NCBI GenBank assembly: GCA_902774265.1
Contig: CACYHR010000022.1
Location: 1 to 52,913, forward strand
Length of the DNA: 52,913 bases
Reading direction: 5' to 3'
Origin: an uncultured Eubacteriales bacterium
GTDB lineage: Bacteria; Bacillota; Clostridia; Peptostreptococcales; Anaerovoracaceae
The notes beneath the pieces were generated by a model, which was not told the origin of the DNA, made no database searches, and saw only the letters and a list, made by a program, of their open reading frames with translations. The first letter of the stretch is position 1. The number at the start of each line of letters is the position of its first letter. A program made the position numbers and the translations under genes. Shown here piece after piece: positions 1 to 52,913 of this stretch.

Positions 1-1497
1 CTCTTCCTTTATCTCAGGATCGTCATCCGTGTAGAAACAAAGGTCGCGAAGTTTGTAATAGCTTGAAGACAGTTTTTTGAAATCTTTTTTCAGTGTTCCA
101 TCCTGATTTTCGGCAAGGTATGCAAAATAGTTGAACGCTCCTTCGATGTTGTCATTGATAGCAGAGGTGCTGTCATTGAGGTGCTTGTCTGTCAAAAATG
201 TCAGATACATTGTGAACGCCATCGGTATCAGCTTTTTGTTGCTTTTGATGCTGTCCAGTATTTCATCATTTTTGTTATAAATATCTTCGACAATATATTC
301 ACCTATATGCATTGCAGCTGTCTGATAATCTGCAAAATAACCTTCTCTGCTGTCGCCCGACGAAGATGATCTGGCTGTAAAATCAGACAGAGTTTTTAAA
401 AAAGACTGACAGTATTCTCTGAGATCATATGGAAGATATGACTCATCGTCTTTTATGAAGCCGAGTTTACCGGATTTGAGAGCTTCCGTATCAAGCTTGA
501 GAGGATAGTAATCATCCGGATCGTTATTCATATAGTATTCATAAGAATCCTGATTCATATCCTTCAGCATTCTGAGCATTTGATCTTTCTTTTCCGGTAT
601 TACAAGTTCAGTATTGGAACCGTATTTGCCTAATCCAAAAGGTTCAGGAGTCGCCATGGCGATAATATCATGTTTTCCGAATGTATTCTGAATATAATCG
701 TATTTTGCGTTCCTTATATCCTTGCCGACATCAGCTGAATTAGGGGTCCCGAATGTATAGCAGAACAGATCCTCAGGTCTGAGAGTTACGCTGCTGCCGA
801 GACTTCCTTCCGGGTCATCAATCAGTTTTGCTCCGATAAGATTGACTATTCCGGCAGCGCGGCTCACTCCCGGGATCCATACTTTGATGTCTCCGGAGAT
901 GCCGTGCTTTTCGATATAACTTTTTGCAAAGTTTAGAATAGTGTCTCTGCGGACTGTAAAATCATAAAAATCACCATGATCATCCATACTGCCGCTCATC
1001 ATGAAATCATATGCGAATTCAGAACCGAATGTCCCGCTCCTCGGAACAAGAGCGAGAAGTGTGTAATCCCTGCCGTCATCCCGGATATGCTTGTATGCAC
1101 ATGCTGTAGGGGATGAATCAGGTGATCTCGATTCTTTCGTATATTCCTCATTTGCTTCAAATTCCGTAAATCCGTTGTCTTCGAGAAATGCAGGAAGATT
1201 GCGCATCTTTTTTGCATATTCTTTTTCGCGGACCGTCGCGGTGGAAGCACCGGCAAGCTCGATCGACGTAGTTGCAAGACTGTCATTACGATACAGAGAA
1301 TTCTCTTTGAACATATCATCACTGTAGTAAAATCTGTCGATTCCTTCAGCTCTGTTGTCGCCTCTGAGATAAGCGGTTCCGCATACTGTATTCAGATCAG
1401 TATCGAAGCTTTCGGCGAATGATGCAGCGGGAATAACCGTGAAGCTGCTTATAAACATGCTTACGGACAAAAGGACAGGCAGTATTTTTCTAAACAT
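1..1497 (-). CDS. Secreted lipase-like alpha/beta hydrolase, 3' part cut by window edge
   Basis: An open reading frame of 499 codons runs from an ATG at 1497 to the window start without a stop, so the C-terminus is missing. The N-terminus is a signal peptide: an MFRK basic start, a hydrophobic core and an AASFAES cleavage region at about residue 24. Around residue 212 is WIPGVSRAAGIVNLIGAKL, the nucleophile-elbow type G-x-S-x-A seen in clostridial class-3-lipase-like secreted proteins (usually GYSRGG/A-V-N). A GAGGT ribosome site precedes the ATG. Likely an extracellular hydrolase acting on esters or lipids; the substrate is unknown. The second glycine of the classic GxSxG is Ala here, so catalysis is not certain. 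The gene is monocistronic as far as visible and divergent from the phosphoesterase. Confidence 0.72.
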   Translation of the reverse strand, partial: MFRKILPVLLSVSMFISSFTVIPAASFAESFDTDLNTVCGTAYLRGDNRAEGIDRFYYSDDMFKENSLYRNDSLATTSIELAGASTATVREKEYAKKMRNLPAFLEDNGFTEFEANEEYTKESRSPDSSPTACAYKHIRDDGRDYTLLALVPRSGTFGSEFAYDFMMSGSMDDHGDFYDFTVRRDTILNFAKSYIEKHGISGDIKVWIPGVSRAAGIVNLIGAKLIDDPEGSLGSSVTLRPEDLFCYTFGTPNSADVGKDIRNAKYDYIQNTFGKHDIIAMATPEPFGLGKYGSNTELVIPEKKDQMLRMLKDMNQDSYEYYMNNDPDDYYPLKLDTEALKSGKLGFIKDDESYLPYDLREYCQSFLKTLSDFTARSSSSGDSREGYFADYQTAAMHIGEYIVEDIYNKNDEILDSIKSNKKLIPMAFTMYLTFLTDKHLNDSTSAINDNIEGAFNYFAYLAENQDGTLKKDFKKLSSSYYKLRDLCFYTDDDPEIKEE

Positions 1498-1557
1498 TTA
1501 TAATACCTCACATTCTGCTGTTAACCCGGAATTTAAAAGCTGATCGGCGTTCACTGC

Positions 1558-1566
1558 ATTATAACA
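1558..1566 (-). promoter_or_regulatory. Extended -10 for the lipase-like gene
   Basis: On the minus strand the sequence reads TG-T-TATAAT (TATAAT complement at 1558-1563), an extended -10 about 60 bases upstream of the ATG at 1497. No good -35 is visible, as is common with extended -10 promoters. Confidence 0.4.
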
Positions 1567-1615
1567 TAATCATACCGAATAATTAGAAAAAGATACAACA
1601 AATAAGCCTGTATTT

Positions 1616-1624
1616 TGCTACAAT
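1616..1624 (+). promoter_or_regulatory. Extended -10 for the phosphoesterase/acyltransferase/sirtuin operon
   Basis: TG-C-TACAAT lies at 1616-1624, about 65 bases before the TTG start at 1690. No clear -35 is seen. It faces away from the minus-strand promoter in the same intergenic gap. Confidence 0.4.
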
Positions 1625-1689
1625 AGAATCAGGAATGACAGAATGGTCTTCCCTGATGATTGATAACACAGGAACAGGAGAACAGAGAT

Positions 1690-2412
1690 TTGAAGGTTAT
1701 TGTTATACCGGATGTCCATCTTAAACCGTGGATGTTTGATAGTGCTTCGAGAATAATCGAAAGAGGAGATGCCGAGCGCGCAGTATGCCTTATGGATATT
1801 CCTGACGACTGGCTGCAGGGATTTAATATAGATCTTTATATAGAGACTTATGACAGGGCGATAGATTTTCAAAGGAGATTTCCTGACACTTTATGGTGTT
1901 ACGGAAATCACGATCTGTCATATGTATGGCATCTGCAGGAAACCGGCTTTTCACTCTTCGCACTCGAGACTGTAAACCTCAAACTGAAAGAACTCATGGG
2001 TGTAATAGCTGACAAAAAACAGCTTGCTTATATACACAGGATAGATGATGTGCTTTTTCTGCATGGCGGACTGAGTGAAGCTTTTGTGAGATATCATGCG
2101 GCAGATGCCGATTATGAAGATGCGGATGCTGTCATAGAAAAGATTAACAGTCTCGGAGCCAGGCAGATGTGGGACGATGCGTCGCCTATATGGTGCAGAC
2201 CGCAGATCGATGCAGAAACAATGTATATGCAGGACAGTCTGCTTCAGGTTGTCGGTCATACGCCGGTCGAGCGCATTTCGAGAGAAGGAAATGTCCTGTC
2301 CTGCGATGTTTTCTCTACATATCGCGGCGGAAGACCGATCGGAACTCAGGAATTCCCGGTAATTGATACAGAGACATGGACCTGCACCGGCATCAGAGCA
2401 GAAAGGGAGTAA
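1690..2412 (+). CDS. Calcineurin-like metallophosphoesterase
   Basis: A 240-residue predicted phosphoesterase. The four family metal-binding blocks are visible in order: PDVH near residue 8 (D-x-H), YGNHD near 75, LHGG near 140 and VGHT near 205. This is the Ser/Thr-phosphatase or calcineurin-like fold that binds two metals and hydrolyses phospho-mono- or diesters; the substrate is not predictable. I chose the TTG at 1690 because AGGAG sits 9 bases upstream and the protein then begins directly with the first beta strand (KVIVIPDVH). An earlier TTG at 1660 lacks a ribosome site. The stop codon directly abuts the ATG of the acyltransferase, so the two are translationally linked. Confidence 0.85.
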   Translation: MKVIVIPDVHLKPWMFDSASRIIERGDAERAVCLMDIPDDWLQGFNIDLYIETYDRAIDFQRRFPDTLWCYGNHDLSYVWHLQETGFSLFALETVNLKLKELMGVIADKKQLAYIHRIDDVLFLHGGLSEAFVRYHAADADYEDADAVIEKINSLGARQMWDDASPIWCRPQIDAETMYMQDSLLQVVGHTPVERISREGNVLSCDVFSTYRGGRPIGTQEFPVIDTETWTCTGIRAERE

Positions 2413-3648
2413 ATGGTAGCAGATAAGAGACTGCAATATATTGATGCGATAAAAGGCATATCCATGATCATGATAGTGCTCTGTCATCTCCTCGCTCCAT
2501 GTATAGGACGGGTCATACTGATGCATCTTGAGTGTATCTTTCTTGCATGCCTTTTCTTTTTTGCCGGCTTTTCATACAGAACCGGAGGGATGCATGCGTC
2601 TGAAAAGATCCGAATAAAATCTGCGGCTCTTTTCAGGCCTTTTTTAAGATATGCTCTGATTCTCTGGCTTATCGCTTCTGTATATCTTGCTGCAGCAGGA
2701 AAGGGTTCCGCCAAAGCAGCTTTTATGTGCCTGAGAAACTTTTTCGCAGGCGGCCTCTGGAATCCCGTCCTGATGTCGATCTTTCATCTCAGGTACTATT
2801 CTTTAGACCGGGATTATTTTATTATGACTGATCTCTGGATCTTCCCGGCGATGATTTTCGCATGTATATTGTTCTACCTTACAGCTGACAGGGTCCTTCG
2901 TTCATTCAAAAAGGCTCTTATTGCCGCAGCTGTTTTTTTCTTAGTTACTGCCCTTTTTTGCGGGTTCGGGATATCACTGCCGTATAATCTGCAGACAGCC
3001 CCGTACTGGGCGGCATTCATGCTCTTAGGAGCATTTGCCGGACGCCGCAGGCTGTTTGAAAGGATAAAAAAAGAAGAAAAATGGATGCCCGGTATCGTAT
3101 CTCTCGGACTTGGTATAACTGTCGCCATGATCAAGCAGCCATCGGCCGATCTGTATCGTGGAAGCTTCGGCGGAAACGAAGTCTTATCCATGCTGCTCTG
3201 TATAGCTGCTGCTCTTCCGGCAATATGGGGACTGGGTCAGCTCTGTTCACTAGCAGAAGAGTCAGGCTCAGGCAATGCCGGACTTAAATGGATGGGGCAG
3301 AATTATCTGAATGTATTTGCCGTATACAGGACTGCCGCATGGCTGATAGGTCTTATAACAGGTATATCCGCTATTTATGATAAATCAGTAAGCAGCAGCG
3401 ATATAGTCAAAAGTCTGCTGATCAGTATTGCCGTACTCGTGTTATGCATGGCACCGGGAACTCTTCGGGAGATAAACAGCAAGAGAAAGAGAAGAGCGAG
3501 GATCACTGCCGGGAGGAGGGCGAAGGGTGAAAGCCTGCCCGAACAGGAACGGCCGGATGATGATAAGATTTACGGAATCGAACGACCCTTAGCTGAGAGA
3601 AGGCAGGGGAAGGAAAGGTTCGTATATAAAGATAATCATAAAGAATGA
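2413..3648 (+). CDS. Membrane acyltransferase, acyltransferase-3 family
   Basis: A 411-residue integral membrane protein. The start (RLQYIDAIKGISMIMIVLCH) has the typical acyltransferase-3 opening: an aromatic/Asp-Ala-Ile-Lys-Gly helix followed by a membrane segment with the conserved His (LCH). About ten hydrophobic segments follow. Family members (OafA, WecH and others) move acetyl or other acyl groups from acyl-CoA onto extracytoplasmic sugars or lipids. The last 60 residues are strongly charged (KRKRRARITAGRRAKGE and an acidic part) and probably cytoplasmic; this tail is unusual in length. GGGAG precedes the ATG. It ends one base before the sirtuin start. The acceptor substrate cannot be inferred. 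Confidence 0.82.
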   Translation: MVADKRLQYIDAIKGISMIMIVLCHLLAPCIGRVILMHLECIFLACLFFFAGFSYRTGGMHASEKIRIKSAALFRPFLRYALILWLIASVYLAAAGKGSAKAAFMCLRNFFAGGLWNPVLMSIFHLRYYSLDRDYFIMTDLWIFPAMIFACILFYLTADRVLRSFKKALIAAAVFFLVTALFCGFGISLPYNLQTAPYWAAFMLLGAFAGRRRLFERIKKEEKWMPGIVSLGLGITVAMIKQPSADLYRGSFGGNEVLSMLLCIAAALPAIWGLGQLCSLAEESGSGNAGLKWMGQNYLNVFAVYRTAAWLIGLITGISAIYDKSVSSSDIVKSLLISIAVLVLCMAPGTLREINSKRKRRARITAGRRAKGESLPEQERPDDDKIYGIERPLAERRQGKERFVYKDNHKE

Positions 3649-3649
3649 G

Positions 3650-4399
3650 ATGGATTGCAAAAATAATTCGGAAATACAAAAACTTAAAGAAATAATCTCT
3701 CTGTCGCGCAGGATAGTGTTTTTCGGCGGAGCGGGGGTTTCCACTGCGAGCGGAATACCGGATTTCAGATCATCTGACGGACTCATTGCTGAGAAGTATA
3801 ACGGACTTTCTCCTGAAGACATACTGAGCGCGACATATTTTGCAATACATACAGTTGATTTTTTTGATTTTTACAGAAAGCGCATGGTATATCCGGATGC
3901 AAAGCCGAATGTTATACACAGGGTCCTTTACGAATGGGAAAAACAGGATAAGCTGAGAGCTGTGGTAACACAGAATATAGACGGGCTTCACAAGGCTGCG
4001 GGAAACAAGCGGGTATATGAGCTGCACGGCAGCATCTATGAGAATTACTGTGTCGACTGCGAAACAGCATTTCCTCTGTCAAGGGTAATGGAGGCAAAAG
4101 GGGTACCGCGCTGTGACAGATGCGGCGGGATAATAAAGCCTTATGTAGTCCTTTACGGTGAAGCAACAGACAAATACACGGGTATCGGGGCATGCAGAGA
4201 GATATCAAATGCCGATACCATGATTGTTGCCGGAACATCGCTTATGGTAGAACCGGCAGCATCGTATATAGATTATTTCAGCGGCCGCAATCTGATCGTA
4301 ATAAACAGAGATCCGACTCCTGCAGACGACAGGGCGGATCTGCTGATACGGGGAGACGCAGCTGAGGTTTTTGCTGAACTTTTTTCTGATCTACAGTAG
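3650..4399 (+). CDS. cobB: NAD-dependent protein deacylase (sirtuin)
   Basis: A 249-residue SIR2 family enzyme that removes acyl groups from lysine using NAD+. Visible family motifs are GAGVSTASGIPDFRS (NAD binding), TQNIDGLHKAAG, catalytic His126 in ELHGS, a zinc site of Cys134-x2-Cys137 and Cys155-x2-Cys158, and GTSLMVEPAASY. Length and order fit bacterial CobB. It begins one base after the acyltransferase stop, within the same operon. Whether it acts on protein acetyl-lysine or longer acyl groups is unknown. A strong hairpin terminator follows directly. The cobB symbol is by family, not by proven orthology. Confidence 0.92.
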   Translation: MDCKNNSEIQKLKEIISLSRRIVFFGGAGVSTASGIPDFRSSDGLIAEKYNGLSPEDILSATYFAIHTVDFFDFYRKRMVYPDAKPNVIHRVLYEWEKQDKLRAVVTQNIDGLHKAAGNKRVYELHGSIYENYCVDCETAFPLSRVMEAKGVPRCDRCGGIIKPYVVLYGEATDKYTGIGACREISNADTMIVAGTSLMVEPAASYIDYFSGRNLIVINRDPTPADDRADLLIRGDAAEVFAELFSDLQ

Positions 4400-4407
4400 A
4401 ATCGACA

Positions 4408-4450
4408 TCAAAAAACAGGCGTCCGCAATAGCTCGGATCGCCTGTTTTTG
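4408..4450. terminator. Bidirectional rho-independent terminator
   Basis: An inverted repeat with arms AAAAAACAGGCG and CGCCTGTTTTT, extended inward by TCCG/CGGA, with A-run and T-run flanks. It serves the sirtuin operon on the plus strand and the S-component gene on the minus strand. Confidence 0.88.
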
Positions 4451-4470
4451 AATAATCCCGGTATTATGCC

Positions 4471-5025
4471 TTATCTCAGACGCGGCATAGCTCTTCTGAC
4501 CAGCAGAGCTATGATCATTCCTGCTGAAGCCTGACCGATGTTCCACGGAATACCCAGTGCAGCTGCCCCCGGATTACCGTACATTATCCATTCCGCAATG
4601 AAATATCCGGAGCACATTATAATACTGCCTGATATCATAGCTGCGATCAGTGCAGGCTGAACCGGTCTTTTGATTTCAACTTTTCCATCGTTGTTTTCAT
4701 TTCCGTTCCCGCTTACGCGACCATGCTCGATTATCACAGCTGTGATAAAAGCCATCCCGGCTTTTATTACCAGAGTCCACGGAGCCCACATAGCGTATCC
4801 TCCGAGCACATCAGCAAGAGCAGATCCGAGACCTGCAGCTGCAGTACCGTACTTCTTCCCGAGCAGCATCACTGCGATAAATACCATTGCATCGCCGAGA
4901 TTCACATATCCCTGAGTCATAGGAACAGGGATCCTGAATACAATGGTGCCGAGCATGACCAGACTCATCATCAGAGCTGTCGTAACCAGCCTTTGCGTTT
5001 TATCCATTTCCGATCTCATAATCAT
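4471..5025 (-). CDS. ECF transporter substrate-binding S component, possible B6/HMP-type
   Basis: A 184-residue membrane protein with about six hydrophobic segments. The stretches GYVNLGDAMVFIAVMLLGKK, LGSALADVLGGYAMWAPWT and LVIKAGMAFITAVI match the ECF riboflavin/HMP-type S-component family (PF07155-like), in which a vitamin-specific S unit plugs into a shared EcfAA'T module encoded elsewhere. GGAGG lies 6 bases before the ATG at 5025. Residues 100-118 carry a hydrophilic Asn/Lys/Glu insert, probably a cytoplasmic loop. It is divergent from the MocR-type fusion gene; MocR proteins of the PdxR type often control vitamin B6 genes, so pyridoxine or a related vitamer is a plausible substrate. 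That assignment is inference. Confidence 0.8.
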   Translation of the reverse strand: MIMRSEMDKTQRLVTTALMMSLVMLGTIVFRIPVPMTQGYVNLGDAMVFIAVMLLGKKYGTAAAGLGSALADVLGGYAMWAPWTLVIKAGMAFITAVIIEHGRVSGNGNENNDGKVEIKRPVQPALIAAMISGSIIMCSGYFIAEWIMYGNPGAAALGIPWNIGQASAGMIIALLVRRAMPRLR

Positions 5026-5105
5026 TTACGGCCTCCGCTTATATTTCTTCAGACTGACAGTTTCCGTTGACCTTTATTCCTATGAGTTCTATAATAGTCC
5101 CGAAT

Positions 5106-5125
5106 TGTATATAACAAAATATACA
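5106..5125. promoter_or_regulatory. Palindromic operator candidate between S component and MocR fusion
   Basis: TGTATAT and ATATACA form a perfect 7-base inverted repeat with a 6-base spacer (5106-5125) in the divergent promoter region. A TATAAT is at 5132-5137 for rightward transcription. On the minus strand a TTGTTA -35-like hexamer overlaps the right arm. Position and symmetry suit a dimeric GntR-type DNA-binding domain, but binding is inferred. Confidence 0.45.
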
Positions 5126-5174
5126 TATAACTATAATTTTTAAAGCACAATTGCTGCTTATACGGAGTTTTGTA

Positions 5175-7373
5175 ATGATTACATTTGAACCTGATCGCAA
5201 TTCATCATCAAGTTTGTATACACAGTTATACAGATATCTCAGAGAGGAGATACTCAGCGGCAGAATCGGGGCCGGTGAGAGACTTCCTTCACTCAGGAGC
5301 ATGGCCGGAATGCTCGGTCTGAGTATAACTTCTGTCAAGACGGCATATGACCAGCTGCTGGTAGAGGGATATCTTATAAGCAAGCCGCATTCGGGGTTTT
5401 ATGTTGCTGATGATGCTGTAAGCAGGACTGACAGAAAAGAGCATGATCATGGACTTGAAACTGCATCCTTATCCGATGGTACTGCAGCTAAACCTGCTGC
5501 ACCTGAGATACCTGACTGCGATCCCGCTTCTTTTGACTTTGTAAAATGGAAGAAATGCATGGCGAGTGTTCTGAACGAGAACCCCGAAATGCTGCTGACC
5601 GAAGCGGACAGACAGGGGGAAGCTGTTCTCAGAGAAGAGATCGCTTCGTATCTTTACAGATCCAGAGGCGTTGTGTGCACCGGAAATCAGGTTGTGATAT
5701 GTGCCGGTACACAGCAGCTTGTGAATCATATTGCCAGGATACTGAGGAGGATGGACATAGACCTGGTCTGCACCGAGCAGCCGGGCTACCTTCCTGTCAG
5801 AAATATATTCCGCGATTGGGGATTCGGCATAAACAGTATTCCGGTAAAGCAGGACGGGATTGAGATAGAGAAGCTTCCTATTAATATAAAGACGGCTGTA
5901 TATATCTGCCCGCAGAATCAGTATCCTACAGGCGCTGTGATGCCTGTAGGACGCAGACATCAGATACTCGAGTGGGCTGAGGCGAATGACAGCATAATAA
6001 TAGAAGATGACTATAACAGCGAACTGAGATATTTCGGCAAACCGGTGCCCGCACTGCAGGGCCTCGACAGCGGAAGAAGAGTTGTTTATATCGGGTCATT
6101 CACATCGACACTTTTCCCTGCCGTCAGGATCAGCTACATGGTGCTGCCGCGGGGAATGGCGGAGATATATGATACGATAAAACAGAATTATGACCAGACC
6201 TGTTCCAAGACGGAACAGCTGACTCTGGCGATGTTTATGCAGAAGGGTTATTATCATACGAATCTTCGCAGGATACGAAAATTGTATTCCCGCAAGCTAG
6301 AGGAAACGCTTGCCGCCATCAAAAGCTGCGATCCGGAAGGCAGCTTTATCAGTGCCGAGAATACAGAATCAGGGATGAATATAATCCTCAGCATCAATAC
6401 TCACGAAAAAGTGATGACTGCGGGAACATCCGGAGAGGAAAGGATAGATGAGATAAACAGAAATCTCGTGCGAAAGATGACGGAAAAGGCTGCATCCGAG
6501 GGTCTGCGGATAAAGGGAATAGATCAGCTCAGCCGCGGCGGGCGTATCTTCCTGATGTTCTATTATAATCAGATACCTATCGGACGGATAAGGCAGGCAG
6601 TGGAAATACTGGTACGCGACCTGAAATCCATAGTGCTGAAGGGCGGACTGGATATGCCTTCGGTATATGAGGTTATAAGGATAAAGGACGGCAGACCAAT
6701 GTTCCTCAAAGAGCATTATGAAAGACTCGGTAATTCGCTTGCAAGCCTGGGACTGGTGCCGCCTTTCACTTATGATGAACTGGCTGCACATATAGGATCG
6801 ATGATCTCTGATAATTCGATACAAAACCACAATCTCAGAATGGAGGTCGATCTGAGCGGCTATTCCGTGATTTATATGAGTCCTACGCATTATCCCGCTC
6901 CGGGGCTGTATGAGACGGGGGTCAGAGTCGGCATTCTGCATGGTGAACGAAAGAATCCGAACATCAAGATGATGGATCATGAACTGAGGGATGCCGCCGA
7001 TGCAGCTATAAAAGATAAGTCGGTGTTCGAGGTGCTGCTTGCGGACAGACAGGGAAATATAACAGAGGGAAGCAGATCGAATGTGTTCTTTATCAAAGAC
7101 GGAGAACTGTTTACTCCGCCTGCTGCGCAGATCCTCAAGGGAGTCACGAGGCTGAAGGTCCTGGAAGTTGCCGGGGAAATGGGACTGAAAATACATGAAG
7201 AAGCGATATCGGTAGAGCAGGCTCTTGAAAGCGATGCGGCGTTTATCAGCGGTACATCACCGGGCGTTCTTCCGATCTCTTCAATAGAAGACAGATCATT
7301 TGATGTGAATGATGCTGTTCTGCGCCAGATTATGAACAATTATGATCAGCTGCTTTTGCAGGATCAGCACTGA
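5175..7373 (+). CDS. MocR/GntR regulator fused to class IV aminotransferase
   Basis: A 732-residue protein with three modules: a GntR winged helix (about residues 10-78, with LYRYLREEILSGRI and LPSLRSMAGMLGLS), a fold-type I aminotransferase-like MocR domain (about 115-480, with QNQYPTGAVM and IIEDDYNSELRYFG), and a complete class IV (fold-type IV) aminotransferase domain (about 490-732). In the MocR domain the usual GTFSK-type PLP lysine is replaced: GSFTSTL has Ser311 where Lys is expected. In the class IV domain the lysine is kept (Lys598 in NPNIKMMDHE), with Glu631 in ITEGSRSNVFFI and QILKGVTR. Two PLP folds are thus joined, with the active lysine only in the second. I chose the ATG at 5175, with GGAG 7 bases upstream, over a TTG at 5151. 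The gene is divergent from an ECF S component and convergent with ilvN. The enzymatic product and regulated genes are unknown. Confidence 0.88.
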   Translation: MITFEPDRNSSSSLYTQLYRYLREEILSGRIGAGERLPSLRSMAGMLGLSITSVKTAYDQLLVEGYLISKPHSGFYVADDAVSRTDRKEHDHGLETASLSDGTAAKPAAPEIPDCDPASFDFVKWKKCMASVLNENPEMLLTEADRQGEAVLREEIASYLYRSRGVVCTGNQVVICAGTQQLVNHIARILRRMDIDLVCTEQPGYLPVRNIFRDWGFGINSIPVKQDGIEIEKLPINIKTAVYICPQNQYPTGAVMPVGRRHQILEWAEANDSIIIEDDYNSELRYFGKPVPALQGLDSGRRVVYIGSFTSTLFPAVRISYMVLPRGMAEIYDTIKQNYDQTCSKTEQLTLAMFMQKGYYHTNLRRIRKLYSRKLEETLAAIKSCDPEGSFISAENTESGMNIILSINTHEKVMTAGTSGEERIDEINRNLVRKMTEKAASEGLRIKGIDQLSRGGRIFLMFYYNQIPIGRIRQAVEILVRDLKSIVLKGGLDMPSVYEVIRIKDGRPMFLKEHYERLGNSLASLGLVPPFTYDELAAHIGSMISDNSIQNHNLRMEVDLSGYSVIYMSPTHYPAPGLYETGVRVGILHGERKNPNIKMMDHELRDAADAAIKDKSVFEVLLADRQGNITEGSRSNVFFIKDGELFTPPAAQILKGVTRLKVLEVAGEMGLKIHEEAISVEQALESDAAFISGTSPGVLPISSIEDRSFDVNDAVLRQIMNNYDQLLLQDQH

Positions 7374-7410
7374 ATGCTGCGTTGCAGTTTGTGAGAATTT
7401 ACAAAACAAC

Positions 7411-7455
7411 AGAAAAAGCACATTCACATGTTGATGATGGGCATGTGGATGTGCT
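7411..7455 (-). terminator. Terminator of the ilvB-ilvN transcript
   Basis: The hairpin AGCACATTCACATG / CATGTGGATGTGCT (one mismatch) is followed on the minus strand by TTTTTCTGTTGTTTTG. It lies between the convergent MocR fusion and ilvN and may stop both transcripts. Confidence 0.75.
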
Positions 7456-7467
7456 TGATTTATATCA

Positions 7468-7938
7468 CTACTTTTCCATTGCTATGGTGCCGGTGCGCTG
7501 CAGCTCTATTATGCCGTAACGCTGTATAAGTCTGATGAAATCATCAACGCTCTCCGGGTCTGAGTGATATTCGATCAGCAGATACTTTTGAGTTATCTTC
7601 ATGATCTTTGCGCCGGACATCTGGCATATCTCCATAAGAGGGGTGCGGGTCTCCATATTATAGGATACCTTGACGAGCACCATCTCAAGGCATATGCTGC
7701 GCGCTTCATTCAGCCTGCGGACTTTGATAACGTCGATATTCTTGTTGAGCTGCTTTTCTATCTGATCTATGGTGCGCTGGTCGCCTGTGGATGTAATGGT
7801 CATCCTCGACATATCGTGGTTCTCTGTCTCGCCTACCGCAAGGGTATCTATATTGAACCCGCGGCGTGCGAATAATCCGGATACTGCCGAAAGTACTCCG
7901 TCTCTGTTTTCCACCAGTACAGAAAAAATTCCCTTCAT
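7468..7938 (-). CDS. ilvN: Acetolactate synthase small (regulatory) subunit, first copy
   Basis: A 156-residue regulatory subunit. An N-terminal ACT domain starts FSVLVENRDGVLSAVSGLFA, followed by RRGFNIDTLAVG and the usual LNKNIDVIKVRRL segment. A C-terminal domain ends IIELQRTGTIAMEK. ACT domains of IlvN bind valine and transmit feedback inhibition to the catalytic subunit. GGAGC lies about 7 bases before the ATG. It follows ilvB by 13 bases and the two are surely co-transcribed. The copy is shorter than the paralogue at 20238-20798 (156 against 186 residues) and diverged, so its feedback behaviour may differ. A terminator follows. Confidence 0.93.
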   Translation of the reverse strand: MKGIFSVLVENRDGVLSAVSGLFARRGFNIDTLAVGETENHDMSRMTITSTGDQRTIDQIEKQLNKNIDVIKVRRLNEARSICLEMVLVKVSYNMETRTPLMEICQMSGAKIMKITQKYLLIEYHSDPESVDDFIRLIQRYGIIELQRTGTIAMEK

Positions 7939-7951
7939 ATCAAGCTGCTCC

Positions 7952-9571
7952 TTATTTTACTCTGTCTTCACTGTCGATCTCGCATACAAGTATGCATGAT
8001 CTGTCATCTGCAAGGAATGCATCCAGCTTTTCATCCAGCTCATCGTCTGATGAACATGTCATATACTGCATGTCGTACGCCTCGGCGATCTTGTCGAATT
8101 TAGGCCAGCCGTTCAGCCTGACCCCGATGTAGTGAGCGCCGTAAGTATTGTACTGATACTCACGCACCAGACCGAGGAATCCGTTACGGACTATGACTAT
8201 CTTGATCCTGACATCGTTCACCATCATAGTGGCGAGCTCATTCATGCTCATCTGGAAAGCTCCGTCGCCTATGACTGCAACGGTCTGCTTTTCGGGGCAG
8301 TACAGTTTGGCTCCTATAGCGGCAGGGATGGAATAGCCCATGGTTCCCATACCGCCTGTAGTGAGGAAGCGGCCGTTTTTCATTACATAATTATCGGCGC
8401 TCCACAGCTGGTTCTGTCCGACATCCGCTACATAAACGGCATCATCATCCATTTTTTCCGAAAGCTTCTGAACGAGAGTGTTAGGATTGACGAAGCGGTC
8501 GCTGAACACGCGCCTGTCTACGGTATTTCTCTTGATCTCTTCAAGCTCATCTATCCAGCTCCGGCCGGCAGGGGAGAATTCATGTTCCATCAGTATTCTG
8601 AATACTTCACGAGCATCCCCTACAAGAGGGATGCTCGGACCCATATTCTTGCCTATCTCAGCTGTATCTATATCTATATGTATAACAGTCCTCTTTGTTG
8701 CAAGGTTCTCCGGCTGAGGGATTGCCCTGTCTGCAAGCCTTGCGCCGACGATTATGAGCAGATCGGCCCGTCCTACAGCACGGTTTGCATATGGTTTGCC
8801 GTTGCTGCCGAGCATACCGAAGTTGAGAGGGTGTTTCTTTGGCATTACGCCCATTCCCATCATAGTATGTACGATAGGTATATTGAATTTTTCGCAGAAT
8901 TCTCTGATTGTGTCCTCTGCGTTGCTGAGAATGACGCCTCCGCCTGCGCAGATAAGAGGTTTCTTCGAGTGATCTATGGCAGAAACGACTTTGCGTAACT
9001 GCGCCATGTTGATGCGTATCTCCGGCTTATATCCTCTGATGGTTACGCTGTCCGGATATGAGAAATCGCTGTGCAGCTTTCTTTGCTGCACATCCATCGG
9101 AATATCGATGAGGACCGGACCTTTACGTCCGGTAGATGCAATATAGAATGCCTCTTTGAATACACGCGGAATATCATCGGGATCTTTTACCAGATAACTG
9201 AATTTTACGAAGGATCTCGTTGCTCCTCGCATATCCGCTTCCTGGAATACATCGCGCCCGAGCAGTTCGCTGGATACCTGACCGGAAATTGCTACAAGAG
9301 GAATGCTGTCCGCATATGCAGTAGCAAGTGCAGTGATCAGATTTGTTGCGCCCGGACCCGAAGTTACAACACAAACGGCCGGTCTGCGGGATATCCTCGC
9401 ATAGCCGCTTGCTATGTGTCCTGCATTCTGCTCCTGTCTTACGAGTATATGTTCAAGAGGCGACTGATACAGCGCTTCGTAAAAAGGCGCTATGGCGACA
9501 CCGGGATATCCGAATACTCTGGTGATGCCTTCAGCCTCCAGACACTTTATTATTGCCTGTGCTCCGTTCAT
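7952..9571 (-). CDS. ilvB: Acetolactate synthase large subunit, first copy
   Basis: A 539-residue thiamine-diphosphate enzyme that condenses two pyruvates, or pyruvate with 2-oxobutyrate, in the first common step to valine, leucine and isoleucine. Visible are the N-terminal YPG motif, catalytic Glu in VRQEQNAGHIASGYA, TSGPGATNL, and the C-terminal ThDP/Mg motif VIGDGAFQMSMNELATM with VRN. The residue before the catalytic Glu is Gln where His is commonest. GAAGGAG precedes the ATG by about 5 bases. It is paired with ilvN downstream and separate from the big ilv-leu operon, so the organism holds two complete acetolactate synthases. No T-box or leader peptide is visible upstream. Confidence 0.93.
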   Translation of the reverse strand: MNGAQAIIKCLEAEGITRVFGYPGVAIAPFYEALYQSPLEHILVRQEQNAGHIASGYARISRRPAVCVVTSGPGATNLITALATAYADSIPLVAISGQVSSELLGRDVFQEADMRGATRSFVKFSYLVKDPDDIPRVFKEAFYIASTGRKGPVLIDIPMDVQQRKLHSDFSYPDSVTIRGYKPEIRINMAQLRKVVSAIDHSKKPLICAGGGVILSNAEDTIREFCEKFNIPIVHTMMGMGVMPKKHPLNFGMLGSNGKPYANRAVGRADLLIIVGARLADRAIPQPENLATKRTVIHIDIDTAEIGKNMGPSIPLVGDAREVFRILMEHEFSPAGRSWIDELEEIKRNTVDRRVFSDRFVNPNTLVQKLSEKMDDDAVYVADVGQNQLWSADNYVMKNGRFLTTGGMGTMGYSIPAAIGAKLYCPEKQTVAVIGDGAFQMSMNELATMMVNDVRIKIVIVRNGFLGLVREYQYNTYGAHYIGVRLNGWPKFDKIAEAYDMQYMTCSSDDELDEKLDAFLADDRSCILVCEIDSEDRVK

Positions 9572-9651
9572 TGCTTCTCCTTCGATAAGCCGGACTGCAG
9601 TCAGGCAGGGCCGGCTGATAAAATGTGTAGAAATTTATCCAATATTAACAC

Positions 9652-9687
9652 GAGTACCATACGGATTCAATAATCCATATGGTACCC
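9652..9687. repeat. Perfect-armed hairpin upstream of ilvB
   Basis: AGTACCATACGGATT and AATCCATATGGTACC are near-perfect inverted arms with a 4-base loop, 80 bases before the minus-strand ilvB start and 50 bases past the esterase stop. No T-run follows on either strand, so it is either a weak terminator of the esterase transcript or an operator/leader hairpin of ilvBN. Confidence 0.5.
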
Positions 9688-9738
9688 GTTATAAATATTC
9701 AATTATTCCGGGTTACCGGACGTCACTGAAACCTGCAG

Positions 9739-10512
9739 TCACTGATTCTGCCAGAGGAAAGGCATGAATATGCCGAGCTGTTTGCCCCAGTCTTCTTCAT
9801 TGTGGCGTCCGCCTATCTGACAGTACAGCTTTGCCGTGCCGCCTGCCTCAATGATCTTGTTGGCTGTTCCGCGGCATGATTTATACATAACACTTGATTT
9901 ATCATCAACCCATGGATCCTTGATCCCTTCATATCCTTCCAGTGTGCCCCATGACATATACAGCCTTGTGTCGGGACTGATTTTTGAATTATTCATCAGA
10001 TGCCACAGCTTGCCGTTGATCGTTCCTACAGAAGGAGACAGACACGCCGCCTTGGAAATTTTGTCATTATATTTTGCAAGAGCATATACCGCCATGAGTC
10101 CGCCCATGCTTGATCCGCCTATGGCAGTGCATTCACGGAACGGTATAGTTGCGTAATTCGAATCTATATAAGGCTTGAGTTCGTCCATTATTCCCCGCAT
10201 TGTGGCTTCTCCGCGAGGTTCAATGTCCCTGAGCCATTCCATACGTGAAGAATACGGCAGGTATTCCGAAAGACGCGTATTATCTTCCCGAGGGCTTTCG
10301 ATACCGACGATGATAAGCTGCTTGTCCCAATTGCTGCAGTAATTATCCAAACCCCAGGATTTACCGTATGTGGCATCTTCATCTCTGAACAGATTATGCC
10401 CGTCAAAGAAATAAAATACAGGAAAAGGTCCTTCCCCGTGGTCCGGAATGCGTATATGGAGCGTCCGAACTGCATCCAGTGATTCAAATCTGAAATCTTG
10501 TTTGATCAGCAT
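9739..10512 (-). CDS. Putative esterase, alpha/beta hydrolase (esterase-D/Fes-like)
   Basis: A 257-residue cytoplasmic alpha/beta hydrolase of the putative esterase family (PF00756-like). It contains FPVFYFFDGHNLF near residue 30, the nucleophile elbow IGGSSMGGLMAVYAL near 130, and a late His in GGRHNEEDWGKQL. There is no signal peptide. The start is the ATG at 10512, which has AGGAGG 7 bases upstream; an earlier in-frame ATG at 10575 does not. Family members hydrolyse acyl or sugar esters or enterobactin-type lactones, and the substrate here is unknown. It stands alone between ilvB and the lar genes, divergent from the latter. Confidence 0.82.
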   Translation of the reverse strand: MLIKQDFRFESLDAVRTLHIRIPDHGEGPFPVFYFFDGHNLFRDEDATYGKSWGLDNYCSNWDKQLIIVGIESPREDNTRLSEYLPYSSRMEWLRDIEPRGEATMRGIMDELKPYIDSNYATIPFRECTAIGGSSMGGLMAVYALAKYNDKISKAACLSPSVGTINGKLWHLMNNSKISPDTRLYMSWGTLEGYEGIKDPWVDDKSSVMYKSCRGTANKIIEAGGTAKLYCQIGGRHNEEDWGKQLGIFMPFLWQNQ

Positions 10513-10810
10513 CACATTCCTCCTTTCCTCGTTAATCAATTGTATGCAGAATATGTCAACGCTATTATAGAACAATTGTGGAAAAAAGTCATTATCCGTT
10601 AATAATTTTGCTAAAAAAAATAATTACGGTCATCCTAAAGAAATCATGCCGGAAATATCCGAGGATATCCGGGGTGTAACAAACACAGGTTATGTACAGA
10701 ATTGAAACTGTGATTATTATATTATATAATAACTTGCTGTTCCGGCTGTGCCGCATGTCTTTGTGTATATAATATAATAGTATTGATTTAAGCGATAAGG
10801 GATTGCAGAA
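10513..10810. other. Divergent intergenic region with AT-rich palindrome, no gene
   Basis: 298 bases between the esterase and the lar cluster. I see no coding sequence. It has an imperfect palindrome CCGGAAATATCC..GGATATCCGG near 10650-10673 and an AT-rich palindrome TTATTATATTATATAATAA near 10714-10732. TATAAT-like hexamers near 10770-10780 probably drive the downstream genes. Confidence 0.4.
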
Positions 10811-11041
10811 ATGGGTATATTCGGAAATAAGAATAAAAAGAGCGCTGTGCCGCAGATCGACAAAAGCAGAGGCGAAGCAATACTGCGCTGCAGCATATGT
10901 AATGGTGAGCAGGTGCTGTGCTTTAAGGACGGCGAAACAGGTGAAGTCAGAGAACTGATGCTGATAAAATCGCAGACGGCTCTGGATGATTTCTGCAGAG
11001 CAAACGGATTAGCAGTATCTGATATAAAAAAGGTGTATTGA
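10811..11041 (+). CDS. Small CxxC protein of unknown function
   Basis: A 76-residue soluble protein with a lysine-rich start (MGIFGNKNKKS), one Cys-x-x-Cys in LRCSICNGEQVLCFKD and a third Cys just after it. The second half (GEVRELMLIKSQTALDDFC) looks like a compact alpha/beta unit. I recall short clostridial hypothetical proteins with the same CSICNGEQV-FKD pattern, but I cannot name a function. AAGGGA lies 8 bases upstream of the ATG. The stop is 3 bases before larE, so it is translated with the nickel-pincer genes and may assist them; that role is inference from position only. Confidence 0.75.
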   Translation: MGIFGNKNKKSAVPQIDKSRGEAILRCSICNGEQVLCFKDGETGEVRELMLIKSQTALDDFCRANGLAVSDIKKVY

Positions 11042-11044
11042 GAA

Positions 11045-11914
11045 ATGGAAACAAAGATTACTCGTAACGCTGCTCCGGATGCTGCAAAACAGAAATACAG
11101 CAGATTGCTGGATATTCTGAGGGATATGGGCAGCGCCGCTGTTGCGTATTCGAGCGGAGTAGATTCGACTCTGCTTCTTTATGCAGCAAAAGATGCTCTC
11201 GGCGACAGCATGATTGCCGTAACTGCGGCTTCATATCTTTTTCCGCACAGAGAACGGGCTGAGGCTGAGGAGTTTTGCCGAAAGCTGGGAATAAAGCATT
11301 TTATCGCCGAAGCAGATGAACTGAAGATAAAAGGCTTTGCTCAGAATCCTCCCGATCGCTGCTATCTGTGCAAGACGGATCTCTTCGGGCGCATTAAGCA
11401 GCTTGCCGATCGCGAGAATATGGCGGAGGTGGTCGAGGGATCGAATACGGACGACACCGGAGATTACCGCCCGGGCATGCGTGCTCTTGCGGAGCTGGGG
11501 ATACGCAGTCCTCTGAGAGAAGCCGGTCTGTCAAAGCAGGATATCAGAGAGCTTTCAAGGGAGTTCGGCCTTCCGACCTGGGACAAGCAGTCCTTTGCAT
11601 GTCTCGCAAGCAGATTCCCGTACGGCGAGATCATAGATGAGGAAAAGCTGGGTATGGTCGATAAAGCAGAGCAGTATCTGCTGGATAAGGGCTTCAAACT
11701 GTTCAGGGTCAGGATACATGGCGGAAGCCTTGCGAGGATAGAGCTAAGACCGGATGAATTCGGCAGGCTGATGCAGGATGATATGCGTATAGACGTATAT
11801 AACAGGCTCAGAGAAATAGGGTTCGATTATATCTCTCTTGATCTGCTCGGGTACCGCACGGGAAGCATGAATGAAGTTCTTGAGCGCAATACATCTGGGC
11901 GCAGCGAAATTTAA
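11045..11914 (+). CDS. larE: LarE sulfur transferase for nickel-pincer cofactor
   Basis: A 289-residue PP-loop ATPase. LarE adenylates and sulfurates pyridinium dicarboxylate mononucleotide during synthesis of the nickel-pincer nucleotide cofactor of lactate racemase. The PP-loop YSSGVDST lies at residues 35-42, with SNTDDTGDYRPG and AELGIRSPL further on. Three cysteines stand out: Cys106 and Cys109 in RCYLCKTD and Cys186 in FACLASRFPYG. The single-Cys LarE of Lactobacillus gives up its own sulfur, whereas three-Cys LarEs are reported to hold a [4Fe-4S] cluster and act catalytically; this one has the three-Cys pattern. It is in an operon with the 76-residue protein, larB and larC. Confidence 0.92.
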   Translation: METKITRNAAPDAAKQKYSRLLDILRDMGSAAVAYSSGVDSTLLLYAAKDALGDSMIAVTAASYLFPHRERAEAEEFCRKLGIKHFIAEADELKIKGFAQNPPDRCYLCKTDLFGRIKQLADRENMAEVVEGSNTDDTGDYRPGMRALAELGIRSPLREAGLSKQDIRELSREFGLPTWDKQSFACLASRFPYGEIIDEEKLGMVDKAEQYLLDKGFKLFRVRIHGGSLARIELRPDEFGRLMQDDMRIDVYNRLREIGFDYISLDLLGYRTGSMNEVLERNTSGRSEI

Positions 11915-11973
11915 ACCGCCGGATGCAAATTAATTGTTACGATCAGCTGTAGTACGATCCGAAACGGAAATAT

Positions 11974-12738
11974 TTGACAGATATGAATAATGAAATAAAA
12001 AACATACTTGAATCGGTGAAGCAGGGCGACATGTCTGTAGACGATGCGATGCTTAAGCTCAAAAACGAACCTTTCAAAGAGCTCGGATATGCCAAGGTCG
12101 ACACGCACCGCATGGTGAGACAGGGAAGAGGAGAGGTCGTTTACGGTGAGGGAAAGACATCTGATCAGATAATCGGGATAGTCGATACCCTTATTAATGC
12201 CGGACAGGAGACAATAATCATTACCAGGCTCAGCCCGGAAAAGGCTGCTGTACTATCAAAGCATCATGATATAGATTATAACGAGGCCGGAAGGATCGCG
12301 GTTGCGGGCAGATTTCCTGAGCCTGATGGATTAGGCAGGATAGTTATCGCGACCGGCGGGACAAGCGATATTCCCGTAGCCGAAGAGGCGTCTGTTACAT
12401 GCAGAGCGCTTGGCAATGAAGTTTTAAGACTTTACGATATAGGAGTTGCCGGAATACACAGACTGCTTGCAAACAGAGAACACATTATGCAGGCTTCTGT
12501 CATAATAACTATAGCCGGCATGGAGGGAGCACTTGCAAGTGTTGTGGGCGGAATGGCAGACTGCCCTGTGATTGCTGTTCCTACAAGCGTGGGATACGGT
12601 GCGTCGTTCAACGGACTTTCCGCTCTCCTGTCAATGCTGAATTCCTGTGCAAGCGGAGTTGCTGTGGTAAACATAGATAACGGATTCGGTGCGGGGTTCA
12701 TGGCAAGCCGTATCAATCATATGGAGGCAAAAAAATGA
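11974..12738 (+). CDS. larB: LarB, nickel-pincer cofactor biosynthesis carboxylase
   Basis: A 254-residue LarB, which carboxylates and hydrolyses nicotinic acid adenine dinucleotide at the first step of nickel-pincer cofactor synthesis. The second half carries the PurE-like fold: GRIVIATGGTSDIPVAEEA, LYDIGVAGIHRLL, IAGMEGALASVVGG and VPTSVGYGASFNGLSALL, all typical of the family. The start is either the TTG at 11974 (CGGAAATA upstream) or the ATG at 11983; neither has a strong ribosome site. The stop overlaps the larC start by four bases (ATGA), showing translational coupling. Confidence 0.93.
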   Translation: MTDMNNEIKNILESVKQGDMSVDDAMLKLKNEPFKELGYAKVDTHRMVRQGRGEVVYGEGKTSDQIIGIVDTLINAGQETIIITRLSPEKAAVLSKHHDIDYNEAGRIAVAGRFPEPDGLGRIVIATGGTSDIPVAEEASVTCRALGNEVLRLYDIGVAGIHRLLANREHIMQASVIITIAGMEGALASVVGGMADCPVIAVPTSVGYGASFNGLSALLSMLNSCASGVAVVNIDNGFGAGFMASRINHMEAKK

Positions 12739-13607
12739 AGATAATGTATATGGACTGCGGCATGGGGGCTGCAGGAGATATGATGACCGGTGCTCTGCTT
12801 GAACTGCTCGGAGAGGACGAGCGCTCGCGGTTTATAGAGGATTTCAACAGACTCGGAATACCGGGTGTCACTATGGAGGCCGGCAGCAGCGAAAAATGCG
12901 GCATAAAAGGGACTCATGTTTCCATGATGATAAACGGCGAGGAGGAAGGAGCTGACGGACATATCCACAGTCACGGACACGGGCACGATGAGGGGCATGC
13001 GCATACTCACGAACACAGTCATGAAAGCGTGCACGAGCATACACATGAACATGTCCATACTCATGCAGACGGAACTGTACACAGCCATACACATAGCGGA
13101 ATGGAATATATAGAACACATTGTCCGGGATCATCTCGATATTCCTGATAAAGTCAAAGCTGATATTATGGCTGTTTACGGGATAATAGCCGATGCTGAGA
13201 GTAAAGCGCACGGCGTTCCGGTGACAGATATTCATTTCCATGAAGTGGGAACTGCAGATGCGATTGCGGATATCACGGCTGTATGCATGCTGATGGACCG
13301 CATCGGCGCAGATAAGGTGGTAGCTTCAGCCATTAATACCGGAAGCGGCACGGTAAGATGCGCACATGGTATTCTGCCTGTACCGGCGCCGGCAACAGCA
13401 TATATCCTTACGGGCATACCTGTCTATAATAACCATATAAAGAGCGAACTGACTACTCCTACCGGAGCTGCGCTTCTCAGGCATTTCGTTTCGGAATTCG
13501 GGAACATGCCGGTAATGCGCACTGAGAAGACAGCGTACGGAATGGGTACAAAGGATTTTGATGCGGCAAACTGCCTCAGAATATTTCTCGGTGAAGAAGG
13601 GTTCTGA
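12735..13607 (+). CDS. larC: LarC, nickel insertion protein, LarC1-length only
   Basis: A 290-residue protein matching the N-terminal part of LarC, the CTP-dependent enzyme that inserts nickel into the pincer cofactor. YMDCGMGAAGDMMTGALLEL opens it and FHEVGTADAIADI follows later. Residues 76-120 hold 19 histidines in 45 positions, a metal-binding stretch. The protein ends after NCLRIFLGEEGF, the point where LarC1 ends in species with split larC1/larC2. None of the frames downstream of the stop encodes the C-terminal LarC2 domain, and the next gene is a transporter. LarC is therefore short here, or LarC2 lies elsewhere. No larA is in the window. Confidence 0.88.
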   Translation: MKIMYMDCGMGAAGDMMTGALLELLGEDERSRFIEDFNRLGIPGVTMEAGSSEKCGIKGTHVSMMINGEEEGADGHIHSHGHGHDEGHAHTHEHSHESVHEHTHEHVHTHADGTVHSHTHSGMEYIEHIVRDHLDIPDKVKADIMAVYGIIADAESKAHGVPVTDIHFHEVGTADAIADITAVCMLMDRIGADKVVASAINTGSGTVRCAHGILPVPAPATAYILTGIPVYNNHIKSELTTPTGAALLRHFVSEFGNMPVMRTEKTAYGMGTKDFDAANCLRIFLGEEGF

Positions 13608-13660
13608 TCTGAATCGCAGCTTTCTGCTGTCGTGTCCGGATTGTATTTTTAAGAGAGCTT

Positions 13661-13696
13661 TACATCAGCACTTTAGCGTGCTAAAATGCTGATGTA
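13661..13696 (+). terminator. Long hairpin after larC
   Basis: TACATCAGCA...TGCTGATGTA arms continue inward as TTTAGC/GCTAAA with one mismatch, giving a nearly 17-bp stem. Only a weak T-rich tail (TTTAAAA) follows. It probably ends the lar transcript, or acts in the 5' leader of the amino-acid ABC operon. Confidence 0.6.
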
Positions 13697-13772
13697 TTTA
13701 AAATGACCATTAATTATGTGGAATAATTTGGAAATTGTTACAGGAAAATTATTACAGAGGGGGAAACTTATC

Positions 13773-14606
13773 ATGAAAAAAATATTAGCACTGCTTCTTG
13801 TACTCACTATGTCGATCGCTGTTTTTACAGCATGCGGCGGTTCTTCATCTGATACCGAAACATCAGACGGAGGCGACCAGTATGGAGAAGGATATGTGTT
13901 CAAACACGGATTCGACCTTGATTATCCTCCGTATTCATACAGAGATGACAACGGGGAAGTAGGCGGTTTCGATGTAGAGATGGCTAAGGCAGTATGTGAA
14001 TATTACGGCTGGGAATATGAATCCGTACCGTTCAACTGGGATGCGAAGGATGCTGAACTCAATGCCGGCAGCTGCGACTGCATCTGGTCAGGATTCACTT
14101 TAAACGGCAGAGAGGACGATTATCTCTGGAGCAAGCCTTATTCCGACAACACACAGAAGATCATGGTCAAAAAGGATTCGGGCATAAAATCACTTGCAGA
14201 TCTCGAAGGCAAAAAAGTCGGTGTACAGACAGCAACATCCGCTTATGATCTGCTGCAGAACGATAACGAAGAAGAAGGCGGTCAGGCCGCTCTCGCTAAT
14301 AAATTCGAATCTCTCGAAGTATACGAGACCTATACTATCGCTTTCAATGACCTCAAGGCCGGCGCTATCGATGCAATTGCTATCGATGTAACAAGCGGAA
14401 ACTTCCTTATGAGCAATGAGGATGGCTACACATTCCTCGATGAGGATCTCGGAAGCGAAGTATATGCTATAGGCTTCAGGAAAGACGATACTGAGCTTTG
14501 CGAAAAGATCAACGCCGCTCTCGATGCTCTTGCAGAGGACGGAACGGTTGAAAAGATCGCAGCCAACTATCCTGAGATCAAGGATTACATTACACTCGGA
14601 AAATAA
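13773..14606 (+). CDS. Amino-acid ABC transporter substrate-binding lipoprotein
   Basis: A 277-residue periplasmic-binding-like lipoprotein. The signal peptide ends in the lipobox VFTAC with Cys21 as lipidation site, then a Ser/Asp-rich linker. The mature part is a family 3 solute-binding protein: FDLDYPPYSYRDDNGEVGGF, CDCIWSGFTLNGREDDYLWS and KKVGVQTATSAYDLL. These capture polar or charged amino acids outside the membrane. The start is set by GAGGGGG before the ATG at 13773. It forms an importer with the permease and ATPase that follow; a hairpin between them probably keeps the binding protein in excess. Confidence 0.93.
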   Translation: MKKILALLLVLTMSIAVFTACGGSSSDTETSDGGDQYGEGYVFKHGFDLDYPPYSYRDDNGEVGGFDVEMAKAVCEYYGWEYESVPFNWDAKDAELNAGSCDCIWSGFTLNGREDDYLWSKPYSDNTQKIMVKKDSGIKSLADLEGKKVGVQTATSAYDLLQNDNEEEGGQAALANKFESLEVYETYTIAFNDLKAGAIDAIAIDVTSGNFLMSNEDGYTFLDEDLGSEVYAIGFRKDDTELCEKINAALDALAEDGTVEKIAANYPEIKDYITLGK

Positions 14607-14664
14607 AGATATAACTATATGCTGCAGCTGTTGACACAGCGTGCAGAATCAACAACGGACAAAT

Positions 14665-14714
14665 AACGGCTGCTTTGCCCTTAGAGATCCATCGGGTGCA
14701 GCCGTTTCTTTTAT
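14665..14714 (+). terminator. Hairpin between binding protein and permease
   Basis: AACGGCTGC and GCAGCCGTT form a 9-bp stem with a 24-base loop, followed by TTCTTTTAT. A partial terminator at this point would lower permease and ATPase expression relative to the binding protein. Confidence 0.65.
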
Positions 14715-14784
14715 GACTTATTCAGTTATAGATTGTTTGCTTTCAAAACCGTATTAATACAGGATATTTCAGAGAGGATTAATA

Positions 14785-15432
14785 ATGACCTTTTCAACGA
14801 TGTTATCGACTATGGCAGATGGAATGCTCAAGACGGGGGCGATATTTTTCCTGACCCTCATAGGTTCCCTGCCTCTGGGAATGATAGTTGCACTGCTGAG
14901 GAAATCGAGATTTACGCTTGTGCGCGGCATAATCAGCGTATATATTTCCATAATGAGGGGAACGCCTCTTATGCTGCAGCTTCTTGTCTGGTATTTCGGG
15001 CCGTATTATCTGTTCGGGATGAATATAGGCAACTGGCGTTTTCCGGCGCTTATAGTCGGATTTGTTCTCAACTACGCAGCGTACTTTGCTGAGATCTACC
15101 GCGGAGGTATAGAGTCTATCCCTGTCGGACAGTATGAGGCGGCAGAGGTGCTGGGATATACTAAGACTCAGACATTTATGCGTATTATTCTGCCGCAGGT
15201 AATGAAGATTATCATGCCTTCGATAACAAACGAAGTTATCACTCTTGTCAAGGATACTTCTCTTGCGTTCACTCTGGCATACCAGGAGGTGTTCTCGCTG
15301 GCAAAGCAGATATCCGCTTCACAGACATCTTTCATGCCTTTTGTGATCGCCGGCGTATTCTATTTCGTTGCCAACTATGTTGTTGAGATAGCAATGAACC
15401 GCATCGAAAAATCGATGGATTACTATAAATAA
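14785..15432 (+). CDS. Amino-acid ABC transporter permease
   Basis: A 215-residue membrane permease of the His/Glu/Gln type. About five hydrophobic segments are visible. The cytoplasmic loop that contacts the ATPase, [20 protein letters not shown] followed by [16 protein letters not shown], has the family EAA-like form, and [14 protein letters not shown] is a family signature. AGAGAGG lies 8 bases before the ATG. Only one permease gene is present, so it probably works as a homodimer. It stands 9-14 bases before the ATPase gene. Confidence 0.93.
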
Positions 15433-15446
15433 AGGGGGACATGGAA

Positions 15447-16205
15447 ATGATCATTGAAATGAATAATATAGAAAAACATTTCGAAGGCCTTGAAGTCCTC
15501 AAAGACATCAGCTTCGGTGTGGACAGCGGCGAAGTCGTAAGTATTATCGGACCTTCGGGATCCGGCAAATCGACACTGCTGAGGTGTGCTACATTCCTTG
15601 AGAAAATAGACGGCGGTGAGATAATATACATGGGTCAGAAAGCCGCTCATACTGATGAACAGGGCAATGCAGTCTACGTACCGCATCATGAGATGGGTAA
15701 ATTCAGGGGTTACTGCGGACTTGTATTCCAGCAGTTCAATCTTTTCCCGCATTACAGTATACTTAAAAATATCACTGATGCGCCTATACATGTACAGGGA
15801 CGAAGCAGGGATGAGGCTGAGGCGACGGCTATGGAGCTGCTCGGCAAAATGGGAATCGCCGACAAGGCGGATGCATACCCTTACCAGCTTTCGGGAGGTC
15901 AGCAGCAGAGAGTTGCAATAGCGCGCGCTCTGGCTATGAAGCCTGAGATTCTGTTCTTTGACGAGCCGACATCGGCTCTCGATCCTGAGCTGACCGGAGA
16001 GGTTCTCAAGGTAATCAGACAGCTTGCGGAGGAAAAGATGACAATGGTTGTCGTGACACACGAGATGCCTTTCGCCAAGGCTGTCAGCAACCGTGTGCTG
16101 TTCATGGACGGAGGAGTTATCGTGGAACAGGGCGACCCTCGCGAGGTATTTGAAAATCCTAAGGAAGAAAGGACCAGACAGTTCCTGAGAGTATTTGAAC
16201 AGTAA
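15447..16205 (+). CDS. Amino-acid ABC transporter ATP-binding protein
   Basis: A 252-residue ABC ATPase. Walker [10 protein letters not shown] is near residue 37, the Q-loop in LVFQQFNLF, the signature [15 protein letters not shown], Walker [14 protein letters not shown] and the switch His in VVTHEMPF. Length and motifs fit the polar amino-acid (GlnQ/ArtP-like) group. AAAGGGGG at 15431-15438 favours the ATG at 15447 (8-base spacing) over the one at 15441. It completes the three-gene importer. The next gene is on the other strand and its stop lies 18 bases away. Confidence 0.93.
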
Positions 16206-16223
16206 AATTGCGGCGCTTTGTAT

Positions 16224-17105
16224 TTACTGCCTGCGGCTGCGGCGGTCCTGTATCCAGGCCGGAGCCAGTATAGAAACGAGAATCAGAAATGATCCCGCCA
16301 GCATGGAAGGGGTCATTTTTTCGTGCAGAAAAACGACGCCGAGCACTGCAGCCGTCAGAGGATTGAAGACTGCGAGTATTCCCGCGCGTTCCGGAGTAGT
16401 ATATTTCTGCCCGAAAGGCTGTATGGTGAATCCCACGCCGCTGCAGATTATCGCGAGCGCCAGCACGGCGCCCCATTCCGTTCCCGACTGCGGCAGACGT
16501 ATTTCTTCGAATATAAATGCTCCGATATATGCGAATATCGCTATGAACAAAAGCTGGTAGACAGCAACGACCTCCAGGTCGTCGTTCTTTGCTGCCTTGT
16601 CCGTGACAATGACCGTGAGGGAATACCATACAGTTCCGCCCAGCACAAGCAGCTCGCCCGTTGTGAATCCAAGCCTGTCCCCTTTGAGAGTCAGGAATGC
16701 CACACCTATCAGGGCTATTATCGCTGAGGCCACTGTAAGAAGATCAGGCAGTTTCTTCTGCATGATGCAAGCTATTGCAGGAACGATCACCACGACCGAG
16801 CCTTCAAGAAATGCAGTGACCGATGAAGGCGTGGTCTGAAGGCCTTTCATTTCAAAAACCATGGCAAGGAAAAAGAAAAAACCGATAAGTGCGCAGTGAA
16901 ACAGAGTCTTAGCGTCAACCTTCCGGAGGCTTCGTCTGAAAAGCAATGCTATAAGAACAAAGGCAATGGTGAATCTGAGAGCGATCGTCAGATACGGCCC
17001 CATGGACTGCATTGCAATCTTGCCGAACAGCAGAGAACTGGCTCTGAGAGCCAATGCAAGAGCTACAAGTATCTCACCGCGTCTTTCATTCATCTCGAAC
17101 TTCAT
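16224..17105 (-). CDS. DMT-family transporter (EamA)
   Basis: A 293-residue drug/metabolite-type transporter with ten predicted membrane segments arranged as two EamA repeats. Repeat 1 contains FGKIAMQSMGPYLTIALRF and PSSVTAFLEGS; repeat 2 contains VWYSLTVIVTDKAAKND and ERAGILAVFNPLTAAVLGV. Such proteins usually export amino acids or metabolites; the substrate is unknown. I chose the ATG at 17105, with GGAGGTG 6 bases upstream; an earlier TTG at 17120 lies within that ribosome site. It is convergent with the ABC ATPase and divergent from tcdA. Confidence 0.87.
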   Translation of the reverse strand: MKFEMNERRGEILVALALALRASSLLFGKIAMQSMGPYLTIALRFTIAFVLIALLFRRSLRKVDAKTLFHCALIGFFFFLAMVFEMKGLQTTPSSVTAFLEGSVVVIVPAIACIMQKKLPDLLTVASAIIALIGVAFLTLKGDRLGFTTGELLVLGGTVWYSLTVIVTDKAAKNDDLEVVAVYQLLFIAIFAYIGAFIFEEIRLPQSGTEWGAVLALAIICSGVGFTIQPFGQKYTTPERAGILAVFNPLTAAVLGVVFLHEKMTPSMLAGSFLILVSILAPAWIQDRRSRRQ

Positions 17106-17192
17106 GTGTCGCACCTCCAATAGGGGAATTTTACGCCCATTTCGGCATCAGCACAAGTGGGATACTATGCTTTGAATAATGACTGCCTTGAG

Positions 17193-17235
17193 ACTTCCGT
17201 CCCGGAGGTCGCTTTTCGGCATTCTGGACGGAAGT
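17193..17235. repeat. 10-bp inverted repeat between DMT gene and tcdA
   Basis: ACTTCCGTCC and GGACGGAAGT are perfect inverted arms separated by 23 bases in the 245-base gap between the divergent genes. It could be an operator or a leader hairpin. The rest of the gap shows nothing coding. Confidence 0.5.
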
Positions 17236-17350
17236 ATTCGCATTGTGTTCACTGATTTGCAGCTATGCATTTGCTTCTATGATTGAATATGGACGGGATT
17301 AGTGCGATAATATGCGGCATAGGATCAAAGAAAGTTAAGGAAGGTGGGTC

Positions 17351-18121
17351 ATGGCTGATCAGTTTGCGAGAACGAGACTTTTATATGGCGATGCTGCGAT
17401 GGAAAAGCTGGCATCGAGCAGGGTAGCTGTATTCGGAATAGGCGGAGTTGGCGGATATGTCGTCGAAGCCCTCGTGAGATCGGGCATCGGCGCTGTTGAT
17501 CTCATTGATGATGATAAGGTTTGCCTCACAAATCTGAACCGTCAGATAATTGCGACCACTAAGACTCTCGGCATGCACAAGGTAGATGCAGCCGCGGAAA
17601 GGATAGCTGAGATCGCTCCTGACTGCAGGGTAAGGGGACATAAGACATTCTTCCTTCCGGATACTCAGGATCAATTCGACTTTACTGAATACGACTATGT
17701 CGTAGATGCTATAGATACAGTGAGCGGCAAGCTTGCCATTATCGAAAAGGCGAAAGCAGCGGGAACGCCGGTAATATCTTCGATGGGAGCAGGGAACAAG
17801 ATCGATCCGTCGAGGTTTGAGATTGCAGATATATATGAGACTTCGATCTGTCCTCTGGCAAAGGTCATCCGAAAGGAATGCAGGAAAAGAGGCATAGATT
17901 CGCTCAAGGTCGTTTATTCAAGAGAGGAAGCCCTGACTCCGCGGAGCACAAACAGCGGAGCCGAAAGTGCTGATTCGGAGGAATATGATACCTCACTTGA
18001 TACGGCACGCGAAGGCCCGCGGCGCAGGAGCACACCTGGTTCCACCGCATTTGTGCCGTCAGTCGCAGGCCTGATAATAGCCGGCGAGGTCATAAACGAC
18101 CTCACCGCGGAGTACAGATAA
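17351..18121 (+). CDS. tcdA: tRNA threonylcarbamoyladenosine dehydratase
   Basis: A 256-residue E1-like enzyme of the ThiF/MoeB superfamily that closes t6A to cyclic t6A in ANN-decoding tRNAs using ATP. FARTRLLYGDAAMEKL opens it, the nucleotide-binding GIGGVGGYVVEALVRSGIG follows, then DLIDDDKVCLTNLNRQI and DYVVDAIDTVSGKLAII. The conserved STPGSTAFVPSVAG near the end is typical of TcdA. Before this, residues 198-228 form a Ser/Glu/Asp-rich hydrophilic insert that looks longer than usual. AGGAAGGTG precedes the ATG. It stands alone, with a terminator immediately after. Confidence 0.9.
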   Translation: MADQFARTRLLYGDAAMEKLASSRVAVFGIGGVGGYVVEALVRSGIGAVDLIDDDKVCLTNLNRQIIATTKTLGMHKVDAAAERIAEIAPDCRVRGHKTFFLPDTQDQFDFTEYDYVVDAIDTVSGKLAIIEKAKAAGTPVISSMGAGNKIDPSRFEIADIYETSICPLAKVIRKECRKRGIDSLKVVYSREEALTPRSTNSGAESADSEEYDTSLDTAREGPRRRSTPGSTAFVPSVAGLIIAGEVINDLTAEYR

Positions 18122-18130
18122 AATGATTAC

Positions 18131-18163
18131 CCGGGCATTATCCGTTTTTCGGATGATGCCCGC
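18131..18163 (+). terminator. Terminator after tcdA
   Basis: A 13-bp stem (CGGGCATTATCCG / CGGATGATGCCCG, one G-U) with a T5 loop; a moderately T-rich tail follows. Confidence 0.8.
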
Positions 18164-18223
18164 GTATTATTTCAGAATTGTAGCTATGTATGTAGAAAAC
18201 TACAATTTAATCTGCGCACTTTG

Positions 18224-18252
18224 TTGCTTTTAACAATCCTATGTTGTAGAAT
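18224..18252 (+). promoter_or_regulatory. Promoter of the ilv-leu operon
   Basis: TTGCTT at 18224-18229 and TAGAAT at 18247-18252 are separated by exactly 17 bases, placing the transcript start near 18259, about 40 bases before the leader peptide ATG. An 8-bp inverted repeat (AATTGTAG / CTACAATT, about 18176-18207) lies just upstream and could bind a regulator. Confidence 0.55.
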
Positions 18253-18296
18253 CTATGGAGCACTTGGTGCGCGATTTATTTTTTCAGGAGAACAAG

Positions 18297-18407
18297 ATGA
18301 TACATAATTCGGTCATTATGAGCATTGTCCTTATTAACCTCATCATTTCAGGTCTTTCTATTCATATAGAAAGCAGAAATGATGCTGATTGCTGCGGTAG
18401 AAACTGA
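18297..18407 (+). CDS. ilv operon leader peptide rich in Ile, Val and Leu
   Basis: A 36-codon reading frame begins at ATG 18297 with AGGAG 6 bases upstream and ends at TGA 18405-18407. Thirteen of its codons specify branched-chain amino acids (8 Ile, 2 Val, 3 Leu), all among the first 24; the core reads SIVLINLIISGLSI. The last twelve codons are polar and contain two Cys. This is the pattern of a translated attenuation leader: slow translation at Ile/Val/Leu codons would bias folding of the RNA that follows. A terminator hairpin and the ilv genes follow directly. It is too short for usual gene finders. The role is inferred from codon content and position. Confidence 0.82.
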   Translation: MIHNSVIMSIVLINLIISGLSIHIESRNDADCCGRN

Positions 18408-18456
18408 GTTATCCGGGTGCAGATACAGGACGATGACCGGCAATAACGATATATCC

Positions 18457-18495
18457 ACCCTGCGATCGGCTTTAAGGCAAGAGCAGGGTTTTTAT
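18457..18495 (+). terminator. Attenuator terminator before ilvB
   Basis: ACCCTGC (18457-18463) and GCAGGGT (18483-18489) form a 7-bp stem with a 19-base loop, followed by TTTTTATTA, 20 bases before the ilvB start. Upstream GGGTG at 18415-18419, just after the leader stop, can instead pair with CACCC at 18456-18460 and would break the terminator stem. These are the two alternative folds expected of an attenuator. Confidence 0.75.
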
Positions 18496-18515
18496 TACGA
18501 AAGGAGTGACAGAGT

Positions 18516-20222
18516 TTGAAATTAACAGGCGCAGAGATACTGATGGAGTGCCTTCTTGAACAGGATGCTGATGTCGTTTTCGGATATCCGGGCGGCACCA
18601 TTCTGAATGTTTATGATGCTCTTTACCAGTATTCGGACAGAGTAAAGCATATTCTCACGGCACATGAGCAGGGTGCATCACATGCTGCTGACGGCTATGC
18701 CAGAAGCACGGGCAAGGTCGGAGTCGTCTTTTCCACATCGGGACCGGGCGCAACCAATCTGACAACCGGTATCGCAACAGCCTATATGGATTCGTCGCCG
18801 GTGCTCTTTATCTCATGTAATGTTGCTGAGAACCTTATAGGCAAGGATTCGTTCCAGGAGGTAGACAGCACGGGCATTACGCTTCCGATCACCAAGAGCA
18901 CATACCAGGTCAGCGATGTCAACAAACTTGCTGATACCGTCAGGACCGCATTTGCTATAGCGAGAAGCGGCAGGCCGGGTCCGGTATTCCTCGATATACT
19001 CAAAAACGTTACAGCCGAGTATGCGGAGTATGAGCCTCTTAAGCGCAGTGAACACCGCAAAAGCGGCAGACTGAAGGATCTCTATGACCGCAATATGGTG
19101 GATTTCAAACCGCCTTCAATCGATGAAGAGGATATCGACAAGCTGGTAGAAATGATAAACGAATCCGAGTGTCCTATGCTGATCTGCGGCGGCGGAGTCG
19201 TCAGAAGCAGAAGCGACGAGGAATTCAACAGATTTGCCAATCTGGTCGATGCTCCTACAGCGATCACGGTAATGGGCGGCGGCGGAATGAAGGGCAGCAA
19301 CCCTCTCGTTACCGGAATGATAGGAATGCACGGATCGCAGGCGTCCAATATAGCCTGCGATGAATGTGATCTCCTGATAGCGGTCGGATGCAGATTCTCG
19401 GATCGTGTCGCGCTCGATCCGGACAGCTTTGCCGGCAATGCAAGGATAGTACACATAGATATCGACAGGTCCGAGATCAACAAAAATGTCAGGACTGACC
19501 ATCATATCATAGGTGATGCAAAAGAAGTTCTGAAAATGCTGAACGAGAGACTGACCCAGCAGGATCATACTGCATGGAAGGAATTCGTATTCTCACATCC
19601 GAGAGAGACAGTATACGAGGATGGAGGAGATACACTTAATCCTAAGCAGGTATGTGAGACGATAGCCAGGATGCTTCCGCAGGATACCATGGTCGCGACC
19701 GATGTGGGGCAGCACCAGATGTGGGCTATACAGCATTTCCACTTTGACTATCCGGGACAGCTGCTTACATCCGGAGGCTTCGGAACGATGGGCTTCGGTC
19801 TGGGAGCTGCCATAGGAGCAAAGGTCGGCAATCCGGACAAGACGGTGATACATATCGCCGGAGACGGAAGCTTCCGCATGAACTGCAACGAGCTTTCGAC
19901 AGAGCAGTACTACAAGCTGCCGATAATCACATTTATATTTGACAATCACACTCTCGGTATGGTGAGACAGTGGCAGAACCTCATATATGACAAGCACTTC
20001 TCAGAGAGCGATCTCGACAGAGGTCCTGATTTCGTCAAACTTGCCGAGGCTTACGGACTGCATGGAAGACGCGTCTGCAATCAGAGAGAGCTTGAGAAAG
20101 CTATCGCTGATGCGCTTGAATGCGGTGAAGGCTATGTGATCGACTGCATGCTCGACATCGATGAGATGGTCAGACCGATGGTCGGCGGAGGCAGCCGTAT
20201 CACGAATTTCATGAAGATATAG
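18516..20222 (+). CDS. ilvB: Acetolactate synthase large subunit, operon copy
   Basis: A 568-residue thiamine-diphosphate enzyme for the first shared step of Val/Leu/Ile synthesis. It has the start motif VVFGYPGGTILNVYDALY, catalytic Glu in AHEQGASHAADGYA, TSGPGATNLTTGIA, FQEVDSTGIT and the ThDP/Mg motif HIAGDGSFRMNCNELST. Length and the HEQGA form are typical of the biosynthetic enzyme. The start is TTG, 10 bases after AAAGGAG. It is the first structural gene after the attenuator; ilvN follows in 15 bases. It differs clearly from the first copy at 7952-9571. Confidence 0.95.
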   Translation: MKLTGAEILMECLLEQDADVVFGYPGGTILNVYDALYQYSDRVKHILTAHEQGASHAADGYARSTGKVGVVFSTSGPGATNLTTGIATAYMDSSPVLFISCNVAENLIGKDSFQEVDSTGITLPITKSTYQVSDVNKLADTVRTAFAIARSGRPGPVFLDILKNVTAEYAEYEPLKRSEHRKSGRLKDLYDRNMVDFKPPSIDEEDIDKLVEMINESECPMLICGGGVVRSRSDEEFNRFANLVDAPTAITVMGGGGMKGSNPLVTGMIGMHGSQASNIACDECDLLIAVGCRFSDRVALDPDSFAGNARIVHIDIDRSEINKNVRTDHHIIGDAKEVLKMLNERLTQQDHTAWKEFVFSHPRETVYEDGGDTLNPKQVCETIARMLPQDTMVATDVGQHQMWAIQHFHFDYPGQLLTSGGFGTMGFGLGAAIGAKVGNPDKTVIHIAGDGSFRMNCNELSTEQYYKLPIITFIFDNHTLGMVRQWQNLIYDKHFSESDLDRGPDFVKLAEAYGLHGRRVCNQRELEKAIADALECGEGYVIDCMLDIDEMVRPMVGGGSRITNFMKI

Positions 20223-20237
20223 GAGGGAGGACAGACA

Positions 20238-20798
20238 ATGCAGAATACAGAACAGGTCAAACTACAGACTCTGGCGCTGCTCGTGGACAACGAGGCCGGT
20301 GTGCTCTCCCAGATCGCGCGTCTTTTCTCCAGAAAGGGCTTCAATATAGAGACATTTGCGGCGGGAGCTACGGAGAATCCGGGAGTCACGCGTATAACCA
20401 TCGATGTGCTTGCTGACGACCGCAACGCCGAATTCATGATGAATCAGCTCAGAAAGCTGTTTCCGGTGCGTTCAGTCAAATGGCTGACCAGGGAGACATC
20501 TATCTACAGGCAGATGGTATTCATCAAGGTCAGGGCTGACAACGGTGAGCGCAGAAATGATGTGATACAGCTTGCAAATATTTTCAGGGCGCAGATCATC
20601 GACGTTTCTCTCGATACTCTTACACTGGTGCTGACCGGAGACGAAGAGAAGGTATCGGGCATAATTAAAATAATGAAGGAATTTGAGATCCTTGAGATCG
20701 CCAGAACAGGAGTAGTTGCCATCGAGAGAGGCAGTGCTACCATCAATGATAAATCAAAAGAAAGCGGGGAATTCAATTATGGCAAAAATGTATTATGA
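20238..20798 (+). CDS. ilvN: Acetolactate synthase small subunit, operon copy
   Basis: A 186-residue regulatory subunit. The ACT domain begins [20 protein letters not shown] and continues [17 protein letters not shown]; the C-terminal half has [19 protein letters not shown], the classical IlvN ending, then a 20-residue polar tail. It tunes IlvB activity by valine binding. AGGAGGGAGG precedes the ATG. Its last 20 bases overlap the ilvC start in another frame, so ilvC is translationally coupled to it. Confidence 0.95.
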
Positions 20799-21798
20799 GA
20801 AGGATTGTAATCTTGATGCACTTAACGGAAAGGTGATAGCTATCATCGGATACGGTTCGCAGGGACACGCACATGCTCTGAACCTCAGAGATTCCGGATG
20901 CAATGTAATCGTCGGACTCAGAGAAGGCGGCAAATCATGGCCTGTCGCAGAGAAGGACGGTTTTGAGGTTTATTCTATAGCTGAGGCAGCAAAGAAGGCC
21001 GATATCATAATGATACTCATCAATGACGAGGTACAGGCTGATGTTTACAGAACTCATATCGCTCCTAATCTCGAAGAGGGCAATGCTATCGCATTCGCTC
21101 ACGGATTCAATATCCGCTATAAGCAGATCGTGGCTCCTGCAGGCGTTGACGTATTCATGGCAGCTCCTAAGGGACCGGGACACACTGTCCGCAGTCAGTA
21201 TGTAGCAGGCAAGGGCGTTCCGTGCCTTATCGCTGTAGAGCAGAATGCTTCCGGCAAGGCTTATGATATTGCCCTCGCTTATATAGCAGGCATCGGCGGA
21301 GCCCGCGCAGGAATACTCGAGACTACTATGGACGAGGAAACAGAAACAGATCTCTTCGGCGAACAGACAGTACTCTGCGGCGGCGTAGTAGACCTGATGC
21401 AGTGCGGATTCGAAGTGCTTGTTGAGGCAGGATATAAGCCTGAAAACGCTTACTTCGAGTGCATCCACGAGATGAAGCTGATCATCGACCTTATCAACAA
21501 GGGTGGTATCGCAGCAATGAATTATTCGATCTCCGATACAGCTGAGTTCGGCGAATATGTTTCGGGACCTCGCGTACTTCCTCATGATGAGATCAAGGCA
21601 AACATGCGCAAAGTTCTCTCTGATATACAGGACGGAACATTTGCGGGCAAATGGATCGCAGAGAACAAGAACGGCCGTACATTCTTCAACTCAAAGAGAG
21701 CACAGCTTGCAAAGCACCAGATGGAGACTGTCGGCAAAGAGCTGAGAGAGCAGATGCTCTGGAAGGACGATTCCAATCTGGATAACGCTTCAAACTAA
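20779..21798 (+). CDS. ilvC: Ketol-acid reductoisomerase (class I)
   Basis: A 339-residue NADPH- and Mg-dependent enzyme that isomerises and reduces acetolactate and acetohydroxybutyrate. The Rossmann motif [17 protein letters not shown] is near residue 22, [11 protein letters not shown] near 107, [19 protein letters not shown] near 135, and the knotted C-terminal domain has [18 protein letters not shown] and [16 protein letters not shown]. Length fits class I. The ATG at 20779 ([10 protein letters not shown]) is the family start, inside the 3' end of ilvN; the longer upstream frame is only read-through. Confidence 0.97.
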
Positions 21799-21824
21799 AC
21801 TTAAATAATAACGAGAGGGACAAT

Positions 21825-23486
21825 ATGAACTCGGATCAGATAAAAAAAGGGGTGGACCGCGCGCCTAATAAGAGTCTTCTTTATGCGCTCGGTCTGACTG
21901 AAGAGGAGCAGAAGAGGCCGATCATCGGCGTCGTAAGCTCATATAACGAAATAGTGCCGGGCCACATGCATCTCGACAAGATCGCTGAGGCGGTCAAGGC
22001 GGGCGTGCGTGCTGCCGGCGGAACACCGATACTGTTCCCTGCCATCGCTGTCTGTGACGGCATCGCGATGGGACATGTCGGAATGAAGTATTCACTTGTA
22101 ACAAGAGATCTCATAGCGGATTCGACAGAGGCTATGGCCATAGCCCATCAGTTCGACGGTCTTGTAATGGTACCGAACTGTGATAAGAATGTTCCGGGAC
22201 TCCTGATGGCGGCTGCCCGTATCAATGTGCCGACTATAATCTGCAGCGGCGGACCTATGCTTGCGGGACGTCTGCCTGACGGCCGCAGGACCTGCCTGTC
22301 GCATATGTTCGAGGCAGTCGGAGCTTATCATGCGGGAACTATGGATGAGGACGGAGTGCGTGATTATGTAGAGAACGCATGCCCGTCATGCGGATCGTGT
22401 TCCGGCATGTATACTGCAAACTCCATGAACTGTCTTTGTGAGGCAATCGGAATGGCTCTTCCGGGCAACGGAACCGTACCGGCTCCTTACTCGGCAAGGA
22501 TAAGGCTCGCCAAGGAATCCGGCATGCAGATCATGAAGCTTGTCGAACAGGATATAAGACCGAGAGATATCATGACTGCTCAGGCATTCCATAATGCCGA
22601 GACCGTAGATATGGCGCTCGGCTGCTCCACAAACACCATGCTGCATCTGCCTGCCATAGCTCATGAAGCCGGCCTGGAGCTGAGCTTCGATATGGCGAAC
22701 GAGATCAGCGGCAAAACGCCTAACCTCTGCCACCTTGCACCTGCAGGCGATACATTTATGGAAGACCTGGAAGCTGCAGGCGGAGTATATGCTGTTATGA
22801 AGGAACTTACAAAGGGCGATCTGCTTGATACATCATGCATAACAGTAACGACTAAGACCGTGGGCGAAAACATAGCGGGATCTGTCAACCGCAATACGGA
22901 TATCATCAGACCGTTTGAGGATCCGTTTATGAAGACCGGCGGCATCGCGGTTCTCAAGGGCAATCTGGCTCCTGACGGCTGCGTCGTCAAGCAGTCTGCC
23001 GTAGCACCTGAAATGATGCAGCACGAAGGCCCTGCAAGGGTATTCGATTCCGAGGATGATGCTATTCGCGTTATCTATGACGGAGGAATCAATCCGGGAG
23101 ATGTCGTGGTCATCAGATATGAGGGACCGAAGGGCGGCCCGGGAATGAGAGAAATGCTGAATCCTACTTCGGCTATTGCGGGAATGGGACTCGGTGAATC
23201 CGTTGCGCTCATTACAGACGGCAGATTCTCAGGCGCGACAAGAGGCGCTTCCATCGGGCATGTCAGTCCCGAAGCGGCAGCTGGCGGAAATATCGCTCTT
23301 GTAAAAGAAGGAGACCGCATCGCGATAGACATCACGAATCACAGCATAGAACTGCTGGTATCTGATGAGGAACTTGCAGCAAGGCGCTCTGAATGGGTAT
23401 GCCCTGAGCCAAAGATAAAGACAGGATATCTGGCAAGATATGCCAAGCTGGTCACATCGGCTGACAGGGGAGCGATACTGGAGTAG
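21825..23486 (+). CDS. ilvD: Dihydroxy-acid dehydratase
   Basis: A 553-residue Fe-S dehydratase that turns dihydroxy acids into the 2-oxo acids of Val and Ile. [20 protein letters not shown] opens it; [20 protein letters not shown] and [20 protein letters not shown] carry cluster and metal ligands; [20 protein letters not shown] near the end holds the active-site serine region. Length is standard. It is preceded by GAGAGG with suitable spacing and sits 26 bases after ilvC. Confidence 0.97.
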
Positions 23487-23530
23487 CTTGGAATAGCTGC
23501 AGATTACAGGGTTAAACGGGGTGATTATAT

Positions 23531-25066
23531 ATGGATCAGGTAAGGATTTTCGACACAACACTGCGCGACGGAGAGCAGTCTCCGGGCTGCAGCATGAATC
23601 TCGAGGAAAAGATCGAGGTCGCGCACTGCCTTGAAAGACTGAAGGTGGATATCATTGAGGCGGGATTCGCTATAGTTTCGCCGGGAGACTTCGAGTCGGT
23701 CAGGACAATTTCCGAGAATGTAAAGGAATGTACTGTTGCATCTCTTGCTCGATGCAACCCTAAGGACATTGATGCAGCATGGGAGGCTGTAAAAGGGGCA
23801 GCCGACCCGCGCATACATGTTTTTCTTGCGACTTCTCCGCTCCATATGGAGTACAAACTCAAGATGAGTCCCGAGGCTGTGCTTGAGCAGATAGGAGCAA
23901 TGGTTGCATATGCGAGGAAATACTGCTCAAATATCGAATTCTCCGCTGAGGATGCAACAAGAAGCGAGATAGGATTTCTCAAGAAAGCCGTTGCTGCAGC
24001 TCTTGAAAACGGAGCGACAACTATCAATCTTCCGGATACCGTAGGTTATACGACGCCCGAAGAGATGGAGCGTATAATCAGAACGGTAAAAGAGGATGTA
24101 CGCGGCGCGGAAAAAGCAGTCTTTTCGGTACACTGCCACGACGACCTCGGCATGGCGACAGCCAACTCGCTTGCCGGCGTCAGGGGCGGCGCACGGCAGA
24201 TAGAGTGCACGATAAACGGACTCGGCGAACGTGCCGGCAATACGTCCATGGAGGAGGTCGTAATGGCCCTCAGGACCAGGCATGATGAGTTCGGTGTCGG
24301 AACGAGGATAGATACGACGCAGATCCACAGAGCGAGCAAGACTGTATATAACATAATCGGACAGACAGCCCCGATCAACAAGCCTGTAGTCGGACAGAAC
24401 GCCTTTGCGCATGAGGCCGGAATCCATCAGCACGGTGTTATGGCCAATAAGCAGACATATGAGATCATGACTCCTGAGTCTATCGGTCTTCATGTAAATA
24501 ACCTTGTTCTCGGCAAACATTCCGGCAGGCATGCTGTGGGACAGAGACTTGAAGAACTCGGATACGATCTGACACAGGATGAGCTGAACAGATGCTTTGA
24601 GGAATTCAAGATCATATGCGACAAAAAGAAGAACATTACCGATGCTGACCTCGAGGCCATAGTTAATCACAACACCCAGAATCTGTACACAGATACCGAC
24701 GACGGATACAAGCTGGAATGGTTCCAGGCTTCGACAAGCAATTTCACGACTGCAACATGTACAGTCTGCCTGACGCTCAACGGCGAAAAGACGGAAAATG
24801 TTGCTCTCGGAGACGGCCCTATCGATGCGGCATACAAGGCTATCGATGAGATCATAAAACCTTCCGAGCATTCATTTGACATATTCAACATCCACTCGAT
24901 ATCCGAGGGCAAGGATACTCTCGGCGATGTTACGGTCAAGATCACGGCACACGGACGGACCTTTACCGGTCGCGGGCTGTCAACGGATATCCTGGAGGCC
25001 AGCATCAACGCATACCTCAAGGGGATAAACAGGCTGCTCGCATATGAAAAGAAGATGGCAGATTAA
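23531..25066 (+). CDS. leuA: 2-Isopropylmalate synthase
   Basis: A 511-residue enzyme that condenses acetyl-CoA with 2-oxoisovalerate, the first leucine-specific step. RIFDTTLRDGEQSPGCSMN is the HMGL-type metal and substrate motif; HCHDDLGMATANSLAGVRGG and INGLGERAGNTSMEEVVMAL follow in order; HEAGIHQHGVMANKQTYEIM is the linker region. A C-terminal LeuA dimerisation/allosteric domain (about residues 370-511) is present, so leucine feedback is expected. GGGGTGATTATAT precedes the ATG. It is followed not by leuC directly but by the 309-bp structured element. Confidence 0.96.
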   Translation: MDQVRIFDTTLRDGEQSPGCSMNLEEKIEVAHCLERLKVDIIEAGFAIVSPGDFESVRTISENVKECTVASLARCNPKDIDAAWEAVKGAADPRIHVFLATSPLHMEYKLKMSPEAVLEQIGAMVAYARKYCSNIEFSAEDATRSEIGFLKKAVAAALENGATTINLPDTVGYTTPEEMERIIRTVKEDVRGAEKAVFSVHCHDDLGMATANSLAGVRGGARQIECTINGLGERAGNTSMEEVVMALRTRHDEFGVGTRIDTTQIHRASKTVYNIIGQTAPINKPVVGQNAFAHEAGIHQHGVMANKQTYEIMTPESIGLHVNNLVLGKHSGRHAVGQRLEELGYDLTQDELNRCFEEFKIICDKKKNITDADLEAIVNHNTQNLYTDTDDGYKLEWFQASTSNFTTATCTVCLTLNGEKTENVALGDGPIDAAYKAIDEIIKPSEHSFDIFNIHSISEGKDTLGDVTVKITAHGRTFTGRGLSTDILEASINAYLKGINRLLAYEKKMAD

Positions 25067-25100
25067 TTACTTACAATTATAGAGTTTGATTTTATGGGAA

Positions 25101-25409
25101 CGGCTCATAATGCCTGCGCGGGAGGCTCTGCGGTAATGCTTTCTCTTAAATTACAGCTTCGCTGTAAGGAAGAAAGCATTGATTTCCCTCGGCAAGCTCG
25201 TCCAATAAATGCCGGCACTTAGCGGCTATCGGAGGAGCATAGCCTCCGTAGATCAACGTTGTCTACTATACGGCAACGCCGTATGATAGGTGACAACGTT
25301 ATTGGCGAGCGGCAGTAAAGACAAAAAGCCGCGAAGACAGAGCTTAGTACCGCTGCGTTAAGCCGCAGCGAGGCGAGAGCCGTACTCCCGTAAAGGCAAT
25401 TATGAGCCG
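25101..25409. repeat. 309-bp structured element with nested hairpins between leuA and leuC
   Basis: The element is bounded by perfect 10-base terminal inverted repeats, CGGCTCATAA and TTATGAGCCG, which continue inward as TGCCT/AGGCA, CGGGAG/CTCCCG and GGCTCT/AGAGCC, a long interrupted outer stem. Inside are at least four local hairpins: AATGCTTTCT/AGAAAGCATT with an ACAGC-TTC-GCTGT tip (about 25135-25180), CGGAGG/CCTCCG (about 25230-25249), AACGTTGTC/GACAACGTT with an ATACGGC/GCCGTAT tip (about 25255-25300), and GCTGCG/CGCAGC (about 25352-25369). No reading frame of note. It is a structured RNA or a small palindromic mobile element; HEARO/omega-RNA-like, intron-like or MITE-like identities remain open. 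Confidence 0.75.
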
Positions 25410-25449
25410 CTTTTATAATCTTAATTACATACAGAAAGAGGGCATTCAT

Positions 25450-26709
25450 ATGGGCATGACAATGACTCAGAAGATACTGGCTGCTCACGCAGGTCTTGAG
25501 GAGGTCAGGGCAGGAGATTTGATAGAGGCAAAACTCGATATCGTTCTCGGCAACGACGTCACGACGCCTGTTGCGATCGGTGTCTTTGAAAAAGCGGGTT
25601 TTACAGAGGTGTTTGACAGGGAAAAGATAGTGATAACGCTTGATCACTATACTCCGTGCAAGGACATCAAATCTGCAGAGCTCTGCGTGACAGCAAGAAA
25701 TTTTGCGCACAAGCACGGGATAACACATCTTTATGATGTAGGAAATGTAGGCATAGAGCACGCACTTCTGCCTGAGCAGGGACTGGTCGGGCCGGGAGAC
25801 TGCATAATAGGAGCGGATTCACATACCTGCACCTACGGCGCTCTTGGAGCTTTTTCAACAGGAGTCGGCTCGACTGATATGGCTGCCGGAATGGCATCGG
25901 GGCTGAACTGGTTCAAAGTTCCGTCTGCTGTCAGGGTTGAGCTCAAAGGAAAGCTCAGACCTTTTGTATCAGGCAAGGACGTGATTCTTCATCTGATCGG
26001 AGAGATAGGCGTTGACGGCGCTCTGTATAAATCACTGGAATTTACAGGCGAAGGAGTTGCCGAACTCTCGATGGATGACCGCTTCACCATTGCAAATATG
26101 GCGATAGAGGCAGGGGGCAAAAACGGGATATTTCCCGTGGATGAAGAAACAAGAGAATACATAAAGGACAGATTCGGACGCGAGCCTGTTGTTTACAGTG
26201 CTGATGATGACGCAGTCTATGAAAAGACTGTCACCATTAACCTGGATGAACTCGAACCGACGGTTTCTATGCCTCACCTTCCGTCCAATACAAAAACAGT
26301 AAAAGAGGTCGCGGGCCTTCATATAGATCAGGTTGTGATCGGCTCCTGTACAAACGGCAGGATGTCAGATCTGAGAGCTGCTGCATCTATCATGGAGGGC
26401 AAAAAAGTTGCGGATAATGTGAGATGTATTGTTATACCTGCAACTCAGCAGATATATCTCGACTGTCTCAAAGAGGGGATCATTGAGACCTTCATCAATG
26501 CCGGATGCGCTGTATCGGCACCGACATGCGGACCGTGTCTGGGCGGACATATGGGTGTAATGGCTGCAGGCGAAAGAGCTGTAGCGACTACGAACAGGAA
26601 TTTTGTAGGCCGAATGGGACATACTGAGAGCGAGGTAATACTTGCAAGTCCGGCAACAGCTGCCGCCTCTGCGATAGCAGGCTGCGTAGCAGTACCGGGA
26701 CAGGAATAG
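25450..26709 (+). CDS. leuC: 3-Isopropylmalate dehydratase large subunit
   Basis: A 419-residue aconitase-family subunit. [19 protein letters not shown] opens it; [36 protein letters not shown] and [18 protein letters not shown] carry the [4Fe-4S] cysteines and substrate residues. With LeuD it isomerises 2- to 3-isopropylmalate. It is of the shorter (about 420-residue) LeuC type. The start is the ATG at 25450 with AGAGGG 8 bases upstream; an in-frame ATG at 25402 falls in the end of the structured element. leuD follows in 13 bases. Confidence 0.96.
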
Positions 26710-26722
26710 GAGGTGACCGGGG

Positions 26723-27211
26723 ATGATCAAAGGAAAAGTCTGGAAATACGGAGATCATATCGATACTGATGTGATCATACCTGCGCGTTATCTCAATGCA
26801 CCTGATCCTGCGGAGCTTGCAAAGCACTGCATGGAGGATATAGACCTTTCGTTTGCAGGAAACGTGCAGCAGGGTGATATAATGGTCGGCGGATGGAATT
26901 TCGGCTGCGGTTCATCGCGTGAACACGCGCCTGTTGCGATACAGGCAAGCGGTATTTCATGCGTAATAGCTGCGAGCTTTGCGCGGATATTTTACCGCAA
27001 CTCGATCAATATTGGCTTTCCTATACTCGAATGTCCGGAGGCTGCAGCAGCGATAAGTGCAGGAGATATTGTCAGCGTCGACACTAAGACAGGAGTCATC
27101 ACTGATGAGACCACGGGGGAAACATTCAAGGCCGCTGCGTTCCCTGCCTTCATAGAGAAGATAATAGAAAGCGGCGGATTGCTGCCGTATCTCAGAGAAA
27201 AGAAGGGATAA
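26723..27211 (+). CDS. leuD: 3-Isopropylmalate dehydratase small subunit
   Basis: A 162-residue swivelling subunit. [20 protein letters not shown] opens it and [20 protein letters not shown] is the family signature, with [20 protein letters not shown] after it. The short length matches the LeuC type found upstream. AGGAGGTGACC lies before the ATG, and leuB starts 5 bases after its stop. Confidence 0.96.
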
Positions 27212-27216
27212 GACAA

Positions 27217-28287
27217 ATGAAATACAGAATTGCTCTTGTTCCCGGCGACGGGATAGGACCGGAAATAGTCGGAGCTGCTGTAAGCGTTCTGAAAAAAACC
27301 GCAGCAAAATACGGCCATGAGTTTGATTTTACCGAGTATCCGGCCGGAGGCTGCGCGATAGATTTGTGCGGGGAACCTCTCCCGCAGTCTACAATAGACG
27401 GATGCCTTGCAAGCGACAGTGTGATGCTCGGGGCTGTCGGCGGTCCGAAATGGGACAGTATGCCAAGTGCGCTTCGCCCGGAAAAGGCTCTTCTCGGACT
27501 GAGAAAGGCTCTCGGTCTCTATACTAATCTCAGACCTGCCGCGATACAGCCGGCTCTTGCTGATGCATGCGTTCTGAGAAAGGATATAGCGGCAAAGGGA
27601 TTTGATCTGATGATAGTCCGTGAACTGACAGGAGGCATATATTTCGGCAAACGCGGCAGAAATGAGGCCGGAGATGCTGCGTACGATACCGAAGCATACA
27701 GCATTGCCGAGATAGAGAGAGTTGCGCGCAGGGCGTTTGAGACCGCGCGCAAGAGAAAAGGACATCTGACCAGCGTTGACAAGGCTAATGTCCTTGAGAC
27801 TTCAAGGCTCTGGAGAGAGACCGTTCACAGACTCGGTGAAACCGAATATCCCGATGTCCGGCTCGATGATATGTATGTGGACAACGCCGCAATGCAGATC
27901 ATACGCGATCCGTCTTTCTTCGATGTCATAGTGACATCGAATATGTTCGGGGATATTCTTTCCGACGAAGCTTCACAGGTGACCGGTTCCATAGGTCTGC
28001 TTGCGTCCGCGTCTCTCGGAGAAACTTCACGCGGGATGTATGAGCCTATACACGGTTCGGCACCTGATATTGCGGGAAAGGATATTGCCAATCCTATAGC
28101 GACCGTGCTTTCGGCAGCAATGATGCTGAGGTATTCGTTTGATCTGGCCGAAGAAGCCGACTATATAGAAAAGACTGTCAATGATGTACTGTCAGAAGGA
28201 TGGAGAACAGCGGATATCAAATCGCCTGATGACACGACATGGCTCAAGGGCAGCGAAATGAAGGATAAGATACTGGAGCACCTATAA
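27217..28287 (+). CDS. leuB: 3-Isopropylmalate dehydrogenase
   Basis: A 356-residue NAD-dependent beta-decarboxylating dehydrogenase that makes 2-oxoisocaproate. LVPGDGIGPEIVGAAVSVL opens it; LMIVRELTGGIYFGKRG, VDKANVLETSRLWRETV, SNMFGDILSDEASQVTGSIG and MYEPIHGSAPDIAGKDIANP are the expected motifs in order. Length is standard. Its TAA shares one base with the ATG of the following DUF815 ATPase gene. Confidence 0.97.
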   Translation: MKYRIALVPGDGIGPEIVGAAVSVLKKTAAKYGHEFDFTEYPAGGCAIDLCGEPLPQSTIDGCLASDSVMLGAVGGPKWDSMPSALRPEKALLGLRKALGLYTNLRPAAIQPALADACVLRKDIAAKGFDLMIVRELTGGIYFGKRGRNEAGDAAYDTEAYSIAEIERVARRAFETARKRKGHLTSVDKANVLETSRLWRETVHRLGETEYPDVRLDDMYVDNAAMQIIRDPSFFDVIVTSNMFGDILSDEASQVTGSIGLLASASLGETSRGMYEPIHGSAPDIAGKDIANPIATVLSAAMMLRYSFDLAEEADYIEKTVNDVLSEGWRTADIKSPDDTTWLKGSEMKDKILEHL

Positions 28288-29681
28288 TGAAAGATTGCAA
28301 TTTCATTTTTTACAGAGATACAGAACAGGCTGCGGTCGGATGGCATGAGACGATCAAAGTACTCAGTGCCGGTGAACCGCCTGCACTTAACAGTACTGTT
28401 ATGCTTGATAACTACGGCAAAGCCCGTAAAGTTACAGAGTCTTCTTCGAGGGGGAGAGGACAGGCTGTCAATATTGTCGATTCAGCACTTGCGGATGATA
28501 TCAGGGTGCTGGCCGGCATGATGGTATCCTTTGCAACAGAGTTTGCGATTTACGGCAATATCTGGCAGCAGTGGATCACGTATATGATGATGACTCATGA
28601 GAACTCTTTCACTATGGCATGCGAGCGCAGGACCGTAGGTCAGTCATCGACTATGATGAAGCTGGCGGAGCAGGATCTCGGAAGGCTGCGTGAAATATTC
28701 AGCTGCGATCCGGCAGCTCTCGAAAAAGCGGCCGGAACGGAGATACTGCAGCTGTTTACAAATTATCATCTGCCGTTTGCGCAGGAGAGTGAAAGCGGTC
28801 CGGGCAGACAGATAAGGACGATCGCAAGCAGACTGTCGCATGCATCTGATGTGAGGGAATTCTGCAGGATCATCACAAGATACTATGCTTCGTACGGTAC
28901 AGGCATATACGGTCTGTATAAAGCTTTCAGAGTAAATTCGGATGAATGCGGTATCAGGCTCGTGCCGGTAACTGACAGCACGGATGTCACGTTTGACGAT
29001 CTTGTCGGATGCGAAGAGCAAAAGAAGATTCTGAGAGACAATACGGCTGCGTTTATAAAGGGTGCGCATGCAAACAATGTGCTTCTGTACGGTGACAGCG
29101 GTACGGGCAAATCGACCAGCATCCATGCGCTGATGCACGATTTCTTTGAAAGCGGACTGAGGCTTGTTGAGATATCAAAAGCTGAGCGCAGACTGCTTCC
29201 GCAGGTACTGTCTGAGATCAAAAAGCGCAATTACAAATTCATCATATATCTTGATGATCTGTCGTTTGAGGAAAACGAAAGCGACTACAAGGAGCTCAAA
29301 GCGATGCTCGAGGGTGCGCTTGAGACCAGGGCCGACCGCGTACTGATTTATGCAACTTCAAACAGGAGACATCTGATACGCGAGACCTGGAATGATCGCA
29401 GCGATATGGAATATCAGCAGGATATCCACCACTCGGATACGATGGAGGAAAAACTGTCTCTGGCAAGCAGATTCGGCGTCACCATATACTATTCCAAGCC
29501 GGATGCAAAGGAATATCTGAACATCGTCAGCAAGCTTGCAAAGGATGCAGGAATCAAAATGGACGAGCAGGAACTGGCCGATGCAGCGAGGAAATGGGAG
29601 CTGCGCCACGGCGGAATGTCCGGGCGTACCGCGAGACAGCTTATTTCATGGCTGCAGAGCGGCGCCGCTTTAGAAGAGTAA
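28287..29681 (+). CDS. DUF815-family AAA ATPase inside the leu/ilv operon
   Basis: A 464-residue protein whose C-terminal half (about 235-460) is a DUF815 ATPase: VTFDDLVGCEEQKKILRDNT, Walker A GDSGTGKS (269-276), Walker B IIYLDD (319-324) with FEENE after it, the sensor-like ATSNRRHL and a late arginine-rich SGRTARQLISW. The N-terminal 230 residues are helical and of unknown function. DUF815 proteins are AAA-type ATPases without an established role. The start codon overlaps the leuB stop by one base, a tight coupling that is odd for a protein with no known place in amino-acid synthesis. GGAGCACC lies upstream inside leuB. Confidence 0.85.
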   Translation: MKDCNFIFYRDTEQAAVGWHETIKVLSAGEPPALNSTVMLDNYGKARKVTESSSRGRGQAVNIVDSALADDIRVLAGMMVSFATEFAIYGNIWQQWITYMMMTHENSFTMACERRTVGQSSTMMKLAEQDLGRLREIFSCDPAALEKAAGTEILQLFTNYHLPFAQESESGPGRQIRTIASRLSHASDVREFCRIITRYYASYGTGIYGLYKAFRVNSDECGIRLVPVTDSTDVTFDDLVGCEEQKKILRDNTAAFIKGAHANNVLLYGDSGTGKSTSIHALMHDFFESGLRLVEISKAERRLLPQVLSEIKKRNYKFIIYLDDLSFEENESDYKELKAMLEGALETRADRVLIYATSNRRHLIRETWNDRSDMEYQQDIHHSDTMEEKLSLASRFGVTIYYSKPDAKEYLNIVSKLAKDAGIKMDEQELADAARKWELRHGGMSGRTARQLISWLQSGAALEE

Positions 29682-29734
29682 TAAAGGATTCAGCAGGCCC
29701 GGAGTGCCTGCACGAGAGATTGGAGTATTGATAA

Positions 29735-30943
29735 ATGGCTAAAGATAAAAAACTGTCGCTGGACAGGATATATCAGGCGGCTTACGTCCTTAAGGATGTT
29801 GCAAGAAAAACAGATCTTATATATTCACCGCATTTCAGCAAAAAGAATCAGGTGTATCTTAAAACCGAAAACCTGCAGGCAACCGGAAGCTTCAAGCTGC
29901 GCGGAGCTTATTTCAAGATAAGTCAGCTCAGCGACGAGGACAGAGCTGCCGGAATAGTAGCATGCAGCGCCGGTAATCACGCTCAGGGGGTAGCTCTTGC
30001 GGCAGAGAGGATGGGCATAAGAAGTACTATATGCATGCCTGACGGAGCACCTATCAGCAAGGTCGAAGCGACCAAATCATACGGAGCCGAGGTCTGCCTT
30101 GTCAAAGGAGCATATGACGATGCATACGCATATGCATGCAAGCTGCAGGAAGAGAATCATGCGACATTTATACATCCTTTCAACGATCCGGACGTGATAG
30201 CCGGACAGGGAACTATAGGGCTCGAGATACTCGATCAGCTTTCCGAAGTCGATGCCATAGTCGTCCCTGTCGGAGGCGGCGGACTGGTATCGGGAGTTGC
30301 ATATGCGGTAAAGCACCTGAATCCTAAGATAAAGGTTTACGGAGTGCAGGCCAGCGAGGCCGCAAGCATGGCTGACAGCCTTAAATACGATGAGCAGGTG
30401 ACTCTGAATACCGTCAATACATTTGCCGACGGCATCGCGGTAAAGCAGCCGGGTGATCTGACATTCTCTCTTATCAAGAAGTATGTTGACGAGGTCGTTA
30501 CGGTGTCGGAAGACGAGATCGCTGCTGCTATACTGGCGCTTATAGAAAAGCAGAAGCTGATAGCTGAGGGCGCAGGTGCAGTCTCGGTCGCTGCCGTGAT
30601 GTTCGATAAGATACCGGTAGAGGGTAAAAACGTCGTCTGTCTCGTATCCGGCGGAAATATAGATGTAAATATCCTTTCAAGGGTAATAACCAGAGGACTT
30701 GTGACAAGCGGTCGCAACTCAACTCTGCAGATCGCGCTCGAGGACAAGCCGGGACAGCTGGTGGACGTTGCAACTATCATTGCCGGCTGCGGAGCCAATG
30801 TTACGGGCGTACATTACGGTCATTCAGATCCGAATACCGCAGTCACAAGCTGCATACTGACTCTGGATATTGAGACAAGGGATTTCGAACAGATCGAAGA
30901 GATACACAGAGTCATGACCGAGAAAGGCTTTAAATTGTTATAA
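29735..30943 (+). CDS. ilvA: Threonine ammonia-lyase with C-terminal ACT domain
   Basis: A 402-residue PLP enzyme that deaminates threonine to 2-oxobutyrate, the entry to isoleucine. The PLP lysine is in ATGSFKLRGAYFKISQL; SAGNHAQGVALAAERMG, VPVGGGGLVSGVAYAVK and CLVSGGNIDVNILSRV follow. From about residue 325 (LQIALEDKPGQLVDVATI) a single ACT domain is attached, as in the roughly 400-residue clostridial enzymes rather than the longer two-ACT form. GGAG lies before the ATG. It is placed between the DUF815 gene and ilvE in the operon, supporting a biosynthetic role. Confidence 0.94.
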   Translation: MAKDKKLSLDRIYQAAYVLKDVARKTDLIYSPHFSKKNQVYLKTENLQATGSFKLRGAYFKISQLSDEDRAAGIVACSAGNHAQGVALAAERMGIRSTICMPDGAPISKVEATKSYGAEVCLVKGAYDDAYAYACKLQEENHATFIHPFNDPDVIAGQGTIGLEILDQLSEVDAIVVPVGGGGLVSGVAYAVKHLNPKIKVYGVQASEAASMADSLKYDEQVTLNTVNTFADGIAVKQPGDLTFSLIKKYVDEVVTVSEDEIAAAILALIEKQKLIAEGAGAVSVAAVMFDKIPVEGKNVVCLVSGGNIDVNILSRVITRGLVTSGRNSTLQIALEDKPGQLVDVATIIAGCGANVTGVHYGHSDPNTAVTSCILTLDIETRDFEQIEEIHRVMTEKGFKLL

Positions 30944-30959
30944 ACAGGAGGAAAGGTAA

Positions 30960-31982
30960 ATGGAATATACATTTCCGGTAACAAGAACAACTTCACCTAA
31001 GGAAAAACCGGATGTCAACGCTCTGGGATTCGGCAAATACTATACAGACCATATGTTCATCATGGAATATGATGAGGGTCAGGGCTGGCATGACGGACGC
31101 ATAGTCCCTTACGGCCCGCTGACGATCGATCCTGCTGCAGGAACACTGCACTACGCACAGATGTCATTCGAGGGAATGAAGGCTTATAAGAATCCGAACG
31201 GAGGCATCAATCTGTTCCGTCCTGACATGAACGCAAAGAGAATGAAGAACTCGAACGACCGCCTGTGCATCCCTCAGATCGATGAGGATCTGTTTGTTGC
31301 TGCAGTCAAGGCCATAGTAAAGGAAGATGCGGACTGGGCGCCGGATGCTCCGGGAACATCTCTCTATATCAGACCGTTCATCATTTCGCCTGAACCGAGC
31401 ATGGCAGTTCACCCAGCAAGCCGTTACTGGTTCATTATCATACTGACACCGGTTGCAGCCTACTATGAGGGAAATGACAAGGAACTGCACGGAAGCCGCA
31501 TCTGGGTAGAGGAAAACTACATCCGCGCTGCTGTAGGCGGGACAGGATTCGCTAAATGCGGAGGCAATTATTCCTGCGGCATGATCGCATCCGAAAAGGC
31601 CAAAGAGCAGGGCTGCGAGGAGGTGCTGTGGCTCGATGCAAAAGAGCACAGATATGTCGAAGAAGTAGGAACCTCCAATGCTTTCTTTAAGATAGGAGAT
31701 ACCGTTTATACATCATCTCTGACAGGCTCCATACTGCCGGGCGTAACCCGCGACAGCACTCTGCAGCTTCTCAGGAAATGGGGAGTTAAGACAGAGGAAA
31801 AACGTCTGCTGATCGAAGATGTGCTTGAAGCAGCTGACAACGGAAGCCTGACAGAAGCATGGGCAACCGGAACAGCATGTGTGATCTCACCTATCGGACT
31901 GCTCAAATACAAGAACATGCTCTACGGCATGCAGACGGGTATTCGCGAACCGGAAATGGACGGCTGGGTGATCACGCTGTAA
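30960..31982 (+). CDS. ilvE: Branched-chain amino acid aminotransferase
   Basis: A 340-residue fold-type IV PLP aminotransferase that makes Val, Leu and Ile from their 2-oxo acids. DGRIVPYGPLTIDPAAGTLH, the family stretch SFEGMKAYKN, VGGTGFAKCGGNYSCG (expected PLP-lysine region), EEVGTSNAFFKIGD and LPGVTRDSTLQLLRKWG are visible in order. Length fits the eukaryote-like bacterial BCAT group. AGGAGG lies 9 bases before the ATG. It is the last gene of the operon, with a hairpin beyond it. It is not closely similar to the class IV domain fused to the MocR protein at 5175-7373. Confidence 0.95.
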   Translation: MEYTFPVTRTTSPKEKPDVNALGFGKYYTDHMFIMEYDEGQGWHDGRIVPYGPLTIDPAAGTLHYAQMSFEGMKAYKNPNGGINLFRPDMNAKRMKNSNDRLCIPQIDEDLFVAAVKAIVKEDADWAPDAPGTSLYIRPFIISPEPSMAVHPASRYWFIIILTPVAAYYEGNDKELHGSRIWVEENYIRAAVGGTGFAKCGGNYSCGMIASEKAKEQGCEEVLWLDAKEHRYVEEVGTSNAFFKIGDTVYTSSLTGSILPGVTRDSTLQLLRKWGVKTEEKRLLIEDVLEAADNGSLTEAWATGTACVISPIGLLKYKNMLYGMQTGIREPEMDGWVITL

Positions 31983-32001
31983 AGATCATAATTAAAGAGA
32001 A

Positions 32002-32060
32002 AAACCGGAACAAATCGGGATGCAGCTGCCGGGATGAATGGGAGCTGCGCCCGGGTTTTG
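32002..32060 (+). terminator. Terminator at the end of the ilv-leu operon
   Basis: An imperfect long stem AAAACCGG...CCGGGTTTT encloses GCAGCT/AGCTGC, followed by a short T-run. The remaining bases up to 32162 are AT-rich and hold no gene. Confidence 0.6.
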
Positions 32061-32162
32061 TGTGAAATGCTTTCAGTTGAACGCAGCTGTTGATCAGGCG
32101 CTGTGCGCTCCATACGTATAACTTATTATTTAAAAAATTGCAAGTGAGTTTCAGGAGAAAAA

Positions 32163-32846
32163 ATGTCAGACAGAGATCCGAGAATAATAAAGGTAAAGGA
32201 ATCGATACTGGAAGATAACGATGCCGATGCGGAAAAGCTTCGCGGCGAGCTGAGAGACGAGAAAACTTTTTACCTGAATGTCATGTCCTCGCCGGGATCA
32301 GGCAAAACATCGAGCATACTGCAGATCATCAGCAGGCTGAAAGGGAAATACAGTATAGGAGTACTTGAAGCGGATATCGACGGAGATGTCGATACGAGGA
32401 CTATGCTTGCTGCCGGGGTCGAATCCGTGCAGATACATACAGGCGGCATGTGCCATCTCGATGCGGATATGAGCAGGCAGAGCCTTAAAGAGATCGGATC
32501 GGCTGATCTCGATCTTGTAATACTTGAGAACGTAGGCAATCTGGTCTGCCCGGCCGAATTCGATACGGGCGCAGTAAAGGATCTCGTTATCCTCTCCGTA
32601 CCTGAGGGAGACGATAAACCTCTGAAATATCCTCTGATGTTCGAAAAAGCGGATGTCGTTCTGGTCAACAAGATAGATGCTCTTGAGGTATTCGATTTTG
32701 ATATGGACAGATTCACTGAGAATGTAAGGCTTCGCAACAGGTCGGCGGAAGTCTTCCCGGTTTCTGCAGAAACAGGCGAAGGCTTTGATGCAGTCAGCGC
32801 ATGGATAGAGTCAGCAGCGGAGGACTTCCTCGGAGGTGCCAGATGA
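32163..32846 (+). CDS. hypB: HypB-like nickel GTPase, copy 1
   Basis: A 227-residue SIMIBI GTPase that helps deliver nickel to enzymes such as [NiFe]-hydrogenase. P-loop SSPGSGKTSS lies near residue 45, VLEADIDGDVDT near 70, the metal site GGMCHLDADM with Cys97-His98, ENVGNLVCPAEFDTG with Cys129, VLVNKIDALEVF as the NKxD box and PVSAETGEGFDAVSAW. The Cys-His pair and third Cys match the G-domain metal site of HypB. It lacks a long N-terminal His-rich stretch. The stop overlaps the start of copy 2 by ATGA. No hydrogenase or hypA is in the window. Confidence 0.92.
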   Translation: MSDRDPRIIKVKESILEDNDADAEKLRGELRDEKTFYLNVMSSPGSGKTSSILQIISRLKGKYSIGVLEADIDGDVDTRTMLAAGVESVQIHTGGMCHLDADMSRQSLKEIGSADLDLVILENVGNLVCPAEFDTGAVKDLVILSVPEGDDKPLKYPLMFEKADVVLVNKIDALEVFDFDMDRFTENVRLRNRSAEVFPVSAETGEGFDAVSAWIESAAEDFLGGAR

Positions 32847-33505
32847 GTGAAATAAGAGTAATAAATGTAAATATGGGCATCTTTGAGATGAATGACCGCA
32901 TTGCTGATGAGGTGAGAGCGCGCAACAGGGCAAACGGGGTATTCATGGTCAATCTCATGGCGTCACCCGGATCAGGCAAAACGACGACTCTGCTGCGGAC
33001 GATAGATGAGCTAAGCGGAGAATATAAGATAGGTGTGATGGAGGCGGATATCGATGCTTCCGTGGATGCCGAAAAGATGGATGCCGCCGGAGTCCGCACT
33101 ATTCAGGTGCATACGGGCGGAGAATGCTGCATGGATGCTGCCATGACAAAGCAGGCTCTCGATGAATTTGAGACAGCGGATCTCGATCTGCTTTTTATGG
33201 AGAATGTCGGAAATCTCGTATGTACGGCAGAGCAGGACACAGGAGCAAGTGTAAATGTCGAGATACTCTCGCTGCCTGAGGGCGATGATAAGCCTCTCAA
33301 ATACCCGCTGATGTTTTCGGTATGTCAGGCGGTCATCGTTAACAAGACGGATACAAGGAAATTCTTCAGATTCGATGACGAGGCCTTTGTGAAGCGCGTT
33401 CACGATCTGAATCCGGATGCGGAGATATTCTTTCTTTCCGCAAAGACGGGAGAAGGCTTCGAGGCCTGGACAAACTGGCTGAGAGCTCAAATCGGCAGAC
33501 AGTAA
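32843..33505 (+). CDS. HypB-like GTPase, copy 2, with altered metal site
   Basis: A 220-residue paralogue of the preceding gene. P-loop ASPGSGKTTTLL, VMEADIDASVDAEKM, ENVGNLVCTAEQDTG (Cys127), VIVNKTDTRKFF and FLSAKTGEGFEAWTNW are all kept, so GTP binding is likely. At the metal site HypB has Cys-His; here it is GGECCMDAAM, Cys95-Cys96, so the histidine is replaced. HypB normally works as a homodimer around this metal, so copies 1 and 2 could form a heterodimer or serve different metal clients. GGAGG lies 6 bases before the ATG at 32843. The client enzyme is unknown. Confidence 0.88.
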   Translation: MSEIRVINVNMGIFEMNDRIADEVRARNRANGVFMVNLMASPGSGKTTTLLRTIDELSGEYKIGVMEADIDASVDAEKMDAAGVRTIQVHTGGECCMDAAMTKQALDEFETADLDLLFMENVGNLVCTAEQDTGASVNVEILSLPEGDDKPLKYPLMFSVCQAVIVNKTDTRKFFRFDDEAFVKRVHDLNPDAEIFFLSAKTGEGFEAWTNWLRAQIGRQ

Positions 33506-33550
33506 AGCTGTGCATTTCAAAGATGTTTATTTTTAAAAAAACGGGCATGC

Positions 33551-33579
33551 TTGATAGTAAAAGTAAAGAATAGTATACT
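33551..33579 (+). promoter_or_regulatory. Promoter of the interrupted diguanylate cyclase gene
   Basis: TTGATA (33551-33556), 17 bases, then TATACT (33574-33579), close to consensus. The transcript start would be near 33586, so the GTG at 33589 is an unlikely start and the ATG at 33652 is preferred. Confidence 0.7.
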
Positions 33580-33651
33580 GTTTAATCAGTGACGCTGTAT
33601 CGCAGACTGATGCATGTATACAAATTAAAACCGGGGTTAATAATCGGACTT

Positions 33652-35384
33652 ATGAGAATGAATTCAATCAGAACAAAAATGACATTGCTGACGGTGATAA
33701 TGCTTATCATCGCTCTTGCGCTGTCGATTATCATCGGTGCTTCGTCTGTCAGGAAGCTTGGCAGTGAGAATGCTGATGAGATGCTGACAAATCTGTGCAG
33801 GACGGGGGAGAAGAATCTCGATTCGTATTTTGAGAGCGTGGAACAATCTGTTGAAATGATTTCTTCTTTTGTAAATACTGACCTTGAGCAGATCGATAAG
33901 CTGAATGATTCTGAGCTGAAAGCTCATATGGATCGTACCAGGGATATATTTGCACAGATGTCCAAACAGACGAACGGAGTTTTCACATACTATTACAGGA
34001 TAGATCCCGAATATTCAAAAGCGGAAAAGGGATTCTGGTATATCAACCTCGATGGAAAGGGCTTTATAGAACATGAGCCTACGGATATAAGCAAATATAA
34101 CACCAATGACACATCGCGGCTCGTGTGGTTTACTGTGCCTAAAGCGACGGGTAAAGCCATCTGGCTGCCGCCGTATATTACCGATACTCTGTATAAGAGA
34201 GTGATATCGTATAACGAACCGATCTACTGGAATGATAAATTCATCGGTGTAGTCGGTATAGAGATAGACTATTCCACTATGGCCGATGAGGTCAATAATA
34301 TCAGGCTCTATGATCATGGTACTGGAATGATAAATTCATCGGTGTAGTCGGTATAGAGATAGACTATTCCACTATGGCCGATGAGGTCAATAATATCAGG
34401 CTCTATGATCATGGGTATGCGTTTATCAATGATAGTAAGGGAAATATTATATATCATCCGGAAATCGATATTCTGACTCTGGACGAAGATAAGATCCCGC
34501 CAGTTCCGGAAGGATTGCTCAGCGACAGCAGTCTTGTGAAATACACTTTTGACGGAGTAGAGAAAGAAGGTGCCTGGCTTCCTCTCAAAAACGGTATGCG
34601 GCTGAATGTCTGTGTTCCGGTCTCCGAGATAAACAGCAGCTGGCACAGGCTGGTAATACAGATGATCTGTTTAGCTGCAGTGCTGCTGCTTGTAACGATA
34701 ATTCTTACCCTTCAGTTTGCCGGTCAGATAACAAAGCCTTTGCAGGATCTGACTCAGGCAGCTGAGCAGCTCGATGAGGGCAATTATGATATAAGAATAG
34801 ATTATGATGGCAACGATGAGGTGGGAGTGCTGTCGCATACTGTCAACAGACTGGTAACGCATCTCAAAAAGTATATAGGTGATCTGAATGACCTGGCATA
34901 TGCTGATGCGCTTACTTCAGTCCATAACAAAGGCGCATTCGACAAATATATCGCCGATCTGCAGATCCGTATTGAAGATCCTGAAGACAGTCCTGAATTT
35001 GCCGTGGCTGTATTTGACTGTGATGATCTCAAGCAGATCAATGATAACTTCGGCCATGGCAAGGGAGATGTTTATCTTAAAAACTCATGCTCTCTGATAT
35101 GCCGTATATTCAGCCACAGCCCTGTATTCAGGACCGGAGGCGATGAATTTGCCGTAGTGATGCAAAAGGATGACTACAGGAACAGAGATGAATTGATGTG
35201 TGCGCTTGATGAAGCCGCCGCTCAGACCCTGATAGATGAAAAGAACAAGTGGGATCAGATAAGGGTATCGGGCGGACTTGCGGTATATGATCCGGAAGAA
35301 GATACCTATGTGGATGATGTAGTGCGCCGCGCTGATAAACGCATGTATGACAGCAAGCTGGCCCGCAAGAGCATCCGCATCTGA
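33652..35384 (+). pseudogene. Diguanylate cyclase (sensor-HAMP-GGDEF) broken by a 95-bp duplication
   Basis: Two reading frames, 33652-34347 and 34374-35384, together encode one membrane GGDEF protein. The first part has a membrane helix (LTVIMLIIALALSIIIGASS) and a Cache-like extracytoplasmic sensor (FWYINLDGKGFIEHEPTD). The second has the rest of the sensor, a second membrane helix, a HAMP region (ITKPLQDLTQAAEQLDEGNY) and the cyclase domain with an intact GGDEF in FRTGGDEFAVV. A 95-base segment is exactly repeated at the junction; because 95 is not a multiple of three it shifts the frame and gives a stop at 34345-34347. Removing one copy restores a single frame of about 545 residues. No RxxD I-site precedes GGDEF. 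It could be a real mutation, reversible by slippage, or an assembly error. Confidence 0.85.
34225..34414 (+). repeat. Exact 95-bp tandem duplication
   Basis: Bases 34225-34319 are repeated without a mismatch at 34320-34414. The unit starts TACTGGAATGATAAATTC and ends CTATGATCATGG. It encodes part of the sensor domain of the diguanylate cyclase and causes its frameshift. Confidence 0.97.
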
Positions 35385-35500
35385 CAGCCATGCTTCTTAC
35401 AATTCAGTCCATAATGATAAGCAGAGTATATCGCTTAATATATGACTCCGACTGTTCACTGAATTGAAACAATGTATCAATAATAATCCAAAAAACTGCG

Positions 35501-35529
35501 AAATCGGGTGTGATATCAGCACCCGATTT
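35501..35529. terminator. Hairpin after the broken cyclase gene
   Basis: AAATCGGGTG and CACCCGATTT form a perfect 10-bp stem, extended by CG/CG with a bulge. An A-run upstream means a good T-run only on the minus strand. The rest of 35385-35619 holds no gene. Confidence 0.5.
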
Positions 35530-35619
35530 GCGTTATACTTATATACGGCGTTCGGAGCATCCGTTCACGTCTTTACAAAAACGAATGCGGATAAATGCAT
35601 ACATCATATAATTTAGTAA

Positions 35620-35695
35620 GGTCTGTTAGCTCAGCTGGGAGAGCGCATGGGTCACAACCATGATGTCGAGGGTTCGAGCCCCCCACAGACCACCA
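35620..35695 (+). tRNA. tRNA-Val (anticodon CAC)
   Basis: A 76-base cloverleaf with encoded CCA. The acceptor stem is GGTCTGT/ACAGACC, the D arm GCTC-AGCTGGGA-GAGC, the anticodon arm CATGG-GTCACAA-CCATG with CAC at positions 34-36, and the T loop TTCGAGC. One A-C mismatch is seen in the T stem. CAC reads the GTG valine codon. A terminator follows 7 bases after the CCA, so it is transcribed alone or from a near promoter. Confidence 0.88.
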
Positions 35696-35701
35696 GATAA
35701 T

Positions 35702-35744
35702 AAAGGTTCAGAGTTTCAAAGTGCTGAAAGTCCGAACCTTTTTT
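35702..35744. terminator. Terminator after tRNA-Val
   Basis: AAAGGTTC and GAACCTTT arms with an inner TTTC/GAAA pairing and a T6 tail. It also lies 60 bases past the aspartate kinase stop on the opposite strand. Confidence 0.8.
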
Positions 35745-35806
35745 CATGCATTATTTGTTAATTTACGCATATCCGCAGCTTGACCGAATTTTTGCAGACT
35801 GTTTAT

Positions 35807-37123
35807 TTAATCGACGAATGCTGCGTAGATGGCGCGTATAGCAGGCTTGAAATCTGCTGACTCAACGCCGAGTATTACGTTGATCTCGCTGGTTCCCTGG
35901 TTGAGCATACGGATATTTATTCCTGCATCCGCAAGTGCGGCGGTAATCTTTGCTGCAACGCCTACACTGCGGCTGAGTCCCATTCCGACGACAGCTATCA
36001 GCGCGATGTCAGGAACGACTGTGATCTCATCCGGATGAAGGCGGCTGTTGAATTCCTGAAGCACTTCATCGAGATGATCTTCGAGTTCAGCGCTCTCGAT
36101 TACTACTGACAGAGAGTCTATGCCTGTAGGTATGTGGTCGAAGCTGATTCCGAGGTCTTCAAGTACTGCCAGAGTACGTCTGACAAATCCCACTTCTTTG
36201 TTCATCATGTTCTTGTAGACGGTGATGACTGTAAACGGCTGCTTTCCTGCTATTCCGGAGAGGACCTTGCTGTTCTCATATGTACTCTCGGTAGTGATCA
36301 CAGTGCCGGGATCATCCGGCGCATTGGTATTGCGTATATTGATAGGAATATTGGCAAGCCTTACAGGGAATACCGCTTCTTCGTGCAGTACGCTCGCTCC
36401 CATATATGAAAGCTCGCGAAGCTCCATATATGAAATATATTCTATAGGTTTCGGATTATCGACTATCCTCGGATCCGCCATCAGAAGACCGGATACATCA
36501 GTCCAGTTCTCGTATACATCCGCATTCACCGCGCGTGCTACGAGAGACCCGGTCACATCGGAGCCGCCGCGTGAGAGTATCTTTATTTCTCCGGTCTTTA
36601 TGTCGCTGCCGTAGAAACCCGGAAGCACTGCACACTCGTGTTTTGCGAGTTCTTCCGAAAGAGCCTTGTTTGTCTCCTCGGCAAGGAGCCTTCCCTTGCT
36701 GTCAAAAAGAATGAGTCCCTTTGTATCGACGAAATCATAGCCGAGATATGCCGCGACCAGAACAGCTGAAAGGTATTCTCCGCGGCTTACGATATAATCC
36801 TCGGAGCAGCCGTTTTCGAGTTCTGCGAGTATCTCGTCATATCTGCTGTCGAGATCGGCGTCGATACCGAGGTTGTATTTGATCGCGCTGTATCTGTCTG
36901 TGATGACCTGGAACAGCTGTCTATATGGTATGTTGTGGTCAGCCTGTGCCTTACACATGAACAGAAGGTCTGTTATCTTGTTGTCGCCGTCATATCTCTT
37001 GCCCGGTGCCGAAACGACCACATAACGGCGGTCGGAATCAGCCTCTACGATCTCTTTTATCTTATTCAGCTGTATGCCGTCCGCGACAGACGAACCGCCG
37101 AATTTTACAGTCTTGATACCCAC
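35807..37123 (-). CDS. lysC: Aspartate kinase
   Basis: A 438-residue kinase that phosphorylates aspartate, the first step toward lysine, threonine, methionine and diaminopimelate. The start IKTVKFGGSSVADGIQLNKI carries the KFGGSS motif; VVVSAPGKRYDGDNKITDL, SRGEYLSAVLVAAYLGYDF, ILSRGGSDVTGSLVARAV and ELSYMGASVLHEEAVFPV follow. The C-terminal 150 residues form two ACT domains (FTVITVYKNMMNKEVGF and IALIAVVGMGLSRSVGVAA), the site of feedback by lysine or threonine. It is on the opposite strand to the riboswitch-driven dap operon, so it is not under the same lysine riboswitch. A TATAAT is visible on the minus strand at 37184-37189. Confidence 0.94.
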   Translation of the reverse strand: MGIKTVKFGGSSVADGIQLNKIKEIVEADSDRRYVVVSAPGKRYDGDNKITDLLFMCKAQADHNIPYRQLFQVITDRYSAIKYNLGIDADLDSRYDEILAELENGCSEDYIVSRGEYLSAVLVAAYLGYDFVDTKGLILFDSKGRLLAEETNKALSEELAKHECAVLPGFYGSDIKTGEIKILSRGGSDVTGSLVARAVNADVYENWTDVSGLLMADPRIVDNPKPIEYISYMELRELSYMGASVLHEEAVFPVRLANIPINIRNTNAPDDPGTVITTESTYENSKVLSGIAGKQPFTVITVYKNMMNKEVGFVRRTLAVLEDLGISFDHIPTGIDSLSVVIESAELEDHLDEVLQEFNSRLHPDEITVVPDIALIAVVGMGLSRSVGVAAKITAALADAGINIRMLNQGTSEINVILGVESADFKPAIRAIYAAFVD

Positions 37124-37242
37124 TTTTTCCTCCCCGGATAATACCTGATCTGAATAACTATGTGCTTTTTTACAGTATTTGGAATTATATCATGACTGCA
37201 TGTTATTTGGCAGATGTATTTGAGAAACATAACGAATCAATA

Positions 37243-37278
37243 AACCGTAATATTTCCAAATATGGAAATATTACGGTT
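37243..37278. promoter_or_regulatory. 16-bp-arm palindromic operator of the toxin-antitoxin pair
   Basis: AACCGTAATATTTCCA and TGGAAATATTACGGTT are perfect inverted arms around a 4-base AATA loop. The last two bases belong to the -35 hexamer of the next promoter. This is the classic position for autorepression by the XRE antitoxin, which I infer. Confidence 0.8.
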
Positions 37279-37305
37279 GACATATAATGCGCGGAATATT
37301 ATAAT
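37277..37305 (+). promoter_or_regulatory. Consensus promoter of the toxin-antitoxin pair
   Basis: TTGACA (37277-37282), exactly 17 bases, TATAAT (37300-37305): a perfect sigma-70/A promoter, with transcript start near 37312. Such strong promoters are normal for tightly repressed toxin-antitoxin genes. Confidence 0.92.
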
Positions 37306-37362
37306 GCTGTTACGGAGTGGTAATTGAGGGGTAAAATGACATCAGGATCGGAGGAAAGGATT

Positions 37363-37782
37363 ATGACGATCGATCAGATGAAGAAAAGAAAGGCGGAGCT
37401 GGGCTACTCAAATGAAATGCTTGCAGAATTGTCAGGTGTTCCGCTCGGAACGGTCCAGAAGATTTTTGCAGGTGTGACCAGATCTCCGAGGTATGAAACG
37501 ATACAAAAGCTGCAAAAGGCCCTTTTCGGAGAAATGGATTATGAGGTTCTGACAGCATCGGCCGGATCAGATCATATTGCCGAGACTGTTATTCAATACG
37601 GCGCATACAGTTCAGCAGATATAAATCATAATAGTGTTATCAGCAGTGAATATCATGATAAATCATCATCCTTGCATACCGGTCCGATCAAGAGAATAGG
37701 AATTGCCAACGGCAAATTCAGTATTCCGGACGATCGTTTTTTCTATGATGATGAGATCGAAGCGATGTTTGAGGATGTATAG
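37363..37782 (+). CDS. XRE-family antitoxin-like regulator
   Basis: A 139-residue protein. The N-terminal 60 residues are a Cro/C1-type helix-turn-helix: MLAELSGVPLGTVQKIFAGV followed by RYETIQKLQKAL. The middle is polar and variable. The last 30 residues (IGIANGKFSIPDDRFFYDDE, then IEAMFEDV) resemble the toxin-binding tail of type II antitoxins. I chose the ATG at 37363, directly after GGAGGAAAGGA; the ATG at 37336 is possible. It sits behind a consensus promoter with a palindrome and 9 bases before a PIN-domain gene. Partner of the toxin and likely autorepressor, by inference. Confidence 0.85.
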   Translation: MTIDQMKKRKAELGYSNEMLAELSGVPLGTVQKIFAGVTRSPRYETIQKLQKALFGEMDYEVLTASAGSDHIAETVIQYGAYSSADINHNSVISSEYHDKSSSLHTGPIKRIGIANGKFSIPDDRFFYDDEIEAMFEDV

Positions 37783-37791
37783 GAGGGAAGC

Positions 37792-38190
37792 ATGCATATA
37801 ATTCTGGACACGCATATCCTTATCTTGGCTCTATATGCCGATTATAAACTGCCTGAACAGATGATGCATCTTCTGCAGGATGAAAATGTCTGGATCAATT
37901 ACAGTGTGATCTCTCTATGGGAGACTGAGATAAAACATATCAGACATCCGCGGGAATTCGGGTTCAGTTCGGCGGATATTGAGGCAGATGCCAGGATGGC
38001 AGGCTTTCATATGCTTGGACTTGAACCAAGACATATTTCTGCACTTGGCAGCCTGACAGATATAAAAGATCATAAGGATCCGTTTGACCGTATGCTGATC
38101 GCGCAGGCTAAAGCGGATAATATGGTTTTGCTGACACGGGACAGCCGCCTGCCTTTATACAGAGAATCATGTGTATTGTGCATAAAATAA
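37792..38190 (+). CDS. PIN-domain toxin (VapC-like)
   Basis: A 132-residue PIN-domain ribonuclease. IILDTHILILALYADYKLPE carries the first catalytic Asp, SVISLWETEIKHI the Glu, and HKDPFDRMLIAQAKADNM with LLTRDSRL the last acidic residues. PIN toxins cut specific RNAs, often tRNA, when the antitoxin is lost. AGGAGGGAAGC lies before the ATG. It is co-transcribed with the XRE protein. Typical VapC partners are AbrB-, RHH- or Phd-type; an XRE-type partner is less common. Confidence 0.87.
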   Translation: MHIILDTHILILALYADYKLPEQMMHLLQDENVWINYSVISLWETEIKHIRHPREFGFSSADIEADARMAGFHMLGLEPRHISALGSLTDIKDHKDPFDRMLIAQAKADNMVLLTRDSRLPLYRESCVLCIK

Positions 38191-38195
38191 CGTTC

Positions 38196-38224
38196 TTGAC
38201 ATGACGGCAGACTGATATTAAACT
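38196..38224 (+). promoter_or_regulatory. Promoter of the lysine operon
   Basis: TTGACA at 38196-38201 and TAAACT at 38219-38224 are 17 bases apart, immediately after the toxin stop codon and just before the riboswitch. Confidence 0.6.
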
Positions 38225-38231
38225 TTACGCA

Positions 38232-38458
38232 TTGAGATAGAGGATGCGTCCGGTCAATAGTAATATGTCTTATGCTGTGCAGGGCAGGGCATACGAAAGG
38301 GACTGACGCCGAAGAGAGGAAGGGCTGCATCCCGACCGATCTGGGCGGACGGAATAATATCCGTACGACTGTCGCGATTACGCGGAGCGCTATCCTGGAC
38401 AGAAATCATTTTTTATGTTGTTCTTTTCAGGCAGTCGGTCCGTACCGGCTGCCTTTTT
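38232..38458 (+). promoter_or_regulatory. Lysine riboswitch (L box) with terminator
   Basis: The aptamer (about 38232-38397) shows the L-box conserved blocks in order: GAGATAGAGGATGCG, AATAGTAAT, TGACGCCGAAGAG, ATCTGGGCGGACG, ACGACTGTCGCG and AGCGCTATCCTG, the last pairing back to GATAG near the 5' end. A terminator at 38429-38458 is the expression platform. Lysine binding should promote termination and shut off dapA-dapB-ddh-lysA. Identification rests on motif order and on the downstream genes. Confidence 0.95.
38429..38458 (+). terminator. Riboswitch-controlled terminator
   Basis: AGGCAGTCGG and CCGGCTGCCT form a 10-bp stem with one mismatch and a 6-base loop, followed by TTTTTG. It is the off-state hairpin of the lysine riboswitch. 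Confidence 0.92.
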
Positions 38459-38561
38459 GTAGAAAAAGCAAGCATTTAAAAGGGTGATAGAAAAAGTGAT
38501 TGTGTCGATAGCCTCGTCTCATTTGGCTAAATCAATATCCATGATGAGGAGGAAAACAAAA

Positions 38562-39455
38562 ATGGCAAAAACTAATACAATCTTTGAAGGTGTCGCAACA
38601 GCGCTCATTACTCCGATGACAGAGGACGGAGTCAATTACGAACAGTTCGGAAGACTTATTGACTGGCAGATCGAACAGGGCATAGACGCTCTTGTTATCG
38701 CAGGAACAACAGGCGAGGGCTCAACGCTTACAGATGAAGAGCACAAGGAATGCATCAGATTCGCAGTTGAGAGAGCGGCTCACAGAGTACCGATAATTGC
38801 AGGTACGGGCAGCAATCACACTGAGTACGGCAAACAGCTTACCAAATTTGCGAGCGATGCCGGAGCAGATGCGTGTCTCATAGTCACATCATATTACAAC
38901 AAAGCCACACAGAACGGTCTGGTCAAGCTGTTCCGCGAATATGCAAGCGTCAGCGATGTGCCTATCATAGCGTATAATGTTCCTTCGAGGACGGGACTTA
39001 ATATAGAGCCTTCGACATATGTAAAACTGGCTGAGATCGACAAGGTAGCAGCTATCAAAGAGGCTAATTCCAATATTTCCAAGATCGTAGACACATTTGC
39101 TCTGGCAGGTGACAAGCTGGATGTATACTCCGGTAATGACGACCAGATAGTTCCTTTCCTCTCGATGGGAAGTAAGGGTGTTATTTCGGTTCTATCCAAT
39201 GTTATACCGGCAGAGACCCGCGAGATATGCACCAGATTCTGGAACGGGGATGTTGCAGGCGCGGCTGCTCTTCAGTGCAAATATAACGAACTTGTCAAAG
39301 CTCTGTTCTGCGAGGTCAATCCTATACCGGTCAAGGAAGCTCTGGCAATGATGGGCTACTGCGATCCTATCATCAGATCGCCGCTTTACCGCATGGAGGA
39401 AGAAAATCTGAAGAGACTTGAAAATGCAATGAAGGATCTCGGAATTATAGCTTAG
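38562..39455 (+). CDS. dapA: 4-Hydroxy-tetrahydrodipicolinate synthase
   Basis: A 297-residue aldolase that condenses pyruvate with aspartate semialdehyde. Motifs in order are GVATALITPMTEDGVNYEQF, VIAGTTGEGSTLTDEEH, IIAYNVPSRTGLNIEPSTY with the catalytic Tyr, and VAAIKEANSNIS with the Schiff-base Lys. The start is the ATG at 38562 with GAGGAGG 9 bases upstream; a GTG 78 bases earlier has no ribosome site. It is the first gene under the lysine riboswitch. Confidence 0.97.
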   Translation: MAKTNTIFEGVATALITPMTEDGVNYEQFGRLIDWQIEQGIDALVIAGTTGEGSTLTDEEHKECIRFAVERAAHRVPIIAGTGSNHTEYGKQLTKFASDAGADACLIVTSYYNKATQNGLVKLFREYASVSDVPIIAYNVPSRTGLNIEPSTYVKLAEIDKVAAIKEANSNISKIVDTFALAGDKLDVYSGNDDQIVPFLSMGSKGVISVLSNVIPAETREICTRFWNGDVAGAAALQCKYNELVKALFCEVNPIPVKEALAMMGYCDPIIRSPLYRMEEENLKRLENAMKDLGIIA

Positions 39456-39519
39456 CAAAGCTTAGCATCCGCAGACTTCAGTATGAAGAATATGTCAATA
39501 TGACGAAAAGAGTGAAACA

Positions 39520-40254
39520 ATGTTAAAAGTAATCATTAACGGTATTGACGGGGCGATGGGAAAGATACTCGCTTCTTCGATAGAAAAGACATCAGACATG
39601 CAGATCGTTGCAGGCATCACTCCGACCGGCGCGGACGGAGCTTATCTGACTCCTGCTGAATACATGGGAGAGGCTGATGTCATGATAGATTTTTCTCATC
39701 ATGACGGCACGGTGCCTATGATGGACTACTGCGTATCAAGAGGTCTTCCGGTCGTAGTATGCACGACCGGACAGACTGATGAGGAAATGGAATACATAAG
39801 AAAGGCTTCGGAAAGTATAGCTGTATTCAAATCAGCCAACATGTCAGTAGGCGTAGCGCTGGTAGCGAAGATCGTGCGTGAGGTATCGGCTAAATTCGGC
39901 AGCTGCGACATAGAGATACTCGAAGCTCATCACAACAGGAAGGTCGATGCACCGAGCGGGACTGCCATAATGCTGGCAGATGCTGTGAAGGATGCAAGAC
40001 CTGAGCTTCACTATAATACCGGGCGAAGCGGACTGGCAAAGAGAGAGCCGGACGAGATAGGCATCAATGCCATCAGGATGGGAAATATCGTGGGCATGCA
40101 TGAGGTAATGTTCGGAACGAACAATCAGACGATAAGCATCAAACATGAAGCTCACGACAGAGCACTTTTTGCTGACGGCGCGATAGATGCCGCGAGGTTC
40201 CTTGCCGGCAAAGCTGCAGGTATGTATGACATGGATGATCTTCTGGCAGATTGA
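39520..40254 (+). CDS. dapB: 4-Hydroxy-tetrahydrodipicolinate reductase
   Basis: A 244-residue NAD(P)H reductase. INGIDGAMGKILASSIE is the nucleotide-binding start (G-x-x-G-x-M-G), then VVCTTGQTDEEM, KSANMSVGVALVAKI and the catalytic ILEAHHNRKVDAPSGTA. It produces tetrahydrodipicolinate, the substrate for Ddh encoded next. It lies 64 bases after dapA. Confidence 0.96.
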   Translation: MLKVIINGIDGAMGKILASSIEKTSDMQIVAGITPTGADGAYLTPAEYMGEADVMIDFSHHDGTVPMMDYCVSRGLPVVVCTTGQTDEEMEYIRKASESIAVFKSANMSVGVALVAKIVREVSAKFGSCDIEILEAHHNRKVDAPSGTAIMLADAVKDARPELHYNTGRSGLAKREPDEIGINAIRMGNIVGMHEVMFGTNNQTISIKHEAHDRALFADGAIDAARFLAGKAAGMYDMDDLLAD

Positions 40255-40366
40255 TTGTGCTGTATTGATTTATTGAAAACAGCTGCATTGAAAAGAAGCC
40301 TTTATGTGAGTCTGCAGCATATAGATTTCGGAAATTGATTAAAGGGAAGATAAGGGAGAAAAGATA

Positions 40367-41344
40367 ATGAGGATAGGAATAGTAGGATACGGAAACATAG
40401 GAAAAGGCGTTGAAGCAGCAGTAACAAAGGCTGCCGACATGGAGCTTGCAGCCGTGTTCACACGCAGGGATCCGGCATCAGTAGAGACAGTGACCGGGGC
40501 GAAGGTCGTCTCATATGATGATATAGTCAGCATGAAGGATGAGATAGATGTGCTGATCATATGCGGAGGCAGCGCGACTGATCTGCCTTGGATGACACCT
40601 GAGCTGGCAGCAAATTTCAATGTTATAGACAGTTTTGATAACCATGCCAATATACCTCAGCATTTTGCGAATGTGGATAAGGCTGCTTCGGCGTCAGGAA
40701 AGATAGGTATTATATCATGCGGATGGGATCCGGGATATTTCTCTCTTGCAAGAATACTTGCAGACTCTGCGCTTCCTGAGGGAGACAGCTATACATTCTG
40801 GGGCCGGGGAGTCAGCCAGGGGCATTCGGATGCCATAAGACGCATCGAAGGCGTAAAGGATGCAAGACAGTATACGGTGCCTGTTCCTGCTGCTGCGGAA
40901 AAGGTGAGAAACAACGAGCATCCTGTATTTACCGCTCGTGACATGCATCTGCGCGAATGCTATGTAGTCGCTGAGGAAGGCGCTGACAAGGCTGCTATTG
41001 AAAAAGCCATCAAGACTATGCCTAACTATTTCGAACCGTATGACACCACGGTTGAATTCATCACTCAGGAAGAGCTTGACAAAAACCACAGCGGTCTTCC
41101 TCACGGAGGCAGCGTGCTGAGAAGCGGCAGAACAGGATTTAACGATGAATTCAACAACACAGTTGAGTTTACACTTAATCTCGATTCTAATCCGTTCTTC
41201 ACAAGCAGCATTCTGGCCGCTGCGGCAAGGGCTGCATACAGGCTTAATCAGGAAGGACAGAGCGGTGCAAGGACTCTCTTTGATGTGCCGCCTGCATATC
41301 TTTCGCATCACAGCCGCGAAGAGCTGCTGGCACATATGCTGTGA
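40367..41344 (+). CDS. ddh: meso-Diaminopimelate dehydrogenase
   Basis: A 325-residue NADPH enzyme that makes meso-diaminopimelate from tetrahydrodipicolinate in one step. IGIVGYGNIGKGVEAAVTKA is the Rossmann start; LIICGGSATDLP, NVIDSFDNHANIPQHF, SCGWDPGYFSLARIL, WGRGVSQGHSDAIRRIEGVK and RTGFNDEFNNTVEF are family stretches that contact substrate. Its presence between dapB and lysA shows the organism can bypass the acetyl/succinyl routes, as many anaerobes do. AAGGGAG precedes the ATG. The 112-base gap before it shows nothing notable. Confidence 0.96.
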   Translation: MRIGIVGYGNIGKGVEAAVTKAADMELAAVFTRRDPASVETVTGAKVVSYDDIVSMKDEIDVLIICGGSATDLPWMTPELAANFNVIDSFDNHANIPQHFANVDKAASASGKIGIISCGWDPGYFSLARILADSALPEGDSYTFWGRGVSQGHSDAIRRIEGVKDARQYTVPVPAAAEKVRNNEHPVFTARDMHLRECYVVAEEGADKAAIEKAIKTMPNYFEPYDTTVEFITQEELDKNHSGLPHGGSVLRSGRTGFNDEFNNTVEFTLNLDSNPFFTSSILAAAARAAYRLNQEGQSGARTLFDVPPAYLSHHSREELLAHML

Positions 41345-41396
41345 TATCTTACGGAACAGTAATTGGGAGTAAGAGTAATTAAGAAAAAGGAGACCT

Positions 41397-42692
41397 ATGC
41401 TCTACAGTAATCTTGGAATAAATGAAAAAGGACATCTGACCGTCGGCGGCATCGATACTGCAGATCTTGCAGCAGAATACGGGACTCCGCTTTATGTCAT
41501 GGATGAAGATGTGCTTCGCGCAAACTGCCGCACTTATGTGCAGGCCATGCACAACTTCTTCGGTGAGCATGCTGCTCCGTTATATGCAAGCAAAGCCCTT
41601 TGTTTCAAGGGAATTTATCCGATTATTGAATCAGAGGGAATGTTTGCAGACGTCGTTTCGCCGGGTGAGGTATACACAGCTTTAGCTGCGGGCTTTCCTG
41701 CCGAAAAGCTGTTTTTCCACGGTACAAATAAGACCGATGAGGATATAAGATACGGCGTTTCGAGCGGAATCGGCCGATTTGTCGTTGATAATATAAACGA
41801 GCTCAGATCTCTTGACCGTATAGCGGGAGAACTGGGCAAAAAGCAGAAATTACTGCTGAGACTGACCGTGGGACTGGATCCGCACACGCTAGAGGCTATC
41901 AATACCGGCAGGGTGGATTCACAGTTCGGTGTGCCTATTGATACAGGGCAGGCGGATGAGTTCGTACGCGAAGCGCTGGCATGCGAAAATATCGAAGTTA
42001 CAGGCTTTCACAGTCATGTGGGATCGCAGATATTCGAAAGCGATTCATTTAACAGGCAGGTCGAGATCCTGGCCGGATATGCTGCAAAAATGAAAGAAGA
42101 GACCGGGTTCGTCATTAAGGAATTGAACATTGGCGGCGGACTGGGGGTCAGATATACTGAGGCTGATCCTCTGCTCGATATCCCCGGCAGAATAGCCGAG
42201 ATTGCATCGCATCTCAAAAATGAGTGTGAAAGGCTTGGACTGGATGTTCCGAGAGTTTTCATGGAACCGGGACGCAGTATCGTCGCCAACGCCGGTCTTA
42301 CTCTTTATACGACGGGCGGCACAAAAGAGGTAAAAGGCTACCGTAATTATGTAACTGTAGACGGAGGCATGGCGGATAATCCGAGATATGCCCTTTACAA
42401 ATCGGAATATACCGTTTTGAATGCGTCAAGAATGGATGATGTTGCTGATTATGAATGCAGCATAGCCGGAAGGTGTTGCGAGAGCGGTGACCGTATTGCG
42501 GAATTTATAAAGATCGCAGAGCCTGAGAGAGGAGACATCATCGCAGTCCTGACGACCGGAGCCTACAATTATTCAATGGCATCTAATTACAACAGACTGC
42601 CGAGACCGGCCATGGTAATGATATCCGGCGGCAGTGCAAGACTTGTGATCAGACGTGAATCATTCGAAGATATGATAAGAAACGAGTTGTAG
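41397..42692 (+). CDS. lysA: Diaminopimelate decarboxylase
   Basis: A 431-residue fold-type III PLP enzyme that releases CO2 from meso-diaminopimelate to give L-lysine. YASKALCFKGIYPIIESEGM holds the PLP Lys; FHSHVGSQIFESDSF, LNIGGGLGVRYTEADPLLD, EPGRSIVANAGLTLYTTGG, GRCCESGDRIAEFIK and GAYNYSMASNYNRLPRPAMV are the usual later motifs. GGAGACC lies before the ATG. It is the last gene of the lysine operon; a terminator follows. Confidence 0.96.
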   Translation: MLYSNLGINEKGHLTVGGIDTADLAAEYGTPLYVMDEDVLRANCRTYVQAMHNFFGEHAAPLYASKALCFKGIYPIIESEGMFADVVSPGEVYTALAAGFPAEKLFFHGTNKTDEDIRYGVSSGIGRFVVDNINELRSLDRIAGELGKKQKLLLRLTVGLDPHTLEAINTGRVDSQFGVPIDTGQADEFVREALACENIEVTGFHSHVGSQIFESDSFNRQVEILAGYAAKMKEETGFVIKELNIGGGLGVRYTEADPLLDIPGRIAEIASHLKNECERLGLDVPRVFMEPGRSIVANAGLTLYTTGGTKEVKGYRNYVTVDGGMADNPRYALYKSEYTVLNASRMDDVADYECSIAGRCCESGDRIAEFIKIAEPERGDIIAVLTTGAYNYSMASNYNRLPRPAMVMISGGSARLVIRRESFEDMIRNEL

Positions 42693-42712
42693 AACAGCCG
42701 TATTAATGAGAT

Positions 42713-42753
42713 AATCTGTGCAAAGGTGTTTTTCGCCGGCGCACAGATTTTTT
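42713..42753 (+). terminator. Terminator after lysA
   Basis: AATCTGTGC and GCACAGATT arms, 19-base loop, then TTTTTGC. Confidence 0.85.
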
Positions 42754-42824
42754 GCATATTATAACCATAATTGTAAAAATAGTATTTGCCGGTATGCATT
42801 TGTTGTAAAAGAGAGGGTATGTAT

Positions 42825-44003
42825 ATGTTATACAGAAAAGACAGATACGGCAATGAACTGTCGCAGCTGGGCTACGGTTGTATGAGATTTACAAGAAAAG
42901 GAACCGGCGTCGATTATGAAAAGGCGGAGCGGGAGATAATGCTGGCTATGGAGAACGGCGTCAATTATTTTGACACCGCATATCTCTATCCGGGAAGTGA
43001 AGAGACTCTGGGCAGGATACTTGATGAGAACCACTGCAGAGAAAAGGTCAGGGTCGCGACCAAGTTGCCTCAGTATATGATGAGATCCGCAAAAGCAATC
43101 GACAAGACATTTGCCGAAGAATTGTCCAGACTCAGGACTGACTACATCGATTATTATCTGATGCACATGTTTACTGATTATTCGGAATGGGAAAAACTGC
43201 AGTCGTTCGGCATTGAGCAGTGGATTGCAGACCGGAAGGCTGAGGGCAGTATCAGGAATATCGGTTTTTCGTACCACGGAGATACGGAAATGTTTCTCAG
43301 GATACTGAACGCCTATGACTGGGATTTCTGCCAGATACAGTACAATTATCTTGATGAGAACAGCCAGGCCGGGAGAAGGGGGCTTGAAGCCGCAGAGCAG
43401 AAAGGCATACCTGTTATCATCATGGAACCTCTCAGGGGAGGCAAGCTTGTGAATCTTCCGGAAAAGGCAAAGCAGGCTCTTGCTGACAGCGGTACGGGCT
43501 ATTCTCCTGCAGAACTCGGACTGAGATGGCTGTGGGATCAGCCGGGGGTCACTGTGGTTCTCTCCGGAATGAATTCCGAAGAGATGGTGAGAGAAAACAT
43601 CCGTGTTGCCTCGGATATGAAACCCTGCACTCTGACTGATGATGAGCATAAGCTGATAGAAAGGGTCAGAGATATAATCAGGGAAAAGGAAAAGGTCGGC
43701 TGTACGGGCTGCAGATACTGTATGCCTTGTCCGCGCGGCGTGGATATACCGGGTAATTTCCACTATTACAATCTGATGTACATAGAAGGCAAAAAGAATG
43801 CTGTAAGGATGGAATTCGCGCGTAATGTCGGTCTGCAGAAAGAGCCGGGATTCGCTTCACAGTGCATAGGATGCGGAAAATGCGAAAAACACTGTCCGCA
43901 GCATATACAGATAAGGGAGATGCTCAAAAAAGCGGATAAGGATCTGAGACCGCTCCCGTACAGGGCAGGTCTTGCGGTCGCAAGAAAATTCTTCTCAAGA
44001 TAA
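42825..44003 (+). CDS. Aldo/keto reductase with C-terminal 4Fe-4S motifs
   Basis: A 392-residue protein. Residues 1-280 are an aldo/keto reductase barrel with the tetrad Asp50 (FDTAYLY), Tyr55, Lys80 (ATKLPQ) and His114 (LMHMF). The C-terminal 100 residues have two cysteine clusters, CTGCRYCMPCPRGVDIP and CIGCGKCEKHCPQHIQI, the second a classic 4Fe-4S ferredoxin motif. Such fusions are common in anaerobes; substrate and electron partner are unknown. I chose the ATG at 42825 (GAGAGGG 7 bases upstream); the in-frame ATG at 42819 is too close to the ribosome site. Esterase follows in 57 bases. Confidence 0.9.
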   Translation: MLYRKDRYGNELSQLGYGCMRFTRKGTGVDYEKAEREIMLAMENGVNYFDTAYLYPGSEETLGRILDENHCREKVRVATKLPQYMMRSAKAIDKTFAEELSRLRTDYIDYYLMHMFTDYSEWEKLQSFGIEQWIADRKAEGSIRNIGFSYHGDTEMFLRILNAYDWDFCQIQYNYLDENSQAGRRGLEAAEQKGIPVIIMEPLRGGKLVNLPEKAKQALADSGTGYSPAELGLRWLWDQPGVTVVLSGMNSEEMVRENIRVASDMKPCTLTDDEHKLIERVRDIIREKEKVGCTGCRYCMPCPRGVDIPGNFHYYNLMYIEGKKNAVRMEFARNVGLQKEPGFASQCIGCGKCEKHCPQHIQIREMLKKADKDLRPLPYRAGLAVARKFFSR

Positions 44004-44060
44004 GCAGATAAAGGAAAACAGCGAAAATCAGATCAGGGAATAACAGAAGGGAGACATAAC

Positions 44061-44861
44061 ATGGCAAGCGGGAGGATGGAATTTCACGCAAGAACAATAA
44101 TGCAGCATGCTAATTTTTCATTTGTGCTGCCAAACGATGTTGAGATGGAGGAGGTCGAGGATCTCAGGCACTATGACAGGGAACCGATGAACCTCATATT
44201 GCTGCACGGCCTTACCGGGACTGACACAGACTGGCTCTACGGCGGCAATGCCCAGTGGATGGCAATACAGTACAATGTCAATATCTTTATGCCGACTACC
44301 GGCAATTCATTCTATCTCGACAAAGGATATGAGGGCGCAAATTACGCTTCGTTCATAGGTGAAGAACTGCCTGATTATATAAGTTCGACATTCGGTATCG
44401 AGCTGAAGAGAGAAAACACCTTGATAGGCGGTCTTTCGATGGGAGGATACGGCAGCATCCACACAGCTCTGGCATATCCTGATAGATTCAGCGCATGCAT
44501 AGCTCTTTCATCTGCTCTGCACGTAAGAGAGATGGCTGAAGAACTAAAAAATAATGAAAGCGGCGGCGTGATCCCTGTCACTATGACGAGAGAGCTGTTC
44601 GGCGATCCCGGGAAGCTGCTCGATTCCGACAAAAACCCTGAATACCAGTATGAGAAGCTCGCCGAAAGAAAAGCAGAGATACCGCGTATATATCTTGCCT
44701 GCGGCACCGAAGATGCTCTCATCGGTGCAAACCGCGAATTCAGGGATTTCCTCAGAGAAGAGGATGCAGACCTCATTTATGAAGAGGGACCGGGCAAGCA
44801 CAACTGGGTATTCTGGAATGAATATCTCGACCGCGGTCTTGCTGCTCTTCTTTCGGAATAA
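44061..44861 (+). CDS. Esterase D/tributyrin-esterase-like hydrolase
   Basis: A 266-residue alpha/beta hydrolase of the esterase family (PF00756-like), close in layout to EstA/FrsA-type short-chain esterases. NLILLHGLTGTDTDWLYGGN marks the oxyanion-hole region, NTLIGGLSMGGYGSIHTALA the nucleophile Ser, CGTEDALIGANREF the Asp region and GPGKHNWVFWNEYL the His. There is no signal peptide. AAGGGAGAC precedes the ATG. It may be co-transcribed with the aldo/keto reductase. The physiological ester is unknown. Confidence 0.88.
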   Translation: MASGRMEFHARTIMQHANFSFVLPNDVEMEEVEDLRHYDREPMNLILLHGLTGTDTDWLYGGNAQWMAIQYNVNIFMPTTGNSFYLDKGYEGANYASFIGEELPDYISSTFGIELKRENTLIGGLSMGGYGSIHTALAYPDRFSACIALSSALHVREMAEELKNNESGGVIPVTMTRELFGDPGKLLDSDKNPEYQYEKLAERKAEIPRIYLACGTEDALIGANREFRDFLREEDADLIYEEGPGKHNWVFWNEYLDRGLAALLSE

Positions 44862-44896
44862 AGATAAAACAATTTAAATTGTTTCAATTCATTCAC

Positions 44897-44924
44897 AAAA
44901 AACGGCCCGCATAGAGCGGGTCGT
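44897..44924. terminator. Terminator between esterase and diguanylate cyclase
   Basis: ACGGCCCGC and GCGGGTCGT arms with a short loop. On the minus strand the stem is followed by TTTTTTG, ideal for the cyclase gene. Confidence 0.85.
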
Positions 44925-44940
44925 TATCGTGTATGACCGA

Positions 44941-46407
44941 TCACTGTCTGCCGCCTGCGAGCTCGCGGCCTCTGTCAACAAGTGCGCCGGTTGCGGCAGC
45001 TTTTTTCATAAATTGTTTGTCGGAATACATTTCCGCATCGGCACGTCGGAATACTTCTTCAGCAGTTTCACCCGGCATTTTCTGATATACTGACATGCCT
45101 GCAGCGGCCGAATAGCATTCCCAGACAGGCCGGTTAGGGTCTTTTCTGGACTTGGAGAAGAGACCGCTTAGCACGCTGAAGCATCGGTCGCGCCTGTCAT
45201 AATCATCATCTTCGAGAATAACAATGAATTCATCTCCTCCTATACGGTAGACAGGAGAGTGAGGGTAGGCGCTGCAGATCTGTCTGCATGATCCTATGAG
45301 ATATGCATCACCTTTGGCATGACCGCAATTATCATTTATAGCTTTCAGGTGATTGAGATCGATCATTACAAATCCGAATCTGGCAGTACCGTCCATGATT
45401 TTATCATTCAGCTCCCTGATCTTGATATCATATGCAGCCTTGCTTCTGACCTGTGTAAGTGAATCCCTGAATGCAAGTGTGGACATATCCTCAGCCTCTT
45501 TCTTTGCGCTTTCGGCACGATCCTCGACATTAAGTATATCCTTGACATAGGCCTGCATATCTGAAGACATCTTGTCAATGGCTGATGCGAGAGATTCGAC
45601 TTCGTTTTTGCGGCGTATCTCCGGCAGACTGAGCTCAAGATCTGCTATATCTTTCATGCGGTGACTGTTATCCGCAAATCTGCTTACACTTTCTTCGAGA
45701 CCGCGAATAGGTACGATTATCTGCCTTCGCATCCAGAACAGTATTAGGGCGGCGAATACAATACTTAACAGCAGTATTGTAAAAATGACCGGACGGATGT
45801 AGCTCATTATCAGATCGCTGATATTAGTAACTGAGACATCAACGCAGATGAGTGCGATAGTCCTTCCGACATCGTTTTTGACAGGGATAGCTCCTGTATA
45901 GAACATGCCGTCCCATGTAAGTTCCTCAAAGAAAGTCACATCGTCATTTTTCCAGAAGGATGAATATCTTTTAAGTTCATCATTCGGAAAATATCCGTAT
46001 ATCTCGCCGATAGCCTTATGTGTTTCTCCGGCATCGCGGCCCTTTTGGCTGACTGCCGAAACAACATTTGTAATAGTCGTATTGGAAGGTATGATGCAGT
46101 AAAGATGTTCCAGATCAAAATCATCAACCATGTAATCGAACTGTTCCTGCAAATCTTCGTACTTTTGGGAAGCTGTTCTGGTACGTATGCATTCTTCAAG
46201 ATCTGCTGTATCTATCTTATGTTCTGCACACATCAGTACATCTTCGAACAAATCCTCATATCGGCTGGTCAGAACGTCAGTAAGCACATAATAAGCATGC
46301 ATCGAAAGAACGACGCAGACCAGTATGACGAAGATCACACTTCCTGCTATTATGTCCCTCTGAATAGGATGCTTTATTTTTTTTCCGGATGATGATTTGT
46401 CGGACAT
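44941..46407 (-). CDS. Membrane diguanylate cyclase (GGDEF)
   Basis: A 488-residue protein that makes cyclic di-GMP. A first membrane helix (IIAGSVIFVILVCVVLSMHA) is followed by an extracytoplasmic sensor of about 165 residues and a second helix (IFTILLLSIVFAALILFWM). A HAMP-like linker and a coiled segment (KDILNVEDRAESAKKEAEDM) lead to the cyclase domain with GGDEF in YRIGGDEFIVILEDDD and DLNHLKAINDNCGHAKGD before it. No RxxD inhibitory site lies upstream of GGDEF. The C-terminus is similar to the broken gene at 33652-35384, and this copy is intact. Monocistronic, with its own terminator. Confidence 0.9.
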   Translation of the reverse strand: MSDKSSSGKKIKHPIQRDIIAGSVIFVILVCVVLSMHAYYVLTDVLTSRYEDLFEDVLMCAEHKIDTADLEECIRTRTASQKYEDLQEQFDYMVDDFDLEHLYCIIPSNTTITNVVSAVSQKGRDAGETHKAIGEIYGYFPNDELKRYSSFWKNDDVTFFEELTWDGMFYTGAIPVKNDVGRTIALICVDVSVTNISDLIMSYIRPVIFTILLLSIVFAALILFWMRRQIIVPIRGLEESVSRFADNSHRMKDIADLELSLPEIRRKNEVESLASAIDKMSSDMQAYVKDILNVEDRAESAKKEAEDMSTLAFRDSLTQVRSKAAYDIKIRELNDKIMDGTARFGFVMIDLNHLKAINDNCGHAKGDAYLIGSCRQICSAYPHSPVYRIGGDEFIVILEDDDYDRRDRCFSVLSGLFSKSRKDPNRPVWECYSAAAGMSVYQKMPGETAEEVFRRADAEMYSDKQFMKKAAATGALVDRGRELAGGRQ

Positions 46408-46499
46408 CTGTACCCTCCGAACTCTGTATCCTGCCTCATCAGGGCATACCTATACACAATAAGTCTACAACCTTAGACCGCTACGGGTCAATGTAGTGA

Positions 46500-46760
46500 T
46501 ATAATGTATACGATTTTCAGCCGACGAGCATAGCACTCTCGGTGACGGAAGCCTTCTCCAGGATGGCGCTGCCTTACAGTATATGGCTCTTGCTGTTTAC
46601 TGTATTGTAACAGATTTCTTATTTATGCTTTCATTTTTGTCCGCTATGTGTTAAATTGTTGCAGACGGATGGTATTCCGTAAGGAAACTATACCCGGCAA
46701 TGCACAGATATGAGACCGAGCCACCCGTCTTTTGCGTGGGCGGCTTTTTTGGTTTTATAA
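46500..46760 (+). promoter_or_regulatory. Structured leader region upstream of yhdT-panF
   Basis: The 454-base gap before yhdT has no gene. TG-A-TATAAT at 46497-46505 is an extended -10. Downstream come several hairpins: CCGACGAG/CTCTCGG (about 46520-46542), TACAGTA/TACTGTA (about 46575-46604), GGTATTCC/GGAAACTATACC (about 46671-46694), and a terminator GCCACCC/GGGCGGC with T6 (46720-46750). The arrangement suggests an attenuated leader or a small RNA. I do not recognise a known riboswitch. Direct repeats of CATTGATCG spaced 14 bases follow at 46768 and 46782, with CATTGACC at 46796. Confidence 0.5.
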
Positions 46761-46861
46761 AGAAATACATTGATCGCAACGCATTGATCGTGACTCATTG
46801 ACCATGCACCGGTGTCATGTATATCTGAAGTGTATTGCCTGAAACGAAAGGAGAATCATAA

Positions 46862-47149
46862 TTGAAAAAGAAAGTAAAACTGACTAGGGAGCAAAAGGAC
46901 CTGCAGATAAGAAAAGAGGCTAAGGCAACGCTTATCCTCTTTGCTGTCTGCTGCATATGGAACATAGGACTGGCATACGGACTGTCGGGAACCGGAATAA
47001 GGATAGCAGGACTGCCGCTCTGGTGGCTGCTCAGTACTCCGGGAATGTTCGTAATCGCAATTGCGGGAGTTGTGTATCTGCTCAAAAAAGTGTTTATTGA
47101 TTTTGACCTCGAAGATGATGCGGAAGGAGGTGCGGCAGATGCTGAGTAA
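46862..47149 (+). CDS. yhdT: YhdT-like small membrane protein
   Basis: A 95-residue protein with two membrane helices: TLILFAVCCIWNIGLAYGLS and LWWLLSTPGMFVIAIAGVVY. This is the layout of YhdT (DUF997), which is found next to panF in many bacteria and has no proven role. The start is TTG, 6 bases after AAAGGAG. The end overlaps panF by 11 bases, so the two are coupled. Confidence 0.85.
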   Translation: MKKKVKLTREQKDLQIRKEAKATLILFAVCCIWNIGLAYGLSGTGIRIAGLPLWWLLSTPGMFVIAIAGVVYLLKKVFIDFDLEDDAEGGAADAE

Positions 47150-48668
47150 AAAGACTGCAGTTCTGATCATCCTGATCCTTTATCTGCTGATAAACCTCTA
47201 TCTGGGGATACGCGCAAGCCGCCGGTCCGCAAAGGAGAATGCGGGCAGTGGATTTCTTTCCAATTATTTTGCAGGTTCAAGAAGTATGGGCGGTGTAGTT
47301 CTTGCCATGACGCTGGTAGCTACATATACGAGTGCAAGTTCATTTCTCGGCGGGCCGGGACTCGCATCGAGCTTCGGCATGTCATGGTCATGGGTAGCCG
47401 GAGTGCAGATAGGTGCTACATTCCTGACTCTCGGCGTGCTGGGCAAAAAATTCGCCCTTATCTCGCGCCGTACCAATGCTGTAACAATAAACGATTATCT
47501 GAGAGCACGTTATGATTCGCCTGCGGTAGTCATAGTATGCGGTGTTGCGATGGTCGTGTTCTTTACGACACAGATGATTGCCCAGTTCATAGGCGGAGCA
47601 ACTCTGCTTCAGACCGTTACCGGACTGCCTTACTGGGCCGGCCTGCTGCTGTTCGGCGCTGTAGTTATAGTCTATACTTCGGTAGGCGGATTTAAGGCCG
47701 TCGTCACTACAGATACCATACAGGGCATTGTAATGACCTGCGGCACATTCCTGCTGCTATTCTTCGTAATCCATGAGGCCGGCGGGATGAGCAGTATTAT
47801 CTCATCTCTTGACGCAGGCAATCCTGGCTGGGACCTGATGGGGAAAGGTGAATACGGTGCCGATATAGCGGCTCTGCAGCCGGGTGCACTGATATCATTC
47901 TGGGTACTGGTCGGAATAGCTGTACTTGGACTGCCGCAGACCGCTGTACGCTGCATGGGATTCAAAGACACTGAGTCAATGCACAGGGCTATGATTTACG
48001 GAACTGTCGTCATAGGCATACTTATGATAGGCATGCATCTTGCAGGTACTCTTGCATTTCCGCTGCTGCCTGAAGGCGGACTCGAGAGCACCGATCAGGT
48101 GATCCCGTATATAGTAATGAAGTACATGCCTGCATGGGCTGCAGGACTCTTCCTGGCAGCACCTCTTGCAGCAGTTATGTCGACCATAGACTCACTGCTG
48201 ATTCTGGCATCGGCAACCATAATCAAAGATATCTATCTGCATTACATCAAAAAAGTTCCGGTCGATCAGGATGATTCCGATGATCCTGCATATGCTGATG
48301 CATACAGCAAGGTACCGAAATACAGCTTCGCTCTTACGGCAGCTATAGGCGTGATAGGATGTCTGCTCGCTCTTAATCCGCCTGATATCATAGTATGGAT
48401 CAACCTTTTCGCATTCGGAGGCCTTGAGGCGACATTCTTCTGGCCTGTCATAGGAGGCCTGTACTGGAAGAAGGGAAACAGCAATGCATGCCTGGCCTCG
48501 ACAATACTGGGGCTGGCTGTATTCATCTTCTTCAACAGGGTCAAGATACTGCCTTTCGGACTGCATGAGATAGTCGCTGCTCTTATCGTCAGCGGTATAG
48601 CATATTTCGCAGTCGGCAAAATGACGGAAAAAGAGCCGGATGCAGAGATGCTGCGCAAATGCTTCTGA
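47139..48668 (+). CDS. panF: Sodium/pantothenate symporter
   Basis: A 509-residue sodium:solute symporter with about 13 membrane helices. NYFAGSRSMGGVVLAMTLVA, YTSASSFLGGPGLASSFG, IVYTSVGGFKAVVTTDTIQG and LAAPLAAVMSTIDSLLILAS (Na-site helix) are typical; pairing with yhdT marks it as PanF, which imports pantothenate for coenzyme A. AAGGAGGTG lies 7 bases before the ATG at 47139. The longer upstream frame is read-through. Substrate by homology and context, not shown directly. Confidence 0.9.
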   Translation: MLSKKTAVLIILILYLLINLYLGIRASRRSAKENAGSGFLSNYFAGSRSMGGVVLAMTLVATYTSASSFLGGPGLASSFGMSWSWVAGVQIGATFLTLGVLGKKFALISRRTNAVTINDYLRARYDSPAVVIVCGVAMVVFFTTQMIAQFIGGATLLQTVTGLPYWAGLLLFGAVVIVYTSVGGFKAVVTTDTIQGIVMTCGTFLLLFFVIHEAGGMSSIISSLDAGNPGWDLMGKGEYGADIAALQPGALISFWVLVGIAVLGLPQTAVRCMGFKDTESMHRAMIYGTVVIGILMIGMHLAGTLAFPLLPEGGLESTDQVIPYIVMKYMPAWAAGLFLAAPLAAVMSTIDSLLILASATIIKDIYLHYIKKVPVDQDDSDDPAYADAYSKVPKYSFALTAAIGVIGCLLALNPPDIIVWINLFAFGGLEATFFWPVIGGLYWKKGNSNACLASTILGLAVFIFFNRVKILPFGLHEIVAALIVSGIAYFAVGKMTEKEPDAEMLRKCF

Positions 48669-48748
48669 AAACTTTTCGAGAGTGAGTGACCTGTGTGACT
48701 TTTGTTTATAAGTTTCATTGACTTTGTGTCGTCCAGAGGATAACATTA

Positions 48749-48793
48749 ATGATGCCGGGTGCGGAACACCGTGTCCGGCATCATCGGTTTTTT
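48749..48793 (+). terminator. Terminator after panF
   Basis: ATGATGCCGG and CCGGCATCAT are perfect 10-bp arms with an inner CGG-AACA-CCG hairpin and a GGTTTTTTAT tail. It is 80 bases past the panF stop and just before pepD. Confidence 0.88.
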
Positions 48794-48827
48794 ATCAGAG
48801 ATGAATCAAGAGGAGTGTGTCTTAAGA

Positions 48828-50276
48828 ATGGGTGTACTTAGCAATATTGAACCTAAAGAAGTATTTGAATATTTTGAAGCGCTGTCAATGGTGCCGCGCA
48901 GGACATTCAGAAATGAAAAAATCAGTGATTTTTGTGTAGAATTCGCAAAGAATCACGGTCTTGAGTATGTTCAGGACGAGGTCGGCAACGTTGTTATATA
49001 TAAAAACGGAACTCCGGGATATGAGGACTCTGAGCCTGTCATTATGCAGGGACATATGGACATGGTTGCAAACAAGATCCCGGGCTCCGATCACGATTTC
49101 GATACAGAGCCGCTCGATCTCTTTGTTGACGGCAATTTCGTAGGTGCCAGAAATACTACTCTCGGTGCTGATGACGGTATGGCTCTTGCATATACGATGG
49201 CAGTACTCGCCAGCGACGATATCCCGCATCCACCTATCGAAGCGGTTTTCACAACTGATGAAGAGATAGGCATGGGCGGAGCAGATGCATTTGATGCATC
49301 GATGTTAAGAGGTAAGCTGTTCATGAATATCGACGGTGAGGAAGACGGGGTGCTGACAGTCGGATGTGCCGGAGGAACAGTAGTGGATATCGTTATACCT
49401 GTTTCCCGCAGAGTACGTAACGGTGTTAAAGTGACGATAAAAGCGGAAGGCTACCTCGGAGGCCATTCCGGAAATGATATACAGAAGCAGAGAGGAAATG
49501 CTCATAAGGATATGGGACGTCTTCTGTACAGTCTCAGCAAGAAAATAGACTTTTCGCTGCTTTCAGTCAACGGAGGCGGTGCGGCAAATGTTATCGCTCA
49601 GTACTGCACTGCAGAGGTAGTAATGAGTGCTGACAGAGCTGAAGGCTTTATCGCAAGACTCAATGAGGCTGTAGAAGTGCTTCGTAATGAATACGGCAAC
49701 AGCGAACCTGATCTGAGCATTACAGCAGAAATCGGCGAAGAGGATGCTTACTCGGTATTCAACTGGGAATGCACCATCAATGTTATCTGGTTCCTCTACG
49801 GCGCGATAGACGGCGTTCAGATGATGGACAGACAGATAGAAGGCGCTGTAGAGAGTTCTCTTAATACCGGAATAGTTACAACAGATGATACAAATGTCAC
49901 TGTAAGATATCAGGCCAGGAGCTCTATTGAATCAAAGCGCGATGAAATGGTACAGAGACTGGGTCTCTGGGCTGAGATCGTTGGCGGACATGTCGAGGTC
50001 GATTCGGCTTATCCTGCATGGCCTTATAAGGCTGAATCAAAGCTGAGACCTCTTATGGTGGATGTATATGAGAGAATGTACGGTGAAACACCTGTTGTTA
50101 ACCTGGTACACGGCGGACTCGAAGGCGGTATCATGATGGGCAAGAATCCTGAACTCGATATAGTATCCTTCGGACCGAACATCTTTAATGTACATACTCC
50201 TCAGGAGAGACTGGATATACAGTCGGCTCAGAAATACTGGGATTACATCAAGGCTATTCTTGCAGAGTGCAAGTAG
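48828..50276 (+). CDS. pepD: Aminoacyl-histidine dipeptidase (peptidase D)
   Basis: A 482-residue M20-family zinc dipeptidase that splits Xaa-His and related dipeptides. IMQGHMDMVAN holds the first metal His/Asp, LGADDGMALAYTMAVL the bridging Asp, FTTDEEIGMGGADAF the catalytic Glu pair and LGGHSGNDIQKQRGNAHKDM the dimerisation-domain His. The late VHGGLEGGIMMGKNPELDIV and PNIFNVHTPQERLDI are PepD signatures. I chose the ATG at 48828 (MGVLSNIEPKEVFEYFE), the family start; AGGAG is rather far (13 bases), so an in-frame ATG at 48801 is possible. Confidence 0.93.
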   Translation: MGVLSNIEPKEVFEYFEALSMVPRRTFRNEKISDFCVEFAKNHGLEYVQDEVGNVVIYKNGTPGYEDSEPVIMQGHMDMVANKIPGSDHDFDTEPLDLFVDGNFVGARNTTLGADDGMALAYTMAVLASDDIPHPPIEAVFTTDEEIGMGGADAFDASMLRGKLFMNIDGEEDGVLTVGCAGGTVVDIVIPVSRRVRNGVKVTIKAEGYLGGHSGNDIQKQRGNAHKDMGRLLYSLSKKIDFSLLSVNGGGAANVIAQYCTAEVVMSADRAEGFIARLNEAVEVLRNEYGNSEPDLSITAEIGEEDAYSVFNWECTINVIWFLYGAIDGVQMMDRQIEGAVESSLNTGIVTTDDTNVTVRYQARSSIESKRDEMVQRLGLWAEIVGGHVEVDSAYPAWPYKAESKLRPLMVDVYERMYGETPVVNLVHGGLEGGIMMGKNPELDIVSFGPNIFNVHTPQERLDIQSAQKYWDYIKAILAECK

Positions 50277-50295
50277 TATAACAGACACCGGATGT

Positions 50296-50382
50296 CCCCC
50301 GCCTCTTAGGCGGCGGGTTCCATTTTCGACCATCAGTGGTGGGTAACAATCCCCCCACTGATGCTCTCAGGAGCTGCCTGAG
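50296..50382. repeat. Cluster of hairpins resembling IS200/IS605 ends
   Basis: Three hairpins in 87 bases: CCCGCC-TCTTA-GGCGGCGGG (50298-50317), ATCAGTGGTGGG/CCCCCCACTGAT (50332-50362, one mismatch) and CTCAGG/CCTGAG (50366-50382). GC-rich hairpins of this style mark ends of IS200/IS605-type elements or their small derivatives. No transposase or TnpB is present. A remnant or a stand-alone palindromic element; weakly supported. Confidence 0.4.
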
Positions 50383-50413
50383 ATATGCCTCTGATCCGGC
50401 AGAAATAAGACAT

Positions 50414-50457
50414 AAAAAAGCCGTTTAGAACTTTCATTGTTCCGAAACGGCTTTTTT
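50414..50457. terminator. Bidirectional terminator between pepD and GNAT gene
   Basis: AAAAAAGCCGTTT and AAACGGCTTTTTT are perfect 13-base arms with an inner GAAC/GTTC. It serves the convergent pepD (+) and acetyltransferase (-) genes. Confidence 0.93.
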
Positions 50458-50537
50458 GATGCGTTCAACCGGTATAGACATATTAACCGATCTCAGTCCT
50501 GAGACTTGAAAGTCTGTTGTCAGGTATTCCGTGCTGC

Positions 50538-51095
50538 TCAGAATGTCTTGCGCAGTATATATCTTCTTTTGCCTCCGTACAGATCTCTCTCATCTACTAT
50601 TTCGAAGTTGAGCACAAGGAAGTTGCGGTAACTGAAAGGATTGTCAGGAGAGATGGTTGTCAGAGCTTCTGTCGCTCCCATCTCTGCTGCCATACCGAGG
50701 CGCAGCTTGTTGAACATTCTCTGTATCCCGAGTCCTCTGTATTTAGGTGATACCATGGTAAGATCCATGGATACCGTTCTGGCGAGCTGATCCCTGTCGT
50801 AATTGAAGTATTTGCCGTAGTTCTCCGGATTGTCCGGATCGTTCGGTATCATAACGGAGTAGCCCGCGACTTCGCCGTTACATTCGGCCATGATGCAGAT
50901 ATCATGCTCGAGCTGAGCGATCGACTCTTCCCTTGAGAATGTGGCATATAGATCCTTATCAGGCAGAGCGTCGACTATTTCATCCTGAAGAGCAATGACC
51001 TTGTCTATATCCTCCGGAACAGCCTTTCTGAAATCTATTGTCACCGGAACACCTTTGCCGCTTATCATTTTATGACTGAATGGAAGTGTTAACAT
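50538..51095 (-). CDS. GNAT-family N-acetyltransferase
   Basis: A 185-residue acetyl-CoA-dependent acetyltransferase. FRKAVPEDIDKVIALQDEIV opens it, ICIMAECNGEVAGYSVMIPN forms the central strands, and LTMVSPKYRGLGIQRMFNKL holds the acetyl-CoA-binding R/Q-x-x-G-x-G/A-type loop (YRGLGIQ). TISPDNPFSYRNFLVLNFEI is a typical later segment. AGGGGG lies about 9 bases before the ATG at 51095. The acceptor could be an amino acid, amine or protein; unknown. The 260-base gap upstream has no gene. Confidence 0.87.
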   Translation of the reverse strand: MLTLPFSHKMISGKGVPVTIDFRKAVPEDIDKVIALQDEIVDALPDKDLYATFSREESIAQLEHDICIMAECNGEVAGYSVMIPNDPDNPENYGKYFNYDRDQLARTVSMDLTMVSPKYRGLGIQRMFNKLRLGMAAEMGATEALTTISPDNPFSYRNFLVLNFEIVDERDLYGGKRRYILRKTF

Positions 51096-51355
51096 ATTCT
51101 CTTTCCCCCTTCCTTAACTGCTTCTGTAATTTTGAGACAATTCTATCATTAAAATGAGGAAAAATATACTGCTATGATTATTATGATAAGCAGAGCATTT
51201 CGCACATCGACAGTTTAGGAAAGGCCGATGGCTGAATTGTATCAGTCTGATTTTCGATAATTGAATTGCTTTGATATGCCCTGTGTTATATCATTTACAA
51301 AAAGATTGATATACCGACAGATGCTTTGGCAGTTCCTTTCATACCGGAGGCCGGA

Positions 51356-52129
51356 ATGCGTACGGCAAAAAAACTATTATCTGTAATGCTTGCCGCAGTT
51401 CTTGTTTTTCAGGCGGGAGCATTCACAGTATCCGCCAAAAGTGCGGAGAATAAAAAGAGAATAATAACTATCAGCGACATCGATACATCGCAGCTTACAG
51501 GAGAATCCGGAAAGTCTTCGACAAAGATAGAGACTGAAGGCTTTTATGCGGGCGGCATCGAAATTGTCAGAGAAAAGTGGAGCGGTTCCGCGGAATATAT
51601 CATAAGCGGCAGAAACATTACAATAAAAGACGGCAAATACAGCTACAGGCTTGTGATAAGATCGGATAAAACACTTACATTCGATAATGATCTTGAGATT
51701 TATTATCAGGGTGTCAACGGCAGATACAGGCTTCACTATGACATCGATAAGACCGACAATCATACGATGATAGTGACAGGGAGCTTCGACAATATAATTG
51801 TTTCAAGTCCGTTGCTTCAAAAAATATCCGTTTCTGACAAAGAGTGGATACTCTCGCATATAAGCGGGGACTCTTACTTTTATCAGCTCGTTCTGAAAAC
51901 TAAAGAAGGTTTCTCCTTCGAGAATATGCTTCGCTTTATGTTTGATGCGAAGCAGTGCGGGTATTCCTTAAAATACAGATACGATCTGAAGAGTGACAGA
52001 CAAACACTGGTAATCAGCGGTATTCCTGATAGTGAAAAGAGCTCATCCGGGAAGGGGAAGAGCACATCAGTTAAAAAGAAGCGTAAAATGACCGCAAAGA
52101 AATGCCGTAAGAAAAGGACTGCAAAGTGA
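51356..52129 (+). CDS. Secreted protein of unknown function with basic tail
   Basis: A 257-residue protein with a clear signal peptide (MRTAKKLLSVMLAAVLVFQA, cleaved after about TVSAKS). The mature part is beta-rich with repeated short strands (YAGGIEIVREKWSGSAEYII, YYQGVNGRYRLHYDI, CGYSLKYRYDLKSDRQTLVI) and ends in a strongly basic tail from residue 231 (SGKGKSTSVKKKRKMTAKK). The tail could bind cell wall polyanions or nucleic acid. I do not recognise the family. GGAGG lies 5 bases before the ATG at 51356. Probably exported; the role is unknown. Confidence 0.75.
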   Translation: MRTAKKLLSVMLAAVLVFQAGAFTVSAKSAENKKRIITISDIDTSQLTGESGKSSTKIETEGFYAGGIEIVREKWSGSAEYIISGRNITIKDGKYSYRLVIRSDKTLTFDNDLEIYYQGVNGRYRLHYDIDKTDNHTMIVTGSFDNIIVSSPLLQKISVSDKEWILSHISGDSYFYQLVLKTKEGFSFENMLRFMFDAKQCGYSLKYRYDLKSDRQTLVISGIPDSEKSSSGKGKSTSVKKKRKMTAKKCRKKRTAK

Positions 52130-52186
52130 CTGCAGTGCTGCTGCGGAATGGATGAATACTGATTCAGAAATATTGGAGGGTTGGAG

Positions 52187-52690
52187 ATGATGAATCTGTA
52201 TGGAGTGACGGAACTTAAAATGGCGGTTAAAAACGAAGAGGATCTGTATACGCCGTTAAGTCCTGACAGCGAATTTAATATTGGCGTTAAAAACTATTTA
52301 TCCTCTAAAGTGGCTTTAGCAGAGTTCAAAAACAACATCAGCCTGACGATTATATCTTCAGTTCCCCTCGATGAAGATAGATTCAGGTCGGCTATTGCAA
52401 ACTGGATCCATGACGAGAAGATAGTATTTGAACAGACATCAAGAATAAGCAACCGCATGCTGATAGGAATGCTCCTTGTGGCTTCGCTGTTCATCACTGT
52501 GAGCTTATCTCTGGTAGAACATGCCAACGTGTTTTCCTATACAATAATACCCGTGCTGGGTTCGGTTGCTCTGGGTAAGGCTGCGGGAATATGCATCACG
52601 GAGATCCCGATTAATAACGCAAAGCTTAAATTGATCAATGAATTGGAAAAGAACAACACTATCATATTTAAGTATACAGATTCAGAATAG
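52187..52690 (+). CDS. Small membrane protein of unknown function
   Basis: A 167-residue protein. The first 80 residues are soluble and charged (PLSPDSEFNIGVKNYLSSKV, DEDRFRSAIANWIHDEKIVF). Two hydrophobic segments follow (MLIGMLLVASLFITVSLSLV and SYTIIPVLGSVALGKAAGIC), then a short charged tail. No known family is recognised. GGAGG lies 7 bases before the ATG at 52187. A terminator follows within 35 bases. It may be co-transcribed with the preceding secreted protein gene, 57 bases upstream. Confidence 0.7.
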   Translation: MMNLYGVTELKMAVKNEEDLYTPLSPDSEFNIGVKNYLSSKVALAEFKNNISLTIISSVPLDEDRFRSAIANWIHDEKIVFEQTSRISNRMLIGMLLVASLFITVSLSLVEHANVFSYTIIPVLGSVALGKAAGICITEIPINNAKLKLINELEKNNTIIFKYTDSE

Positions 52691-52721
52691 AAGAGAGTAA
52701 CAAGACATCGCAGACAGTCAG

Positions 52722-52752
52722 AAGCCCCGATCAATATATGACCGGGGCTTTG
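52722..52752 (+). terminator. Terminator after the small membrane protein gene
   Basis: AAGCCCCG and CGGGGCTT arms with a 13-base loop and a short T-run. Confidence 0.8.
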
Positions 52753-52838
52753 ATTATAACAGAACAGAGTTTGCAGGCTGCCTGTGGATTTTGCCGGATC
52801 CGATGAGGTTTCTGTTTTATCATATATTGGCGAGAAGA

Positions 52839-52860
52839 CCCCGTCCTCTGCAGGGCGGGG
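52839..52860. repeat. GC hairpin resembling an IS605/TnpB-type 3' end
   Basis: CCCCGTCCT-CTGC-AGGGCGGGG followed by ATGAATCGCC. From memory the string GAAG/AGACCCCGTCC...GCGGGG-ATGAATC resembles the hairpin at the 3' ends of IS605/IS1341-type elements (reRNA). No TnpB frame precedes it on the plus strand in this window, so it is an isolated end or belongs to an element beyond the window. Confidence 0.4.
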
Positions 52861-52913
52861 ATGAATCGCCTCTTACATATATACAAGTCCGCAGTTCTTT
52901 CTTAGTATCTTGC

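Follow-up and report, generated by a model that had tools for sequence, protein, structure and literature searches.

The window analysed here is a stretch of 52,913 nucleotides from an uncultured Eubacteriales bacterium (contig CACYHR010000022.1). On its forward strand, a stop-free reading frame starting with ATG (positions 5175-7373) encodes a protein of 732 amino acids. The original prediction had described this protein as a fusion of three domains, and the Pfam models indeed match GntR, Aminotran_1_2 and Aminotran_4 in this order, each above its cut-off. The GntR-type winged helix-turn-helix covers residues 14-77 (5214-5405; PF00392, 53.7 bits, cut-off of 27). The fold-type I MocR domain has its Pfam core at residues 145-379 (5607-6311; PF00155, 35.3 bits, cut-off of 19.7), and residues 13-479 are spanned by the NCBIfam PdxR model (NF052282), which scores 423.8 bits (cut-off of 320). 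By these Pfam and NCBIfam matches, the first two domains follow the layout of the MocR subfamily: an N-terminal GntR helix-turn-helix and then a fold-type I aminotransferase-like domain. A class IV aminotransferase domain follows at residues 497-704 (6663-7286), where positions 2-223 of the 223 positions of Aminotran_4 are covered (PF01063; 164 bits, cut-off of 28.5). On the reverse strand, a divergent gene (4471-5025) encodes the S component of an ECF transporter (PF07155; 107.3 bits, cut-off of 26.7), and the two genes are separated by 149 bp (5026-5174).

The fused gene is present as a single copy in the draft genome that contains the window (110 contigs, 3.26 Mb). The same frame was found in 13 distinct sequences: the window, L002-L012 and L022 (L023 is identical to L003 and was left out of this count; L011 and L012 are cut by a contig end). 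The 12 sequences other than the window come from other MAG records and present identities of 58-79%. Fused relatives with a name are deposited as MAGs under Mogibacterium or Clostridiales (goat, sheep, SIG and RUG isolates). We computed dN/dS for eight pairs, some with dS values close to saturation, and found low ratios, well below 1, in the MocR and class IV halves of all eight (respectively, 0.032/0.602 and 0.061/0.857 for L006-L008, and 0.066/1.715 and 0.150/1.335 for the window and L002). An assembly or sequencing error that joined two genes, a concern already raised with the original prediction and favored solely by the draft state of the genomes, can be set aside with near certainty, because the frame recurs in 12 other distinct sequences and both halves are under purifying selection.

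Searches with the class IV domain matched 16 of 197 genomes of the family, 50 of 291 of the class and 52 of 398 of the phylum. In these samples, the fused architecture was not found beyond genomes G000 and G169, and the longest other frames were of 534 aa (G068, a different fusion), 434 aa and 320 aa. Rare fusions may have been missed, since these searches covered genome samples with cut-offs. The search for the same architecture across genomes, which had been proposed with the original prediction, recovered the 12 further distinct fused sequences. We also considered a separate product starting at the internal Met495, which is preceded by the Shine-Dalgarno-like AAGGGCGGA in the window gene. 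This candidate was rejected: Met is found at this position in just 10 of the 13 fused sequences and is therefore not conserved.

The MocR domain and its missing lysine

The PLP-binding lysine of the GAFSK/GTFSK motifs of PdxR (7pq9) and GabR (4n0b) aligns with Ser311 of the fused protein (codon at 6105-6107). Both the replacement of this lysine by Ser311 and the retention of a PLP-contact stretch had been predicted from the sequence; the alignment with the solved structures confirms the former, and IEDDYNSELRY is indeed present in the MocR domain. To our knowledge, the characterised MocR regulators act via an aldimine between PLP and this lysine. A survey of 1331 MocR domains reports Asp279 and Lys312 to be conserved across all clusters (PMC6677901).

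We reconstructed a tree of 113 MocR sequences using a quick method (SH-aLRT support only, midpoint root), leaving out identical sequences as well as three further copies of the window's own gene (L001, L052 and L072). The MocR genes came from a subset of the matches: 30 loci (127 of 197 genomes matched) and 39 further stretches, then another 30 loci (87 of 291 genomes matched) and 21 loci from the search for fused relatives. A total of 88 sequences formed one group (SH-aLRT 99), composed of 10 lysine-bearing and 78 lysine-less members, and the latter grouped together (SH-aLRT 95). Position 311 is Ser in 70, Thr in six and Ala in two of the 78, with Ser in all 13 fused sequences and one of the three residues in each of the 65 unfused ones, such that the Schiff-base lysine of the MocR subfamily is lacking in every member sampled. 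The fused sequences form a single clade (SH-aLRT 98) within the lysine-less group, and the closest unfused sequences, L013 and L014, join them with a support of 100 for the 15. No class IV domain was seen in the other 65 lysine-less sequences, 62 of which have a visible C-terminus (the contig ends before it in L016, L021 and L118).

The state of the lysine requires four changes over the whole tree. Five of the 25 outgroup sequences also lack it (Asn in two, Arg in two and Ser in one), which indicates that the lysine was lost elsewhere as well. The simplest reading of the tree is that the lysine was lost a single time in the group and that the fusion occurred once and later. This runs against the proposal, made in the original prediction, that the PLP lysine had moved from one fold to the other: the fusion is nested and later, and with 65 of the 78 lysine-less sequences showing no class IV domain, the class IV lysine is not a replacement in most of the clade.

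Other residues of the pocket are kept. D279, the Asp at the pyridine nitrogen, is kept in all 113 sequences. Among the 78 lysine-less sequences, Y280 is found in 77 (Phe in one fused sequence), Y205 in 73 (Phe in five) and Lys or Arg at position 318 in all of them, this residue being Arg in the 35 lysine-bearing and outgroup sequences; Q180 and G178 are invariant across the 78. The conservation of D279, Y280, Y205 and residue 318 suggests that the pocket is under selection, with no sign of decay. Other positions changed alongside the lysine: relative to lysine-bearing members, H248 became Asn in 73 of 78 lysine-less sequences, A343 became Cys in 72 of 77 (Ala in 7 of the 10 lysine-bearing sequences), G466 became Gln in 55 of 76 and residue 312 became Thr in 72 of 78. 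The fused protein shares H248N, A343C and G466Q. We read these co-changing positions as a remodelled ligand site. Lys345 is no replacement for the lost lysine, since it is also found in 9 of the 10 lysine-bearing sequences. Structure prediction yielded a full-length model with a pLDDT of 75.1 and a pTM of 0.50, and a model of the MocR part alone was no better (70.1 and 0.46). The MocR part of the full-length model superposed badly on the GabR and PdxR chains among the matches listed (rmsd of 13.9-20.4), and the model was used for the class IV part and for secondary structure only.

Relative to PdxR of Bacillus clausii (7pq9/7zla), the fused protein agrees in its helix-turn-helix and fold-type I domain along the full length, scores above the equivalog cut-off of NF052282, shares the Asp at the pyridine nitrogen and likewise has a divergent neighbor from a family of B6 transporters; it differs in lacking the Schiff-base lysine and in carrying an extra C-terminal class IV domain. 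GabR of Bacillus subtilis (4n0b/5t4j) has the same domain layout over the first 480 residues and is known to sense through PLP chemistry, the title of entry 5t4j referring to an external aldimine. In contrast to GabR, the fused protein has Ser311 in place of Lys312, possesses the extra domain and has no GABA genes noted next door.

The divergent transporter gene and the shared intergenic region

The S component encoded by the divergent gene belongs to the family of PdxU and PdxU2/HmpT (PF07155; PMC9997740). Its sole PDB match up to an E-value of 0.1 was HmpT (4hzu chain S; E = 2.4e-9), the substrate of which is reported to be pyridoxamine (PMC4860826); TIGR04002 scored 67.8 bits, below its cut-off of 120. 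The HmpT substrate residues E41 and H84 correspond to D45 and K88 in the S component of the window, a mapping that is tentative as the published Gln43 does not fit the numbering of the 4hzu chain. Because of these differences, a B6 substrate is only putative for this transporter. D45 and K88 are mostly also present in the S components beside lysine-bearing regulators, which indicates that the substrate residues are uncoupled from the state of the lysine. A link between the lysine loss and a change in transporter specificity is thus unsupported: positions 45 and 88 do not track residue 311.

A PF07155 gene accompanies 11 of the 13 fused sequences, the contigs of the other two starting inside the fused gene, and it is divergent in each of the 11 loci with a visible upstream region. 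The same neighbor was found for 38 of the 65 unfused lysine-less sequences, for all 10 lysine-bearing sequences and for 1 of the 25 outgroup sequences. The pair was divergent in 64 of the 64 loci possessing both genes (60 after removing repeats). In the flanks examined, 27 of the 65 unfused lysine-less sequences had no PF07155 gene. Among these, only L114 (236 bases upstream) was plainly too short, and L013, L014, L019 and L020 had none despite more than 4 kb of upstream sequence. Short flanks account for at most a few of the 27.

The 149 bp between the two genes constitute the proposed operator and promoter region, based on an alignment of 11 fused loci, a repeat scan and 7-mer counts. A sigma-70-like promoter of the fused gene, TTGACC-17-TATAAT, is predicted on the forward strand at 5067-5095; this prediction is weak when taken alone, since the pattern scan found one promoter and shuffled sequences gave 1.4. 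The inverted half-sites AATTGT...ACAATT lie downstream of the predicted promoter. TATAATA, TTG and parts of both the AATTGT and ACAATT arms are invariant in all 11 aligned fused loci (the last 181 bases were taken from the longer region of L003). Across 49 other loci (38 lysine-less, 10 lysine-bearing and one outgroup), with gene starts taken from alignments, TATAATA was found in 31 and ACAGTTT in 26, numbers that are inflated by the relatedness of the loci; no 7-mer exceeded 15 in 20 shuffles, which preserve base composition only. This layout fits a regulator that acts on its own gene and on the divergent one, a mode described in PdxR and GabR (PMC5320631).

The class IV domain and host B6 metabolism

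Among solved structures, DtolTA of Desulfobacula toluolica comes closest to the class IV domain by sequence (9j0u; E = 2.9e-35). Of the class IV chains listed by Foldseek, DtolTA also had the best E-value, with 9j0v superposing on the class IV part of the model with a TM-score of 0.89 on target length and an rmsd of 2.2. The published description presents DtolTA (9j0u, 9j0v) as the first monomeric PLP transaminase, of fold IV, with D-alanine, D-glutamate and (R)-phenylethylamine as amino donors, a release of free PMP, a Kd for PLP of ~30 uM and no transamination completed with the keto compounds tried (PMC11673721).

The active site of the fused domain is well conserved. Lys598 (codon at 6966-6968) corresponds to the PLP lysine of DtolTA (Lys137) and Glu631 (7065-7067) to its pyridine-N1 contact (Glu170); Arg517, Tyr498, Thr658 and Thr694 are equivalent to Arg53, Tyr34, Thr198 and Thr234 of 9j0u. 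Across the 13 fused sequences, 18 of the 20 active-site positions listed show no variation (positions 555 and 567 vary), and Lys598, Glu631, Arg517, Thr658 and Thr694 are the same in every one. The two proteins share the EGSRSN turn and the Lys, Glu, Arg, Tyr and Thr residues of the active site. The features of the DtolTA O-pocket (Tyr34, Lys91 and Arg144) have their counterparts in the fused protein, where GSRS, Tyr498 and Arg605 are invariant and position 555 is Arg or Lys. Two pocket residues differ: Ser142 of the O-pocket is replaced by Glu603, and Gln38 of the P-pocket by Arg502. As originally predicted, Lys598, Glu631 and QILKGVTR are all present, and the conservation of both the MocR pocket and the class IV active site supports the notion of a lysine-less regulator joined to an intact class IV site.

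DtolTA stands alone, whereas the fused domain sits behind a regulator. The domain had been predicted to be complete, which holds for the Pfam model but not for the DtolTA fold, whose first ~30 residues are absent: the match begins at residue 31 of DtolTA, leaving E4 and the helix at 22-27 with no counterpart. A similarly short N-terminal start is seen in some stand-alone class IV relatives (L056, L063 and L144). The model shows hardly any gap between the final MocR helix (472-489) and the strand that opens the class IV domain (496-504).

In a tree with 33 stand-alone relatives, where the sequence of L154 may be a wrong piece, the fused class IV domains group together as a single clade (SH-aLRT 87). 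The domain scored below the cut-offs of the equivalogs for D-amino-acid transaminase, BCAT and aminodeoxychorismate lyase (TIGR01121, 99.3 against 277.45 bits; TIGR01122, 95 against 245.55; PRK07650, 87.1 against 308) and thus falls outside all three. An origin from PabC was rejected on the basis of the lyase scores and of the relative L157, which lies next to a gene that we take to be pabB-like and is just 26% identical. No second class IV copy was found at an E-value of 1e-8 in any of the 10 fused genomes searched, and the genomes of L013 and L014 had no class IV match at this threshold. Among the unfused MocR loci, whose flanks often extend over just 1-1.5 kb, L047 alone has an adjoining class IV match (E = 6e-7), presumably of the branched-chain type. 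We did not retain a neighbor of an unfused locus as the source of the fusion.

We then searched for B6 genes in 12 genomes, 10 with the fused gene and two of its unfused sisters. pdxS, pdxJ and pdxH were found in none of the 12, and these searches were positive in, respectively, 10, 4 and 5 of 14 known control genomes; these absences are weak evidence given that the genomes are draft MAGs. The PF08543 kinase family, which takes in other kinases besides pyridoxal kinase, was present in all 12. The pyridoxal-kinase model TIGR00687 matched in all 12 genomes and exceeded its cut-off in none, as was also the case in 12 of the 14 controls. The picture is that of apparent B6 salvagers possessing no known PMP-to-PLP oxidase. 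Among salvage-only genomes, ~93% are reported to encode the kinase but no PdxH, and were inferred to salvage pyridoxal only (PMC9997740).

Possible functions of the fused protein

Our preferred reading, to which we assign a probability of roughly 38%, is that of a PdxR-type regulator of B6 uptake that senses with no covalent lysine in its pocket and has a B6-converting enzyme of its own attached. Speaking for it are the PdxR score, Ser311 in place of the lysine, the conserved pocket, the low dN/dS of both halves, the PF07155 neighbor, the conserved operator region, the lack of pdxS, pdxH and pdxJ matches alongside PF08543 kinases, and the conserved class IV active site. The helix-turn-helix would bind the region at 5026-5174 and control both its own gene and the divergent transporter gene. 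The MocR pocket would bind, with no covalent bond, a B6 phosphate that is most likely PMP or else an adduct of PLP with an amine, and would report the B6 status of the cell; PMP fits best as the ligand because it cannot form an aldimine with a lysine. The class IV domain would catalyse half-reactions between PLP and PMP, using an amino acid or a keto acid, and would either turn PMP from salvaged pyridoxamine into PLP or set the PLP:PMP ratio that the sensor reads. The sequences themselves show the domain architecture, its ancestry, the layout of the operator, the integrity of the class IV active site and, in the fused clade, the association of the regulator with its neighbor; from such features we infer the ligand, the substrate and the coupling between the two halves, as well as the direction of regulation and any channeling.

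Several observations argue against this B6-uptake reading. As seen above, 27 of the 65 unfused lysine-less members, including the sisters L013 and L014, have no PF07155 gene in the flanks examined, and the unfused members manage without a class IV domain. The putative B6 transporter has D45 and K88 in place of E41 and H84 of HmpT, and the loss of lysine 311 is not consistently paired with a change at these positions. The pyridoxal-kinase model TIGR00687 stays under its cut-off in the host genomes, as in most of the controls, and PF08543 covers other kinases. Finally, that DtolTA completed no transamination speaks against a salvage of PMP to PLP, unless the fusion alters this behavior.

Alternatively, the MocR domain might be blind to effectors and act as a fixed dimerisation platform, i.e., a locked repressor or activator, with the class IV enzyme as a co-expressed passenger that has its own metabolic job. 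The strongest warning in this direction comes from EnuR, whose Lys302His variant is reported to repress constitutively and to be incapable of PLP binding (PMC8739950), which shows that the loss of the lysine can simply abolish sensing. The resemblance to DtolTA, which is monomeric and does without a partner, points the same way, and with no second class IV copy in the 10 fused genomes, the fusion may merely house the enzyme gene. We nevertheless consider a blind regulator somewhat unlikely: the 78 lysine-less sequences all keep D279, Q180 and G178, positions 248, 343 and 466 changed together with the lysine and are not drifting, and the dN/dS of the MocR half is very low.

It is also conceivable, though decidedly doubtful, that the protein is a sensor of D-amino acids: the class IV domain would deaminate D-alanine or D-glutamate and the MocR pocket would read the resulting PMP or external aldimine, so that the regulator would answer D-amino acids more than B6. 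This is a concrete form of an idea from the original prediction, in which the attached enzyme hands over an external aldimine. The divergent gene argues against such a sensor, as it encodes a PF07155 S component and not a D-amino-acid gene; so does the score of TIGR01121, far under its cut-off, and so do the 38 unfused members that keep the same neighbor without the enzyme.

Least probable of these, and very improbable in our view, is that Lys124 was gained as Lys311 was lost and forms the aldimine from another segment. The distribution of Lys124 is suggestive (all 12 fused sequences that cover it and 58 of the 65 other lysine-less sequences, versus none of the 10 lysine-bearing members of the group and 1 of the 25 outgroup sequences), but it lies in a different segment just past the linker, seven of the 65 lack it, and both structure models present a pLDDT below 50 there, which makes its spatial position unreliable.

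The B6-uptake reading could be extended to the whole clade. It is possible, although unlikely, that the lysine-less PdxR-like regulators, widespread in Anaerovoracaceae and present in some other Clostridia, detect PMP (or an adduct of PLP) with no covalent lysine, and that one lineage captured a PLP/PMP-converting transaminase that closes the gap in salvage. The original prediction knew of no described protein of this design, and our searches of open-access literature listed no paper describing either a PdxR clade devoid of the lysine or a fusion between MocR and a class IV aminotransferase.

The existence of a large lysine-less clade under strong purifying selection, where tested, raises the question of what a lysine-free MocR regulator senses. 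A PMP-converting enzyme fused to a regulator of uptake is a possible way round the limit that the lack of PdxH imposes on salvage, and the fused protein of this small group of gut bacteria could allow the sensing and the conversion of B6 forms to be studied in one protein. If the extended reading is correct, a single protein would regulate the uptake of B6, sense its amine form and convert PMP to the cofactor in anaerobes that lack PdxH.

Neighborhood of the fused gene

The gene encoding the fused protein (GntR helix-turn-helix, MocR and class IV aminotransferase domains; window 5175-7373, + strand) is followed at 7468-9571 by genes for the small and large subunits of acetolactate synthase, which lie on the - strand and head toward its 3' end. 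Homologs of both subunit genes were found downstream of the fused relative L002, and a homolog of the large-subunit gene was found downstream of the fused relative L003. Further along the window, three adjacent ORFs (11045-13607, + strand) presumably resemble the nickel-pincer cofactor biosynthesis genes larE, larB and larC, and the larC-like ORF is 290 aa long.

Other class IV relatives

Eight stand-alone class IV relatives (L053, L055, L056, L059, L060, L062, L063 and L070), all belonging to a single family (f44), are adjoined by a conserved gene, which we take to encode a HAD-like hydrolase. Another class IV fusion was observed at locus L146 (G068:C80), where ORF 754-2214 encodes, in a single frame, a membrane segment followed by a class IV domain sharing 46% identity with that of the window fused protein. 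We assume that this membrane segment resembles the GDT1/UPF0016 cation transporter family.

Schiff-base position outside the clade

In MocR genes beyond the clade that lacks the Schiff-base lysine, the corresponding position (residue 311 of the window protein) is occupied by Ser in L122, Asn in L094 and L133, and Arg in L095 and L100. Judging from these sequences, the loss of the MocR lysine seems to be recurrent among Clostridia.
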